The position numbers were made by a program, and so were the translations under genes. A stretch of 64,000 nucleotides of DNA from Candidatus Acididesulfobacter guangdongensis (GTDB lineage: Bacteria > SZUA-79 > Acidulodesulfobacterales > Acidulodesulfobacteraceae), in the NCBI GenBank assembly GCA_004195045.1, contig SGBC01000001.1, positions 434,001-498,000 of the forward strand, in the 5' to 3' direction. Numbering within the stretch: the first letter of the stretch is position 1; the number at the start of each line of letters is the position of its first letter. Positions 1 to 64,000 of the stretch are shown one piece after another. The notes under the pieces are model-generated. The model did not search any database and was not told where the DNA came from. It saw only the letters and a list, made by a program, of their open reading frames with translations.

Positions 1-3000
1 AAACCGCGTAAAAAGTCAACCTTGCCCTGTAAGGCAGCCTCAGTTAAGACTTTAGTAGTCTCCTGAAATGATGCTGCAGATATAAAGCTTTCTGTGCTTA
101 ACGATGCTTTGGTTATACCCATCAGCTCAGGTTCTGCAGATGCAGGAGTACCGCCCTCCTGCATTATTTTTTTATTTTCTGTTTCAAAAACGCTCTTATC
201 AACTATTTCGTCCTCAAGAAATCTGGAACTGCCGGAATCTTTAATTCTGACATTTTTAAGCATCTGCCTTACTATAACCTCAATATGCTTATCATTAATC
301 TTTACGCCCTGAAGTCTATACACTTCTTGAATTTCATCAACAAGAAACTTTGCAAGTTCTTTTTCTCCAAGAACTTTAAGAATATCATGCGGATTGGGAG
401 AACCATCCATTAATGCTTCGCCGGCTTTCACATAATCGCCATCATGAACACTGGCAATCTTGCCTTTAGGAATTAGATATTCCCTTGGCTCACCGTGCGG
501 CGGTTCTATAATTACTTTTCTTTTACCTTTAAAATCTTTTCCAAAAGTAACTTTTCCGTCTATTTCGGTAATTACCGCTAATTCTTTAGGTTTTCTTGCT
601 TCAAACAATTCTGCGACTTTTGGTAAACCGCCTGTTATATCCTTGGTCTTTGTCGTCTCTCTTGGTATTTTTGCAATTACATCTCCCGCAAATACTTCAT
701 CGCCTTCCTGAACTGAAAGATGCGCTCCGATAGGCAGTAAATAACTTTTTTCTTCCAGTTGAGATTTAACTAATATTTTTGGTTTTAAACTCTGGTCTCT
801 TGAGTCCATAATTACTTTTCTGGATAATCCAGACGTTTCATCGACCTGTTCCTGCATTGTTTCAGATTCTCTAATATCTTCAAACCTTATTTTTCCGGAA
901 ATATCAGTTACTATCGGGTTTATATACGAATCCCAATCTGCTATAAGCGTGTTTTCTTTAATCATAGAATCCGGTTCTACTTTGATCTTTGAACCATAAG
1001 CTAATTTAAATTTCTCAAGTTCTCTTCCTGATTCATCTTCGATTATTATTTCACCGTTTCTATTTATAACTACATACTCATTGTATCTATTTTTTATAGC
1101 ATTCATGTTATTAAATTTGACGATACCTGCATATTTGTTTTCAATGCTAGCCTGCTCTGTTCTTCTTGATGCAGTACCGCCGACATGGAACGTCCTCATA
1201 GTCAATTGAGTTCCGGGCTCGCCTATCGATTGCGCCGACATAACGCCTATAGCCTCACCTATATTCACCAAATGTCCGGTAGAAAGATCTCTGCCGTAGC
1301 ATTTAACGCAAACACCGTTTTCTGAAGCACACGTCAGTACAGACCTTATTTTTACATTTTCAATATGCGCATTTTCAATCTTTGCCAGATGATTTTCGGT
1401 TATTTCTTCATTAGCTTTAACAATGAGCTCACCCGTAAACGGATCTACTATATCTTCCAAACCGACCCTTCCTAAAATTCTTTCTTCTATCGGTTCAATG
1501 GTCTCTCCGCTTTCAACTAATGTTGAAACTACTATGCCGTCTATAGTATGACAATCATGTTCTGATATTATAGCATCCTGCGCAACATCTACAAGCCTTC
1601 GCGTTAGATACCCAGAGTTAGCAGTTTTCAAGGCTGTATCTGCAAGACCTTTTCTTGCTCCGTGAGTCGATATAAAATATTGAAGAACGGTTAATCCTTC
1701 TCTAAAATTAGCGGTAATGGGAGTTTCAATTATTTCACCGGAAGGTTTTGCCATGAGTCCCCTCATACCCGCAAGCTGCCTGATTTGAGCTTCAGAACCT
1801 CTTGAACCGGAATCTGCCATCATATAAATAGAATTAAAACTTTTTCCTTCCGTCGCTTTTCCTGTTGATTCATCTTTAAAAGATTCGGAACCAAGTTTGT
1901 CCATCATAACTTTGGCTATTTCTTCAGTTGTAATTGCCCATGTATCAACCACTTTGTTATATCTTTCTCCATCGGTTATCAGTCCTTCTTTGTAATTATT
2001 TTCAATTTCTTCAACTTTAGACGTAACGTCTTTTATCATTTGATATTTTTCTTTAGGTATTTTCATATCATTGATGCAAATAGATATACCCGATTTAGTT
2101 GAATATTGATAGCCCATTGATTTTAATTTATCTGCAAGAATTACTGTTTCTTTAGGGCCGCATATTCTAAATACGTAGTCTATAAGATTTGCAATTTCTT
2201 TCTTTGTCATTGTTTTATTAATCAATGAAAAATCTATTTTTTCCGGTATTATTTCAAATAGTATAGCTCTGCCAGGCGTAGTATTTTCTATTTTTCCATT
2301 TATTCTTACTTTTACTTTCGAATGTAAATCAACATTTTTATTTTCATAAGCAAGCTTTACTTCATCGGCATTTGCAAATATTTTCCCTTCCCCTTTAGCA
2401 AACGGCATCTCGCGAGTCATATAGTACAGCCCTAAAACCATGTCCTGCGAAGGCACTATTATCGGTTTTCCGTTAGCCGGAGAAAGTATATTGTTTGTTG
2501 ACATCATCAATACCCTTGCTTCTACTTGCGCCTCCACTGATAACGGAACATGAACTGCCATCTGGTCTCCGTCAAAATCGGCATTAAACGCGGCACAGAC
2601 CAACGGATGCAGATGTATAGCTTTACCTTCGACTAATATAGGCTCAAATGCTTGAATGCCTAATCTATGCAAGGTTGGCGCTCTATTTAATAAAATAGGA
2701 TGCTCTTTTATAACCTCTTCTAATATATCAAAAACTTCCGGCGCTTCTCTGTCTACCATTTTTTTAGTAGTTTTTAATGTATCTGTAATGCCTCTTCGCT
2801 GCAGCTGGTGAAAAATGAAAGGTTTAAAAAGTTCAATAGCCATTTTTTTAGGTAAGCCGCACTGATGAAGCTTTAATTCCGGACCTACCACAATTACCGA
2901 CCTTCCTGAGTAGTCGACTCTTTTGCCCAATAAATTTAATCTGAACCTTCCTGTTTTTCCTTTCAGCATTTCGCTCAGGGATTTTAAAGGTCTTTTGTTG

Positions 3001-4091
3001 GAACCCATTATTACCCTGCCGCGTCTGCCATTATCAAACAGCGCATCGACAGCTTCCTGTAACATTCTTTTTTCATTTTTTATAATAATATCAGGTGCCG
3101 ATAGCTCAATTAATTTCTTTAAACGATTATTTCTATTTATTACTCTTCTGTAAAGATCGTTTAAATCTGAACTTGCAAATCTGCCGCCTTCTAAAGGCAC
3201 TAACGGACGCAAATCAGGCGGTATTACGGGAATTACGTCGAGAATCATCCATTCAGGTTTATTCCCAGATGTTCTAAAAGCTTCAATAATTTTAAGCTGT
3301 TTTGCAAGTTTTTTCTTTTTTACTCCATTTGGTAAAATTCTGATTTCTTCTTTCAGACTTTTAGACATAGACTCTAGTTCTATCATCTTTAGAAGCTCTT
3401 TGATAGCAGCAGCTCCAATTTCTGCAGTAAAACTGTAGCCTTCTTTTTTAAGCTTTAAATATTTTTCCTCAGTTATTACATCTTTTGTTTTGACGCCTGC
3501 TTTTGCAGCATCGCCTGCATCTAAAATAACATATGATTCAAAATAAAGAATCTTTTCAATCTCTTTTAAAGTCATATCAAGCAAACTGCCGATTCTTGAC
3601 GGAAGACTTTTAAAAAACCAAATATGTGCAACAGGAGAAGCCAGTTCAATATGTCCCAACCGTTCTCTTCTAACTTTAGACTGAATAACTTCAACACCGC
3701 ATTTTTCGCATACTATGCCACGATGCTTCATTCTTTTATATTTCCCGCAATTACATTCGTAATCTTTTATAGGACCAAATATTTTAGCGCAGAAAAGTCC
3801 GTCTCTTTCAGGTTTAAGTGTCCTATAATTTATTGTTTCCGGCTTTTTAACCTCTCCATGAGACCAACTTCTTATTATTTCAGGTGAAGCTAAGCTTAAT
3901 TTGATTCTATTAAAACTTAATGGATCCTTAACATCATTCTCTTCATTAAAAAATCTTTCATCTTTGTTGAAAAACTTTTTAAAGTTCATTTCTTTCGAAA
4001 AATGAGTCTCTACTTCTTCTTTATCTAAATCATCTTTAATATCTTCTATACTTGCAGTATCTGCGTCATTTATTTCATTTTCAAACAGCAT
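1..4091 (-). CDS. rpoC: RNA polymerase subunit beta' (3' end cut by window)
   Basis: Largest catalytic subunit of RNA polymerase. The start is ATG at 4091, with an AAAGGAGG ribosome site at 4098-4105 inside the end of rpoB; the two genes overlap by 11 bases. Near residues 108-130 is the N-terminal zinc finger (CNCGKYK followed by a CEKCG motif). The catalytic magnesium motif NADFDGDQM lies at about residues 503-511 (bases 2559-2585). A second zinc site (LTC...GVCVKCYGR) lies near residue 930. About 1363 codons are present. The reading frame is still open at base 1, within the conserved C-terminal stretch ending in KVDFLRG, so only the last few tens of residues are missing. Identity is certain. 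Confidence 0.98.
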
Positions 4092-7000
4092 TATCGGCCT
4101 CCTTTAATAATTCCACGTTAAGGCATAAACTCTGGAGTTCTTTTATAAGAACGTTAAATGATTCGGGCAAACCAACCTTAAATGATGTATCGCCTCTAAC
4201 AATAGCCTCATACATTTTGGTTCTGCCGATCGCATCGTCTGATTTAACCGTCAAAAACTCCTGAAGAGTATTTGCAGCGCCATAAGCCTCCATTGCCCAC
4301 ACTTCCATTTCCCCAAGTCTTTGACCGCCAAATTGAGCTTTGCCGCCAAGAGGCTGCTGTGTTACCAATGAATATGGTCCGGTTGACCTAGCATGTATCT
4401 TATCGTCAACTAAATGATGTAATTTAAGCATATACATAATTCCAACGGTAACCTTTCTATCAAATTTTTCTCCGGTTCTTCCGTCGTATAAATCAACTTG
4501 ACCGCTTTCATCAACGCCGGCAAGTTTTAAATATTTATTGATATCCGATTCTTTTGCTCCATCAAAAATAGGAGTAGCCATGTAAACACCCTTTTTATAC
4601 TTTTTAGCAACTTTTATAACTTCCTCATCATTCAAATTTTTTATTATTTGAGCAACCGGTGAGTCGCCAAAAATAGCAAGCAGTTTTTCCCTTACAGCAG
4701 GAGCTCCAAAATTATTTTCTATTAATTCGTTAATCTGAATACCAAGATTATGCGCAGCCCATCCAAGATGCGTTTCAAGAATCTGCCCCACATTCATTCT
4801 TGAAGGAACACCTAATGGATTCAGAACCATATCGACTATTCTGCCGTCTTTCATAAACGGCATGTCCTGAATTGGCAATATTCTAGAAACGACACCCTTA
4901 TTGCCATGTCTTCCGGCCATTTTATCGCCTACGGACAGCCTCCTTTTCATCGCAACATATACTTTAATAGTTTTTAAAACTCCGGGAGGTAATTCGTCCC
5001 CTTTCTGTGTTCTGTTAATTTTTTCTTCATACGCATTTTTTATAAATTCAACACCGTCCTGAGCTTCATCGTCTATTTTTTTTAATTTGTCGTATATATT
5101 TTTATATCCTTCTTCAAATTCTAAATTAAAAATATCATTTCTATTTAACCTTACGGCTATTTCTTCCGTAATTTTATCTCCTTTATTTAAAATAATCTGC
5201 TTATGCCCCTGCGATATTGCAATTTTTGCATTAACGCTTTTATCTAAAACAACAGACCTCATTTTTTTCAGAGAATTTTCTAATAATGCTTTTTCTTCGT
5301 CATTTTCTTCTTTTAAAAGTTTAGTAATTTCAGAATTCTCAATTTCTTTCGTTCTTAAATCCTTATCTATACCCTTTCTCGAAAATATTCTAACATCGAC
5401 AACTACGCCCTCTACACCAGGCGGCACACGCAAAGACGTATCCTTAACTTCTCTTGCCTTTTCGCCGAATATAGCGCGTAACAGTTTCTCCTCCGGCGTC
5501 AAAACAGTTTCGCCTTTAGGCGTAACCTTGCCTACTAAAATATCCTGCGCCTTAACCTCTGCTCCTATTCTTATAATGCCGTCTTCATCCAAATTTTTTA
5601 AGGAATCTTCTCCAATATTGGGTATATCAGAGGTTATTTCTTCTTTTCCAGATTTAGTTTCTCTGCATATAGCTTCAAATTCTTCAATATGAACTGAAGT
5701 AAAACTATCTTCCTGCAATATTCTTTCGCTAATCAATATAGAATCTTCAAAGTTATATCCGTTCCATGGCATAAAAGCAACCAGAACGTTATGTCCAAGG
5801 GCTAATTCTCCAAATTCCGTAGACGTGCCGTCTGCAATTATATCGCCCTTTTTTATTTTCTGACCTATTTTTACCAACGGTCTTTGATTTAAACAAGTAT
5901 TTTGATTAGATCTTTCAAATTTAGTCAAATTGTAAATATCTATCGGCGCTATTTCTTCGGCAATGTTACCCGCTGCCGACATATCACGCCTTATATTTAT
6001 TTTTGTTCCGTCAACATAACTAACGATGCCGCTTTGGCGCGCTACAACGCAAACCCCTGAATCTTTAGCCACTATTTTCTCAACCCCGGTTCCAATCAGA
6101 GGTGCGTCCGGTTTCAATAACGGCACTCCCTGTCTTTGCATATTAGAACCCATTAATGCTCTATTTGCATCATCATTTTCAAGAAACGGTATTAATGAAG
6201 TTGCCACCGAGACCAATTGCATTGGCGCAACATCAATATAATCAACTTCGTTTGGATATGCCATAATTATTTCGCCGCTTCTTCTAACGGGAATTAATTC
6301 ATTTACAAGATAACCGCCGCTATCCACTAATGCGTTAGCCTGAGCAATTATATATTTTTCTTCTTCAATTGCCGTCAGAAAGTCAACATCATCGGTAATC
6401 ATTGAACCTTCATCGGTTATCTTAACCCTTCTGTACGGTGTTTCAATAAACCCGTATTCATTAACCCTCGCATAAGATGCCAATGAGGCGATTAGCCCAA
6501 TATTCGGTCCTTCCGGAGTTTCAATCGGACATATTCTTCCGTAATGCGTCGGATGGACATCTCTTACTTCAAATCCGGCTCTTTCTCTAGTTAGTCCTCC
6601 AGGACCTAAAGCTGATAATCTTCTTTTGTGAGTGATCTCCGATAAAGGATTAGTCTGATCCATAAACTGCGACAATTGGCTTCTGCCAAAAAATTCTTTT
6701 ATTAGAGACGTTACGGGCTTTGGATTAACTAAATCGTTCGGCATATATGAATCAGGACGCTGTATGCTCATTCTTTCTTTTATTGCCCGTTCCATTCTTA
6801 CTAATCCGATTCTGTATTGGTTCTCAAGCAATTCTCCAACCGCTTTAACCCGCCTATTGCCAAGATGGTCAATATCATCGACAACACCCCTGCCGTCCTT
6901 TAAATCTACTAAATATTTAACAACATTCAATACATCATCCGGTGATAAAATCCTGTCGTTTAAACTTTTGTTCATATTCAGCTTATTATTTATTTTTAGC

Positions 7001-8286
7001 CTGCCTACTTCCGAAAGATCGTACCTCTCAGAATTAAAAAACATATTTTCAAAAAATGATTGTGCTGACGATAAGCTCGCAGGATCGCCGGGACGCATCC
7101 TTTTGTATATATCAATAAAAGCTTCCTCTTTTGTTTCTAATTTATCAGCTAATATTGTATTTAATATAGATGATGAAACATTAATGTCATCGATAAAATA
7201 TACAGAAAATTCGCTTATTCCGTATTTCTTAAATAATTCTAAAGTATCGCGCGTAATCGGCTGTAATGCTTTTGCAATTATATCTCCTTCAAATAAAACA
7301 TCTTTAATAAGATATTTGCCTACAATTCCTTCTTCCTCGCATGGAAGAAATTCAACACCCGCCTCCTCCAACTTATTAATAATAAGTTTTGTAACCCTTT
7401 TATTTTTTCTGGCTATAATTTCACCAGTTTTAGGATTTCTTACATCTGCTATAATTTTAATTGAACCTAAAAAATTCTTAGGTATCTTTCTTAAAAATTT
7501 ACCGTCTTCGAATTTGTATATTTCTTCCTGATAAAAATTATTTAATATGTCATCTTTACTGTAGCCAAGCGCTTTTAATAAAATAGAAACAGGAAATTTT
7601 CTTTTTCTGTCGATTCTGACAAAAACCATATCTTTTTGGTCAAATTCAAAATCAAGCCATGAGCCTCTATAAGGAATTATCCTTGCAGTGTAATATGATT
7701 TTCCTTGAGCATCATTTCTTATTTTGTCTTTATCATATATTACACCGGGAGATCTTTGCAGCTGGCTTACTATAACCCTTTCTATTCCGTTGATTACAAA
7801 TGAACTGTTCTCCGTCATCAGCGGAATTTCGCCGAAATAAACTTCCTGCTCTTTTATATCTCTTGGAATATTTTCATCAGATCCGCTTTCTGCTTCTTCA
7901 TAAGTTATTAAATGAACTAATATCCGCAATGGAGCGCTATAGGTAAGACCTTTTTGCTTGCACTCTTCAATGGAATATTTAGGCTCGCCGATTGTATACC
8001 CTATAAACTCTAACGAAAAATTATTGTTAAACCCCTTAATCGGAAAAACTGAGTTAAACACACCCTGAAGCCCGATATTAAGCCTTTTATCCTGAGAAAC
8101 ATCTTTCTGCAGAAATCTTTCGTATGATTTTCTTTGTATATCTAAAAGATTCGGAATATCAATAACTTTTTTAATTTTAGAAAATTCTTTTCTTATTATA
8201 ATTGAATCTAAATTTTCTAAATTATACGATCTGTTTCCAAAACCGCCTGCACGATCGTTTGATATTTCTGATTTTATTTTAGCCAT
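4081..8286 (-). CDS. rpoB: RNA polymerase subunit beta
   Basis: Second-largest subunit of RNA polymerase, 1401 residues, a normal length for this class. The rifampicin-pocket segment ([15 protein letters not shown], then [13 protein letters not shown]) sits near residues 530-560 and has the sensitive-type residues D, H and S at the three classic resistance positions. Further landmarks are [13 protein letters not shown] and the C-terminal [22 protein letters not shown]. The ATG at 8286 is preceded by a modest GGGAG site. It follows rplL by 35 bases and overlaps rpoC by 11 bases, so translational coupling with rpoC is likely. Confidence 0.99.
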
Positions 8287-8321
8287 TTAAATTTTTACTC
8301 CCGGTATTATTTATAATACTA

Positions 8322-8705
8322 TTATTTTACTTCTACTTTTGCGCCAACTTCTTCTAATTTAGCTTTAATTTTGTCTGCTTCCTCTTTATTTACACCGGTT
8401 TTAACTGCTTTCGGCGCACCGTCGACAAGGTCCTTCGCTTCTTTTAATCCAAGGCTGGTTAATTCTCTTACTACTTTAATTACCTGAATTTTATTTGCTC
8501 CTGCATTGTCAAGAATAACATCAAATTCTGTTTTTTCCTCGACGGCTTGTGCTCCTGCAGGTCCGGCAGCTGCTGTCTGAGGTCCTGCCATAGCCATTTG
8601 AGCCTGAACGCCAAATTTTTCTTCTATTGCACTTATTAGATCATTTAATTCGATTACCGATACATTTTCAATATAATTTAACACATCTTCTTTAGTTATA
8701 GCCAT
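8322..8705 (-). CDS. rplL: ribosomal protein L7/L12
   Basis: Stalk protein of the 50S subunit that recruits GTPase translation factors. The 127-residue form starting MAITKEDV is chosen because GGAGG sits seven to eight bases before the ATG at 8705. A TTG five codons further upstream would swallow that site. The layout is the N-terminal dimerisation helix, an Ala/Gly/Pro-rich hinge (about residues 38-55), and a C-terminal domain with the conserved EKTEFDVIL and [13 protein letters not shown] segments. It lies between rplJ and rpoB in the usual order. Confidence 0.98.
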
Positions 8706-8775
8706 TATAAAATCCTCCAAAAATTTAATATATAAATAAATTTTTAATTTTATTTAAATTAATATAAAGTTATTG

Positions 8776-9297
8776 TTAAGCTTGCGATTTTTTAAGTTTA
8801 AGAGCCGATAGCACTTGCAGAAGTTTAATCTGCGGATATTTAAGAGCAAATACAAGACGTACTTGAGGTGATTTGATTGCAAACATTAATTTGCCGATTA
8901 AAACTTCTTTAGATGGTAATGTTGCCAGTACTTGAATTTTGTTCTGATCTAAAAAAGATTCATAAAAACCTGCTCTGATTTTTATACTATCCGGATTTTC
9001 TTTCGCAAACTTAGATAGGGCCTTTGCACAGCCTTGTGCGTTATTATTTGTTAAAATTAAAAAATTAGGTCCTTTCAAATAATCTTTTAAAGCTCCGGCA
9101 TATGTATCTTTAAATGCAATATTCATTAACGTATTTTTAGAAACCTTAAGAACGCCGTCATTAGCATTAATTTCACTTCTTAATGCATCAAATTTTTCAA
9201 CGCTAAGACCGACATAATGGCTTATAAAAATACCTTTAGAATTGACTACCGCTTCTTTAATCAAATTTATTTCTTCATTCTTTTTTTCTTTTTTCAC
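8776..9297 (-). CDS. rplJ: ribosomal protein L10
   Basis: Base of the ribosomal stalk; it binds 23S rRNA and L7/L12 dimers. The protein has 173 residues, a normal size. The start is GTG at 9297 after a purine-rich AAGGAGGGGAGAGG stretch. The N-terminal KEAVVNSKGIFISHYVGLSVEKF and the KNTLMNIAF segment are typical of L10. It is followed by rplL after 70 bases and preceded by a 209-base leader that probably holds the autoregulatory site. Confidence 0.97.
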   Translation of the reverse strand: MKKEKKNEEINLIKEAVVNSKGIFISHYVGLSVEKFDALRSEINANDGVLKVSKNTLMNIAFKDTYAGALKDYLKGPNFLILTNNNAQGCAKALSKFAKENPDSIKIRAGFYESFLDQNKIQVLATLPSKEVLIGKLMFAIKSPQVRLVFALKYPQIKLLQVLSALKLKKSQA

Positions 9298-9378
9298 TTT
9301 CCTCTCCCCTCCTTTTCATTTAAATTTTATTAGTGCTAAAATTTTATCAATGCTACTATTAGATATCTGCAGACACAT

Positions 9379-9446
9379 AAGAGCATTAAATGAAAAATCA
9401 GGGTAACAGCTCTTTTGTCTCTTGTTGGGTTTATTTAATACCAACA
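9379..9446 (-). promoter_or_regulatory. candidate L10 leader (rplJL autoregulatory RNA)
   Basis: The 209-base gap between rplA and rplJ contains two stem-loops on the transcribed strand. One has TGTTGG paired with CCAACA (9423-9428 with 9441-9446). The other has AAGAGC paired with GCTCTT (9379-9384 with 9409-9414). An L10(L12)4-binding leader usually lies at this position and represses rplJL. The placement fits, but I matched only the hairpins and location, not the full family consensus. Confidence 0.4.
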
Positions 9447-9506
9447 GTCATTGACAAACTATTATATATATAAAATCTTTTTAAAACACAAATATAGCAA
9501 AAATAA

Positions 9507-10220
9507 TTAAAAATTAAGTTCCGTTCTTAAATTAACAATATCAATATTAATGCCTACCCCCATTGTCGAAGATAACGAAACTTTTTTGATATACAAACCC
9601 TTACTGGACGCAGGTTTTAATTTTAATACCGTATCCAATAAAGCGGCGACATTTTCTTTTAATTTTAAAGCTCCAAAAGAAACTTTTCCGATAGATGCAT
9701 GAAGTATACCATTCTTCTCAGCTTTAAATTCAATTCTGCCTTCTTTTAATTCTTTTACAGTCCTGGCAATATCGAATGTAACAGTCCCGACTTTTGGATT
9801 TGGCATCAGACCTCTTGGACCTAAAATTTTACCTAATTTTCCGACACTGGCCATCATATCCGGCGTGGCAACAACACGGTTGAAATCCATAAATCCCTGC
9901 TGAACTTTTGCAATCATATCATCCTGACCGACATAATCGGCTCCGGCGTTAATTGCCTCACGTTCTTTTTCGGCTTTTGCAAAAACAAGAATTTTAATAA
10001 CTTTTCCTGTCCCGTGAGGCAGCACTACGGCGCCTCTAACCTGCTGATCTGCTTTTCTCACATCTACACCGAGATTAATGGCAATATCTACTGATTCGTC
10101 AAATTTTGCAAAATGCAGCTCCGCTACATTTTTAACAGCTTCTTCTAATCCATAATATTTATTTTTGCCTATCTCTGCTTTTTTTAAAGCTTCTAAATAT
10201 TTCTTTCCTCTTTTTTTCAT
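9507..10220 (-). CDS. rplA: ribosomal protein L1
   Basis: L1 stalk protein of the large subunit, which helps release deacylated tRNA and in many bacteria represses the rplKA transcript. It has 237 residues, the usual size. Signature segments are VRGAVVLPHGTGK (about residues 62-74) and GKLGKILGPRGLMPNPKVGTV (about 127-147). It is separated from rplK by 93 bases in the standard order. Confidence 0.98.
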   Translation of the reverse strand: MKKRGKKYLEALKKAEIGKNKYYGLEEAVKNVAELHFAKFDESVDIAINLGVDVRKADQQVRGAVVLPHGTGKVIKILVFAKAEKEREAINAGADYVGQDDMIAKVQQGFMDFNRVVATPDMMASVGKLGKILGPRGLMPNPKVGTVTFDIARTVKELKEGRIEFKAEKNGILHASIGKVSFGALKLKENVAALLDTVLKLKPASSKGLYIKKVSLSSTMGVGINIDIVNLRTELNF

Positions 10221-10313
10221 TAAACCTGCTCCTTATATATATTATAAATCCTAAATACCTTAAACTGAATATTTTGAACTATATTAAACAATTCCAAAAA
10301 CAATTGCGACTAT

Positions 10314-10742
10314 TTAATCCGTTATATCTATACCCATACTTCTTGCAGTACCCTTTATAATGTTAACGGCGCTGTCTATATTTTTAGTATTAAGATCCGG
10401 CATCTTCGTTTTTGCAATTTCAATTACTTTTGATTTTGATATTGATGCTACTTTATTTTTATTTGGCTGACCGGAGCCTTTTGGAATTCCGGCTGCCTGA
10501 GTTAAAAGAACGGAAGCTGGCGGTGTTTTTAAAATAAAATCGAAAGACCTGTCTGCATATATTGTTATAACAACCGGAATAACCGTACCTTCCTGACTTT
10601 TGGTTTTTTCATTGAATTGCTTACAAAACTCCATAATATTCACGCCGTGCTGACCCAGCGCAGGTCCGACAGGAGGCGCTGGATTCGCCTTGCCTCCAAC
10701 AATTTGGAGTTTGACTAACGCTTGAATTTTTTTAACTGCCAT
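10314..10742 (-). CDS. rplK: ribosomal protein L11
   Basis: Binds the GTPase-associated centre of 23S rRNA together with the L10 stalk and is needed for RelA-type stringent sensing where RelA is present. It has 142 residues. The N-terminal [20 protein letters not shown] motif is the classic L11 signature, and the C-terminal RNA-binding domain ends in GTARSMGI. It follows nusG by 37 bases. Confidence 0.98.
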
Positions 10743-10779
10743 ATTTTTATCTCCGGATAAAATTTATAAAAAATTTATG

Positions 10780-11391
10780 TTAATTTCTTTCAACTTGGGT
10801 AAAATCAAGTTCAACCGGCGTTGCTCTGCCAAAAATAGAAACAAGAACTTCTAATTTATTTTTATCTGATTTTACATCATCTACAACACCGTTAAAACCT
10901 GAAAAAGGACCGTCAATAATTTTAACACTATCGTTTTTAGAAAACTCTATTTTAGATTTAGGACGTTTTATTCCTTCATTTATCTGTGCTTTAATTTTTT
11001 CTATCTCAAATTCATCTACACATTGCGGATTCAATTGGTCACCGACAAATCCCGTTACTTTAGGGGTACCTTTAAGCAAATGCCATGTTTCTGTATTTAT
11101 TTGCATATTGACAAATATATAACCTGGCAAAAACTTCCTCTGTACCCTTTTTTTTACTCCCTTTATACCTTTTTCTATAACGTCTTCTTTAGGAATTATA
11201 ATTTCGCCAAAATATTTTTTGAGTTCGCTGGAAGCAATTCTCTCCTCTAATCCGATTTTTACCTGATCTTCAAATCCGGAATATGTGTGAACAGCGTACC
11301 ATTTCATATCCGCATCGCTCTTTTCATCGTACAGTTCTTTATCTTCGCCGTAATTTTTCAAATTATCCGTCATATTGTTATAATTATGCAT
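10780..11391 (-). CDS. nusG: transcription termination/antitermination factor NusG
   Basis: Binds RNA polymerase and couples it to ribosomes or Rho. The NGN domain begins at MKWYAVHTYSGFEDQVK (residue 29 of the longest form) and the C-terminal KOW motif is at VKIIDGPFSGFNGVVDDV. The start is uncertain. The ATG at 11391 gives 203 residues with a polar 28-residue extension and a distant GAGG. A start at the internal MKWYAV would give the more usual length near 175. Neither has a strong ribosome site. Confidence 0.95.
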   Translation of the reverse strand: MHNYNNMTDNLKNYGEDKELYDEKSDADMKWYAVHTYSGFEDQVKIGLEERIASSELKKYFGEIIIPKEDVIEKGIKGVKKRVQRKFLPGYIFVNMQINTETWHLLKGTPKVTGFVGDQLNPQCVDEFEIEKIKAQINEGIKRPKSKIEFSKNDSVKIIDGPFSGFNGVVDDVKSDKNKLEVLVSIFGRATPVELDFTQVERN

Positions 11392-11435
11392 AGATAACTA
11401 TGCAGCCTCTATTTATTATGTAAAATTCAAATTTA

Positions 11436-11639
11436 TCAAATTATAAAGGAAATAACCTTAGAAAACCCGATATCAACAAGTCCTAAAAATATTGTTACGA
11501 GCACTATAAAAACTAAAACAACATAAGTAGTTTTAGTTGCCTTATCCCTTTCCGGCCAAACTATTTTGCCTAATTCGGCTTTTACATCATATAAATATTT
11601 TTTCCCTTTCTTTATAAGTTCCAGGACATTTGTTTTCAT
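11436..11639 (-). CDS. secE: preprotein translocase subunit SecE
   Basis: Single-span subunit of the SecYEG channel in the inner membrane. It has 67 residues: an amphipathic helix carrying the conserved AELGKIVWPERDKATKTT signature (about residues 21-38), then one hydrophobic helix (about 39-62). It lies 44 bases before nusG and 34 bases after tRNA-Trp, the common bacterial arrangement. Confidence 0.96.
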   Translation of the reverse strand: MKTNVLELIKKGKKYLYDVKAELGKIVWPERDKATKTTYVVLVFIVLVTIFLGLVDIGFSKVISFII

Positions 11640-11673
11640 TAAATTTATTTTTCCTTATAATATAATAATTTTC

Positions 11674-11750
11674 TGGCAGGCCAGGAGGGATTCGAACCCC
11701 CAACACTCGGATTTGGAGTCCGATGCTCTAGCCGTTGGAGCTACTGGCCT
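11674..11750 (-). tRNA. tRNA-Trp (CCA anticodon)
   Basis: The minus strand folds into a complete cloverleaf with 7-bp acceptor AGGCCAG/CTGGCCT, anticodon stem TCGGA/TCCGA around loop CTCCAAA (anticodon CCA), the TTCGAAT T-loop, and an encoded 3' CCA. It lies between rpmG and secE, so it is probably cut from the tuf operon transcript. Confidence 0.97.
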
Positions 11751-11771
11751 AAATGTTCCGATTTAATAAAC

Positions 11772-11921
11772 TTAACGTGTTTCTTTATGCTCGGTATGCG
11801 TTTTGCAAAATTTGCAATATTTTTTAAGCAATAATTTATCCGTAGTAGATTTTTTATTTTTTGTAGTAGTATAGTTTCTCTGTTTACATTGACTGCATGC
11901 CAGTGTAATAATTTCTCTCAT
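11772..11921 (-). CDS. rpmG: ribosomal protein L33
   Basis: Small 50S protein of 49 residues, read directly from the sequence: ATG at 11919-11921, stop at 11772-11774. It begins [17 protein letters not shown] and ends with a CKFCKTH segment. The two CxxC pairs mark the zinc-binding (C+) form of L33. A GAGGG site precedes the start by nine bases. It lies 36 bases after tuf and 21 bases before tRNA-Trp. Confidence 0.95.
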
Positions 11922-11957
11922 CGAAAATCCCTCTTTTTTATTTTATATATAGTATTT

Positions 11958-13154
11958 TTATTCTACAACCTCTGTTACAACACCGGCGCCAACCGTATGT
12001 CCGCCTTCTCTTATGGCAAATCTCAGCTCCTTTTCGGCCGCTATAGGCGTTATAAGTTCAACCGCCATAGAAACGTTATCTCCGGGCATTACCATTTCAA
12101 CACCTTCAGGCAATGTGCAGACTCCTGTAACATCTGTAGTCCTAAAGTAAAACTGCGGACGATAACCGTTAAAAAACGGAGTATGACGACCGCCTTCTTC
12201 TTTAGTTAATATATAGGCTTCAACTTTAAATTTTTTATGCGGGGTAATAGAACCGGGTTTAGCCAGAACCATACCTCTTTCTATATCTTCACGTTTCTTG
12301 CCTCTTAAAAGGACTCCGACATTATCGCCGGCTCTGCCTTCATCGAGTAATTTTCTGAACATTTCAATTCCGGTAACTACTGTTTTAGTCGTTGCCTGAA
12401 TACCTACAAGCTCGACTTCGTCTCCTACCTTAACTATTCCTCTTTCTACTCTGCCCGTTGCTACCGTTCCTCTGCCTGATATTGAAAATACATCTTCAAC
12501 CGGCATCAGGAAAGGTTTATCTATGTCTCTTTTAGGAAGCGGTATATACTCGTCTACCGCATCCATGAGCTCTATTATCTTAGCAGTCCATTCGTTATCA
12601 GTATCCGCTTCTAATGCTTTAAGAGCAGAGCCTTTTATTACAGGAACGGTATCTCCCGGAAAATTATAAGACGTCAAAAGCTCTCTTACTTCTAATTCGA
12701 CGAGTTCTAACAGCTCAGGATCATCAACCATATCTACTTTATTTAAAAATACGACAATATAGGGAACTCCTACCTGACGCGCTAAAAGAATATGCTCTCT
12801 TGTTTGAGGCATAGGTCCGTCTGCAGCCGAAACTACAAGAATTGCGCCGTCCATCTGAGCTGCGCCGGTAATCATATTTTTAACATAATCGGCATGACCC
12901 GGACAGTCGACATGAGCATAATGGCGCTTATCAGTCGAATACTCTACATGAGAAGTGGCTATCGTGATTCCTCTTTCTCTTTCTTCCGGAGCATTGTCAA
13001 TCTGATCGTATGATTTAAAATTTGCAAAGTCCTTGCCTTTTCTTGAAAGAACCTTGGTAATAGCTGCGGTTAAAGTTGTTTTGCCGTGATCTACGTGACC
13101 TATTGTGCCTATATTGACATGCGGCTTTGATCTGTCAAATTTTTCTTTGGACAT
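11958..13154 (-). CDS. tuf: elongation factor Tu
   Basis: GTPase that delivers aminoacyl-tRNA to the ribosome. It has 398 residues. Motifs are the P-loop GHVDHGKT (19-26), the switch region with [13 protein letters not shown], the guanine-specific NKVD, and GSALKAL. A strong GGAGG site lies just upstream of the ATG at 13154. The gene directly follows four tRNA genes, as in the thrU-tyrU-glyT-thrT-tufB order of Escherichia coli. No second copy is seen in this window. Confidence 0.99.
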
Positions 13155-13244
13155 CTAATCCTCCTGGAAAATAATCTGAATTATATTTAAATTAATATAT
13201 ATATTATATTTTGGTATACTGCATATTACGTGTTATTAACCTTA

Positions 13245-13319
13245 TGGAGCCCATGATCGGGATTGAACCGATGGCCTCTTCCTTACCAAGGAAGTGCTCC
13301 ACCACTGAGCTACATGGGC
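13245..13319 (-). tRNA. tRNA-Thr (GGT anticodon)
   Basis: Cloverleaf on the minus strand with acceptor GCCCATG/CATGGGC, anticodon loop containing GGT between CTTCC and GGAAG, T-loop TTCAATC and an encoded CCA end. It is the last of four tRNAs before tuf. Confidence 0.96.
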
Positions 13320-13339
13320 AAAGAATATACTATGAATAA

Positions 13340-13415
<76 letters not shown>

Positions 13416-13451
13416 CTATATAATAAATATTCGCTCTCAAAAAATTATAAC

Positions 13452-13537
13452 TGGTGGAGAGGGGAGGATTCGAACCTCCGTAGACTTGCGCCGACAGATT
13501 TACAGTCTGTTCCCTTTAGCCGCTCGGGCACCTCTCC
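13452..13537 (-). tRNA. tRNA-Tyr (GTA anticodon)
   Basis: Class II tRNA of 86 nt on the minus strand with acceptor GGAGAGG/CCTCTCC, anticodon stem CAGAC/[A]TCTG around GTA, a long variable arm (GTCGGCGCAAGTCTAC region), T-loop TTCGAAT and an encoded CCA end. Confidence 0.96.
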
Positions 13538-13555
13538 TACTTCTGGCAATTATTA

Positions 13556-13630
13556 TGGAGCTGGCGATGGGAATCGAACCCGCAGCCTGCTGATTACAAA
13601 TCAGCTGCTCTACCATTGAGCTACGCCAGC
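13556..13630 (-). tRNA. tRNA-Thr (TGT anticodon)
   Basis: First gene of the tRNA-tuf operon. Cloverleaf on the minus strand with acceptor GCTGGCG/CGCCAGC, anticodon stem CTGAT/ATCAG around TGT, T-loop TTCGATT and an encoded CCA end. It begins about 18 bases after the predicted start of transcription. Confidence 0.96.
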
Positions 13631-13655
13631 CTTACCTGATAAAATTAGCAGTTAC

Positions 13656-13684
13656 AAATTATGCATAAAAACTTTCTATGTCAA
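13656..13684 (-). promoter_or_regulatory. proximal promoter of the tRNA-tuf operon
   Basis: On the minus strand, TTGACA (13679-13684) and TAATTT (13656-13661) are separated by exactly 17 bases, a near-consensus sigma-70 promoter immediately upstream of tRNA-Thr(TGT). It would drive the tRNAs, tuf and probably the ribosomal and rpo genes downstream. Confidence 0.7.
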
Positions 13685-13740
13685 TTTTTAAACTGCTTAA
13701 AAAAATAACAAATTATTAATGAAATATTAATGAAATTTTA

Positions 13741-13770
13741 ATAGTACCAAAAATATTATGATATTGTCAA
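13741..13770 (-). promoter_or_regulatory. distal tandem promoter of the tRNA-tuf operon
   Basis: A second TTGACA (13765-13770) is followed after 18 bases by TACTAT (13741-13746) on the minus strand, 86 bases upstream of the proximal promoter. Tandem promoters are usual for stable RNA operons. Between the two lies a perfect tandem 11-mer, ATTAATGAAAT twice (13715-13736, plus strand), possibly part of an upstream element. Confidence 0.5.
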
Positions 13771-13921
13771 TATATTTTTTAAATTATTTATTTTTGTTAT
13801 AGCGTAAAAATATGGTTAATTCAGATTAATGCGTCTTGTATAGAGGAAATTTAATTATTCGGGCATCAGAGTGTGCGGAAAAGTAAAAACTAACTGTAAT
13901 TTATTTTTTATATTATATAAA

Positions 13922-13998
13922 TGGGGTGGATGACAGGGCTTGAACCTGCGACAACCGGAGTCACAATCCGGGACTCTACCAGCTGAGCTACATCCACC
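13922..13998 (-). tRNA. tRNA-His (GTG anticodon)
   Basis: Cloverleaf on the minus strand with acceptor GTGGATG/CATCCAC plus an encoded G at -1 (13998) facing C73, the identity mark of tRNA-His. The anticodon stem is CCGGA/TCCGG around GTG, and CCA is encoded. It stands apart from the four-tRNA cluster by about 290 bases and has its own promoter-like sequence. Confidence 0.96.
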
Positions 13999-14038
13999 AT
14001 ATGAGACATTTTTGATTATATTTAGTCTCTATAAGATA

Positions 14039-14067
14039 ATTTTAATATTTATTAAAATTTAAGTCAA
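14039..14067 (-). promoter_or_regulatory. promoter for tRNA-His
   Basis: TTGACT (14062-14067) and TAAAAT (14039-14044) lie 17 bases apart on the minus strand, about 40 bases upstream of the tRNA-His 5' end. The surroundings are very AT-rich, which raises the chance of a coincidental match, but the -35 box and the spacing are good. Confidence 0.5.
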
Positions 14068-14085
14068 TCTTTTAAAAATATTAGT

Positions 14086-14523
14086 TCAAAAAAAACTGAA
14101 CCCGTCTAATCCAAGTGTCTTGCCTGCGTCCGATAATATAATTACAAATTCGCATATTATAAACGTCAGATTAATACCGAGACTTGCAGGCGATATCCAA
14201 TACATCGCCAGCAAATAATTTAAATTTAAAAAAATTCCGACAACAGCCGCTATTCGCGTTAAAAAGCCGACCGACAGCAAAAGTCCTGCTGCAAGTTCAC
14301 CTATAACAACCATTAAAGCAAACAAAAACGAATTCGGAATTACATAATTATTTAAAAAGTCAGCATAAAATACAATAGGGTCGTGTCCCGCATAATAAAC
14401 TATTTTGTCGTGAAAGGAAGAGAAAAAATAAGGGTCAAGTTTAAAATGAACCGCGTATAAAAAGAACAAGCCTATGTAAATTCTGAGCAGCCCGACCCAT
14501 ATATTGCTATTTTTTAAACTCAT
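14086..14523 (-). CDS. DoxX-family membrane protein
   Basis: Small integral membrane protein of 145 residues with about four hydrophobic segments (roughly residues 8-26, 62-82, 85-108 and 115-136). The N-terminal GLLRIYIGLFFLYAVHFKLDP, the central VIGELAAGLLLSVGFLTRIAA and the LNLNYLLAMYW stretch are typical of the DoxX/DoxD superfamily. Members include a subunit of archaeal thiosulfate:quinone oxidoreductase and many proteins of unknown role linked to redox stress. The substrate cannot be told from sequence. It lies downstream of tkt across a 162-base AT-rich gap, so it may or may not be in that operon. Confidence 0.8.
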   Translation of the reverse strand: MSLKNSNIWVGLLRIYIGLFFLYAVHFKLDPYFFSSFHDKIVYYAGHDPIVFYADFLNNYVIPNSFLFALMVVIGELAAGLLLSVGFLTRIAAVVGIFLNLNYLLAMYWISPASLGINLTFIICEFVIILSDAGKTLGLDGFSFF

Positions 14524-14685
14524 ATAAAATTTTAATTATTAATATAAAATTAAAAATAAATAAAAAAAGTAAATATCTGATCATACTGAATGAATAAACA
14601 ATTGACTAAAGATATAGATAAGCATGATACGCATACTACTGCAAAATTATACAACTAAAGAGATAAGTATAAGCATGCTGCGTAA

Positions 14686-16620
14686 TCATAAAATTTTTTT
14701 AACCGCATTATAAAGACCTTCCGGCGAAAGACCTGCTATCCTGTAAAGATCTGCAGGTTTACCGGAAGAAGAATAAAAAGCTGCGCCTAATTTTTTAAAT
14801 TTTGTTTGAATATTATTCTCTGCAAGCAGAGAACCTATAGCAGTACCTACCCCTGTTTTTACATTATGGTCCTCAATTGTAATTATCAAACCAGTCTTAG
14901 CTGCTGTTTCCAAATCTTCAATGTCTATATCTGAAGGACAGGATACATTCAGAAGCATCGGCTTTATTCCGTCTTTCTGAAGCATTTTCGCTCCTTCAAT
15001 AGCGTGTACCGCCATATTTCCTGTGGAGATAATACAGAGATCGCCGCCGTCTATTATTTTATCCATTTTACCGTATTTAAATTCATAATCATTTCCAAAT
15101 GCAGGGCTGTTCTTATCGTTTAAAATAACCGGTATAATTGAACGGCCCATTATAACGGCAAAATTACCTTCATGCGACGCTATATATCTTATAGCTCTGT
15201 CAGTTTGATTGGGGTCGGCAGGCAATATTACTTTAAATCCGAATGTCGAATTTAACAGACCGAAATAATCGATGCACTGATGCGTTTTTCCGTCCTCGCC
15301 TACGTCTATACCGCTGTGAGTGCAGACTACTTTAAGATTTGTATGATTTATATCGTTTAATCTTTGCTGATTGTAAACTTCGTCGATACCGAATACGCCA
15401 AAATCTGCAAAAAATGACATAATGCCGGCAGTTGATACCGCACCGGATATTGTAGCAGTATTGTGCTCTTCTATACCTGATTCAAAAAAATTCTCTGGAA
15501 ACAGCGACCTGAAACTGCCGGTTTTGACAGAACCCTCAAGGTCGCAATCAAACACTGCAACGGGCAACCTTTGAACTCCTGTTTCTTCCTTGTATTTCTT
15601 TGCAATATCAGCCAATGCATTTCCAAAAGCAGACCTGTTGTCTATATTTTTTTCTCTGGTATAAGTAATTGCGCTTTCTGCGTTTTGAATTAAAATATAA
15701 TTATTTTTCCGCACAGCCAGCGGTTTAATTGAAAATTTCTGTTTTCTTCTGTCAATATATTCGACTAAATTATCCGGTTCTGCAAGTTCTTTCAAAGCTT
15801 TTCTGCAGTCTTCCTCATTCAAAGTAGAACCGTGAAATTTAGCGTTATTTTCCATAAAAGAAACACCCTTTCCCATTACCGTGTTTGCAATAATCGCGAC
15901 AGGGGCATCGATTGAATGCGCTTTTTTAACTGCTGCATATATGTCGTTAAAATTGTGACCGTCAATTTCAAATGTATAAAATCCGTCAGCTTCAAAATTT
16001 TGTTTTATATTGTCAGGCATAACGTCGGATATTTTTCCGCCTATCTGCAAGCCGTTATGGTCAACTATTACCGTTAAATTATTTAATTTATATTTAACGG
16101 CGAATCTGCGGGCTTCCGATATCTGCCCTTTTGTCTGCTCTCCGTCACCCATAATGCAGTAAATATGATTATTATAGCCATGCAGTCTTGAAGCAAGCGC
16201 AAATCCGCAGGCGGCAGAAAGACCTTGCCCTAGATTTCCGGTATCCCATTCTACACCTGGAACATATTTTTCTATATGCCCTTCAAAAGGCGAGCCTGCA
16301 TATCTGAACCATGTGATAGCATCATCCACATCAAAAAAACCATAGTTCCCTAACGCAGAATAAACTCCGGGGGATGTATGACCGTGGCTTACAAGAATAA
16401 TATCTCTGTCTTCTTTAAACGGATTATCATTATAAACAAAGCCGCAGCCGTATAAAATAGAATAAATATCAATAGAGGACATAGAGCCGCCCGGGTGTCC
16501 TGATGATGCGACCGTAGTCATTTTTAATATATCGCCTCTGCATTTTTTAGCGAAATTTTTTAACAATGATATTTCTTCGTTTGATAACCCGTCCCTGTCA
16601 AATCCTTTTTTTAATTGCAT
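14686..16620 (-). CDS. tkt: transketolase
   Basis: Thiamine-diphosphate enzyme moving two-carbon units between sugar phosphates. It has 644 residues in one chain. The start at 16620 (MQLKKGFDRDG) is chosen because AGGAGGG precedes it by nine to ten bases. A start ten codons earlier would run into the transaldolase gene. Motifs are SSGHPGGSMS (about 40-49), SHGHTSPGVY, the ThDP/Mg motif GDGEQTKGQISEA...DHNG, and in the pyrimidine domain SGIEEHNTATISGA and HSGIDVGEDGKTHQ. It lies 26 bases after tal and belongs to the pentose-phosphate cluster. Confidence 0.95.
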   Translation of the reverse strand: MQLKKGFDRDGLSNEEISLLKNFAKKCRGDILKMTTVASSGHPGGSMSSIDIYSILYGCGFVYNDNPFKEDRDIILVSHGHTSPGVYSALGNYGFFDVDDAITWFRYAGSPFEGHIEKYVPGVEWDTGNLGQGLSAACGFALASRLHGYNNHIYCIMGDGEQTKGQISEARRFAVKYKLNNLTVIVDHNGLQIGGKISDVMPDNIKQNFEADGFYTFEIDGHNFNDIYAAVKKAHSIDAPVAIIANTVMGKGVSFMENNAKFHGSTLNEEDCRKALKELAEPDNLVEYIDRRKQKFSIKPLAVRKNNYILIQNAESAITYTREKNIDNRSAFGNALADIAKKYKEETGVQRLPVAVFDCDLEGSVKTGSFRSLFPENFFESGIEEHNTATISGAVSTAGIMSFFADFGVFGIDEVYNQQRLNDINHTNLKVVCTHSGIDVGEDGKTHQCIDYFGLLNSTFGFKVILPADPNQTDRAIRYIASHEGNFAVIMGRSIIPVILNDKNSPAFGNDYEFKYGKMDKIIDGGDLCIISTGNMAVHAIEGAKMLQKDGIKPMLLNVSCPSDIDIEDLETAAKTGLIITIEDHNVKTGVGTAIGSLLAENNIQTKFKKLGAAFYSSSGKPADLYRIAGLSPEGLYNAVKKIL

Positions 16621-16646
16621 TATATTTTCCCTCCTGATAATAATAA

Positions 16647-17786
16647 TCAAACATTTTTAATTGAATCTAACAGTTTATTATACGATTCCTCAAATGATTT
16701 AACGCCTTCTTTTTGCAAAATTTCTCCTGCCTGCTCAGTATCTATGCCTATTTTTTTTAGCTCATTTAAAATATTTCCAGAACTCTCAACATCAAGCTCT
16801 GCCGTATCAGGTTTAATATTTCCATGGTCTGCGATGCTTTCTATGGTCGGTTCCGGGAGTGTATTTACCGTATTTTTTGCAACTAAAGGTTCTACGTATT
16901 TTAAATCATAATAATCCGGATTCTTAGTGCTGGTACTAGCCCACAATGGTCTTTGAATATTAGCGCCCATAGATTCTAATTTTTTAAATCTTTCTCCGTT
17001 GAATATATCTGTAAATTTATTATATATAATCTTTGCGTTAGCAACCGCTGCCTGACCCTTTAAGGAAATTATACCGTTTTTGGCATCCCCGCCGGCTTTA
17101 TTCAGCAAATTATCCAATAGATTATCTATCATTGTATCAAGCCTGCTTATAAAAACACTGGCTACACTATGAATTTTATTTATATCTATTCCGTTTTTAT
17201 GCGCCATTTCCAAGCCTTCCATATAAGCGTCGGCAACATTTATATAATGTGTTATAGAAAACATCAGCGTAACGTTGACATTAATCCCTTTTCCGATAAT
17301 TCGTGCTATAGCCGATAAACCTTCTGTTGTAGCAGGTATTTTAATCAGCAGATTGGGTTCATTTATTGAATGAAAAATCCTATCGGCTTCTTTAATTGAA
17401 GTTTCTGTGTCTGTTGCAATATCAGGCGGGACTTCTATGCTGACGAATCCGTCTTTGCCGTGCGTTTTTTCATAAATAGGATAAAGTATTTTAGCGGCAT
17501 CTTTTATATCTCTCTGAGTAATAGCATCATATACCTCAAAAGTATCAAGACCTTGTGACGACATTTTTTTTATTGTTTCCGGATAGTTGCATTTGCCTGA
17601 ATCAATCGCTTTTTCAAATATAGACGGATTTGAGGTAATTCCTGTAATTATATTATTATCGACCAGCAATTTCAGTTCGCCTGAATCAATCATGCATCTT
17701 GATATATTGTCTAACCATGGACTCTGCCCGCATTTAATAAGTTCTCCAAATTTTTTTCTGTTAGATATTAATAAATCTATGTTCAT
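16647..17786 (-). CDS. tal: transaldolase (long form)
   Basis: Transfers dihydroxyacetone units between sugar phosphates through a lysine Schiff base. It has 379 residues, matching the long transaldolase subfamily rather than the short 215-residue form. Recognisable segments are SPWLDNISRCMI near residue 22, GITSNPSIFEKAI (about 49-61), QRDIKDAAK, VSIEVPP, and the lysine motif LLIKIPATTEG (about 147-157). GGAGG precedes the ATG at 17786. It is transcribed just before tkt. Confidence 0.94.
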   Translation of the reverse strand: MNIDLLISNRKKFGELIKCGQSPWLDNISRCMIDSGELKLLVDNNIITGITSNPSIFEKAIDSGKCNYPETIKKMSSQGLDTFEVYDAITQRDIKDAAKILYPIYEKTHGKDGFVSIEVPPDIATDTETSIKEADRIFHSINEPNLLIKIPATTEGLSAIARIIGKGINVNVTLMFSITHYINVADAYMEGLEMAHKNGIDINKIHSVASVFISRLDTMIDNLLDNLLNKAGGDAKNGIISLKGQAAVANAKIIYNKFTDIFNGERFKKLESMGANIQRPLWASTSTKNPDYYDLKYVEPLVAKNTVNTLPEPTIESIADHGNIKPDTAELDVESSGNILNELKKIGIDTEQAGEILQKEGVKSFEESYNKLLDSIKNV

Positions 17787-17834
17787 AAGAGCGGTCCTCC
17801 GTATTAAAATTAATATTATTTTTAATCATAAATT

Positions 17835-18203
17835 TTAATTTTTAAAAAACAGCCATTGATTATCGCCTGCCTTTGCGAACTTCAGCAAGGTATATTCGCC
17901 GGTAATTTTTTTTCCTTTAAAATCTAAAATATATTTGCCGTTATCTTTCTTTAATAAATTATAAGTTCCTTTGTCCCATATTTTTACCATTCCGGCGCCG
18001 TAATTGCCTTCCGGTATTATGCCTTCAAAATCCGCATATTCAAGCGGATGGTCAGCAACTTTTATCGCAAGGTGCTTTATACCTTTATTCACAGGAGGTT
18101 CTTTCGGTAATGCAAACGAAACCAGAACATTATTCTCTTCAAATCTTAAATCCCAGTGCAGATGGCTTGCATGATGTTCATGTATGACGAAAATTTTATC
18201 CAT
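17835..18203 (-). CDS. stand-alone LigD-type 3'-phosphoesterase
   Basis: 122 residues making up one whole phosphoesterase domain of the bacterial end-joining ligase LigD. The N-terminal FVIHEHHASHLHWDLRFE holds the metal-binding histidines and aspartate (H10, H16, D18). Later come DHPLEYADFEGIIPEGNYGAG (H52 region) and a C-terminal GEYTLLKF...WLFFKN. In LigD this domain trims 3' ribonucleotides and phosphates during non-homologous end joining. No ligase, primase or Ku gene is in this window, and the neighbours are zwf and tal. The fold is assigned with confidence; a role in repair is inferred only. Confidence 0.88.
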   Translation of the reverse strand: MDKIFVIHEHHASHLHWDLRFEENNVLVSFALPKEPPVNKGIKHLAIKVADHPLEYADFEGIIPEGNYGAGMVKIWDKGTYNLLKKDNGKYILDFKGKKITGEYTLLKFAKAGDNQWLFFKN

Positions 18204-18253
18204 TAATTTATATTATATTATTATATTGTTATATATATTATTTATATTTATAT

Positions 18254-19759
18254 TTATATTTCATTATGCCATGCTCTTCCGTCTTTATTAATTAATTCAT
18301 CTGCTTCCTTTGGTCCCCATGAACCGGATTCGTAATTTGGAAACAGCGGCGCAGGTAAACTTTTCCAGCCGTTGATAATGTCTCCGATTAATTTCCACGA
18401 AATAAGCATATTGTCAGTTCTGTAAAACAATGTCTGGTCTCCTTCCATTATATCATACAGCAATCTTTCATACGCTTCAGGCGGGGTACCTTTAAATGAA
18501 GATTTATAGAAAAAAGAAAGTTCCACAGGTTCTATTTCCATTTTAAACCCTGGAGATTTTGCTCCTATTTTCAGCTCTATACCTTCATTTGGCTGAATAG
18601 TTATCGTAATAATATTCTGCTCAAGATTTTCAATGGAATTTTTGCCGAAAAGGCTATGCGGTAATTTTTTTAAATAAACAGCAATTTCTGTTTTGTGCTC
18701 TTTTATTCTTTTTCCAGACCTTATGTAAAAAGGGACACCTGCCCACCTATAGTTATCAATATATAGTTTCAGAGCAACATACGTATCAGTGATAGAATCA
18801 ACCGGAATACCTTTTTCTTCTCTATAGCTCAGCGCTTCTTCGTTATCGCCTATTATCCCTCTATCATATTGACCGCGCACAACATTATTTCTAACGTCGT
18901 TTATCGTCAATCTTCTTACGCTCTTTAATAATTTGGCCTTTTCATTGCTTAAATCATCGGCATCAAATATGGCAGGCGGTTCGATAGCAACTAACGACAG
19001 CAGCTGCATCATATGATTTTGCATCATGTCTCTTATTATACCTGCATTATCAAAATAACCTGCGCGTGACCCGACGCCTATTGATTCCAACGCTGAAATC
19101 TGAATATGGTCGATATATTTATTATTCCATACAGGTTCAAATATTGCATTGGCAAACCTGAAAGCGAGTATATTCTGTACGGTTTCTTTTCCAAGATAAT
19201 GGTCTATTCTGTAAATTTGCCGTTCCTGAAATGCAGATAAGATATTGCTGTTCAATTCATTTGCACTTTCGTAATCGTAGCCGAAAGGCTTTTCTATAAC
19301 TATTCTGGAAAAACCGTCTTTTTGTTCTTTATTGGAAGCCAGACCAGAATTATTTAAACCTTCAACAACGTCCTGATAAACACTTGGCGGTGTGGATAGA
19401 TAAAATATTAAATTTTTGGGCATGCCGTATTCTTTGGACTTCGTTTCTGTAAATGTATTCAGTGATTCGTAACTTTTAATATCGTTATAACTCATAGAAA
19501 GATAGTTTATATGCTTGGAAAAATCTTTAAAATGCTTGGCGTCTATAGGTTTTTTTCTGCAATATATATTCATAGAGTCATAAATTGTTTTTCTGAATTG
19601 CTCATCGTCCATTTTAGTCCTTGCAAAACCTGTAATGAAAAAATTATCCGGAAAAAAACCTTCATCCCACAAATTATATAAAGCGGGAAAAATTTTAATA
19701 TGCGCCAAATCTCCGCTTGCGCCGAATATTATAATACCGCATGGATTAAGTCCTTTCAT
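18254..19759 (-). CDS. zwf: glucose-6-phosphate 1-dehydrogenase
   Basis: Oxidises glucose 6-phosphate to 6-phosphogluconolactone with NAD(P). It has 501 residues. The Rossmann motif GASGDLA is at 13-19; the usual basic residues after it are altered to HIKIFPALY. The active-site RIDHYLGKETVQN is followed by LAFRFANAIFEPVWN, and later GYFDNAGIIRDMMQNH appears. AGGAA precedes the ATG at 19759. It lies in the gnd-tal-tkt cluster. No 6-phosphogluconolactonase gene is recognisable nearby. Confidence 0.96.
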   Translation of the reverse strand: MKGLNPCGIIIFGASGDLAHIKIFPALYNLWDEGFFPDNFFITGFARTKMDDEQFRKTIYDSMNIYCRKKPIDAKHFKDFSKHINYLSMSYNDIKSYESLNTFTETKSKEYGMPKNLIFYLSTPPSVYQDVVEGLNNSGLASNKEQKDGFSRIVIEKPFGYDYESANELNSNILSAFQERQIYRIDHYLGKETVQNILAFRFANAIFEPVWNNKYIDHIQISALESIGVGSRAGYFDNAGIIRDMMQNHMMQLLSLVAIEPPAIFDADDLSNEKAKLLKSVRRLTINDVRNNVVRGQYDRGIIGDNEEALSYREEKGIPVDSITDTYVALKLYIDNYRWAGVPFYIRSGKRIKEHKTEIAVYLKKLPHSLFGKNSIENLEQNIITITIQPNEGIELKIGAKSPGFKMEIEPVELSFFYKSSFKGTPPEAYERLLYDIMEGDQTLFYRTDNMLISWKLIGDIINGWKSLPAPLFPNYESGSWGPKEADELINKDGRAWHNEI

Positions 19760-19909
19760 ATCTGTATTCCTCGCTTATTATATATTTATATATTCAAGAG
19801 TTGCGACATTATTATTATTTATCGCTCATTATTTACACTTGCTTATAATTGATAACAATTTAGCTAATTAGTCCGTACCGCCCGATTTAACTGTTTTATT
19901 TCAGCGACT

Positions 19910-20533
19910 TTATTTTTCTAATATTACTCTTGCAGGTGCTCCGTCTGAATCTTTTATTTTGACGGGGAGCGCTATGAGTTTATATCTGCCGGGCTCAACG
20001 TGCTCAAGATAAAGACTTTCAATAATAATAATTCCTGCGCCAAGCAAAGCCCTGTGGGTTTCATGCCCTTTACCGAAACCTTCTACCGAAAGATAATCTA
20101 CGCCTACGAGTATTACGCCTTTATTGACCATATATTGAGCGGCGTCATTTGCGACATATACATAATCTTCATGAAAATTTTTATCTATCGATATAATTTT
20201 AGAATTTTTTGTTTTAAACAATATCCTGCCGCCGCTGTTAATATTTTGCGTTTTAAGGAAATCTTCCGTTATAGCCTTATATGTTTCAGGAACTTCTATA
20301 ACAAGACATTCTCCTATAAGACTTTCTAATTTTAATTTATCTATTCCTATCCCCTCTTCATAAAAATGATGCGGAGCATCTATATGCGTTCCGGTATGCG
20401 TTCCAAAAGAAAGATGCGTATTATTAGCGGTATTGCCGTTTTTAATACTTGAAAATTGTTTTATAATAACTTCAGGGTCTTTCGGCCAATGAACCATTCC
20501 ATCCTCAACCGTTAAACTTGCATCAATATACAT
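19910..20533 (-). CDS. cyclase-family (KynB-like) metal hydrolase
   Basis: 207 residues with the family signature HTGTHIDAPHHF (46-57), whose histidines and aspartate bind zinc or manganese. A C-terminal GVDYLSVEGFGKGHETHRALL stretch matches arylformamidase and isatin-hydrolase relatives. The family hydrolyses amides such as N-formylkynurenine or ring lactams. The substrate here is unknown, and no tryptophan-degradation gene lies nearby. It sits between gnd and zwf with its own promoter-like sequence, and a link to sugar-acid chemistry is only a guess from position. Confidence 0.85.
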   Translation of the reverse strand: MYIDASLTVEDGMVHWPKDPEVIIKQFSSIKNGNTANNTHLSFGTHTGTHIDAPHHFYEEGIGIDKLKLESLIGECLVIEVPETYKAITEDFLKTQNINSGGRILFKTKNSKIISIDKNFHEDYVYVANDAAQYMVNKGVILVGVDYLSVEGFGKGHETHRALLGAGIIIIESLYLEHVEPGRYKLIALPVKIKDSDGAPARVILEK

Positions 20534-20600
20534 AATATTTTTCCCTTAATAATTTTATATTGGATTTATAATTAGATATATTCAAAATTTGTATGTATAG

Positions 20601-20629
20601 TTTTTATTCATTTTTGCCTAATATGTCAA
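20601..20629 (-). promoter_or_regulatory. possible promoter for the cyclase gene
   Basis: TTGACA (20624-20629) followed after 17 bases by TAAAAA (20601-20606) on the minus strand, about 70 bases upstream of the cyclase start. The -35 box is perfect and the -10 box is weak. It may let the cyclase-zwf-tal-tkt run be transcribed apart from gnd. Confidence 0.35.
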
Positions 20630-20740
20630 ATCTTGTTTTGCCGCAAGCGGGAAGTTATCCCTCACTTAAGATATTGTAATTTTTTGCCGATTTTTTTTGA
20701 CAAAACAAATTGGCGGTTATGTAGATTATGATGATATAAT

Positions 20741-21631
20741 TTAATGAACCGGATGTCCGCCAAACTGATGCCTTAAGGCTGCAAGGACTCTGTTTGCGAA
20801 AGAATTTTCCTGTCTGGATCTGAATCTTGCAAACACCGATTCCGCAAGCACAGGGGCAGGAACGGCATTGTCTATAGCTTCTTTTAATGTCCATCTGCCT
20901 TCGCCTGAATCATCAACGGTAGGACCGAGATTCTTTAATTCAGGGTCTAACTTAAATGCATTATTGGCTAAGTCCAGAAGCCACGACCTGACAACAGATC
21001 CATGCCTCCATAATTCCGTAACCTCGGTCAAATTTATATTAAAATCGCTTGTTTTTAAAATTTCAAAACCTTCTGCATATGCTTCCATCATTCCGTATTC
21101 TATCGCATTGTGAACCATCTTAACATAGTGTCCTGCACCTGATTTTCCAGTATAAAGATATCCTTTTTCAGGCGCTAAGGTTTTAAATATAGGTTCACAA
21201 TATTCAAAAATTTCTTTTTCGCCGCCTACCATAGAGCAGTAGCCTTCTTTAAGTCCCCATATGCCTCCGCTTGTACCGGCATCAAGAAAATTAATTCCTT
21301 TTTCTTTAAGTAAATCATGTCTTCTTATAGAGTCTTTATAATATGAGTTGCCTCCGTCAATTACAATATCGCCTTTCTCAACATATTTAGATACTTCTTC
21401 AATCATTAAATCCGTAGTACCCCCCGCAGGCACCATAAGCCAGACAATCCTTGGGGTTGATAGTTTTGAAACTAATTCTTCTATAGAATCTGATCCGACG
21501 GCGCCTTTATTTTTCACAGGTTCTTCTTTAGACCTTGTCCTGTTAAATACAACTACTTTATGCCCGCCTTCTAAAAGTCTGAATACCATATTGATGCCCA
21601 TTTTTCCCAAACCTACCATACCGAGTTCCAT
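20741..21631 (-). CDS. gnd: 6-phosphogluconate dehydrogenase, decarboxylating (short form)
   Basis: Oxidative decarboxylation of 6-phosphogluconate to ribulose 5-phosphate. It has 296 residues, the short bacterial form often called GntZ or YqeC-type, against about 470 for the long form. Motifs are the dinucleotide site GLGKMGINM (7-15), GGNSYYKDS, DAGTSGGIWGLKEG, and the catalytic-lysine region GAGHYVKMVHNAIEYGMM. It ends HQFGGHPVH as in related proteins. AAGGAGG lies before the ATG at 21631. The short form is often NAD-linked, which the sequence here does not settle. Confidence 0.95.
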   Translation of the reverse strand: MELGMVGLGKMGINMVFRLLEGGHKVVVFNRTRSKEEPVKNKGAVGSDSIEELVSKLSTPRIVWLMVPAGGTTDLMIEEVSKYVEKGDIVIDGGNSYYKDSIRRHDLLKEKGINFLDAGTSGGIWGLKEGYCSMVGGEKEIFEYCEPIFKTLAPEKGYLYTGKSGAGHYVKMVHNAIEYGMMEAYAEGFEILKTSDFNINLTEVTELWRHGSVVRSWLLDLANNAFKLDPELKNLGPTVDDSGEGRWTLKEAIDNAVPAPVLAESVFARFRSRQENSFANRVLAALRHQFGGHPVH

Positions 21632-21720
21632 AATTAGTGCCTCCTTAGCTTATATTTTACTTTTTATTTTTCTTGATTTGCTTACTTTAATTTGCTTACT
21701 TTATTAATTAATAATTTTTG

Positions 21721-22530
21721 TTATTTAACACCTGCATTAACGGTATTGTTTGCGTCATTAGACGAATTACCCGAACTGAAACTTCTCCCTACCTCTCTTA
21801 TGATATCTAAAGGGATAGGCATTATCATTGTAGTATTATTTGTAGAAGATATCTCATTCAGCGTCTGCAAATATCTTAACTGCAGCGCCATCGGATTTTC
21901 AGCTATGATTTTAGCAGCGTCGCTTAATCTTTGAGCCGCCTGAAATTCTCCGTCGGCGTTGATTATTTTTGCTCTTCTGTCTCTTTCTGCTTCTGCCTGT
22001 CTTGCCATAGCTCTTTGCATATCTTGCGGCATATCGATTTGTTTTAGTTCCACTATAGTAATTTTAATTCCCCATGGCCCTGTATGTTTATCTAATATAT
22101 CCTGCATTTCTGCATTTATCTTTTCACGTTCTGCCAAAAGTTTATCAAGTTCTGCTTCACCGCAGATGCTCCTTAAAGTAGTTTGAGCAAGCTGAGAAAT
22201 AGCATTATAATAATCGGCTACCTGTACTACTGCATTAAGAGGATCAACTATTTTAAAATAAACCACTGCGGATATCTTTAAGGTAACATTATCTTTTGTT
22301 ATCACGTCCTGAGACGGAACTTCAAAGGTAAGTATTCTTAAGCTGACCCTGATCATTCTGTCTATTACCGGCCATAATAAGATTATTCCGGGACCCTTGA
22401 CGGCTATCGCTCTGCCGAGTCTGAATATAACCGCTCTGTCGTACTCTGTTATGATTCTTACGGCATACAGAATAATCATAATAGCAACAATTATTATTAC
22501 AGATATAAATAAAACTCCGAAACCTTGCAT
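21721..22530 (-). CDS. slipin (stomatin/prohibitin-like SPFH protein)
   Basis: 269 residues: an N-terminal membrane helix (about 5-27), then an SPFH/PHB domain with [27 protein letters not shown] and [18 protein letters not shown] coiled-coil stretch rich in A, E and R follows (about 170-215, [15 protein letters not shown]), then a conserved [12 protein letters not shown] tail. Such proteins form membrane-bound oligomers and are usually encoded next to NfeD, as here (nfeD lies just upstream). GGAGGATAT precedes the start. Confidence 0.93.
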
Positions 22531-22837
22531 ATATCCTCCAAATTAACTTACTGCATTAAATAAAAATAAATATTTGCTTTATTGTATATTATCACATAAT
22601 ATTGTTTTGACATCGGCTGAAATATTTTTGCATTCAGCAGCTAAACGGCAACTGCCGGTTAACATTACACTTTTATTATCTGCAAATTAGATATTGGTAT
22701 TTTCTTATTCGCGTTCTATAGTTAATAATTATATTATATGTCAAATTGTATTGTATAAGAGCCAGCATATTTGAAATGTTATATAGTATATATGTACATA
22801 TAGCTATAGCCGGCTTAATAAAATAGATAGAATATTT
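22531..22837. other. 307-base gap between nfeD and slipin genes
   Basis: No gene is seen. Near the nfeD end are adjacent short palindromes: TATATGTACATATA (22789-22802) and AGCCGGCT (22808-22815), with TATAGCTATA between them. CGGCAACTGCCG, around 22650, is an imperfect inverted repeat. There is no U-rich tract typical of an intrinsic terminator. The palindromes may be a protein-binding site, but nothing in the sequence shows this directly. Confidence 0.3.
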
Positions 22838-23308
22838 TTAGCTAAAAGGTTTTACCTTTAATTTTAAGGAATCTTTTACAGAAACGGATGATGAATGAGG
22901 CGATCCAACCACTATTACTTTTTGACCTTTGGCGATAGCAGCATCGGCGTAAGCCGTCCATATCTCGCCGTTTAGATCAATCTGCCCGAAACCGCCGGCA
23001 GGAATATCTTTTGTAGCAAATGCAACAGTGCCAGCAATACTGTCCACTGATGATTTAACCTTTGTTTTATTCGCTTTATATCCTAAAATTATAAATATGA
23101 CTATAAAAATAAACAGCGCCACATAAGCAGGCAAAATTATTTCGGCAAATAAATCGGGAAACATCGGCGAAAATGTAAAAATAATAACCGAAGCTATAAC
23201 GAATAGAATAGCGCTGACGGAGGTTAAAACACCGAATGAAAATATAAAGAAGTCCGACATTATGAGCGCGAATGCAAATATTACTAAAATGTAGGCTGCC
23301 GTTATCAT
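22838..23308 (-). CDS. nfeD: NfeD-family membrane protein
   Basis: 156 residues with three hydrophobic segments in the first 95 residues, then a soluble OB-fold domain (about 100-156) containing AGTVAFATKDIPAGGFGQIDLNGEIWTAYAD, the NfeD signature. It is the short form without the serine-protease part. NfeD proteins partner with SPFH proteins such as the slipin encoded just downstream and are thought to help organise membrane microdomains. Confidence 0.9.
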   Translation of the reverse strand: MITAAYILVIFAFALIMSDFFIFSFGVLTSVSAILFVIASVIIFTFSPMFPDLFAEIILPAYVALFIFIVIFIILGYKANKTKVKSSVDSIAGTVAFATKDIPAGGFGQIDLNGEIWTAYADAAIAKGQKVIVVGSPHSSSVSVKDSLKLKVKPFS

Positions 23309-23454
23309 GATTTTATCAGTTACTATTTTTATTGTTAATTTAATAAATTATGCAAGATACGTAAAACATATAACAAATTAAATATATTCCTATTCATCGG
23401 CAGATACTCGCTGAATTGAATTTTATATAAAATAATAAATAATAAATAAATCTC

Positions 23455-24243
23455 CTATATATATTCCGATAGCAAGCCGCGTATCAATTTCATATCTTCC
23501 CAGACATCCTTTTTTGCCGACGGATTTCTGAGTAGATAAGAAGGATGATAAGTAGGTATAACTTTTATATTTTTATAATTATAAATTTTACCTCTATGAC
23601 TGCCTATTTTTTCGAATTCAATATTTGCTGCACCGGCAGCATTGCTGATTTCATTAAAAATAAACATAGTTGAAAATTTTCCGAGGGTGCATATGATTTT
23701 AGGCTTTATTATATCAATCTGTTCCCGTAAAAACGGACTGCAGCTTTCAATTTCATTCTGCTCGGGATTTCTATTGCCCGGCGGTCTGCATTTTATTATA
23801 TTTGCAATGTAGACGCTCTCCCGTTTAAGATTAATAGATTCAATAATTTTGGTTAATAATTGCCCCGCTTTTCCTATAAAAGGCCTTCCTGTTTTATCTT
23901 CGTCCGCTCCCGGGGCTTCCCCTATAAACATTAAATCTGAATCGGCATTGCCTTCGCCGAATACTATCAAATTTCTTTCTTTAGATAACCCGCATTTTAT
24001 ACAATTATTTATCTTATAGTCCCTAAGCTTTTTTAGCGCTTCTCCTTTCTCTGAATTTTCCGTGCTTTTTAACTTTAACGGCGGAAGCGAAATATCCTGA
24101 CCTGCCGTACAATACTGTATTGCAGCCGTATTCTCCGTAAGATTTTCCTCGCATGCTCCGTCAATATAACACTCACTAACTGCCGTATCAAACGCAAAAC
24201 TGCCTTTATATTGCTCTACCGATATTTTAAGTTTTCCGCTCAT
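23455..24243 (-). CDS. uracil-DNA glycosylase, family 4 (iron-sulfur)
   Basis: Removes uracil from DNA as the first step of base excision repair. It has 262 residues. The core from about residue 75 has the first two cluster cysteines (NCIKCGL), motif A GEAPGADEDKTGRPFIGKAG, KCRPPGNRNPEQNEIESC with the other two cysteines, and motif B HPSYLLRNP. The first 75 residues are not recognisable and are probably a species-specific extension, sometimes seen in this family. A related fold in SPO1-type polymerase fusions is unlikely, as the protein is free-standing. Confidence 0.93.
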   Translation of the reverse strand: MSGKLKISVEQYKGSFAFDTAVSECYIDGACEENLTENTAAIQYCTAGQDISLPPLKLKSTENSEKGEALKKLRDYKINNCIKCGLSKERNLIVFGEGNADSDLMFIGEAPGADEDKTGRPFIGKAGQLLTKIIESINLKRESVYIANIIKCRPPGNRNPEQNEIESCSPFLREQIDIIKPKIICTLGKFSTMFIFNEISNAAGAANIEFEKIGSHRGKIYNYKNIKVIPTYHPSYLLRNPSAKKDVWEDMKLIRGLLSEYI

Positions 24244-24305
24244 ATTTTATAGTTATTACCCTATGTTTCTGATATGTTAACAGTGTGTATAATTTTATTT
24301 ATTTA

Positions 24306-24371
24306 TCTTAAATCTGTCTTAAATCTGTCTTAAATCTGTCTTAAATCCATCTTAAATCTATCTTAAATCTA
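24306..24371. repeat. six tandem copies of an 11-base unit
   Basis: The unit TCTTAAATCTG occurs three times exactly (24306-24338), then three times with one or two changes in its last three bases (24339-24371). Degenerate TCTTGCATA/TCTTACTTATA-like units follow to about 24410. It lies between iorB (ends at 24467) and the uracil-DNA glycosylase start at 24243. The period is close to one helical turn. There are no spacers, so it is not a CRISPR array. Confidence 0.9.
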
Positions 24372-24466
24372 TCTTGCATATGCCTTACTTATATCTTACT
24401 TATGTCTTAATCTATATTTTGCTATATTTTATTAATATTACAACAATGTATATATCCTAATTGACG

Positions 24467-25084
24467 TTATAAATCCAGTCCTATATTAAAAGCTTTCAAA
24501 TTATCCTTAGCTTTTGAACCTTTTAAGAGAATATTTTCTATCACGTTTTTGGACACGGGTATATTTGTTTTTGCAAATAAAACCCCGAGGGAAATAACAT
24601 TGCAGGATATTATAGAACCAAAATTTTCTAAAGACAGCTTATTAAAATCGTAATAAAAAACATTGTCCGTTATGCCGTAAAGACTTTCTAAAATATCATC
24701 TAACTCAGGATATTTATTTTTCCCCATTCGCACGCTTATAGGAATATGCGGATTTGTATTAAAAATAATGACGGAATTTTTGTTGACATAAGAAGCAGCT
24801 CTCAACGTCTCTAACGGTTCCAATGAAATTAGAACATCGGCATCGCCTGAAGCTATCATAGGCGAGTGCATATTTTTTCGTGGATTTTGCAGTTCTGCAA
24901 TTGAGTCGTAAAAAATATATTTGACGAATGCTTCCACGTAACCTTCTCTTTGCGCTCCGCCTCTTCTTTCTGAACCTGATACGTCCTGCATAACAGAATC
25001 AAGAACGGCATTTTTTAGTATAGTGCCTGCAGTTATAATCCCTTGACCGCCAAGACCAGTAATAGCTATATTAAACTTTTTCAT
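24467..25084 (-). CDS. iorB: indolepyruvate ferredoxin oxidoreductase, beta subunit
   Basis: Gamma-type subunit of the 2-oxoacid:ferredoxin oxidoreductase family, pairing with IorA to convert aryl pyruvates to aryl-acetyl-CoA with reduction of ferredoxin. It has 205 residues. The signature ITGLGGQGIITAG (8-20) is followed by SGSERRGGAQREGYVEAFVK. The stop is at 24467. It lies 74 bases after iorA at the end of a six-gene run. The true substrate could be another 2-oxoacid. Confidence 0.93.
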   Translation of the reverse strand: MKKFNIAITGLGGQGIITAGTILKNAVLDSVMQDVSGSERRGGAQREGYVEAFVKYIFYDSIAELQNPRKNMHSPMIASGDADVLISLEPLETLRAASYVNKNSVIIFNTNPHIPISVRMGKNKYPELDDILESLYGITDNVFYYDFNKLSLENFGSIISCNVISLGVLFAKTNIPVSKNVIENILLKGSKAKDNLKAFNIGLDL

Positions 25085-25158
25085 TATTATAATATTTTAA
25101 TTTATTTTATATATTATGTATATTATATCTTATATCGCTATTTTTAGTTCGTTTTATT

Positions 25159-27177
25159 TTATTTATTATCAAGAAAACATAGCTGCGATTCAGGATTTAT
25201 TGACGGATGCAGATTGAATTCTACTTTCCTTATAGCGCTGTTAGGGCATACTTCGTAACACACGCCGCATTTAACGCATGAAACAGGGTCTATAAAATAA
25301 TATTCTTTACCATTATTAATACCGTTTTCTTTTGCCGACTGAATTGCAGGACACGCCAATTCAACAAAACATTCATTGCACTTAACGCAGCGTTCTTTTT
25401 GTAATTCATATATAATTTCAGAACTATTTTCCGGTTTAGATTTAATATTTTTTATTTTTTTTCTTCTTTCTTCCTGGAGAATACATTCACGCTTAGCAAT
25501 TATAACTTTGAGCCCTTTTTCCTTCAGCGCTTCTTTTATGATAACGCTGAATCTTTTTACGCTGTTAGGGTCAACGGTTTTAATATACGAAACGCCAAGC
25601 GATTTAAGCAAATCTTTTAAATTAACAGAATTAGGAATAGGGGTTCCGTCAATATCAGTTTTAGTTGAAGGGGTTTTCTGATGCCCCGTCATTGCAGTCC
25701 AGCTGTTATCAAGAATAATATATAAGATATTTGAATTGTTCTGAATTGCGTTCATAAGAACAGGTATTCCGGAATGATAAAAAGTTGAGTCCCCGACTAA
25801 CGCTATTATTTTTTTGCTCTTGTCTGCTATACTGATAGCCTGCCCTATGCTTAATCCTGAATTCATGCAGGTTAGCCAATCCATAGCATTATACGGCGGC
25901 AATAGTCCGAGTGTGTAGCATCCTATATCGCCTGCTATAACAACATCTCTGTCTTTAGAGCCGGTATTAGAATATCCGGATGCTTTTAAAATTGAATAGA
26001 TAGTGCCGCGATGAGGACATCCTACGCAAAAAGTTCCCATTCTCTGCGGGATTTTATCTGAAAGAATTTCCGACTTATTAACTGCTGCGGTAAAATACTC
26101 TGGGGCTGCCTTTCCTAAAAAACCGGTAACGCCCTTAATAACGTCGTCTATAGTCAGTTCTCCATAAGCTTTGAATACATTTTTGCCGTGGATTTTTCCA
26201 TGATAGCCTATTTCGAAAGCTATTTTTTTAATTTGAAATTCTAAAAAACCTTCTGCCTCTTCAACAATAACAACTTCATCTAAATTATCTAAAAACTTAC
26301 CTATAAGTTCTTCCGACAGAGGAAAAGTAATCCCTAATTTTAAAATCTTATAATAATCCGCATTAATAAAATTCAATGCCTCTATCAAATGGGAGTATAT
26401 AACGCCGGATGAAATAAAACCTATTCTGGAACTTTTCGCTGAACTAATCTGCGCATCTATAATCATATTTAATTCAGAATTATAGACATATTTTTTAAGG
26501 AGTTCGTTACGTTCAAGATATTTTTTATGATTCTTAACGGCAAGATTAAAAAGATTAAGATAATTTTCAGGATCTCTTTTAAAATTTCCGGATATTAAAT
26601 CTCTGTCCGAACAATCGCCAAAATGCAATATGCCTGCATTATGGCACAATCTTGAAGGAGCCATGAGTATAATTCCGAAAGAAAACTGTTCAGAAATATC
26701 GAAAGCTTTTTTTGTAAAATCTTTAGCTTCCTGTATATTTGAAGGCTCTATAATAGGCATGTACGTATGCAGACTATACCATCTGTCGTCCTGCTCATTA
26801 GAACTGCTGGGAGCTCCCGGGTCTGAACCTATAGCAAGAACAAGCCCTGCTTTAACCCCTGTATACGCCAGAAAATGCGCCGGTTCACTGGCGACGTTTA
26901 AACCGACATTCTTCATTGCGCATAAAGACCTGATACCCGACCATGAAGCGCCTATTGCTCCATGCAGGGAAATATGTTCATTCAAGCTGAATTCGGTATA
27001 AATATTTTTTATATTTTTTTTATTTTTGTCTAATGCAATAATAATTTCAGAAGCCGGAGTCCCAGGATACATTGATGCATAGCCGATTCCGGCTTCAAGC
27101 GCCCCTCTTGCAATTGCCTCATTACCAAGGATTATACCCCTATCGCCATATTTTCCGTCAACGAACAAATTTGCCAT
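25159..27177 (-). CDS. iorA: indolepyruvate ferredoxin oxidoreductase, alpha subunit
   Basis: 672 residues. The N-terminal pyruvate-synthase-like domain opens with LGNEAIARGALEAGIGYASMYPGTPASEI. The thiamine-diphosphate domain has GDIGCYTLGLLPP...ALVGDSTFYHSG and NSWTAMTGHQ (about residues 418-500). The C-terminal ferredoxin-like domain carries two iron-sulfur motifs, CVKCNECFVELACP and CVKCGVCYEVCP (about 592-650). It lies ten bases after the MetF-like gene and is followed by iorB. It probably acts in anaerobic breakdown of aromatic amino acids or in the reverse reductive carboxylation. Confidence 0.96.
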   Translation of the reverse strand: MANLFVDGKYGDRGIILGNEAIARGALEAGIGYASMYPGTPASEIIIALDKNKKNIKNIYTEFSLNEHISLHGAIGASWSGIRSLCAMKNVGLNVASEPAHFLAYTGVKAGLVLAIGSDPGAPSSSNEQDDRWYSLHTYMPIIEPSNIQEAKDFTKKAFDISEQFSFGIILMAPSRLCHNAGILHFGDCSDRDLISGNFKRDPENYLNLFNLAVKNHKKYLERNELLKKYVYNSELNMIIDAQISSAKSSRIGFISSGVIYSHLIEALNFINADYYKILKLGITFPLSEELIGKFLDNLDEVVIVEEAEGFLEFQIKKIAFEIGYHGKIHGKNVFKAYGELTIDDVIKGVTGFLGKAAPEYFTAAVNKSEILSDKIPQRMGTFCVGCPHRGTIYSILKASGYSNTGSKDRDVVIAGDIGCYTLGLLPPYNAMDWLTCMNSGLSIGQAISIADKSKKIIALVGDSTFYHSGIPVLMNAIQNNSNILYIILDNSWTAMTGHQKTPSTKTDIDGTPIPNSVNLKDLLKSLGVSYIKTVDPNSVKRFSVIIKEALKEKGLKVIIAKRECILQEERRKKIKNIKSKPENSSEIIYELQKERCVKCNECFVELACPAIQSAKENGINNGKEYYFIDPVSCVKCGVCYEVCPNSAIRKVEFNLHPSINPESQLCFLDNK

Positions 27178-27187
27178 ATATACTTTA

Positions 27188-27964
27188 TTACAACTTTTTT
27201 AATATGTTTATTTTCGGGCTTACAATTTTTATAATTAATCCGTCCGCTTTAAGATTCAAGGCGTTAGCGTAAGCTTCATCCAATGAATTAAAGGTTTTTC
27301 CTATTTCTAATTCATTAATATGTATAAAAACATTTTTATGTTCTTTTTTAATATATTCAATTGCACCGATATTATCCGTAAAAGAATTAATTATAAAATT
27401 ATCTGCGCCGACTGTCATAAGTTTTTTTATTTTTACCATATCTGCAGGTGTTGATGCGGCTATTTTAACGCCAAGATTAAAATTTTCGATATTGTATGCA
27501 GCGTCTTCAGCGTTAGCAACATTATTGTCTAACAAATCGTTATTTGAATTATTTTCAATTAAATGATTAATCGACCTAGATTTTTTAATAATAGAACTGA
27601 GCGCAACTACGTCTATATCATAAACGGGTTTAGCAGAATGAAATACCGTCTTCACTGGATGCAGTCCTTCAGATATTATAATATTTTTTAACTTCAGCTG
27701 ATTTAAAGTGATGAGGTCGGAAAATAGCGCGATCCTGTTTTTATCTCTCATATTGACTGAATACGTTATTACTGCATCAGGATTTTCATCAGATAAGAGT
27801 TTGCAGAGCAATATTGCGTTAAAACCGAAATTTTGTTCAATAATTATATTTTTAATATTAATAGTTCTATTTCCGCCAAGTCCACCTAATAATATTTTTA
27901 ATTCTTTTAAAAAATCGATGTAATTTTCACTCAAAGGGGATTCTATTTCAGGTATGATATTCAT
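27188..27964 (-). CDS. methylenetetrahydrofolate reductase-like protein (divergent MetF)
   Basis: 258 residues, somewhat shorter than standard MetF (about 290). The family is recognised from VITYSVNMRDKNRIALFSDLITLNQLKLKNIII (about residues 64-97), which matches the conserved folate/flavin-contacting region of MetF, and from the MetV-like gene beside it. The following motif, normally ALTGDPP-like, reads SEGLHP here, so the aspartate is not in its usual place. The middle (about 130-165) is Asn-rich and poorly conserved. It may be a MetV-dependent reductase, or a relative that has lost or changed activity. Confidence 0.7.
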   Translation of the reverse strand: MNIIPEIESPLSENYIDFLKELKILLGGLGGNRTINIKNIIIEQNFGFNAILLCKLLSDENPDAVITYSVNMRDKNRIALFSDLITLNQLKLKNIIISEGLHPVKTVFHSAKPVYDIDVVALSSIIKKSRSINHLIENNSNNDLLDNNVANAEDAAYNIENFNLGVKIAASTPADMVKIKKLMTVGADNFIINSFTDNIGAIEYIKKEHKNVFIHINELEIGKTFNSLDEAYANALNLKADGLIIKIVSPKINILKKL

Positions 27965-27975
27965 ATGGTAAATCC

Positions 27976-28611
27976 TTAAATATTTTTTTTAATAGTCTTT
28001 ATGCTGTGATCTCTTGGAGAAAAAATACGGACTATATTTTCTTCCTCTCCAAAATTTTTCATATTTGCATACGAGGTCATAAATATACAATTTGCTTCTT
28101 CGTCAACTTCGCATTTAATACCGTTATGCCCTTCGCATGGACCATTCAGCAATCCTTTGGGACAAAGCGTAATTGTACATACACCGCCTGTAAAATTTAA
28201 CCTGCATTCATCGCACCCGCGGCACAAAGGGCTATATTCGCCTATATGCTCAGTCTTGGCTATATATTTACTGTTTGTTCCTGCAATCACCTTTTTTTTG
28301 ATAAGCCCGCTTATAGTCTGAACACCGGTTCCGCATGAAAGCACAACAATAGCATCGGTATTTTCAAGATTATCCTCAACAAAACGCATATCTTCTTTCA
28401 GCACCCTCATATCGCACGGCTCATCAATAGAGATGGTAAATGTTATATTTTTACCCTCTTTTTTTAATGATTGCTCCATTTCTACGACCTGCGCGGAGCC
28501 GCCGGTCAAGCATATAGATGCGCACGATGCGCATCCTACAATACCTATATTTTGATATTTTTCCGCGGCATCTATTATTTCTTTAATATCTTTTCTTGTA
28601 GTCAGAAACAT
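27976..28611 (-). CDS. MetV-like zinc/iron-sulfur partner of methylene-THF reductase
   Basis: 211 residues of the methylenetetrahydrofolate reductase C-terminal-domain family (MetV of acetogens). Cysteine-rich motifs are GCASCASICLTGG (about 26-38), PLCRGCDECRL, and CPKGLLNGPCEGHNGIKCEV...NCIF, the last being the family signature. In acetogens MetV forms a complex with MetF and passes electrons to it. It lies 11 bases before the MetF-like gene, so the two are surely co-translated. Presence of both fits a ferredoxin-linked methyl branch, but no other Wood-Ljungdahl gene is in this window. Confidence 0.85.
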   Translation of the reverse strand: MFLTTRKDIKEIIDAAEKYQNIGIVGCASCASICLTGGSAQVVEMEQSLKKEGKNITFTISIDEPCDMRVLKEDMRFVEDNLENTDAIVVLSCGTGVQTISGLIKKKVIAGTNSKYIAKTEHIGEYSPLCRGCDECRLNFTGGVCTITLCPKGLLNGPCEGHNGIKCEVDEEANCIFMTSYANMKNFGEEENIVRIFSPRDHSIKTIKKNI

Positions 28612-28628
28612 ATTTTATTATTTATCGT

Positions 28629-29792
28629 TTAAGACGGCTGAGCGCCAAGTTTTACTTTAATAAATTTAATTTTATTATCTGTATGTATTTTTAGAACTAC
28701 AATCTGTCCAGGAATGAAAGAGCTAATCATTCTTTCAAGGCTTGAAAAGGAATCAACTTTTTTATTGTTTATTCTGGTTATAATATCTCCGCCCAAAACA
28801 TAAGCCATAGCCTTCATCTGTATTATCCTTTTCCCTGCCCTTATGCCGGCTTTATACGCAGGACTCCTTGGAAAAACTTTCTCAACTAAAAGACCTTTGC
28901 TTACATTTTTAATTCCGAAAAGCCTGCTAAAACTTTTTGTGACTTTAATGGCTTCTATCCCAAGCCATGGTTTTATTATTCGGCCGTATTTTACTAACTC
29001 GGGAATATTTCTTTCTGCAAGATTAATAGGTATCGCAAAACCGATATTTTGAGCTTCTCCTGCCAATTTTGCAGTATTAATACCGATAACGTGTCCTCTG
29101 TAGTTAACCAAAGGTCCGCCGGAATTGCCAAAATTAATAGCAGCATCCGTCTGTATTATATTTCCGTAAAATCTTGCGGTAGGAAAAACTAACGACCTTT
29201 TAAGTCCGCTTATTATACCGGTAGTGACGGTTTGATATAAATTGTAGGGGTTACCTATAGCCATAACCCTTTCACCAACTTTTAAATCGTTAGAGTTTCC
29301 TAAAACGACCGGCACTATTTTCCTGCCTTTAGGATTAATATGAATAATCGCTATATCAGATGAAGGGTCGGTACCGATTATATTTGCCTTTACATTTTTA
29401 TATTTTAAAAAACTGACGTCTATTTTGCTTGCATTTCCTATTACATGAAAATTAGTTAATATATCCCCGTTATTATTTATAAAAAACCCGGTGCCTATAT
29501 CTTCTTCAGGCATTATCGCGCCGTTTTTCAATCTGGCAAATCCCAGCACCTGAATGTGCACAACACTGGGCTGCAATTCATGAAACAGTTTTTCGACAAT
29601 TGAACTGCTTTTATTCGCTGCATTAAATGCGCTAACATTCGCGACTGCAAATGCAAATATTAAAGATACTATAGAAAAAACCGATACAATTGTTTTTATT
29701 TTAAGTTTAGATTTAATTTTATTGCCTAATATATTACCGTATCTGTTATTTTTACAAGCACCGTCTGCATTATGCCGCCTCTGAAAAAACAT
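28629..29792 (-). CDS. HtrA/DegP-type periplasmic serine protease with one PDZ domain
   Basis: 387 residues: a basic 32-residue start, a signal/anchor helix (about 33-55), then a trypsin-like domain with the full triad H116 (TNFHVIG), D146 (SSDIAII) and S224 (FGNSGGPLV), and a single C-terminal PDZ domain (about 275-385). The ATG at 29792 is preceded by GGAGGT and lies inside the last codons of the upstream gene, a 23-base overlap. It lies 17 bases before the MetV-like gene. A periplasmic quality-control protease embedded in a cytosolic redox operon is unusual. Confidence 0.93.
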   Translation of the reverse strand: MFFQRRHNADGACKNNRYGNILGNKIKSKLKIKTIVSVFSIVSLIFAFAVANVSAFNAANKSSSIVEKLFHELQPSVVHIQVLGFARLKNGAIMPEEDIGTGFFINNNGDILTNFHVIGNASKIDVSFLKYKNVKANIIGTDPSSDIAIIHINPKGRKIVPVVLGNSNDLKVGERVMAIGNPYNLYQTVTTGIISGLKRSLVFPTARFYGNIIQTDAAINFGNSGGPLVNYRGHVIGINTAKLAGEAQNIGFAIPINLAERNIPELVKYGRIIKPWLGIEAIKVTKSFSRLFGIKNVSKGLLVEKVFPRSPAYKAGIRAGKRIIQMKAMAYVLGGDIITRINNKKVDSFSSLERMISSFIPGQIVVLKIHTDNKIKFIKVKLGAQPS

Positions 29793-30999
29793 TACTACCT
29801 CCGCTCCATTGCTTCGCCTGATGAATAAAAGCTTCCAGTCTAAGCATTAAATTTGTACTTTCCTGCCCGTCAAACCATAGATTTATCCATGGAAAATTAT
29901 TTAAATCTTCTCTGAATTTTTTTGAAATAGCCTGTACTACCGATCCGGGCATACAATGAAAAGGGTGTATGGCAACAACACCTGAATACCCTCTCTTTGC
30001 AAAATCGATAGATTCGCCTACCGTTAAAATGGCCTCTCCGCCTATTGCTATATCAATATATTTTTTTGCATATTCCAGCACTTCTTTAATGCTTGATTCT
30101 TTTTGATTTCTGAGCAATTTGGAAAAAGGTTTAAACATATTTGATTCGTCTTTCTTTTGATAATAATTTACAAGGAAACTTAAAAAAATATCTTTAAATT
30201 TTTTGTTTCTGAAGGCCTTAGCGGTATATTCGTGGGTTGTGAAAGTTATCCATTTATATGTGGGAACAACGGAAACTTCCGCCCCAAGGGCTTCAATTTT
30301 TTCTATCGTAAAATTATTTGTAAATTTGTTGAGCCTTAAAAATATTTCTCCTACAATGCCTATTATTGGCCTTTTTTCGTCTTTAATCGTCACAGATTCA
30401 AATTTTTTAGCGCATACTTCCATTGAACTGTATATCTCTTTCCCTTTCTCTATTGCGTCGACGACAATATCTCTGCACTGCCCATAGACTTTTTCCGTCT
30501 CGCCTTTATTAATTTCATACGGCCGCACTCTATATAATGCTTTCTCTAAAGTATCTATTGCAAGACAGCCCTGCCAAGCGACCCTTCTGAATAAAGTCGC
30601 CTTGTCCCCGACGAAATCCGTGTATGATTTGCCTGCGCTCGGAACTAAAAACTCGACTTCATTATACCCCATGCTATCAAGCACAAGCTCATGCAATCGG
30701 TTATACTGCCCAAATTTGCAGGGACCGGGTGACGTCGGCATAAAAAAAGCCGATTTCTTAGGGTCAAAACCTGGTTTCTCAATAACTTTTATTATGTCGC
30801 CGGTCGTAACAAAACAAGGCATACACTCATTGCCGTTCGTATATTTTAAGCCGCAATCAATAGTTGAATTATCAGGTGCTTCCATAACTTCCGAATCTAC
30901 TCCGCATCTCCTGAAAGCGCCGCTTAATGCGTATGCCGCATCGGACATATATGGAATATAAACCTTCTTGTCAAATACCGAAGTATTAGTATGATGCAT
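29770..30999 (-). CDS. 2-hydroxyacyl-CoA dehydratase activase-related protein (COG3581/DUF2229-like)
   Basis: 409 residues from ATG at 30999; an AGAGG lies ten bases before it. A TTG three codons upstream is too close to that site. Conserved cysteine motifs are GNECMPCFVTTGD (about 53-65), the GPCKFGQYNR stretch (about 91-100), and AIHPFHCMPGSVVQ (about 340-353). They match the C-terminal half of large 'CoA-substrate-specific enzyme activase' proteins. The HSP70-like ATPase half found in those fusions is absent. The function of the family is not established; iron-sulfur binding by the cysteines is an inference. It is the first gene of the six-gene run. Confidence 0.75.
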   Translation of the reverse strand: MHHTNTSVFDKKVYIPYMSDAAYALSGAFRRCGVDSEVMEAPDNSTIDCGLKYTNGNECMPCFVTTGDIIKVIEKPGFDPKKSAFFMPTSPGPCKFGQYNRLHELVLDSMGYNEVEFLVPSAGKSYTDFVGDKATLFRRVAWQGCLAIDTLEKALYRVRPYEINKGETEKVYGQCRDIVVDAIEKGKEIYSSMEVCAKKFESVTIKDEKRPIIGIVGEIFLRLNKFTNNFTIEKIEALGAEVSVVPTYKWITFTTHEYTAKAFRNKKFKDIFLSFLVNYYQKKDESNMFKPFSKLLRNQKESSIKEVLEYAKKYIDIAIGGEAILTVGESIDFAKRGYSGVVAIHPFHCMPGSVVQAISKKFREDLNNFPWINLWFDGQESTNLMLRLEAFIHQAKQWSGGSNVFSEAA

Positions 31000-31066
31000 A
31001 TTAAACAAACCTCTAAAAAAATATTATTATTTTTATTTTTAATTAATTTATATTGATAATCTAACT

Positions 31067-31081
31067 GACTATTAAATAGTC
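31067..31081. promoter_or_regulatory. perfect 7-1-7 palindrome, possible operator
   Basis: GACTATT-A-AATAGTC is a perfect inverted repeat with a one-base centre. It lies about 40 bases downstream of the predicted leftward -10 box and about 70 bases before the activase-related start codon, a position suited to a repressor. The cognate regulator is not identifiable in the window. Confidence 0.45.
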
Positions 31082-31123
31082 TATCATATCATAGGACACT
31101 AAAAATTTATCACTCACCTTTTA

Positions 31124-31152
31124 TATATACTATATCCTATTTATAAAGTCAA
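31124..31152 (-). promoter_or_regulatory. promoter of the activase-htrA-metVF-iorAB run
   Basis: TTGACT (31147-31152) and TATATA (31124-31129) are 17 bases apart on the minus strand, giving a leader of about 115 bases before the ATG at 30999. It is the only good match found upstream of this gene run. Confidence 0.5.
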
Positions 31153-31344
31153 ATTAATAATAGTAATGATTATCTAATAATATTTATTAATCAGTTAAAG
31201 TTTAAATCTAAATCTTTTTTATTTTAATTAATTCAATCAAATTGGCTTAATCTTGTTTAATAGGGTTTAATGCAATATAAAGTTATCTTTTGCTTAACCG
31301 AGCAAAGAAATGCATAAATATTTTCTATTGCAGAATTAAGGTAT

Positions 31345-31374
31345 TTGATATAATTTTATATAATTTGATATAAT
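31345..31374. repeat. three tandem 10-base units with TATAAT boxes
   Basis: TTGATATAAT, TTTATATAAT and TTGATATAAT follow each other without gaps, each about one helical turn. Read rightwards, the first TTGATA and the last TATAAT (31369-31374) are 18 bases apart and could be a promoter for the lipid kinase operon, with a leader of about 140 bases. Low complexity makes a chance match possible. Confidence 0.45.
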
Positions 31375-31524
31375 CTTGAAACTGGCATCTTAAATATTAT
31401 TATTTATTCAAAATTAAACATTATTGCTCAAAATCTATCAACAAACTTTAAGCGGCAGCAGCTAAATAACTCTAGTTACTATTATACATCATTTAAATAT
31501 AAAAATAGATATAAACATATTAAG

Positions 31525-32631
31525 ATGAAATTGCAAAATATTATTGTGCTATACAATCCATTTTCCGGACGTTTTTCATTTAAAAAACTAAATTTTATTA
31601 AATATTATTTAAATAATTTGAATATAAAAACAACGGTATTTAATCTTACCGAGAAAGAATTTTACGACAAATTAAAAAATTCGCGTAATGATTTTCTTTC
31701 TCTTTATGATGCTATATTTCTTGCGGGAGGGGACGGAAGCCTTAATCATATAATTAATAAATTAGTTTTTAAGGATATCCCTATTGCGCACTTGCCTATG
31801 GGGACGGTTAATCTGTTTGCGCTTGAAAACAAAACACCGTTTAATATAAAAAAAGCATTGGATGACATAATAAATAAATATGAACCTATGAAGGTTAATT
31901 TAGGAAAAATCAATGATAGATTTTTTTTAATAATGGCAGGCGTCGGCTTTGACGCATATGTAGTAAAAGAATTTGAAAATAAACTGCATACCGCTAATGA
32001 AAAATCAATAATTTCTAAAAAAAATAATATATTAAAATATATTAACTACATAGGCAGCGTTATAAAAACTTTAAAAAAATACGAATTTATCGACCTTTCG
32101 GTTAATTTGCTCTATGATGACAATAATCTCAATAATTTATGCGAATGTGCCGTATCGTCAAAGAATGCCGCAAACAGCAGGCAAATTTTTATTAAAAAAG
32201 CAGATCCAGATTTAGAAAAATGCCGTATCGAAAATCTTTCTGCTAACAAAAATTTATCTGAAAAAAACATCATTGCAAAACAGGTTATTGCTTCGAACCT
32301 TAAATATTACGGCGGACCGTTTAAAGTTTTTCCGAACAGTTCGTGTTTTGACGATAATATTAACGTCAGATTAATTAAAAATATAAATAATCGCTTCAGC
32401 ACATTATTGTGCATGGTTAAATCTATAATCTTCAGTAAGCAATATATGAAAAATAGCGAAATTTATATAAAAGCAAAAAAAATAACTATAAACGCTTCAG
32501 ATTCGGTAAAAAACAGCACGGTATATTGTCAGTGCGACGGCGAATTCATTGGCACTCTCCCCGTTGAAATAACAAAAGTCAGAAATGCCGTCACATTACT
32601 TATATCGCCTGACGGCGAAATTGTGCTATAA
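31525..32631 (+). CDS. diacylglycerol/sphingosine kinase-family lipid kinase
   Basis: 368 residues. The N-terminal catalytic domain shows IVLYNPFSGR (7-16), the nucleotide-binding GGDGSLNHII (68-77) and PMGTVNLFA (about 92-100). A C-terminal beta-sandwich contains the conserved GVGFDAYVV and CQCDGEFIGTLPVEI stretches. Members phosphorylate lipids such as diacylglycerol or undecaprenol-like substrates at the membrane face; the substrate here is unknown. A poorly conserved Asn-rich insert occupies about residues 200-255. It is followed by glcD after eight bases, so the three plus-strand genes appear to be one operon. Confidence 0.88.
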   Translation: MKLQNIIVLYNPFSGRFSFKKLNFIKYYLNNLNIKTTVFNLTEKEFYDKLKNSRNDFLSLYDAIFLAGGDGSLNHIINKLVFKDIPIAHLPMGTVNLFALENKTPFNIKKALDDIINKYEPMKVNLGKINDRFFLIMAGVGFDAYVVKEFENKLHTANEKSIISKKNNILKYINYIGSVIKTLKKYEFIDLSVNLLYDDNNLNNLCECAVSSKNAANSRQIFIKKADPDLEKCRIENLSANKNLSEKNIIAKQVIASNLKYYGGPFKVFPNSSCFDDNINVRLIKNINNRFSTLLCMVKSIIFSKQYMKNSEIYIKAKKITINASDSVKNSTVYCQCDGEFIGTLPVEITKVRNAVTLLISPDGEIVL

Positions 32632-32639
32632 TAATAAAT

Positions 32640-34019
32640 ATGGATAAGAAACTTATATATACCGAATTTAAAAATATTTTAGGCGCTGACAGGGTTTTGG
32701 CGGAGCGCGAAGAGCTTTTATGCTATTCGTACGATGCTACAATAAAAGAGTCCATGCCGGATTTTGTTGTCTTTCCGTTAAATGAAGTTGAGATATCGGC
32801 TATTGTAAAAGCATGTAATAAATTCAATATTCCTGTCGTCGGAAGAGGAGCCGGCAGCGGGTTTTCCGGCGGAAGCGTTCCTATTAGCGGCGGCGCAGTA
32901 GTTTCATTTGCTAAAATGACAAATATTTTAGAATTAGATGAAGAAAACATGTTTGTAACCGTAGCTCCGGGTATTATAAACGCCGATTTAAAAAATTATC
33001 TTGCAGACAAAGGGTATTTTTATCCCCCTGATCCGGCAAGCTTTGAATTTTGCAGCATAGGAGGCAATGTAGCGGAATGCGCAGGGGGGCCAAAAGCTGT
33101 TAAATACGGTGTCACTAAAAATTACGTGTATGGTCTTGAAGCGATAACCGGAAGCGGAGAAATTATCAATACAGGATCGAAGACTATAAAAGATGTTGCC
33201 GGCTATAATTTGACGCAGCTGTTAGTCGGTTCGGAAGGCACTTTAGGCCTTTTTTCAAAAATAATACTGAAGTTTTTGCCTAAGCCGGAAACATCTAATC
33301 TTTTAATTGTTTCTTTTGATAGCTCAATCGACGGTTTTAACGCTGCTTTATCTCTGCTAAAACTCAACAGCAGACCTTCAATGCTTGAATTTATGGATAG
33401 TTCGTCTATAACTGCTGTTAAAAATTACTTTAAAAACAGTTTTATTGATATTAAGGGTGATTTTTTATTTATAATTGAAGCAGACGGAAGCGCTGATGAG
33501 GTTAAGGATGCCATTGAATTATATAAAAACAGACTAAATAAATTTTCTCCGGTTCTCCTGTTTGCCGCCGGAAATGAAAAAGAAAAGAAAGCTATTATGG
33601 ACGCAAGAAAGGCTATTTCGCCTGCATTAAGAGCATTCGGAGATTTCAAGATAAACAATGATATTGCCGTGCCTATAAATAAAATAGTACAGATGTTAGG
33701 TGATATCAAGAACATATCAGATAAATACAATGTCCCTATTATTAATTTTGGTCATTTCGGAGACGGCAATATTCACGTTAACATAATGTTAGATAAAAGT
33801 GATGCGACAATGCTCGAGCGCGGTGAAAAAGCCAAGTATGAAATTATGAAAAAAACGGTTGAACTTGGCGGCACTATATCAGGAGAGCACGGAATAGGAA
33901 CTATGAAAAAAGAATTTATGAATCTAAAATTTGACCCATACTATATCAACTTAATGCGCAATATAAAAAAATCATTTGACCCTAATAATATTTTAAACCC
34001 AGGCAAAATATTTGATTAA
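32640..34019 (+). CDS. glcD: FAD-linked oxidase, GlcD type (glycolate/D-lactate dehydrogenase)
   Basis: 459 residues of the vanillyl-alcohol-oxidase flavoprotein family. The FAD site GRGAGSGFSGGSVPISGG lies near residues 73-90, with PPDPASFEFCSIGGNVAECAGGPKAVKYG following. The C-terminal domain has GHFGDGNIHVNIM and GEHGIGTMKK, which carry metal- and substrate-binding histidines. The iron-sulfur partner GlcF is next. The substrate could be glycolate, D-lactate or another 2-hydroxyacid. No glcE is present. Confidence 0.92.
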   Translation: MDKKLIYTEFKNILGADRVLAEREELLCYSYDATIKESMPDFVVFPLNEVEISAIVKACNKFNIPVVGRGAGSGFSGGSVPISGGAVVSFAKMTNILELDEENMFVTVAPGIINADLKNYLADKGYFYPPDPASFEFCSIGGNVAECAGGPKAVKYGVTKNYVYGLEAITGSGEIINTGSKTIKDVAGYNLTQLLVGSEGTLGLFSKIILKFLPKPETSNLLIVSFDSSIDGFNAALSLLKLNSRPSMLEFMDSSSITAVKNYFKNSFIDIKGDFLFIIEADGSADEVKDAIELYKNRLNKFSPVLLFAAGNEKEKKAIMDARKAISPALRAFGDFKINNDIAVPINKIVQMLGDIKNISDKYNVPIINFGHFGDGNIHVNIMLDKSDATMLERGEKAKYEIMKKTVELGGTISGEHGIGTMKKEFMNLKFDPYYINLMRNIKKSFDPNNILNPGKIFD

Positions 34020-34148
34020 ATATCAGTTTGATATCGATTTAATAATTGCGCTATAAAATTAATCTAAAATTAATCAATGAATTTTTAATCAACTAATAAA
34101 ACTAAGCAAGTGAGATTTGGTATAAAATAATAACTAAAAATAAAAAAA

Positions 34149-35516
34149 TTGGAAAATATTTTAAATACATCGCTAAAAAGTTTTGAAAATTGCGTAAAAT
34201 GCGGAAAATGCCTATCTGTCTGTCCTTCATATAATGCTACTTTTAATGAATTTTTCAGTCCAAGAGGCCGTATTCGTTTAATTGCATCCGAAGTTAAAGA
34301 TGAATTGCCTCTGCGGATATCAAAATTTGAACAATCTATGTCTACATGCCTTCTTTGCGGCAGGTGCGCCGATATTTGCCCAAATGGAGTAAAAACAGGT
34401 CCGTTAGTTATAGAAGAAAAGAACAAATTTAATAAAATTAAAAATGAAAAATTTTCTATAGACAGTTTCGCTCTAAACGCCTTGAAAACTAACAACAGAT
34501 TAATGCTTTCTTCCGGTCTGCGGCTTTCAAATATTTTTAAATTCAAAAATTTAAATATTCCGAAACCTTCCGGCAGACCATTTATTTTACATAAAGATTT
34601 AAGATTTACTGCTGAAAAAAATTTTTTAGATAGCGGCGATATGGCTAAAGAAAATAATATTGCCGATAAAAATTTAAAATCAGTTCATATTAACGCTGAA
34701 CACAATGCGAATAATGTTATTAAAGATATTACCGTCGGTTATTTCAGCGGATGCGTATTCAACAGCATTTATCCCGAAATATCTACAAGCACCGTCAGCG
34801 CATTAAATAAAAATAACATATCTGTTTTTGTTCCTTTCTCTCAATCTTGCTGCGGTTTACCGCATATATCAAGCGGAGACACCGCATCATTTAAGGAACT
34901 TGCGTTAAATAACGCCTTAAGTTTTAAAGAAAAGAAACTGGAATATATTATAACTTCCTGCGCTTCCTGTTCATTCTCTATTAACAAATTATATCCTTTA
35001 TATTTTAGCGCTGAAGAAAAAAATAAAACAAAAGAAAAAGAAAGGACCGAAGTTTTAAACTTTTCTAAAAAATTGGTAGATATCTGGGAGTTTTTCAGCA
35101 TTCTTAAAAAAAAGGGCATAAATATAAAACAGGGAGCATTAAGTAAAGAATTAGACGCTGTATTTCACATACCATGCCATTTAAAAAATTCAGCAAATTT
35201 TATTCCGGTTTCCAAAAATGAAAATCTTATCGGCGAAGCGGGCAGCATTATAGATAATATAAGCGGATTAAATCTAAAACCGTTAAAATATAATTACTGC
35301 TGCGGAAACGGCGGTATGTTTAATATGCGTCATTATAACATGTCAAAAGATATTACGAAAAGAAAATTCGGAGAAATAAACGATGCCTCTCCAGAAGTCA
35401 TATTGACTTCGTGTTCCGGATGTATGCTTTCCTTAAAAGACCAGAAAAACATAGAAAACAGCAAAAATGAAATCCCAGTAAGGCATCTTATTGAATTGTA
35501 CGACAAAAGCATATGA
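34149..35516 (+). CDS. glcF: glycolate/lactate oxidase iron-sulfur subunit, GlcF type
   Basis: 455 residues with two N-terminal 4Fe-4S motifs, CVKCGKCLSVCP (15-26) and CLLCGRCADICP (about 65-76). Two CCG domains follow: GYFSGCVFN...SCCGLPH and IPCHLKN...YCCGNGG. The start is TTG at 34149: an in-frame stop lies just upstream, and no ATG precedes the first cluster. No clear ribosome site is visible. The insert at about 140-195 is not conserved. It passes electrons from GlcD to the quinone pool or another acceptor. Confidence 0.92.
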   Translation: MENILNTSLKSFENCVKCGKCLSVCPSYNATFNEFFSPRGRIRLIASEVKDELPLRISKFEQSMSTCLLCGRCADICPNGVKTGPLVIEEKNKFNKIKNEKFSIDSFALNALKTNNRLMLSSGLRLSNIFKFKNLNIPKPSGRPFILHKDLRFTAEKNFLDSGDMAKENNIADKNLKSVHINAEHNANNVIKDITVGYFSGCVFNSIYPEISTSTVSALNKNNISVFVPFSQSCCGLPHISSGDTASFKELALNNALSFKEKKLEYIITSCASCSFSINKLYPLYFSAEEKNKTKEKERTEVLNFSKKLVDIWEFFSILKKKGINIKQGALSKELDAVFHIPCHLKNSANFIPVSKNENLIGEAGSIIDNISGLNLKPLKYNYCCGNGGMFNMRHYNMSKDITKRKFGEINDASPEVILTSCSGCMLSLKDQKNIENSKNEIPVRHLIELYDKSI

Positions 35517-35607
35517 ACGCTGTACATATGCGTTATCTTTATTCAACTTTTACGCTATATTTGTATCAGTTGGGGTAATTTGAGGCTTATGCGTTCTTAT
35601 TTAGCTT

Positions 35608-36861
35608 TTACTCGTAATATCCCTGATACAGCGGAAATCTTCCGCAAAGATTTATCACTTCATTTTTTATATTCTGCTTTATAGCGCTATCACCCGGGTT
35701 AAGCAGAATTTCAGAAATAAGTTCACCTATTTTCACCATTTCCGCTTCTTTCATGCCTCTTGTAGTAACTGCCGGAGTGCCTATTCGTATGCCGCTTGTA
35801 ACAAAAGGCGTTCTTTCATCGAATGGAATTTTATTTTTATTAACCGTTATTCCGACCTCATCTAATAAATTCTCGGCTTCCTTTCCCGTCATTTCTGATT
35901 TTCTAAAATCAACCAGCATCAAATGATTGTCCGTGCCGCCGGAAATTAAGCTGAAACCGTTATTTTTAAGAGTATCCGCAAGAGCGGCAGCATTAAAAAC
36001 AATCTGCCTCTGATATTCTTTAAATTCATTAGAAAGAGCTTCCTTAAAACATACTGCTTTAGCCGCTATAACATGCTCAAGCGGTCCGCCCTGAATACCG
36101 GGAAAAATAGCCGAATTAATCTGTTTTGCGTACTTTTCTTTTGCCAGTATTATCCCGCCTCTCGGTCCTCTTAAAGTCTTGTGAGTAGTAGATGTCACGA
36201 AATCCGCATATGGCACGGGATTAGGATGAAGCTCCGCTGCAACTAATCCGGCAATATGAGCCATATCAACCATAAGATACGCACCTGTTTCATCTGCAAT
36301 TTCTCTGAATTTTTCAAAATCTATTATTCTTGGATAAGCGCTTGCTCCTGCGATGATAAGCTTAGGGGAACAAGATTTGGCAATTTTTCTTAATTCGTCG
36401 TAATCTATTACTTCAGTCGTTTTATTTACACCGTAAGAAACCACCTTATAATATTTTCCGGAAAAATTAACATGGCTACCGTGGGTTAAATGCCCTCCCT
36501 GAGATAAATCCATGCCAAGAACCGTATCTCCTGGATTTAAAAACGCATAAAAAATAGCCATATTAGCCTGAGAGCCGGAGTGAGGCTGCACATTAGCGTA
36601 TTCGGCATTGAATATTTTTTTTAGTCTGTCTATAGCCAGCTGCTCAATACTGTCAACGTTGGCGCAGCCGCCGTAATATCTTTTGCCCGGGTAACCCTCG
36701 GCGTATTTATTCGTTAAAATAGAACCCTGAGCATCCATAACCGCTTGTGATACAAAATTTTCCGATGCAATAAGCTCAATAGAATATTGCTGCCTTTTAA
36801 GTTCGCTCTGCAGAAAACCGTAAACTTCCGCATCATAGCTTTTTAAATTTTGTCCATTCAA
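35608..36861 (-). CDS. glyA: serine hydroxymethyltransferase
   Basis: Pyridoxal-phosphate enzyme converting serine and tetrahydrofolate to glycine and methylene-tetrahydrofolate. It has 417 residues. The lysine motif is [13 protein letters not shown] (about 223-235), and [19 protein letters not shown] near the N-terminus is typical. The likely start is TTG at 36861, preceded by AGGTGA; no in-frame ATG lies nearby. It supplies the one-carbon carrier that the MetF-like protein of the 27 kb region could use. It is the last gene of the fab block. Confidence 0.97.
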
Positions 36862-36919
36862 TTTTGTTCACCTGTATAGTTTATAATTTATATTTATTAT
36901 TATTTATTCTATAAATTGA

Positions 36920-37354
36920 TTATATATTATTAATCTCATCTATCCTATGCTGGTGCCTGCCGCCTTCAAATTCTGTATTTAAAAAATTGTCCAAATATCT
37001 TTCTACTTCGAGAGGCGTCATAGTTCTGCCGCCAAAAGTTATTACATTTGCATTATTGTGTTTTTTAGCAACCACCGCGGTATATTCATCGTAAATCAAC
37101 GCAGCCCTGATACCCTTAACCTTATTTGCGGCTATTGACATACCTATTCCGGTTCCGCATGCTAAAATGCCGATGGAACCCGAGTCTTTCGCCGTTTCTT
37201 CGGCAACTTTCTTAGCATAATCCGGGTAATCAACGCTTCTGGTTGCGGAGTCCGTACCTAAATCAATAAACTCTATTTTTTTTTCTTTTAGATAGTTTTT
37301 AATCGACTCTTTCAGATCAAATCCGGCATGGTCGGAACCTATATATACTTTCAT
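36920..37354 (-). CDS. rpiB: ribose-5-phosphate isomerase B
   Basis: Interconverts ribose and ribulose 5-phosphate. It has 144 residues. The N-terminal GSDHAGFDLKESIKNYL and the catalytic-loop segment GILACGTGIGMSIAANKVKGIRAAL are the family marks, and the conserved NNANVITFGGRTM follows. It lies 20 bases after fabF and 58 bases before glyA. It complements the gnd, zwf, tkt and tal genes at 14.7-21.6 kb. Confidence 0.96.
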   Translation of the reverse strand: MKVYIGSDHAGFDLKESIKNYLKEKKIEFIDLGTDSATRSVDYPDYAKKVAEETAKDSGSIGILACGTGIGMSIAANKVKGIRAALIYDEYTAVVAKKHNNANVITFGGRTMTPLEVERYLDNFLNTEFEGGRHQHRIDEINNI

Positions 37355-37374
37355 TATAATTTTCCTATTATTAA

Positions 37375-38634
37375 TTATTTACCTTCCCATTTTTTTAAAA
37401 CTAAGGTAGCATTTGTTCCGCCGAATCCGAAAGAATTTGATATTGCATATTTAATATCGGCTTTTCTCATGATATTAGGCACATAGTCAAGATCGCATTC
37501 TTTATCGGCTTCTTCAAAATTTATAGTAGGCGGCACTTTTCCAGAATACAAAGTCATAGCCGTCGCTACGGCTTCTATGCCTCCTGCGGCTCCTAATGCA
37601 TGTCCTATCATAGACTTAATTGAACTAACCATAAGTTTCTTACTGTGTTCTTTAAAAAGCTGTTTAATAGCCTTGGTTTCGTTTAAATCGTTATAATATG
37701 TGGATGTACCGTGAGCATTAATATAATCCACATCTTCAGGATTTATACCGGCATCTTCTACTGCATTTTTCATACAATAAAACGCGCCCTGCGCATTCGG
37801 GTCAGGAGTCGACAGATGATAAGCGTCGGAAGAAAATCCATAGCCGACAACCTCTGCATATATTTTGGCGCCTCTATTTTGTGCATTGGTCAATTCTTCT
37901 AAAATAACTATGCCGGAACCTTCGCTTACGACGAATCCATCTCTATTTTTATCAAAAGGTCTGGAAGCTTTTTTAGGTTCATTGTTTCTGGTTGACAGCG
38001 CTTTCATAGCATTAAAACCTGATATGCATAAAGGGGTTATCGTGGATTCCGCCCCTCCTGCTATCATAACATCTGCGTCTCCCCTTGCAATTATCTTATA
38101 AGCATCTCCGATGGAATTGGTTCCTGTAGAACATGCCGAAACAGTGCTCGCATTTGGTCCTTTTGCGCCCGTCATAATGGAAACCTGCCCCGGCGCCAAA
38201 TTTATCAGCAGCATCGGTATAAAAAACGGAGAAATTTTTTTAGGTCCATTTTCTAATAAAAGCGTGTGATATTTTTCAATGGTCATCAGCCCGCCTATTC
38301 CAGCGCCTATCCAAACACCTACTCTATGCGCATTAGATTCGTCAATCTTAAGACCGGATTCTTCCAATGCCATTTTTGAGCATGCAACAGCATAATGGAT
38401 AAATCTATCCATCTTTTTAACTTCTTTTTTATCGATAAAATTTTCCGGTTCAAAATCTTTAACTTCTCCTGCGATCTTAGTTGTATATTCGGTCGTATCA
38501 AAAGCGGTAATCAGTCCTATGCCGCTTCTGCCGCTAATCATTCCTTCCCATGAAGTATTAAGGTCGTTGCCTAAGGGCGAAATCATAGACATACCTGTGA
38601 TTACCACTCTTCTATTGCAATTAGTTTTTTCCAT
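37375..38634 (-). CDS. fabF: 3-oxoacyl-ACP synthase II
   Basis: Condensing enzyme of chain elongation in fatty-acid synthesis. It has 419 residues. Catalytic residues are the cysteine in STVSACSTGTNSIG and the histidines in INAHGTSTYYNDLNE and SIKSMIGHALGAAGG; GFGGTNATLVL closes the protein. AAGGTG precedes the ATG at 38634. It follows acpP by 62 bases, the common order. Confidence 0.97.
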   Translation of the reverse strand: MEKTNCNRRVVITGMSMISPLGNDLNTSWEGMISGRSGIGLITAFDTTEYTTKIAGEVKDFEPENFIDKKEVKKMDRFIHYAVACSKMALEESGLKIDESNAHRVGVWIGAGIGGLMTIEKYHTLLLENGPKKISPFFIPMLLINLAPGQVSIMTGAKGPNASTVSACSTGTNSIGDAYKIIARGDADVMIAGGAESTITPLCISGFNAMKALSTRNNEPKKASRPFDKNRDGFVVSEGSGIVILEELTNAQNRGAKIYAEVVGYGFSSDAYHLSTPDPNAQGAFYCMKNAVEDAGINPEDVDYINAHGTSTYYNDLNETKAIKQLFKEHSKKLMVSSIKSMIGHALGAAGGIEAVATAMTLYSGKVPPTINFEEADKECDLDYVPNIMRKADIKYAISNSFGFGGTNATLVLKKWEGK

Positions 38635-38696
38635 TGAAAAACACCTTTATAAATATTTAAAATACGCTTTGCCGTGAAACAGGCAAATTTAGCAAA

Positions 38697-38930
38697 TTAT
38701 TTCGTATGCTCTTCTATATAAGACACAGCATCTTTTACAGTCTTAATTTTTTCCGCATCCTCATCGGAAATCTCTATACCGAACTCTTCTTCAAACGCCA
38801 TAACTAACTCGACGGTATCCAAAGAATCTGCTCCTAAATCCTCAACAAAAGAAGCGTCATCTGTTGCTTCATCCGGTGTAACTCCGAGCTGTTCAACTAT
38901 TGTTTCTTTAACTTTTTCTGCAACCGACAT
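38697..38930 (-). CDS. acpP: acyl carrier protein
   Basis: 77 residues, acidic, with the phosphopantetheine attachment serine in [19 protein letters not shown] (about residues 34-52). A strong AAGGAGGTGA site lies ahead of the ATG at 38930. It sits between fabG and fabF, separated from fabG by a 215-base AT-rich gap in which I see no gene. Confidence 0.97.
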
Positions 38931-39145
38931 TATATAATCACCTCCTTATTTTTTAGCGACAGTTAATCTTTTCCGCAAATTATAAAATCGTACCGCGCAA
39001 TTATAAACATAAGCACTTCACCGACATTCGCATTTTGCCCTCGCATATCAATATACTACAATACACAAAATATTCGTGTGTACTAAATACACAGCTGAAG
39101 AAATCCGTATTGGAGGAAAAAATGCATCAGCCTAACACATCTTAT

Positions 39146-39907
39146 TTATCTCATATACATTCCGCCGTTTACATCTATCGTAGCGCCTGTTATATAATCT
39201 GAAAGCTCAGACGCAAGAAAAAGAACGGCATTGCTCACGTCTTCAGGAACGCCAAACCTATTTAGCGGAATTTCTTTTTTTATGTTATTTTGAACAACTT
39301 CATTTAATTTATCGGTCATGTCAGTGCTTATAAATCCCGGAGCTACGGCATTCACATATATATTTCTTGAAGCATACTCTTTTGCGGCGGATTTAGTAAA
39401 CGCTATCATTCCGGCTTTAGCAGATGCGTAATTAGCCTGTCCTGCATTTCCTGATTCTCCTATAACCGAAGAAATATTAACAATTTTTCCTGCTTTCGCC
39501 TTAATCATATATTTTATAACATTTTTTACGACATAAAACAAACCGTTTAAATTTACATTAATAACTTCGCTCCAATCCTCATCGCTCATTTTAATTAAAA
39601 TCGCGTCTTTTGTAATACCTGCATTATTAATTAAAATGTCAATTTTACCGAATTGCAGCATAATATCCGCGATAGTTTTTGCGATGCCGATGCTATCGGA
39701 TATATCTGCTTCATAAAAAGAAAATCCCGCATTGTCTTTTATTTTCGATAGTTCGTCTGAAATTGCCGAAAACTTTACATAGCTCCTGCCTATTATAGCA
39801 ACTTTAGCTCCTGCCGTCAGCAAAGTTTTAGTAATAGACAGCCCTATACCGGCATAGCCGCCGGTAACAATAGCATTTTTTCCTTTCAAGTCAATACAAA
39901 AAGACAT
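39146..39907 (-). CDS. fabG: 3-oxoacyl-ACP reductase
   Basis: Short-chain dehydrogenase that reduces 3-oxoacyl-ACP with NADPH. It has 253 residues. The cofactor motif is TGGYAGIG (15-22). NNAG, the catalytic serine in NISSVIGESG and YASAK follow in the usual spacing, and the GGMYMR end is typical. It lies 44 bases after fabD. No ribosome site is visible before the ATG at 39907. Confidence 0.94.
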   Translation of the reverse strand: MSFCIDLKGKNAIVTGGYAGIGLSITKTLLTAGAKVAIIGRSYVKFSAISDELSKIKDNAGFSFYEADISDSIGIAKTIADIMLQFGKIDILINNAGITKDAILIKMSDEDWSEVINVNLNGLFYVVKNVIKYMIKAKAGKIVNISSVIGESGNAGQANYASAKAGMIAFTKSAAKEYASRNIYVNAVAPGFISTDMTDKLNEVVQNNIKKEIPLNRFGVPEDVSNAVLFLASELSDYITGATIDVNGGMYMR

Positions 39908-39951
39908 ATTTATTCGACAGTGTATATTTTATATTTTAATTATTATTACAA

Positions 39952-40971
39952 TCAGTCTGAAATTATTGTTTTTAATCCCTTAAAAGATTCTACAGAATTA
40001 ACTGAATATGATAAAATTTCTTTATCTATCCTTTTTACAAGTCCGGCCAAAACATTCGCAGGACCAACTTCTATTATCGTATTAACGTTTTTATTTTTTT
40101 TCATATTAACAACGCAGTCAATCCACCTTACCGGAGAAGTTATCTGAAGAAGAAGATAGTTTATAGCATCATTCTTTTTCGAATAGCCGCTTCCGTCAAC
40201 ATTTGAAAAAATTTCTATATTATTGTAAGAATCATTATACCATTCCGGATTTATAAAATTCCTCAGACCTATTGCCGCATCTTCCATATAAGGCGTATGA
40301 AAAGGAGCGCTTACAGGCAGATAAACAATTTTTTTAGCTCCTTTTTCTTTCAATAATTCGCAAGCCGTTTCGATATCTTCAGCTTTTCCAGAAATTACCG
40401 ACTGGACAGGAGAATTATAATTTGCTATAAAAACTGTTCCCTTTATGGCGCCTCTGTTTCTTTCGCCGTCACCGAAGCTGCCTGACCTATTATTTATTTC
40501 GCTAACGGTGTCTTCTATAATTTCGGCAGACAAACCTATTACCGCCGCCATTTTTCCAAAACCGACGGGGCACGCGCTCTGCATTAATTCTCCTCTTTTT
40601 CTTGTTATAAGCAATGCGTTTTTAAATTTTATAATGCCGGCGAAAACATTCGCGCTGTATTCTCCCAGACTGTGACCTGAAGCAACCGAAATATTATTTA
40701 TATCAAATTCATTTTTAATAATATTTAAAATAGCTACGCTCATAGTTAATATTGCCGGCTGCGTATTTTCAGTCAAATTAAGCATATTTTCATCATCGCC
40801 GAATATCAGCTTTTTCATATCTATTTTTAAAGTATCCGAAGCCTCTTCCAGAATAATTTTGTATTCCTGAAAATTATCATAGAAGTCTTTGCCCATTTTT
40901 ATATGCTGCGAGCCCTGACCCGGAAAAACAAATGCTATATTTCTACCTTTCATTTCGCTCATTTCATTCAT
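39952..40971 (-). CDS. fabD: malonyl-CoA:ACP transacylase
   Basis: Loads malonate onto acyl carrier protein. It has 339 residues. FVFPGQGSQHIKMG appears near residue 14, the nucleophile serine is in GHSLGEYSA, and SAPFHTPYM carries the catalytic histidine. An insert at about residues 150-165 (NRSGSFGDGERNRGA) makes it longer than the usual 310. Its start overlaps the fabK stop as ATGA, so the two are translationally coupled. Confidence 0.95.
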   Translation of the reverse strand: MNEMSEMKGRNIAFVFPGQGSQHIKMGKDFYDNFQEYKIILEEASDTLKIDMKKLIFGDDENMLNLTENTQPAILTMSVAILNIIKNEFDINNISVASGHSLGEYSANVFAGIIKFKNALLITRKRGELMQSACPVGFGKMAAVIGLSAEIIEDTVSEINNRSGSFGDGERNRGAIKGTVFIANYNSPVQSVISGKAEDIETACELLKEKGAKKIVYLPVSAPFHTPYMEDAAIGLRNFINPEWYNDSYNNIEIFSNVDGSGYSKKNDAINYLLLQITSPVRWIDCVVNMKKNKNVNTIIEVGPANVLAGLVKRIDKEILSYSVNSVESFKGLKTIISD

Positions 40972-41912
40972 AAAACAAATTTTAAAAAATTATTTATAAA
41001 TTCTTCAGTCTGCTGCATAATTTCTTCAATAACTTCTTTGACCGATTTTTCTTCTTTAATAATACCGGCTATCTGACCGCTCATCATTGAGCCGTAATCG
41101 GAATCGCCGTCTATTGCAGCCGCTTTGAGTTTACCTATTCCCAATTCTTCATATTCTTTAATGTCGGCGCACTTTTCTTCCAGCTCTAAAAACTGTTTTG
41201 ATAACTTATTCTTGAGAACCCTTACGGGATGTCCGGTAGGTCTTCCTGTAATCACAGTATCTCTGTCAGATGCTTTTATTATCATATTTTTCCAGTTTTG
41301 ATGAACATTGCATTCTTTTGTAGCTATAAATCTGGTACCCATTTGAATACCTGAAGCTCCAAGACATAGTGCCGCGGCAAAACCCCTGAAATCGGCAATG
41401 CCTCCGGCAGCAATCACGGGAATGCCGACATTTTCAGCAACCTGCGGAACCAAAGTCATGGTGGTAGATTCGCCGATATGCCCGCCGGACTCCATGCCTT
41501 CTGCAATTAAAGCATCTGCGCCTGCTTTCTCCATTCTTTTGGCTAATGCCACTGCCGGAATAACCGGTATAACTTTTATACCGGCATCATGAAATCTTTT
41601 AATGAAAGGACCTGCGTTTCCAGCTCCGGTTGTGACAACCGATACCCCTTCGCTTATAACGGCATCTACAAGTTCGTTTATATATGAAAGATATAATATC
41701 AGATTAACTCCAAACGGTTTATCAGTATTCTCTTTAGCAAGCCGTATCTGTTTAACTAATAAATCCGGCGGCATCTGACCTGCTCCTATTATACCGAGAC
41801 CGCCTGCATTTGATACGGCTGAAGCGAGATTATAATCGGACGCCCACGCCATGCCGCCTTGAAATATAGGATATTTTATACCTATGAGTTCACATATGGG
41901 AGATTTCAACAT
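40968..41912 (-). CDS. fabK: enoyl-ACP reductase II (FMN-dependent)
   Basis: Final reductive step of each elongation cycle. It has 314 residues of the nitronate-monooxygenase/FabK flavoprotein family. Landmarks are YPIFQGGMAWASDYNLASAVSNAGGLGIIG (13-42), EGMESGGHIGE with the catalytic-type histidine, and PVIAAGGIADFRGFAAALCLGASGIQMGTRF. Its position inside the fab operon supports FabK rather than a nitronate monooxygenase. No fabI is seen, so triclosan resistance would be expected of this isozyme. Confidence 0.92.
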   Translation of the reverse strand: MLKSPICELIGIKYPIFQGGMAWASDYNLASAVSNAGGLGIIGAGQMPPDLLVKQIRLAKENTDKPFGVNLILYLSYINELVDAVISEGVSVVTTGAGNAGPFIKRFHDAGIKVIPVIPAVALAKRMEKAGADALIAEGMESGGHIGESTTMTLVPQVAENVGIPVIAAGGIADFRGFAAALCLGASGIQMGTRFIATKECNVHQNWKNMIIKASDRDTVITGRPTGHPVRVLKNKLSKQFLELEEKCADIKEYEELGIGKLKAAAIDGDSDYGSMMSGQIAGIIKEEKSVKEVIEEIMQQTEEFINNFLKFVL

Positions 41913-42092
41913 TTTATTTTAGTTTTCCTGACTATAACTATTTATTTTATTAAAATTTTAATATTTATTATAAATAAAATAAAACCGGCTTAACTGCACC
42001 GCTTAATTTAGCAACTTAAGACATCCAGCTTGCCGATAAAAAATGCGAGCAGCTATAAAATAATGAATAAATGGTGTCTGCCGCTAATTAAA

Positions 42093-43079
42093 TTACCATT
42101 TTATCATAGCTGAAGCCCATGTCAAACCGGCTCCTATGGCATCGACAAGAACAATATCTCCTTGTTTGATTCTGCCGCTTCTATAAGCTTCATCTAAAGC
42201 AAGCGGTATAGAACCGCTTGAGGTGTTGCCGTATTTATAAACATCGACAAAAACCTTTTCCATCGGAAAACCTAATTTTTTAGCAGTTGCCTCTATTATT
42301 CTTGTATTAGCCTGATGAGGCACAAATAAATCAACATCCTCAGAATTCAAATTATTATATTTTATAGCTTCTTGCGCAACATCTCTAAGATAATTAACCG
42401 CATACTTAAAAAGTTCAGAACCTTTCATTTTAATATAATGTTCATGATTATTCACAGACTCGGCTGAGGCAGGGATATTGGAGCCCCCTGCCGGCAGTTT
42501 TAATATATCATCATGTCCGCCTTCGGAATGGATATGCGTTGACAATATGCCTCTGCCAGATTCGCTATTGTCTGCCGATAAAACAAGAGCCCCTCCGCCG
42601 TCGCCGAATAATACGCATGTTGATCTGTCCGTATAATCTGTAATTCTTGAAAGTACATCTACGCCTATAACGAGGGCATTTTTAAACTGCCCTGACTTAA
42701 TCAGAGAATCTGCAACCGACAGAGAATATATAAACCCCGCACATCCCGCGCTAAGGTCAAATGCTGCTGCTTTTTTAATACCGAGATTATTTTGCACTAT
42801 GCATGATGTAGATGGAAAAATCATATCAGGTGTCACCGTTCCGATAATAATCAGGTCAATATCGCACGGCTGCATATTTGCCATTTCAAGAGCTCTTCTT
42901 GATGCCTCAGTGGCAATATCTGAAGTTTTAATATTTTTATCGGCTATCCTGCGTTCTTTTATGCCCGTGCGCGATACTATCCAATCGTCCGAAGTGTCAA
43001 CTATTTTAAGCAAATCTTCGTTAGAAAGAATTTTATCCGGCACATAAGAACCGACGCCTTTTATGATTGAACGCAACAA
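42093..43079 (-). CDS. fabH: 3-oxoacyl-ACP synthase III
   Basis: Starts fatty-acid synthesis by condensing acetyl-CoA with malonyl-ACP. It has 328 residues. The catalytic cysteine is in DLSAGCAGFIYSL, the histidine in VPHQANTRIIE and the asparagine in YKYGNTSSGSIPLAL. The start is TTG at 43079 (or the next TTG); no ATG precedes the conserved GVGSYVPDK. It lies 126 bases after plsX, a gap that holds an inverted repeat. Confidence 0.96.
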   Translation of the reverse strand: MLRSIIKGVGSYVPDKILSNEDLLKIVDTSDDWIVSRTGIKERRIADKNIKTSDIATEASRRALEMANMQPCDIDLIIIGTVTPDMIFPSTSCIVQNNLGIKKAAAFDLSAGCAGFIYSLSVADSLIKSGQFKNALVIGVDVLSRITDYTDRSTCVLFGDGGGALVLSADNSESGRGILSTHIHSEGGHDDILKLPAGGSNIPASAESVNNHEHYIKMKGSELFKYAVNYLRDVAQEAIKYNNLNSEDVDLFVPHQANTRIIEATAKKLGFPMEKVFVDVYKYGNTSSGSIPLALDEAYRSGRIKQGDIVLVDAIGAGLTWASAMIKW

Positions 43080-43159
43080 TTTTTAATCCGTAATTAATAA
43101 AGTTATAAAACTGAAATGCCTTGCCCTAACGGACACTAACGAACCCTGGCTGACTATTA

Positions 43160-43185
43160 AGGTTTCTTTCAACCAGAGGAAACCT
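43160..43185. repeat. inverted repeat between plsX and fabH
   Basis: AGGTTTC (43160-43166) and GAAACCT (43179-43185) form a 7-bp stem with a 12-base loop about 80-105 bases upstream of fabH. No T-run follows on either strand, so it is not a standard terminator. It could be an operator or an attenuating hairpin for the fab genes. Confidence 0.35.
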
Positions 43186-43204
43186 CTTTATGCTGAAAAC
43201 ATCG

Positions 43205-44245
43205 CTATGCAATCTTCGCTTCTTTATTATTAACAGCTTCAACATTTAACTCAATTTTTTTGCTTATCTTTAAATTTATTTCCTGTTCAGCAAATCTTTT
43301 TGCCATCCTTATTCCGCTTGCAATTGCTTTTGGGGAAGCACCGCCGTGAGCAATAAACCCAACGCCGTTAATTCCAAGAAGAGGCGCTCCGCCATATTCA
43401 TTATGGTCGACTAGTTTCTTAAAATTTTTTAATGCTTTTGATGCAAGCAATACGCCTATCTTAGCCATTATACTTTTGTTTACTTCTTCTCTCAACAGTT
43501 TAAATATAGTTTCTGCCAGAGTTTCGGAAGATTTTAGTATAACGTTTCCTGTAAATCCGTCGCACACAACTACATCTGCTTTACCGTTAAAAATTTCTCT
43601 GCCTTCTACATAGCCAAGAAAATTTATATCTATTTTTTTAATTATCTTAAATGCTTCTCTTGTTAATTCATTTCCTTTAGACTCTTCTTCGCCGTTGCTT
43701 AGCAGTCCGACGATAGGACTGTCTATATGCTTAATAAATGAAGCGTATTCGGAGCCCATAATCGCAAACTGCGCCAGATGATGCGGTTTGACATCGACAT
43801 TGGCTCCTGCATCCAACAGTACCGTATGTCCGCCTACAGACGGCATAACAGTGGCAATAGCGGGTCTGTCTATACCTTTAAGTCTTTTAAGCACAAACAT
43901 GGCTATAGCCAACGAAGCACCGGTATTGCCTGCGCTTATTACAGCATCTGCTTCTTTACTGTGAACCAGTTCGTAAGCAATTCTCAAAGAAGAATCTCTT
44001 TTATTTCTCACGATAGAGGATGGCGAATCCTTCATAGTTATCTGTTCGGATGCATTGCGGATTTTTAATCTATTCAGAACTGCATCGGAACAATCTAATT
44101 TGCCTATAATTTCCGAAAGTATCTTTTCGTCGCCTACAAGAATAACTTCTAAATTATTGTCAGATTTGAGCTCCTCTATCGCCCCTAAAATCTCAGGATT
44201 TGGAGCATTGTCTGAACCAAAAGCATCTAGAGCTATTTTAACCAT
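43205..44245 (-). CDS. plsX: phosphate acyltransferase PlsX
   Basis: Makes acyl-phosphate from acyl-ACP, the first step to phosphatidic acid. It has 346 residues. Landmarks are IALDAFGSDNAPNPEILGA, ISAGNTGASLAIAMF, LDAGANVDVKP, VVCDGFTGNVILKS and GGAPLLGINGVGFIAHGGASPKAI. An AGGTGAG site lies some 13 bases before the ATG at 44245. It follows rpmF by 46 bases in the widespread rpmF-plsX-fabH order. Confidence 0.96.
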   Translation of the reverse strand: MVKIALDAFGSDNAPNPEILGAIEELKSDNNLEVILVGDEKILSEIIGKLDCSDAVLNRLKIRNASEQITMKDSPSSIVRNKRDSSLRIAYELVHSKEADAVISAGNTGASLAIAMFVLKRLKGIDRPAIATVMPSVGGHTVLLDAGANVDVKPHHLAQFAIMGSEYASFIKHIDSPIVGLLSNGEEESKGNELTREAFKIIKKIDINFLGYVEGREIFNGKADVVVCDGFTGNVILKSSETLAETIFKLLREEVNKSIMAKIGVLLASKALKNFKKLVDHNEYGGAPLLGINGVGFIAHGGASPKAIASGIRMAKRFAEQEINLKISKKIELNVEAVNNKEAKIA

Positions 44246-44291
44246 AATAAGTTTAGGCTCACCTGGAGTTTATTTAAAATAATAAATAATA

Positions 44292-44486
44292 TTAGCTTGC
44301 AGATTTTTCAACCTTGTCTATGATTATTTTTCTGCCGTTATATGTATTGCAATTTGTACACATTCTGTGAGGCAGCGTAGTTTCGCCGCAGGTCGGACAT
44401 TTTACATAATTGACAGGCGTCAGACTGTCATGCGTTCTTCTTTTATCTCTTCTGCACTTGCTATGTCTTTTTTTAGGATTTGCCAT
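44292..44486 (-). CDS. rpmF: ribosomal protein L32
   Basis: 64 residues from the ATG at 44486 (MANPKKRHSK), chosen because AGGAGA lies nine bases ahead; a TTG two codons earlier would be too close. The zinc site is CPTCG...CTNCN (about 30-46), and KKRHSKCRRDKRRTHD is the L32 signature. It links the ribosome to the phospholipid operon, as in many bacteria. Confidence 0.96.
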   Translation of the reverse strand: MANPKKRHSKCRRDKRRTHDSLTPVNYVKCPTCGETTLPHRMCTNCNTYNGRKIIIDKVEKSAS

Positions 44487-44550
44487 AATCAATATCTCCT
44501 GATTGTTTTGGTCTTGTTTTCTGTTTATTTTAATTTAATTTATATTTTTA

Positions 44551-45069
44551 TCAGTTATATATAATAGTATTTCTGCCGGCGCATGTACATCTTTCTTTAT
44601 TTAAATCCGCGCCGCATGACGGACAGAGTCCCTTGCAATCATTTGAACACAGCGGATTAAGCGGAATAAGCAAATTAATCGCCTCGATGCAAATACTGTA
44701 TAAATCAACCGAATTCCCGTCGTAATAGCCTAAGTCCATTTCTTCTTCTTTTAATTCAATATTCCTGCAGCCGCTGACCATATCATTTTTATCTGACTCT
44801 GAAGGAACATACACAAGATTTAAAATTTCGTCAATATTATAATTATAACTATTTAAACATCTCACACATTCTAAAACCGCAGACGCTTTTAATTTGACCT
44901 GCGCAATAAGCCGCGAGCCTTTTAGACTCAGTGTAATTTCGGCTAAAAAATCATAATCTCTATTTAGAGTTATATTATTTTCCGCTAAAGTATTAATAAA
45001 ATTACAGTCGGATAATTTAATAAAATATTTATTGGAACTTTTATCTAGCTTTTTTAAATTAACAAGCAT
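44551..45069 (-). CDS. yceD: YceD/DUF177-family protein
   Basis: 172 residues. The signature is VLECVRCLNSYNYNI (about 75-90) with its CxxC pair, and a C-terminal LCSNDCKGLCPSCGADLNKERCTC. The family is linked to 23S rRNA maturation and is nearly always encoded immediately before rpmF, as here. The precise role is uncertain. No ribosome site is evident before the ATG at 45069. The 225 bases upstream, to the valS stop, are AT-rich with no recognisable gene. Confidence 0.9.
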   Translation of the reverse strand: MLVNLKKLDKSSNKYFIKLSDCNFINTLAENNITLNRDYDFLAEITLSLKGSRLIAQVKLKASAVLECVRCLNSYNYNIDEILNLVYVPSESDKNDMVSGCRNIELKEEEMDLGYYDGNSVDLYSICIEAINLLIPLNPLCSNDCKGLCPSCGADLNKERCTCAGRNTIIYN

Positions 45070-45294
45070 ATTTAATCAAAATAATGAATAAAAAAATAAA
45101 AAATGACAATATATTATTAAATTAAATTTCGGAATTGTCAACCTTCAATTTTAAAACTCTATTATTCTATATTTTTTCGTATTTTTTGTATACCGTATTG
45201 CTTTTATTATTATCTGTTTTATATATCGTATCTTGCCTTATTATCATCTATTTTTATAACTTGCTGCTATTAATTATATATACTTTATAATGCG

Positions 45295-47904
45295 TTAACT
45301 CTCAAAAGATATATAAATTTTAGAATCGCCGCCTGCTCCAAAATCGGCTTTTTCAGATATAATTATGTCTTCCGCCCTGCATGCGGACATTATATCTGTG
45401 GAAAAATTTCTTACTGTTTCCATTAGTTGCGCATCCGGCGAATATACATATATTTTTTTTACCTTATGATTCTGATGAAGCTTTAAATTAGTTCTTAATT
45501 TTCTGGATAAATCTAAAACCGTGAGCAAAACAGCAACATCTTTGGCAGCGTTTTCATTAATCAGTTCTTGCCTATATACCGGCCAGGCGCACAGATGAAT
45601 GCTTTTCTCGGTCTCAAAATTTTTATAAAACGACAGATATAATTCTTCCGTTATGAAAGGCAGAAATGGAGCAAAAAGTTTCAGCATATTAAAAGAGACG
45701 TAATACATCGTATTCAGAGATTGAACTTTTCTGCCGTTAAATGAAGGGTCTTCCTCCCAGAAAATATTTTTAACTATTTCAAGATAATTATCGCAGTATA
45801 TATTATAAAAAAAATCGCTTACAACCCTCAACGCAGAAGAATATTCGTAAGATTCAAAATATTCTCCGCACGCTTTCAATGTTTTTTGAAATTCGCTGAG
45901 CAGCCAGCCGTCAACGACAGATAAATCACCTGAATTTAATTTGCCCATATCTGCTGCTCCAAGCATCGGCTTGAAATCTTCACCGGATTTAATGCTGTCA
46001 ATATTAGTGATAAAAAACCTGACCGCATTCCATAATTTTATCAATAATCTTCTGCCATTTGCAACATCTTCTTCGCTGAATCTTAAATCCTGACCCAGAT
46101 TTGCTTTTGCAGCCCAGTACCTTAAAGCATCGGCGGAATATTTTTCTATTATTTCTTCCGGAGCAACAAAATTACCGAGACTCTTTGACATTTTTTTTCC
46201 GCTTTTATCGAGACCCCATCCGCTTATCATAACATTTTTAAACGGGATATCCCCTGTATGATAAATTGATTTAACGACTGTATAAAAAAGCCATGTCCGT
46301 ATTATTTCCTGTGCCTGAGGTCTTAAAGTCATAGGCATTATTTCTATTTCTTTATTTTTGCCATTAGTATTATCTGCAGTATTTGCGTGAGAATCAAAAT
46401 CAAAATTAGCCCAGTTTGAATTTATAAAAGGCGTCAAGGAAGATGTCATCCATGTGTCCATCACGTCATTTTCAGGGATAAATTCGTTATTTCCGCAAAC
46501 ACGGCATACGCTGACGTGCTCAGGTTTTGAAACAGTCGGGTCAACCGGCAGCTCATCTTCTTCGGCTATAACCGGCTCGCCGCATTCAGAGCAATACCAG
46601 ACCGGAAACGGCACACCGTAAAATCTCTGCCTTGAAATATTCCAGTCCCACTTAATATTTTGAACCCATTCATCATATCTTGTTTTCATAAAAGCCGGGT
46701 ACCAGTTAATTTTGTTTCCGGCTTCAATAAATTTATCTTTATTGTTTAATATTGTAATAAACCACTGAGGCGTCTGGATAAATTCTACTGCAGTGCTGCA
46801 TCTGTCATGAATACCTACATTATGCCTCAATTTTTTTTCATTTTTAATCAACGATAATTTTTTTAAATCTTCGACTATATTTTTTTTAGCATCCTTTACA
46901 TTCTGTCCTGCATAAGCACGTGCTTTTTCATTTAATCTGCCTGACGGTTCAATGATTATTGCAGTGTCTAATTTATGCTCTTTCCACTTTTTTACGTCTT
47001 CGGCATCACCCCATGTACATACCATCATAAGACCTGTTCCGTAATTCATTTCTACAGATTCGTCAAACTTTACAGGCACTGTATGTTCGTAAATCGGTAT
47101 TTTAATTAATTCATCTTTCAAATGCAAATATCTTGAATCAGACGGATTGGCGTAAATTGCAACGCATGCGCCTAGAAGTTCCGGTCTGGTAGTTGATATA
47201 ATCAATTTTTCTCCGGAAGACGAGCTGAATTCGATATCAAATAAAATTCCATCAAATTCTTCTATCGCAATATCAGCCTGCGCAAGCGAGGTCCTGCAGG
47301 AAGGGCACCATATAATCGGTTCATCCCGTCTTTCTACCAATTTTTTACCATAAAGTTCTACGAATGATTTCTGAGAGGTTTTTCTGCATTTCGCATCTAT
47401 CGTAGAATAAGTTAAACCCCAATCGACGCTTATACCGAGTGCCTGCCATAACTCTTTATAGGTGCTAATCCCAATTTTTGTTTCTTTCAGGCATAAATCG
47501 ATAAACTCGTCCCTGATAATTTTAGACTTATTTATTTTATACTTTTTTTCAACATATCTTTCAGTAGGAAGACCGTTGTCGTCAAATCCCATAGGGTAAA
47601 AGATATTGAAACCTTTCATCCGCTTGTACCGAATTATAAACTCCGCCTGTGAATAGCTCATTGCATGACCGACATGGAGATGGGCTGAGGATACGTAAGG
47701 AGGAGGCGTGTCTATAGAGAAAATGGGCGAATGAGCGAATGCGGTATTTTGTGAAAAATCGCCGGATGAGCCGTCATCATCGCGTTCTTTATTTTCATTT
47801 TTGAATTTATATATATTATTGCTTTCCCAGTATTCGGCAATCCTTTTTTCCGCCGATTTATAGTCATAATTTTTAGGGAAGTCTGTAAAATTGGTTTTTT
47901 GCAT
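45295..47904 (-). CDS. valS: valyl-tRNA synthetase (archaeal-type)
   Basis: Charges tRNA-Val. It has 869 residues. The class I HIGH box is HVGH (AHLHVGHAMSYSQ), followed by YPMGFDDNGLPTERYVE. This matches the archaeal/type-2 ValRS; the ordinary bacterial enzyme has a TDHAGIATQ-like motif there. The editing domain is followed by GKKMSKSLGNFVAPEEII. The long C-terminal coiled coil of bacterial ValRS appears absent: the protein ends soon after the anticodon-binding domain. Two CxxC pairs, CPSC and CSEC...CRVC, suggest zinc ribbons. Transfer from archaea, direct or ancient, is inferred. Confidence 0.92.
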   Translation of the reverse strand: MQKTNFTDFPKNYDYKSAEKRIAEYWESNNIYKFKNENKERDDDGSSGDFSQNTAFAHSPIFSIDTPPPYVSSAHLHVGHAMSYSQAEFIIRYKRMKGFNIFYPMGFDDNGLPTERYVEKKYKINKSKIIRDEFIDLCLKETKIGISTYKELWQALGISVDWGLTYSTIDAKCRKTSQKSFVELYGKKLVERRDEPIIWCPSCRTSLAQADIAIEEFDGILFDIEFSSSSGEKLIISTTRPELLGACVAIYANPSDSRYLHLKDELIKIPIYEHTVPVKFDESVEMNYGTGLMMVCTWGDAEDVKKWKEHKLDTAIIIEPSGRLNEKARAYAGQNVKDAKKNIVEDLKKLSLIKNEKKLRHNVGIHDRCSTAVEFIQTPQWFITILNNKDKFIEAGNKINWYPAFMKTRYDEWVQNIKWDWNISRQRFYGVPFPVWYCSECGEPVIAEEDELPVDPTVSKPEHVSVCRVCGNNEFIPENDVMDTWMTSSLTPFINSNWANFDFDSHANTADNTNGKNKEIEIMPMTLRPQAQEIIRTWLFYTVVKSIYHTGDIPFKNVMISGWGLDKSGKKMSKSLGNFVAPEEIIEKYSADALRYWAAKANLGQDLRFSEEDVANGRRLLIKLWNAVRFFITNIDSIKSGEDFKPMLGAADMGKLNSGDLSVVDGWLLSEFQKTLKACGEYFESYEYSSALRVVSDFFYNIYCDNYLEIVKNIFWEEDPSFNGRKVQSLNTMYYVSFNMLKLFAPFLPFITEELYLSFYKNFETEKSIHLCAWPVYRQELINENAAKDVAVLLTVLDLSRKLRTNLKLHQNHKVKKIYVYSPDAQLMETVRNFSTDIMSACRAEDIIISEKADFGAGGDSKIYISFES

Positions 47905-47985
47905 AGTTTTATAAGTCTATCAATTTTTTTGATAAAAATCAAACTATCTTTGTGATTGCAATGGCAATTATAATAACGGTTTATC

Positions 47986-48591
47986 TTAAAACTTTTTTCT
48001 GCCGGAAATGGCTTCGGCCAACGTATTCTTATCAACGTATTCAAGGTCGGAACCGACAGGTATGCCGCGGGCTAATGCCGTTATATTGACATTATACGGT
48101 GCTAATAATTTTTGAATATAAAAAGACGTTGCCTCTCCGTTCGAGTTTGGATTCAAAGCAATAACTATTTCTTCAAATCCGCCGTTTGCGACTCTGCCGA
48201 CTAATTCTTCAATTTTGATGTCATCAGGACCGATGCCTTCAAGCGGATTGATTAATCCGTGAAGAACATGATAATAGCCGTGGTAATTTCCGCTTTTTTC
48301 AAAAACATAGATAATCTCGGGATTTTCTACGATACAGAGCATTTTGGAATTTCTTGAGCCATCGGAACATATCGGGCACAGTTCTTCTTCGCTTGACAGG
48401 TTAAAACAGATTTTGCAGAGATTTACATGTTTTTTGGCATTAATTATAGAATTAGCAAGACCGAAAGCAGCAGCATCATTCTGCGACAGTATATGAAAAG
48501 CCAATCTTCTTGCAGTACGCTCTCCTATTCCGGGAAGTTTTTTCAGCGCAAAAACTAAATCCCTGACATAATCATTATGTTCATTAGGCAT
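47986..48591 (-). CDS. recR: recombination protein RecR
   Basis: Works with RecF and RecO to load RecA at gaps. It has 201 residues. A helix-hairpin-helix stretch is LKKLPGIGERTARRLAFHIL (about 12-31). The four-cysteine zinc finger is CKICFNLSSEEELCPIC (about 57-73). The Toprim domain starts LCIVENPEIIYVFE. It lies 88 bases after ebfC in the usual dnaX-ebfC-recR order. Confidence 0.97.
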   Translation of the reverse strand: MPNEHNDYVRDLVFALKKLPGIGERTARRLAFHILSQNDAAAFGLANSIINAKKHVNLCKICFNLSSEEELCPICSDGSRNSKMLCIVENPEIIYVFEKSGNYHGYYHVLHGLINPLEGIGPDDIKIEELVGRVANGGFEEIVIALNPNSNGEATSFYIQKLLAPYNVNITALARGIPVGSDLEYVDKNTLAEAISGRKKF

Positions 48592-48679
48592 ATTTAATTT
48601 GGTTAATTAGTTATCTGTATAAAAAATATTAATTTTTATAATTATGATTTTGATGCAATTAAATCAGAATAAACTTAGA

Positions 48680-48994
48680 TTAAAATAACCCAGGGATATT
48701 TAAGCCGCCTGTGAGTTTAGACATTTCGCCGGAAATAAGGTCTTTAGATTTATTTAATGCCTCATTAACGGAAGCTACTATTAAGTCCTGCAGCATTTCT
48801 ATGTCATCCGGATTTACCACTGTTTTATCTATATCTATAGAAATCAATTCCTGTTTACCGTTAACCTTAGAAGTTATCATACCTCCGCCTGAACTGGCTT
48901 CTACTACTTTCTCTGCAAGTTCTTCCTGCATTTTGAGCATATCGGATTGAAGTTTCTGAGCCTGTTTAAGCATTCCTGAAATATTTTTTGACAT
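48680..48994 (-). CDS. ybaB: nucleoid-associated protein YbaB/EbfC
   Basis: 104 residues from the ATG at 48994, chosen because GGAGG lies five bases before it. A start four codons earlier would place that site inside the gene. MLKQAQKLQSDMLKMQEELA and the Gly-rich EASSGGGMITSKVNGKQELISIDID are the family marks. It is a small DNA-binding dimer between dnaX and recR. Confidence 0.95.
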   Translation of the reverse strand: MSKNISGMLKQAQKLQSDMLKMQEELAEKVVEASSGGGMITSKVNGKQELISIDIDKTVVNPDDIEMLQDLIVASVNEALNKSKDLISGEMSKLTGGLNIPGLF

Positions 48995-49093
48995 TTTAAC
49001 CTCCATTTATATGAATAATCTGTTTAATATTAATTATATTATTAATTTAATTTATTATTAATTTTTTATCAACAAAAATTTACAAATATATTT

Positions 49094-50788
49094 TTATTCT
49101 TTGATATTTTCTATAAATCCATCAAAAACCTCTTCAAACAGATTACGCATAACATCGCCTTTGATATCCGCATTAATAAGGTCATCATCGCCGCTCTTCA
49201 TATTATTATTATCAACATTGCCGCTGCCGCCGTCATTCTTATTATTATTATCATCTTCTTTGCTGATTATCTTTTCATGCAGTGCAGCGTTGCCGTTATC
49301 ATCATTAAAAACAGAATCGGTTTGCGTATTAAGTTTTACCGAAGAGCTGTCGTCTATATTATTAGTAATAGAATCGATATGTTCAAGAAAATCTTCCCCG
49401 TCGGCAACGATGCTGCTCTGTATTTTATTATCTAACCTGCGTTCTTCAATAGTCTTCTTATTTGCCTTATCTATTTTATGTTTATGGTTTAAATTGCATT
49501 CTTTAATATTTTGATTTTCCGGTAAAATAGAAGCACCATCATTTATGATTTTATTATCAATAATAGCATCGCGGACATTTTCCGAATAGCCGTTTGTATC
49601 TTTCTGTAAATATTTTCTTTCCGTATCCGCCAGTTCGGTTAGCGTATTAATTTTTTCTAATTTGTCTATCCTGTCTAATTTTTCCAATACCGCCTTTATT
49701 TCCATTTTAGACGGTGTGCTTATAAGCCTGAATATAATAAGCTCCATCATGAGAAGCGGGGAAGAAACACGCTGATATCTGCCGTCCGCTTCAAGAAGAA
49801 TATCTATCATATCCAATATCTCAGCCTCTCCCTTGAGCTCTGTCAGAGGGATAAGCGAAGCGACATCGGCTTCAAGTATATCGCTTATGATGCTTTTATA
49901 GTTTAATTTCAATACAAGGATATTCCTTAGAAAAAATGCCAGCTGTCTTATAAATTGCCTTATATCTGTTCCGGCTATATAAATATCGTTGATTATTTTT
50001 ATAGAATTTTCATAATCCTTTTTAAAAATATATTCGGTAATTTTTTTTATAGTTTCTTTCCCTGTTACTCCAAGAATACTGCCGACATCTTCTTTTATTT
50101 CTTTGCCGTAATAAGATATAACCGTATCAAAAGTAGAAAGAGCATCTCTGAGCGAACCGTCGCTTAAAGAAGCTATAGTCATGAGATTTTCATCTGAAAT
50201 CTCAATATTTTCTTCTCCTGCAATTTTTTTTAATTTTAGATAAATAACATTGGGGGCGATTCTTTTAAAGGTAAATCTCTGGCATCTTGATAGTATTGTT
50301 TCAGGGACTTTATAAATTTCAGTAGTCGCGAAAATAAATTTAACGTGCTCAGGCGGTTCTTCAAGGGTTTTTAAAAGCGCATTAAAGGCGCTTTTAGAAA
50401 GCATATGCACTTCGTCTATTATATATATCTTATATTTTAAGCTCTGCGGGGAATACATTATATTTTCTTTAAGCTCTCGTATATCGTCTACCCCTGTATT
50501 TGACGCTCCGTCTATTTCAATAACATCGACTGCATTGCCTCCAAGCATTTCGATGCATGCCTGACAAACTCCGCAAGGATTAGAGGTAGGACCTTTTTCA
50601 CAGTTTATAGACCTCGCAAGTATTCTGGCTATAGAAGTTTTTCCTACGCCTCTGGTTCCGGAAAAAATGTAGGCATGGGCTATTCTGTCGGAATCAACGG
50701 CGTTTTTAAGCGTTTTAACAATATCATCCTGCCCTATGACCTCGTCAAATGTTTTTGGTCTGTATTTTCTGGCTAATACCTGATACAT
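49094..50788 (-). CDS. dnaX: DNA polymerase III subunits gamma/tau
   Basis: Clamp-loader ATPase, 564 residues. Walker A is GTRGVGKT (44-51), and zinc is held by C63, C72, C75 and C78. IDEVHML and ATTEIYKVPETILSRCQRF (sensor 1 and arginine finger) follow. Beyond about residue 370 the sequence is poorly conserved, with Asn/Asp/Gly-rich runs near 515-545 encoded by trinucleotide repeats. I found no clear slippery heptamer for making a separate gamma form. The protein may bind the polymerase through its short conserved tail. Confidence 0.95.
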   Translation of the reverse strand: MYQVLARKYRPKTFDEVIGQDDIVKTLKNAVDSDRIAHAYIFSGTRGVGKTSIARILARSINCEKGPTSNPCGVCQACIEMLGGNAVDVIEIDGASNTGVDDIRELKENIMYSPQSLKYKIYIIDEVHMLSKSAFNALLKTLEEPPEHVKFIFATTEIYKVPETILSRCQRFTFKRIAPNVIYLKLKKIAGEENIEISDENLMTIASLSDGSLRDALSTFDTVISYYGKEIKEDVGSILGVTGKETIKKITEYIFKKDYENSIKIINDIYIAGTDIRQFIRQLAFFLRNILVLKLNYKSIISDILEADVASLIPLTELKGEAEILDMIDILLEADGRYQRVSSPLLMMELIIFRLISTPSKMEIKAVLEKLDRIDKLEKINTLTELADTERKYLQKDTNGYSENVRDAIIDNKIINDGASILPENQNIKECNLNHKHKIDKANKKTIEERRLDNKIQSSIVADGEDFLEHIDSITNNIDDSSSVKLNTQTDSVFNDDNGNAALHEKIISKEDDNNNKNDGGSGNVDNNNMKSGDDDLINADIKGDVMRNLFEEVFDGFIENIKE

Positions 50789-50847
50789 TATTATATTGCT
50801 ATATTATTTTTATGATTATTTTGATATTAAGAAAATTTAGAAAATTA

Positions 50848-50923
50848 GAGATAGACATCATTTTTTTATGCAGCAATCTATCTCCATTCTTTATAATTTT
50901 CATATTATTGAATAATTATAGCA
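50848..50923 (-). promoter_or_regulatory. dnaX promoter (extended -10) and leader hairpin
   Basis: On the minus strand TGCTATAAT (50915-50923) is an extended -10 box with no clear -35. The predicted leader of about 120 bases contains an 8-bp perfect stem, GAGATAGA with TCTATCTC (50848-50855 with 50877-50884), around a 21-base loop. The hairpin has no T-run, so it is not a terminator. Its role is unknown. Confidence 0.4.
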
Positions 50924-51088
50924 TAAATATAATAATAAATTTGAAAATTAATGACGCGAAAATTAATGAAAATTAAGAGCGAACGCTATTTTTTATGCAA
51001 TAATTTCCACATAATAATAATTTACGGGGTATTTTATATTATATAATTATAACATAAAGTGATATTATATAATCAGAGTATAAAAAAA

Positions 51089-51859
51089 ATGATATCTGAA
51101 AACATACAAAAAATAAATAATGACATAAAACGTTCTGTAGCTAAAAGCGGCAGAAATTACCAATGCATTACTATTCTTGCCGCTTCAAAAACCAGAAATG
51201 CGGATGAAATAATTAAAGCTTGCGAGTCTGGGATAACTGTTTTCGGAGAAAATTACGTTCAGGAATTTTTAGGCAAATATGATTATTTTAAAAACATTGC
51301 CGAAATAAATCATACAGACTGCGACAGCAATAACATTCCTTCTGCCTGCATTGTTGAAAATTTAGAATGGCATTTAATAGGAAAACTGCAAAAAAATAAA
51401 GTTAAATACATAGCAAAAAAAGTAAACATGATTCATTCCGTTGATAGTTTTGAACTTGCTAAATTTATCGATAAATTCTCGGTAAGCGATAATCTTTCCG
51501 GAAATAAAGTTCAAATTCTTATTGAGATTAATATTGCGGATGAATCAACTAAATCCGGCATCAAGTTAGACAATGCAAAGGAATTAATTTATAATTTGAA
51601 CAGCTTAAATAATATGGAACTCAAAGGATTTATGACCATGCCTCCTTATGCCGAAAATCCGGAACAGAATAGAATTTATTTTAAAGCGCTGAAAGATTTT
51701 CTCGATTTTGCCAATCAGAAGAATATGTATAAAAATGAAATGACGGAACTTTCCATGGGAACTTCAAGCGATTTTACGGTTGCAATTGAAGAAGGCGCAA
51801 CAATCGTCAGATTGGGGACTATTATTTTCGGCGAAAGATATTATGCAGACAAATTATAA
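51089..51859 (+). CDS. yggS: YggS-family pyridoxal-phosphate homeostasis protein
   Basis: Binds pyridoxal phosphate and buffers it; no catalytic activity is known. It has 256 residues from ATG at 51089 (MISENIQKI), the usual family start; a GTG ten codons earlier is possible. Landmarks are AASKTRNADEIIKACESG with the cofactor lysine (about 34-51), FGENYVQEF, WHLIGKLQKNK, EINIADESTKSGI and LSMGTSSDFTVAIEEGATIVRLG. It is a lone plus-strand gene converging on kup. An AT-rich region separates it from dnaX. Confidence 0.93.
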   Translation: MISENIQKINNDIKRSVAKSGRNYQCITILAASKTRNADEIIKACESGITVFGENYVQEFLGKYDYFKNIAEINHTDCDSNNIPSACIVENLEWHLIGKLQKNKVKYIAKKVNMIHSVDSFELAKFIDKFSVSDNLSGNKVQILIEINIADESTKSGIKLDNAKELIYNLNSLNNMELKGFMTMPPYAENPEQNRIYFKALKDFLDFANQKNMYKNEMTELSMGTSSDFTVAIEEGATIVRLGTIIFGERYYADKL

Positions 51860-51885
51860 ATAATTGATATTTTTTATCGTTTTAA

Positions 51886-53744
51886 TTAAATTTCTATCCT
51901 CATTAATATGCCGTGAATTTTTTCGGCAGGCAGATTGTAGAATCTGACGAAAGAAGGAGACAATTTTTTTATTATGGCAAATATTTTCCAGATAATATTA
52001 TTGCTTACTACCTCTTCTATACCGTAAAATATCACCTTTTCATTTACATTGTAAACACGAAGTATATTTTCTATATTCACTATCTCAAGATAGCCGGCTT
52101 TAATAATAAAATGTTTTAAACCGGGCGCTATATCGTTTTCAAACTTGCTTTCTATTCCATACGGAATATTTTTTGTATGAATTGAAACTATTATATTATT
52201 TTCGTATATTATATTATTTTCAAACAATGTGGTGGTGATATAATATGGAATTTTATTTATATCGCGCGCAAAAAATAAAGCCGAACCTTTAATTTTCGGC
52301 ATACTTTTATATAACTCATTATATTCTTTAAGAAATTTATCAATATCCGTCAGTTTATACGCTTTATATAACTTTTCCTGTCCTTTAGTATATATCATGA
52401 TTATTAAAAATGGGACTAACGCTATGAGGAGTGCAACATACCCGCCTTTTAGCGTTTTAAATAAAAGATTAGATATTAAAAAAGAAGCATCGACAAATAT
52501 TATAAATATGGAAGATACAAACAAAATAAATCTTCGTTCATGATAAAAATATATGCTTATCATTATACCGGTAAACGTCATAGTGCCGCTGACGGCAAGA
52601 CCGTAAGCCATAGCTATGTTATCTGATGTTCTGAATACTATCATTATTAAAATAACGCATATAAATAAAAACCAGTTTGCCAGGTTTATATAAATTTGCG
52701 ACTGCATTTTATCTGAAGTGTACTGCACTTTTAAAAGCGGCAGAATTCTGGTGGTAATTCCCTGATAAATAATGGAAAATATACCGCTTATTACAGCCTG
52801 CGACGCTATAACGGTGGCTATTATACTCAATAAAACAAAAATGGTATATACAACAGGTGCGATTCTTCATATATCATTTGAAAAAATACATTGCTTGATT
52901 TTAAATGGTCTACCATAAAAGAACCCTGCCCTATATAACTCAGGACTAATGTGCCGAATACAAAGTACCATGCTTTTCTTATAGGCTCTCTTCCTATATG
53001 CCCCATATCCGCATATAATGCCTCGCCGCCGGTAGCGGACAGAATAACGTCGGAAAGCACAAAAAAGCTTACAAGTCCGTGTCCTACAACGCTCCTTACA
53101 TTCATATTAATATGAAATATAAAAACCATAGCGTAATACGGGTTTATTGCTTTTAAAATGACCGGATTATAAAATATAGATACAACTCCGGTTATTCCCA
53201 GCGTTATAAACCACACAAACATAATCGGACCAAAGGTTTTACCTATTTTATCAGTACCTTTATGCTGAAACCAGAATAAAAATATTGCTATTACAACTGA
53301 TATAAAAACTACTAAAGATGTCGAGATAGTGCTGAACGCAGGGATTAAAGCGACGCCTTCCACGGCGCTAAGAATACTGATAGCCGGCGTTATTACGCTA
53401 TCCCCTATTAATAAGGAAAGGGCAATATAAGAAATTATAGTAATAAACGCCATTTCTCTTGCCGATTTTACTACCTTTCGCAATACATTTCTAAGAATAA
53501 TAGTTCCGCCTTCATTATTTTCGCTTATATTCATTGCAAACCAGACGTACTGCACCGAGACTATGATTACTAAAGTCCATATAATAAGAGATATAACGCC
53601 CAATATATTAAAAATGGTGGGTCTGAGATATGCAAATATTACCGCCAAGGTATAAATAGGGCTCGTTCCGATATCTCCAAAAACAAGACCCAGCGCTTTC
53701 ATGGGATTACTTTCGCAAAAATTTTTCAATCCTTCAGATTTCAT
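51886..53744 (-). pseudogene. kup: KUP-family potassium transporter, split by a frameshift
   Basis: The N-terminal 305 codons (52827-53744) begin MKSEGLKNF, carry GDIGTSPIYT (23-32) and the first membrane helices, and run into a TGA. The rest (51886-52830) continues in the other frame from ATVIASQAVISGIFS, a segment that is contiguous with the first half in intact KUP proteins. The break is at a run of five T on the coding strand (52837-52841). One extra T there would give P-F-F-V-L-L-S-I-I-A-T and a single protein of about 619 residues, the normal KUP length. It could be a real mutation, phase variation, recoding or an assembly error. KUP imports potassium with protons. Confidence 0.88.
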
Positions 53745-53917
53745 ATTTTTCCTTATTTTATTAGATTTTTAATTGTAAGATTTTAACATATTTTAAAAAT
53801 TTATAGCAGCTTAAAATTCGTAAAACTAAAAATTATAGACCACAGATACTTATTTTTGTGAACATTATCTATGCTCAACTTAAACGGCGTCTGCATCTAA
53901 TTAACTTAATTTATTTA

Positions 53918-55510
53918 TTAATTTGGTTTGTGCGTATGTCCATTGTCCGACATGGCAGCGGAGTTTTCGCTTGCGCAGCCTTCTTCTTCTATTAAATTTA
54001 CGGTTACGCTCACTTTAGCCAATATTTCTTTTCTGTATTTTTTAAGATACATTATATAAATTATTACAATACATATAAAAAGGATTGATACCACGCTCGC
54101 CTGAAAAATAGGAAACAGCGGCGGAACAACAGATTCGTATAATACAAACATAAATATTAATGTTGCTAAACCCGGCATGACATAATGCTCTATGGGATGA
54201 ATAATCTTTCTCAGCAGACCGTGATGTTTTTCTTTTAATCTTTTATACAGAACCATAATTGAAGTATTTAACAAAAAATGCGTTATTATTAAACCGTATA
54301 ATGCAATCGTAGTTAAAAATGCAAATGTTTCGGTCAGTCCTTTCTGCAATTTAGGATTTGCCGCCGATACGTAAAACATCTTGCTAAAACCGATGCCTTC
54401 TATATGAAGCATAATGAAACCGGTCGTCAGCGCTACAATTGATGCTGAAGCGCCTATAAAAAGCAAAGACTTATAAGGCGTTTTAAATCTCTTGTGAATA
54501 TCGGAAAAAAAATCAGGCAGTATATGGTCTCTTGCCATTGCAAAATAAACCCTGGCTGCGTTAGACTGCATTGCTACAGAATCAGAAAATGCCGAATTTA
54601 GAGCAACCAATGAAAGCATCAAACCGCCGGCAATGCCTGTATAAAAAGTAGCAACCAATATGCCTGGTATAGCGCTGTGAGCAAAACCGGCCATATGATT
54701 AACACCCCAGCCTACAACAAGGGAATATGAAACCTCGGTCAGCACCCCGCCTGTTATTAACAATCCTATAACTAAAGCTTTAGTTATTGACCTGTGAGAT
54801 TTTACCTCTTCCCCCAAAGGTGCCGACCCGCCGTATCCGATAAAACTTGTTATAGCAAAAATCATACCGAGACCGACTGAAGAAACAGGTCCGCCGTTAG
54901 GGTCAAAATAGCTTTTATAATTTGGCCATGCAAACGGATTAAATACATTTAGCGTATTATCAGGAGCTTTCAGGATAATAATCAGCGACAGGACAAATAA
55001 AAAACTGATTTCAAACAGCGCCGCAGCTTTTATGTATTTCATCTGAATTTTTATGCCTAATATAGCAAGCATAATCGGAATTATAATAAAAATTAAAATT
55101 AACGGCATCCACAGCCAACCTGCTATATTAATATTAAAAAAGTATTTCAGTGCGCCCGGCAAAACAACACCGCCGATGTAAGTAGGTATAGCCGCAGTGC
55201 TTGCCACCTGGTACATAATATATAAAAAGCCCGTTAGAACCGCGGGAGACGGTCCGTATGCAGTTGCGACATAACCGTAGTAGCCTCCGGCGCTTGCGTG
55301 TCTTTTTGATAAATGATAAAGAGTATTGACTTCAAGATACATAACCGCCATTGCAAGAAGAAAAGAAAGGGGCGTTAAGACATAAGCGTAAATTGCGGCA
55401 GCAGTCATAAAAGCAACCGTATCGCATGCAGGGGCCATAGCCGCTATTTCCTGAGCGATAGCCCCCAGAACCCCGATGTTTCCTTGCTCTAATCTTTTTA
55501 TTTTTTCCAT
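53918..55510 (-). CDS. APC-superfamily amino acid permease
   Basis: 530 residues with about 12 hydrophobic helices. The opening GVLGAIAQEIAAMAPACDTVAFM, SAGGYYGYVATAYGPSPAVLTGFLYIMYQ and the mid-protein AITSFIGYGGSAPLGEEVKSHRSI are typical of the amino acid-polyamine-cation family. A cytosolic tail of about 40 residues contains GCASENSAAMSDNGHTH. The substrate cannot be told. It lies between kup and polA with gaps of 173 and 55 bases. Confidence 0.88.
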   Translation of the reverse strand: MEKIKRLEQGNIGVLGAIAQEIAAMAPACDTVAFMTAAAIYAYVLTPLSFLLAMAVMYLEVNTLYHLSKRHASAGGYYGYVATAYGPSPAVLTGFLYIMYQVASTAAIPTYIGGVVLPGALKYFFNINIAGWLWMPLILIFIIIPIMLAILGIKIQMKYIKAAALFEISFLFVLSLIIILKAPDNTLNVFNPFAWPNYKSYFDPNGGPVSSVGLGMIFAITSFIGYGGSAPLGEEVKSHRSITKALVIGLLITGGVLTEVSYSLVVGWGVNHMAGFAHSAIPGILVATFYTGIAGGLMLSLVALNSAFSDSVAMQSNAARVYFAMARDHILPDFFSDIHKRFKTPYKSLLFIGASASIVALTTGFIMLHIEGIGFSKMFYVSAANPKLQKGLTETFAFLTTIALYGLIITHFLLNTSIMVLYKRLKEKHHGLLRKIIHPIEHYVMPGLATLIFMFVLYESVVPPLFPIFQASVVSILFICIVIIYIMYLKKYRKEILAKVSVTVNLIEEEGCASENSAAMSDNGHTHKPN

Positions 55511-55565
55511 AATTTCAATAGGCCTTATGTTAAAACAAACTAACTTATTTTTTTATTTTAATTCA

Positions 55566-58500
55566 TTAATGCGCTTCATCCCAGTTTTTGCCTTTGCCTA
55601 TGTTAATGACTAAAGGAACATCGCCGAGCAAGGTCTTATCAGTCATTTTAGATTCAATTATATCTTCTAAAACTTCAACTTCATTCATTTCAGCTTCAAA
55701 TATAAGTTCATCATGTATCTGAAGTATCATCTCGGTTTTAAGCTGTCTATTTTTAAGTTCGTTATAAATATTTATCATTGCAACCTTTATAATATCGGCT
55801 GCCGTTCCTTGAATCGGTGCATTAATAGCTGCTCTTTCTGCAAAGGGAGATATATTTTTTGCAGAAGAATTTATATCTTTAATATAGCATCTTCTGCCGA
55901 ACAAAGTTTTTACATAACCGTTTTTTTTAGCTTCTTTTACTATATTTTCCATATAATATTTTACGGCAGAATGTTTCTCAAAGAACGAATCTATATATAT
56001 TTTTGCTTCTTTCTGAGTTATATTTAATTCTTTCGATAATCCATAAGGACTCATGCCGTAAATTATTCCAAAATTTATTACCTTTGCTTTTCGTCGCATA
56101 TCTGCGTCAATATCTTCCGATTTAATTCCAAAAACTTCCGAAGCCGTTTTAAGATGTATATCTTCATTATTTTTAAAACTTTCAATCAGGGAGGAATCTT
56201 TTGAAATAGATGCCATAACACGCAAATCTATCTGCGAATAATCGGCGCTGATTAATAATTTGCCCTCAGGCGCTATAAAAGCCTGCCTTATCTTTTTTCC
56301 TTCAATGCCTGCAATAGGAATATTCTGAAGATTTGGGTCTTTACTTGCAAGCCTTCCCGTAGAGGTTTTTATCTGGCTGAAAGATGTATGAATTCTGCCG
56401 TTTCTGTCTAATTTTTTTAAAAGAACATCCGTAAAAGACGTCTTCAGCTTTATTTTATTTCTGTACGAAATTATACTGTCTAAAAATAATAAATAATCTT
56501 TATACACGGATGCAGACTCGTTTCCGTCTTTTAAATAAGCATCAGACAATAATTCTAAGTCATTTTTTAATTTTAAAAGAACTTCTATATCCGTACTGTT
56601 TTTTTTTATTCTTTGAAACTTAAGCTCGTCGAACATGACCTCGCTTAACTGTTTAGGAGAATTTATATTAAATTTTCTTCCGGCAATTTTATATATTGCG
56701 GCTGCCATTTTTTGAGCCTCAATTTCTAACTCGGCAGATAAAACAAATAATTTATCTTTATCAACCATAAATCCGGTTTCTTCAATATTGGCAAGAATAG
56801 TGGCAAGCGGCATATCTATATCAAAAAAAATCTTCTTCAATTCATTGTCTTTTTCTATCTCTCTAAGTTGAAGACGAAAAATAAAATATGATAAAAAAGC
56901 TTTATTTTCTTTTGCATCTGCAGTAATTTCCCTTAACCCGTCCAATTTTTCTGAAAATTCATTAATTAAATCTTCAAAAGTATGATTATGAATTATCGGA
57001 TTTAATAGATATGAAGCTATTGCAATATCAAAAAATCCGTTGTTAAGGCTAATATCATAATATTTTAAATATCTGCGGATAGAATTTATATCAAATCCTA
57101 TTTTTCTTACGGTTTCATCGGTTAATTCTGCAATTATTTCTTTATTCTTTAAAAAATCTTCCAAATTAATATTAAAATATCCGTTTTTATTTGAAAATAA
57201 ATATACTTTTTCTTCAATTTTATTGGTATCATTGAACAAATTTTCGCCGCTATCTGCATTATTATTACAACCGCGCTTTTTTAAATTTAATTGCTTTACG
57301 CCGCTTTCGCAGCCAATCGAGTCGCTTTTATTTATAATATCCGCGCAATCGATATAAACTGCGAGCTCATTCTCGCAGATTTTCGATAATTCTTTAATAC
57401 TGCAGGGAGCTTCTGTATAACCGCTGCTATGGCTATTATTGAGACTTTCTATCCTATCTGATTTAAGATTGCTGTCTAAGTTAAGTTGTTTTATCAGAGA
57501 GTAAAATTCAAATTCTCTGAATATTTTATAAAGACCTTCATCATTAGGCTGCTCTAATGCAAAATCTTCTAAATTTTCAATTCTTTTATCCTTGTCGTAG
57601 ATATAAGATATGTTATAACCTATGTTCCTGTTATTACAATCGGCATTCTCGCCAGAATTTAAATTTTTCGAATTTTCTGTATAATTTTGAACGGTAAAAT
57701 CTTTACCTATATCGGCGCTATTAATATTATTATCATTATTATTAATAATACTGCTGCTATCAATAATATTATTACTATTACTATTAATATTACAGTTTCC
57801 AGCACTATTTAAAGATAATTGAGGGACAAAATACGACTGTTCAAATGGCAGGTCTTTATAAAAAGAAGCTAATTTTAAAGAATTATAAACATCTTCTTTA
57901 TGAGCTGCAAGCAATTCTTTAATTTTTGACTGCTTCATAAGGTCTAAGTCCTTATATATTCCGTCTAAGCTGCCATAAGTTCTTATCAGGCTTAATGCCG
58001 TTTTTTCGCCTATCCCTTTAATGCCGGGTATATTATCCGACGTATCTCCCATTAGCGCAAGGATATATTTAAATGCTTCCGGTTTGATGCCGTAGGTGTT
58101 TTCGAATAATTCATCGGTTATAAGAACATCTTTCTGCGCATCATATATGCAAACATTCGGCGACAACAGCTGCTTGAGGTCTTTATCGCTTGTTACTATG
58201 CAGGCTGTTTTGCTTGATTTTGAAAGCTTCTCGGTTATAAAAGCAATTAAATCGTCAGCCTCGTATCCTTCTAATTTGAATGTTTTAAAACCGAGGAAGT
58301 TAGATATTAATGTAATATAGTCAACCTGTTTTACCAAATCTTCCGGCATTTCGATTCTATTAGCCTTATAATCTTTATACAGTTCTTTTCTTAAACTTTT
58401 TCTGGAATCAAATATACATGCGCCGTATTTTATATTAAATTTTGTTTTAAGTTTAATAAGCATACGGGCATAGCCCAGAATGGCTCCGGTAGGAAATCCT

Positions 58501-58601
58501 TTAGAATTGACAAGGGGAGGCAAAGCGTAAAAAGCTCTATAAAAATATGAACTGGAATCTATGAGAAAAATATCGCTTTCTATACTGAGCGGTTTCAACA
58601 T
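55566..58601 (-). CDS. polA: DNA polymerase I with degenerate proofreading domain
   Basis: 1011 residues from the ATG at 58601. The 5' nuclease domain (1 to about 265) has DSSSYFYRAFYALP, YKANR, EGYEADDLIAF, TSDKDLKQLL and GDTSDNIPGIKGIG. An Asn/Ser-rich insert follows (about 270-340). The exonuclease-like domain (about 385-590) lacks the DxE, NxxxYD and YxxxD carboxylate motifs; the aligned stretch reads YIDCAD and GFDINSIRRY, so it is probably inactive. The polymerase domain has motif A SADYSQIDLRVMA, motif B RRKAKVINFGIIYGMS and motif C QIHDELIFE. Confidence 0.95.
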   Translation of the reverse strand: MLKPLSIESDIFLIDSSSYFYRAFYALPPLVNSKGFPTGAILGYARMLIKLKTKFNIKYGACIFDSRKSLRKELYKDYKANRIEMPEDLVKQVDYITLISNFLGFKTFKLEGYEADDLIAFITEKLSKSSKTACIVTSDKDLKQLLSPNVCIYDAQKDVLITDELFENTYGIKPEAFKYILALMGDTSDNIPGIKGIGEKTALSLIRTYGSLDGIYKDLDLMKQSKIKELLAAHKEDVYNSLKLASFYKDLPFEQSYFVPQLSLNSAGNCNINSNSNNIIDSSSIINNNDNNINSADIGKDFTVQNYTENSKNLNSGENADCNNRNIGYNISYIYDKDKRIENLEDFALEQPNDEGLYKIFREFEFYSLIKQLNLDSNLKSDRIESLNNSHSSGYTEAPCSIKELSKICENELAVYIDCADIINKSDSIGCESGVKQLNLKKRGCNNNADSGENLFNDTNKIEEKVYLFSNKNGYFNINLEDFLKNKEIIAELTDETVRKIGFDINSIRRYLKYYDISLNNGFFDIAIASYLLNPIIHNHTFEDLINEFSEKLDGLREITADAKENKAFLSYFIFRLQLREIEKDNELKKIFFDIDMPLATILANIEETGFMVDKDKLFVLSAELEIEAQKMAAAIYKIAGRKFNINSPKQLSEVMFDELKFQRIKKNSTDIEVLLKLKNDLELLSDAYLKDGNESASVYKDYLLFLDSIISYRNKIKLKTSFTDVLLKKLDRNGRIHTSFSQIKTSTGRLASKDPNLQNIPIAGIEGKKIRQAFIAPEGKLLISADYSQIDLRVMASISKDSSLIESFKNNEDIHLKTASEVFGIKSEDIDADMRRKAKVINFGIIYGMSPYGLSKELNITQKEAKIYIDSFFEKHSAVKYYMENIVKEAKKNGYVKTLFGRRCYIKDINSSAKNISPFAERAAINAPIQGTAADIIKVAMINIYNELKNRQLKTEMILQIHDELIFEAEMNEVEVLEDIIESKMTDKTLLGDVPLVINIGKGKNWDEAH

Positions 58602-58670
58602 TAGCAATATCGCAATAATTATTAAAAATACTTTAAAGTATCAAGCCGGCTTGTTATTTATTATATATGC

Positions 58671-59117
58671 TTAATCTACTAACGCCGCAGCCGTATCGGT
58701 GTCCCGGCGCGTAATGTCGATGACCTTCGTAAATGCCAGTCTGTCGCCGAGCCTTTCTCCTATAGGGTTAGTTATGATATAATATATTTCAATACCATAT
58801 ATAAAAAGTCCCGCCGTAAACATTAAAAACAGACCAAACAGCGGTATAAACGCAAATGCAAGGGCGATAACCAGAAACAGATTTCTAATAATTGAATCCT
58901 TAAACTCAATCTTTTTTTCGCCGGGCATCGTTATAACCTTAAGTCCTATCAATTTTTTACCCAGACTCTGTCCGTCAAAAAAACCGTCTCCTATCAGCAG
59001 ATATAAAAGACCCGCCATGAAGCCGTACGGGTAAAATACCTTACTGAAAAAACCTACAATCAGTAAATCAATCGCTTTTGCAATAAATCTGTTAAGTTTG
59101 TTGGCAGCCGGTTCCAT
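58671..59117 (-). CDS. RDD-family membrane protein
   Basis: 148 residues with two to four hydrophobic segments. The opening NRFIAKAIDLLIVG and the loop GQSLGKKLIGLKVIT are RDD-family marks. The second Asp of the name-giving motif is replaced (AIDLL). The family is of unclear function; some members are linked to sodium or lithium export. It lies 70 bases before polA, with a 206-base gap to the heme gene ahbD, in which I see nothing but AT-rich DNA and short GATTAG-like repeats. Confidence 0.82.
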   Translation of the reverse strand: MEPAANKLNRFIAKAIDLLIVGFFSKVFYPYGFMAGLLYLLIGDGFFDGQSLGKKLIGLKVITMPGEKKIEFKDSIIRNLFLVIALAFAFIPLFGLFLMFTAGLFIYGIEIYYIITNPIGERLGDRLAFTKVIDITRRDTDTAAALVD

Positions 59118-59323
59118 AATTAAAATTAAGAATTAAAATTAATGCGCTAAAATTTAAATATAGTGTTATGTGTCACGTATATAATATACGTATCTGTATG
59201 TATTTATTTATATTTATCTTTTTCTTACCGTCTTCTTAGTGCTATTGCCTCTTATTATTACTTTGTTATTGCTTGGTTATTAGCTGATTAGTCAGCCAGC
59301 CGGTCAATCTGTTAATCAATTAA

Positions 59324-60475
59324 TCAGCGCTCTGCAATTAATGACGGTTCATAAATGCAGTAAGGCTCTTCAGCTAAATAATCTCCTGTTTCATAATAGG
59401 CTCTTGCCCTGCATCCTTCGCATACTTTTTTATATTCGCATATGCCGCATTTCCCTTTTAATAAACTTAAATCGCGTAAATTGGCAAATACTTCGGAGGA
59501 TTCCCAAATTTTTTCAGCCGGTTCTTTAAGAACATTGCCTGCCAGCGCCGGAAGATAACCGCACGGCTGCACATCGCCTTTTCTTGAAATAAACATAACA
59601 GAACTCCCTGCCAGACAGCCTCTGGTTACCGCGGCCATACCATGCGTTTTTGGAGTAATGCTTATTCCTTCGTCTTTGGCTCTTTTATGCATTATTCTAA
59701 AATAATGCGGGGCGCATGTTGCTTTTAGCTCAAGTACATCCTTGAGTTCCATTGTTTTATCATAAAACCACGCCAGTATGTCTTCATATTTCTGTTTATC
59801 CAACATCTGCGTATTCGCTATTTGCACACCGCATCCGACGGGCACAAGCATAAAAATATGCAGCGCTTTCAAATTATTCTTTAAAACAAGTTCAAGTATA
59901 TCTTTTATTTCATTTTCATTATGTTTAGCAATGGTCGTATTCACCTGAACTTCAAGCCCTTCATTCTGTAAGTTTTTAATTCCGTTAAAAGCCGCATCGA
60001 ACGACCCCGGTATCATTCTGAATGAATCGTGCGTTTTTGCGTTGGAACCGTCCAAACTTATAGCCACCCTCTTTATTCCGCACTCTTTAATTTTTTTTGC
60101 GGTTTCTTTATCAATCATAGTTCCATTGGTAGCCAGCGCAACCCTTAATCCTTTGCGCGAAGCGTAAGAGGCAATTTCAAAAATATCATCCCTGTATAAA
60201 GGTTCTCCGCCGGTTAATATCAAAATGGGGTTAGAAAAACTGCACAAATTATCTATTACGGAAAAACATTGTTCCGTCGTCAGTTCATTTTCCTGCTTTT
60301 CTTCTTGAGCTTCTGCCCTGCAATGGATGCATTTAAGATTGCATCTTGCCGTAAGCTCCCAGAAAACAAGCCTCAATTCATTTTTTTTGCCCGCCGGCGG
60401 CATAGCACCCATAGCTCCTCCATGAGAGCCATGAGCCATAAGCGCAGCATCAGGCATCATTTTGTCGTTCATCAT
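59324..60475 (-). CDS. ahbD: radical SAM heme b synthase (Fe-coproporphyrin decarboxylase) AhbD
   Basis: Last step of siroheme-dependent heme synthesis: decarboxylates the propionates of Fe-coproporphyrin III. It has 383 residues. The radical SAM triad is C45-C49-C52 (CNLKCIHC), with LTGGEPLYRDDI after it. A SPASM-type domain at the C-terminus has CLAGSSVMFISRKGDVQPCGYLP and CGICEYKKVCEGCRARA. The first 30 residues are rich in Met, His, Gly and Ala. ahbC lies 248 bases upstream, which supports the assignment. MoaA/NirJ relatives are the alternative. Confidence 0.9.
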   Translation of the reverse strand: MMNDKMMPDAALMAHGSHGGAMGAMPPAGKKNELRLVFWELTARCNLKCIHCRAEAQEEKQENELTTEQCFSVIDNLCSFSNPILILTGGEPLYRDDIFEIASYASRKGLRVALATNGTMIDKETAKKIKECGIKRVAISLDGSNAKTHDSFRMIPGSFDAAFNGIKNLQNEGLEVQVNTTIAKHNENEIKDILELVLKNNLKALHIFMLVPVGCGVQIANTQMLDKQKYEDILAWFYDKTMELKDVLELKATCAPHYFRIMHKRAKDEGISITPKTHGMAAVTRGCLAGSSVMFISRKGDVQPCGYLPALAGNVLKEPAEKIWESSEVFANLRDLSLLKGKCGICEYKKVCEGCRARAYYETGDYLAEEPYCIYEPSLIAER

Positions 60476-60557
60476 AACTTTATAATCCTATTTTATTTAT
60501 ATTAAATTTACAATCTGCATAAACTACCTTAATCCTGCAATAGAAAATTATCTGCTC

Positions 60558-60649
60558 GGAAAAGGTGTCAGATTAATTTTTTTTGCAAATATCTTCTTTG
60601 TTAATTGAACTACTACATATGCAAAAAAATAAAACCTGACACCTTTTCC
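60558..60649. repeat. MITE-like element with 30-base imperfect inverted ends
   Basis: GGAAAAGGTGTCAG (60558-60571) and its exact complement CTGACACCTTTTCC (60636-60649) are 14-bp perfect inverted repeats. The homology extends imperfectly to 30 bases per arm (60558-60587 with 60620-60649), with a 32-base centre. Total length is 92 bases. It lies in the 248-base gap between ahbC and ahbD. The sequence resembles ends associated with IS200-like/REP transposases, but no transposase is present here. It could also fold as an RNA hairpin between the genes. Confidence 0.7.
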
Positions 60650-60723
60650 TTAATAATATTTTTATAAGCATTGTATGCGCAATCGTTTATGCTATGTATG
60701 CTATGTGTCAGCCTTGCATTATT

Positions 60724-61908
60724 TTATAGCCCTATTTCTTCGTCGGTTAAATAACATGCCGGGTCGGGTGACCATAAATCTCCGGAAGAAGCTTCCGACC
60801 TGACTCTGAAATTACCGTTGCATACATCAAGCCATTTGCATTTAGCGCATCTTCCCTTAACATATTCCTGCTTATGTTTTAACTGCTTCATCAAGGGATT
60901 TGAGATATCCGTCCAAATTTCACTGAATTTCCTTTCTTTCACGTTGCCAAATGAATAATGCCTCCAAAACTGGTCGGCATAAACTTCTCCATCCCAGCTT
61001 ACAGAACCTATACCGACTCCAGAACTGTTTCCGCCGTTCATTTTAAGAAGCTGCATAACATTTTCGGCAGACTCCGTCTGTCCTTCTTTTAATAATTTCA
61101 TATAAATATAAGGTCCGTCCGCATGGTTATCTACCGTCAAAACCTCTTTTGTACTATCTTTAGAATATATTTCTTTCGTAAGTTCAAGAATCGTATCTAC
61201 CGTCCGCCTTGCTTCTTCATGGGTAAGGTCTTCTTCCATGAGTTTTGTTCCTCTTCCCGCATAAACAAGATGATAAAAACAAACCCTCGGTATATTTTCT
61301 TCCTCTAAGAGTTTAAAAATTCCAGGTATTTCCTGAGCGTTTCTTTTATTTATCGTAAATCTTAAGCCAACCTTAATTCCTGCTTCCTTAGCATAGTTTA
61401 TTCCGTTTATCGCTTCGGTAAAAGCTCCTTTTTTGCCTCTGAATCTGTCATGAACTTCTGAAAGTCCGTCAAGGCTGATTCCGACATAAGACAGTCCGAC
61501 TTTTTTGAGTTCCTGTGCAAGTTCTCTTGTAATTAAGGTTCCATTCGTCGATATTACCGCCCTCATACCTTTTGATTTTGCGTAAAATGCAAGGTCCAGA
61601 AAGTGAGGGTGCATTAAGGGTTCGCCGCCTGAAAAAAGCATAACCGGAGAACCGAAAGAAGATATATCGTCTATAAACGCCTTTCCTTCTTCTAATGTCA
61701 ATTCGTTGTTATATTGAAGATTTTTAGACTGCGAATAGCAATGCACGCAGTTCAGATTGCAGGTTTTAGTCATATTCCATACTATAACCGGTTTTTTATC
61801 TTCTGAAAATTGTAGAAGATGGGACGGCAACTTTTGCGACATTCTTCCATACCGCAACGCGTCTGACGCATGCACTCCTCCGCAATAAAGTTTTGAAATT
61901 CCTATCAT
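60724..61908 (-). CDS. ahbC: radical SAM 12,18-didecarboxysiroheme deacetylase AhbC
   Basis: Removes acetate side chains from didecarboxysiroheme to give Fe-coproporphyrin III. It has 394 residues. The N-terminal ISKLYCGG and the radical SAM triad C50-C54-C57 (CNLNCVHC) preceded by VIVWNMTKT are AhbC/NirJ-like. FSGGEPLMHP, STNGTLITREL and the C-terminal SPASM cysteines CAKCKWLDVCNGN follow. AGGTT lies before the ATG at 61908. NirJ of heme d1 synthesis is close in sequence; the neighbours hemD/cobA and ahbD favour AhbC. Confidence 0.9.
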   Translation of the reverse strand: MIGISKLYCGGVHASDALRYGRMSQKLPSHLLQFSEDKKPVIVWNMTKTCNLNCVHCYSQSKNLQYNNELTLEEGKAFIDDISSFGSPVMLFSGGEPLMHPHFLDLAFYAKSKGMRAVISTNGTLITRELAQELKKVGLSYVGISLDGLSEVHDRFRGKKGAFTEAINGINYAKEAGIKVGLRFTINKRNAQEIPGIFKLLEEENIPRVCFYHLVYAGRGTKLMEEDLTHEEARRTVDTILELTKEIYSKDSTKEVLTVDNHADGPYIYMKLLKEGQTESAENVMQLLKMNGGNSSGVGIGSVSWDGEVYADQFWRHYSFGNVKERKFSEIWTDISNPLMKQLKHKQEYVKGRCAKCKWLDVCNGNFRVRSEASSGDLWSPDPACYLTDEEIGL

Positions 61909-61988
61909 TTTTATTTAACCTCGCTTATTTAATTTAAATTTAATTATTTACTTTATTTTCTTGAAGATTATATAATATTGTAATGCCG

Positions 61989-63593
61989 TTATAATACCTC
62001 ATGCTCCTTATAAAAATCTACTATTTCTTCGGTTAAAGAATCAATATTAACATCTTTTGATATTATATCAGATTTTATGCCAAACCTGAAAGCATATTCG
62101 GCTGTTTTTCTGCCTATAGCGGCAAAGCGGATGCCGCAGCGTACATCGGCATTAGTTCTCTGCAATATACCCAATAAACCTTCCTGCGCCGATTCAATGC
62201 ATTTTACAAAATTTTCAACCGTTGAATAGCTTGTAAATGTTATAAGATTTACAGAGGGATTTGCGGCATTAAAACCTTTAAATAGATTTGCTGTATTCTC
62301 AATGGATTCCGGCGGCAAAACTGTTTCATAAACAGGAATATTATTCAACACGCCTCCTGAAGAAATAATATATTCAGGCAGCGTGCTGTTGATATTTAGA
62401 GCCTGCGGAAATAGAAAATTCTTTCCCTTAATATTTGTAACGCCATATAGCATATCCAGTTCTTTTATAATCCCGTCCTGTGAAAATATTTCAGACGACG
62501 AAGGAAAAATATCTGCTATTATACCGTATTTTCTTAGTTCAGCCGATGTTGCCGCACCGACGGAAATGATTTTGCAATTATTTAATATTCTTAAATCTTT
62601 ACCTCGGGAAAATATTCTTTCAAAGTATCCTTCTACTGCATTAGCGCTTGTAAATATTAAAAAATCATAGCGGCTAATATCTTCAATAGACTTTAAGATT
62701 GCATTTTCGTCAATATTTTTGCTTTTTTGTATAATTTCAATTAAAGGAAGTTCTATAGTTTCCGCACCATATTTTTTTAAATTAGCGGCAAGCGACGAGG
62801 CTTTCCCTGTAGAACGTGTAATTAAAGCTTTGACGCCGTATAGCGGTCTTTTCTCAAACCATTTTATTCTTTGCCTTAAGCGGACTACCTCGCCTACTAT
62901 AAATATCAAAGGGCTTTTTAAACCCTCGCTGCGCATTTCCTTTTCAATAGTTTTAAGCGTCCCGACGGCAACTTTCTGACGTGCGGTAGTTCCTTCCTGA
63001 ATAACAGCCGCCGGGGTGTTTTCGTCTTTCCCCGCTTTTATAATTTCATTTATGATATTGGTAATATTTTTATATCCCATCAAAACGACAATGGTAGAAG
63101 CGCCCGCTATATTATCCCAGTTTATAGTCGTTTCTTCCTTATGCTCTCCTTCATGCCCAGTTACTATAGCAACGGTGGATGAATAATCTCTGTGGGTCAG
63201 AGGAATACCTGCATATGCAGGAACCGCAAAAGAAGACGAAATACCGGGTATGATTTCAAAATCTATGCCTTCTTCATGCAATTTTTCAGCTTCTTCGCCG
63301 CCTCTTCCGTACAGAAAAGGATCTCCTCCTTTAAGTCTTACCACTATTTTATTTTCTTTAGCTTTTTTAGCCAGCAGCTCATTTATAGAATACTGAGGAA
63401 GCGTATGATTAGAAGAACGTTTGCCGGCGTAAATTATCTCGCAGTCCTTCCGTGCGTACTTAAGCAGGTCCGTAGAAATAAGACTATCGTAAACTATTAC
63501 ATCTGCTTCGCCTATAACCCTTTTTGCTTTAAGGGTTAAAAGTTCCGGATCTCCTGGTCCTGCGCCGGTTAGATAGACTAAGGGTTTATTCAT
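61989..63593 (-). CDS. cobA-hemD: uroporphyrinogen-III methyltransferase/synthase fusion
   Basis: 534 residues joining two enzymes. Residues 1 to about 240 are the SAM-dependent methyltransferase, with VYLTGAGPGDPELLTLKAKR, VRLKGGDPFLYGRGGEE and PGISSSFAVPAYAGIPLTHR. Residues about 255-530 are uroporphyrinogen-III synthase, with ALITRSTGKASSLAANLKKYGAE and FTSANAVEGYFER. It makes uroporphyrinogen III and then precorrin-2, the entry to siroheme and to Ahb heme. AAGGAAAA precedes the ATG at 63593. hemC lies just upstream. Confidence 0.95.
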   Translation of the reverse strand: MNKPLVYLTGAGPGDPELLTLKAKRVIGEADVIVYDSLISTDLLKYARKDCEIIYAGKRSSNHTLPQYSINELLAKKAKENKIVVRLKGGDPFLYGRGGEEAEKLHEEGIDFEIIPGISSSFAVPAYAGIPLTHRDYSSTVAIVTGHEGEHKEETTINWDNIAGASTIVVLMGYKNITNIINEIIKAGKDENTPAAVIQEGTTARQKVAVGTLKTIEKEMRSEGLKSPLIFIVGEVVRLRQRIKWFEKRPLYGVKALITRSTGKASSLAANLKKYGAETIELPLIEIIQKSKNIDENAILKSIEDISRYDFLIFTSANAVEGYFERIFSRGKDLRILNNCKIISVGAATSAELRKYGIIADIFPSSSEIFSQDGIIKELDMLYGVTNIKGKNFLFPQALNINSTLPEYIISSGGVLNNIPVYETVLPPESIENTANLFKGFNAANPSVNLITFTSYSTVENFVKCIESAQEGLLGILQRTNADVRCGIRFAAIGRKTAEYAFRFGIKSDIISKDVNIDSLTEEIVDFYKEHEVL

Positions 63594-63733
63594 AAAAATT
63601 TTCCTTATTTTTATTTTTTTATTGTATTTTTTATTTTTTATGTTGTTTTGTTATCAAATTCATTTGCGTCTTTATGTAGTTTATATAATACTGTACTAGT
63701 ATTGCAGCAGTATTATACTGTGTTATCGCAATA

Positions 63734-64000
63734 TTATTTATTTTTAGACAAAATTTCCAGCCCGCCCTTTTCTACAATGTTATGCGCCAATTTTTTACCC
63801 AATTCTTTATATTCCGTTTTGCTTCCGCTAATGTCTGCTTCTAAATATTCTCCGTTCATATTGGAGACGAATCCTTTAATATAAATTTTGCTTTCGCCGG
63901 AAATGTCATCATCGGACAAATAAGAATAAACCCCGACCGGCGAAGCACAGCCGCAGTCTAATATTCTAATGAAATCTCTTTCGGCGTACGTTGAAACGAA
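63734..64000 (-). CDS. hemC: hydroxymethylbilane synthase, C-terminal part (5' end outside window)
   Basis: The open frame runs from base 64000 to a TAA at 63734. It reads STYAERDFIRILDCGCASPVGVYSYL, the conserved HemC segment in which a cysteine (in CGCASP) carries the dipyrromethane cofactor, then a normal C-terminal domain ending SKNK. The upstream two thirds of the gene lie beyond the window. It joins four pyrroles into hydroxymethylbilane, the substrate of the HemD domain encoded 140 bases downstream. Confidence 0.93.
   Translation of the reverse strand, partial: FVSTYAERDFIRILDCGCASPVGVYSYLSDDDISGESKIYIKGFVSNMNGEYLEADISGSKTEYKELGKKLAHNIVEKGGLEILSKNK

Follow-up and report, generated by a model that had tools for sequence, protein, structure and literature searches.

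A conserved operon joining a MetVF paralogue without folate-site residues to an IOR-type oxidoreductase and part of a split activase-reductase in Candidatus Acididesulfobacter guangdongensis

What do paralogues of the methylene-THF reductase subunits MetV and MetF do in an operon that also encodes a 2-oxoacid:ferredoxin oxidoreductase, a protease and a piece of an activase? The question is raised by a 64,000-nucleotide stretch of contig SGBC01000001.1 (hereafter the window) within the 2.2 Mb genome of Candidatus Acididesulfobacter guangdongensis. The organism belongs to the acid-mine-drainage group Ca. Acidulodesulfobacterales, a small phylum for which CO2 fixation by the rTCA cycle has been published (PMC6776010). 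Between 24467 and 30999, six minus-strand genes follow one another in the order act-htrA-metV'-metF'-iorA-iorB (Table 1). The initial annotation had described a single operon of unusual make-up, in which ferredoxin reduced by IorAB drives the folate reductase and the activase-like protein donates electrons. The operon and its unusual composition are supported here, and the function assigned to it is revised. The reading favoured, tentatively and a little short of being probable, is that a 2-oxoacid oxidoreductase exchanges electrons through a repurposed MetVF flavin/iron-sulphur module, with a less certain link from this module to an ATP-driven reductase.

Table 1. Features of the operon and its upstream region in window coordinates; spacing is the distance in bases from the preceding gene of the operon, negative values being overlaps.
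Feature	Position	Strand	Spacing	Description
act	29770-30999	-		409 aa; C-terminal part of a split ~1400-aa acyl-CoA-dehydratase-type activase/reductase
htrA	28629-29792	-	-23	membrane-anchored trypsin-like protease with PDZ domain
metV'	27976-28611	-	17	MetV paralogue
metF'	27188-27964	-	11	short divergent MetF paralogue with MTHFR-like TIM barrel
iorA2 (iorA)	25159-27177	-	10	alpha subunit, indolepyruvate-type 2-oxoacid:ferredoxin oxidoreductase
iorB2 (iorB)	24467-25084	-	74	beta subunit with SGSERRGGAQREG signature
promoter	31124-31152	-		sigma-70-type, TTGACT-N17-TATATA; kept in 11 aligned upstream regions
palindrome	31067-31081			perfect palindrome GACTATTTAATAGTC

Conservation was assessed across the phylum, in those genomes that yielded metF' and from which the locus was fetched. 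The six-gene order is complete in the window and in 20 of 20 relatives with a contig spanning the locus (seven further loci are cut by contig ends), and the same locus is present in the congeneric Ca. Acididesulfobacter diazotrophicus, so that the scattering among close relatives which would speak against an operon was not seen. The start of htrA lies inside the end of act in the loci measured, a few of these overlaps hinging on the start codon chosen, and the remaining gaps are mostly short (one htrA-metV value, that of L033, was excluded). htrA is probably translationally coupled to act; no mechanistic role is ascribed to its product, and any such role would be conjectural. Because synteny across the phylum extends to the neighbouring dagK-like and UDG genes, conservation of the order is in part general, and gene order by itself is no strong proof of shared function. 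In one genome (G007) the act gene, at L032:11976-13202, contains one in-frame TAG, which may be a sequencing error, a pseudogene or recoding.

The single promoter proposed for the operon was recovered as TTGACT-N17-TATAWW in 11 of 11 aligned upstream regions across the phylum, with TATAAT in some, while in a generic promoter scan such sites were not over-represented in this region. The palindrome between promoter and act, which had been taken for an operator, was rejected as such. It is missing from all 177 loci compared, was not present in the upstream alignment of the close relative L016, and has 19 near matches in the genome against 25 for a reversed control; it is probably a chance occurrence in AT-rich DNA.

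The family identities given for HtrA, MetV, IorA and IorB hold. The protease embedded in the operon has Trypsin_2 and PDZ domains and His, Asp and Ser motifs in TNFHVIG, SDIAII and GNSGGP, and scores below the TIGR02037 subfamily cut-off. MetV' matches PF12225 (the MetV C-terminal domain) with 86.4 bits against a cut-off of 23 and retains every conserved cysteine (12 invariant residues in an alignment that includes canonical MetV). PF01855 (POR_N), PF02775 (TPP) and Fer4 were found in IorA2, and PF01558 (POR gamma) in IorB2. IorA2 shares about 33% identity with the canonical IorA that the genome encodes beside paaK, and scores 580 bits with TIGR03336, under the equivalog cut-off of 650.9; a clear homologue below equivalog level, it is therefore named an IOR-type 2-oxoacid oxidoreductase. 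The MetF-like assignment stands less firmly: PRK08645 matches MetF' weakly, at 28.6 bits, no Pfam family does so convincingly, and neither PF02219 nor TIGR00676, the MetF family profiles matched by the genome's canonical MetF, gave a match.

An AF2 model of MetF' nevertheless gave a full 8-stranded barrel (pLDDT 80), with E. coli MTHFR as its top PDB match (TM 0.56); this is not independent evidence, because canonical MetF sequences were part of the alignment. In E. coli MetF, Asp120 and Gln183 lie at the folate site and Glu28 serves as the acid. The equivalents of these three residues are kept in 19 of 19 canonical MetF proteins, whereas among 12 MetF' homologues Asp120 and Gln183 are kept in none and Glu28 in five. 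The C-terminal region of MetF' is also shortened, and its identity across the phylum is the lowest among the five operon proteins compared. By alignment, MetF' is a shortened and rapidly evolving paralogue of MetF that lacks the predicted folate-binding residues.

That MetV'F' is a true methylene-THF reductase driven by IorAB-reduced ferredoxin, as first annotated, agrees with the MetV and MetF homology, with the co-location of the genes and with the use of reduced ferredoxin by MetVF enzymes (PMC8760232). It is nonetheless very unlikely given the missing Asp120 and Gln183 and the variable Glu28. Furthermore, the genome has a canonical metF-porGDAB-folD-metV cluster elsewhere, and the published account of carbon fixation in this group, by the rTCA cycle, leaves the acetyl-CoA pathway unmentioned (PMC6776010). 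The canonical cluster (L004:11026-19155, own-genome contig C3) has pheA before metF and porGDAB-folD-metV-hisC after it, and glycine cleavage genes lie upstream of it; one-carbon and aromatic genes are thereby grouped in an unusual way.

Loss of the folate residues is no proof that all reductase chemistry has gone from MetF'. The barrel motifs RDKNR, E/D-G-x-HP and AKPVYD are strongly retained and the position-118 equivalent is an invariant acid (E/D), as might be expected if MetV'F' were neofunctionalised rather than a pure relay and reduced a new small molecule (another pterin, an imine or a C1 carrier) with electrons from IorA2B2. The neighbourhood offers no candidate substrate and MetF' is the least conserved protein compared, which leaves a new-substrate reductase rather unlikely. 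The opposite course, in which MetF' and MetV' have degenerated into structural subunits that stabilise IorAB and play no redox part, would fit the shortening, the fast evolution and the lost folate residues of MetF', and the same genome does keep another degenerate IorAB-like pair beside actN; set against the conservation of all MetV' cysteines, it appears exceedingly improbable.

A survey of 386 genomes from about 250 families, in which MetF' was told apart from canonical MetF, located it in two families only, that of the window and f24, which belongs to a second small phylum; in a pattern-limited scan of the contigs of 84,980 species, MetF' from outside the window's phylum, the f24 phylum included, was absent among the matches listed. 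metV'-metF'-iorA-iorB is present in 3 of 3 genomes examined from the second phylum and is followed there by a histidine kinase and a response regulator. The SGSERRGGAQREG signature of IorB2 is common to both phyla. In the trees, IorA2 of both phyla forms one clade (SH-aLRT 100) that excludes every other sampled IorA, the canonical paaK-side copy among them, and MetV' of both phyla likewise forms one clade, with long branches (SH-aLRT 98). Because the two clades match across the phyla, the four genes appear to travel together, and the link between MetVF and IorAB that had been proposed is supported by a core found in two phyla in different contexts.

This finding bears on the simplest alternative, that the genes share nothing except a promoter, with IorAB, MetV'F', HtrA and Act performing separate tasks in an order frozen by phylum-wide synteny. 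The syntenic flanking genes favour it, and neither act nor htrA turned up next to the core in the second-phylum loci, so that separate tasks could hold for HtrA and Act; for the operon as a whole it is unlikely, since the core is linked in both phyla and its IorA2 and MetV' clades match. For the same reason, namely the missing act and htrA beside the second-phylum core, the proposed link from the relay to Act is drawn from the host phylum.

The leading gene had been annotated as a free-standing C-terminal piece of an activase, and the homology of Act is indeed with the last ~400 residues of ~1400-aa activases found in many phyla; no full-length copy of these was found in its own genome. The missing part is encoded elsewhere in that genome as ActN (1003 aa), which has two ASKHA domains and DUF2229. 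ActN aligns to residues 7-987 of a 1405-aa homologue with 48% identity, and Act to residues 1011-1398 of the same protein with 46% identity. The ATPase assignment of ActN is clear (TIGR00241/PF01869, 329.9 bits against a cut-off of 125.4, in two domains), and the domains carry cysteine motifs in CAAGTGS and RCTVF. ActN is present in 17 of 21 phylum genomes searched; no copy was detected in four f1 genomes (G002, G009, G014 and G016), two of them rated 97-98% complete. Split forms with adjoining parts exist in other genomes. Judged from these alignments, Act and ActN are separately encoded parts of an activase-reductase that is split in the host phylum.

The neighbours of ActN are conserved in the loci fetched and include fur and a degenerate IorA/IorB-like pair (594 and 196 aa; L064:13824-16325, at about 15.8-18.3 kb of own-genome contig C2). 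This pair is convergent to fur and actN, has no recognisable TPP domain, and is fast-evolving and syntenic phylum-wide.

The nature of Act was approached by profile comparison. PF06050 (HGD-D) has no match in Act, and no PF06050 protein was found in its own genome; the Act profile aligned with the HGD-D profile in hhalign with 94% probability (E 1e-7; control 0.8%). The invariant cysteines of Act, Cys59, Cys94 and Cys349, have a spacing of 35/255, close to the 33/252 of Cys95, Cys128 and Cys380 at the [4Fe-4S]-OH2 catalytic cluster of BzdO (PMC11971306). A PDB sequence search with the Act profile gave no match, and the AF2 model of Act, built with seven close homologues, had a pLDDT of 38.5. 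By these comparisons Act is a remote HGD-D relative, not a member of the family. Its DUF2229 match, below threshold, helps to suggest that DUF2229 and Act would each be an HGD-D-like half, in the manner of the heterodimeric dehydratases. The role of electron donor once given to Act does not agree with these results, in which Act is the HGD-D-like part and not the ATPase donor. An analogy with the methyl-coenzyme M reductase activation complex was weighed and dropped, as homology was not demonstrated.

In the favoured reading, IorA2B2 would oxidatively decarboxylate a 2-oxoacid (or catalyse the reverse) by means of TPP and an iron-sulphur domain of its own. MetV'F' would be a MetVF that has lost methylene-THF reduction and serves as a dedicated module with a presumed flavin and [4Fe-4S] clusters, taking electrons from IorA2B2 or giving electrons to it, perhaps within a physical complex. 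In the host phylum, this module would be co-expressed with Act, the HGD-D-like part of the split ATP-driven reductase, and the Act/ActN pair would be a plausible consumer of low-potential electrons. The likely flow would run from the putative 2-oxoacid substrate through IorA2B2 to MetV'F' or ferredoxin, then to ActN (with ATP), to Act and to a putative low-potential acceptor. It is a doubtful proposal that all of these parts make up a new ATP-driven low-potential reductase system, leading from IorA2B2 through a folate-blind MetVF flavin module to a split activase-reductase with an operon-made HGD-D-like part.

Each part has a known relative. Published MetVF-type methylene-THF reductases (types II-IV: MetVF, RnfC2-MetVF and HdrCBA-MvhD-MetVF) couple to different electron partners, RnfC2 or HdrCBA-MvhD (PMC8760232). 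MetV'F' resembles them as a two-subunit arrangement of MetV (iron-sulphur) and MetF (TIM barrel) joined to an external partner, and differs in the shortened MetF' without Asp120, Gln183 and mostly Glu28, and in having a 2-oxoacid:ferredoxin oxidoreductase as that partner. IorA2B2 shares domain order, TPP motif and C-terminal 4Fe-4S domains with IorAB (TIGR03336/TIGR03334), whereas its separate clade, scores under the equivalog cut-offs and IorB2 signature set it apart. The two ASKHA ATPase domains of ActN and the three invariant cysteines of Act, as a remote HGD-D relative, recall the 2-hydroxyacyl-CoA dehydratase, class I benzoyl-CoA reductase and double-cubane protein systems with an ASKHA activase; unlike these, Act and ActN represent the ~1400-aa one-piece type split into two unlinked genes, in a genome without a detected PF06050 protein.

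A partial literature search found no paper on an operon of IorAB with a methylene-THF reductase and, for DUF2229, a single paper whose title concerns an unrelated subject; no description of the function of the ~1400-aa one-piece activase-reductases was found in the literature searched. As far as could be found, neither the make-up of the operon nor the folate-site loss has been described. MetVF appears in that literature as a folate reductase only, whereas the MetV'F' clade has kept the iron-sulphur half, has lost the folate site, and is a fixed feature of two small phyla, where its genes always adjoin those of an IOR-type enzyme. It would add to the ways in which MetVF can be wired and offer a test of MetVF as a bare electron module. 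The split, in turn, indicates that the ~1400-aa activase-reductases consist of separable ATPase/DUF2229 and HGD-D-like parts, available here as small expressible pieces.

A parallel design to MetV'F' beside IorA2B2 was seen in two members of a neighbouring IorA clade, in which a gene for an FrhB-type flavin/iron-sulphur protein overlaps iorA (L214:2235-8743 and L211:6043-9130). In L214, the iorA relative is also near a gene for a prismane/CO-dehydrogenase family protein, and two small genes resembling a nucleotidyltransferase/HEPN pair lie between iorA and iorB.
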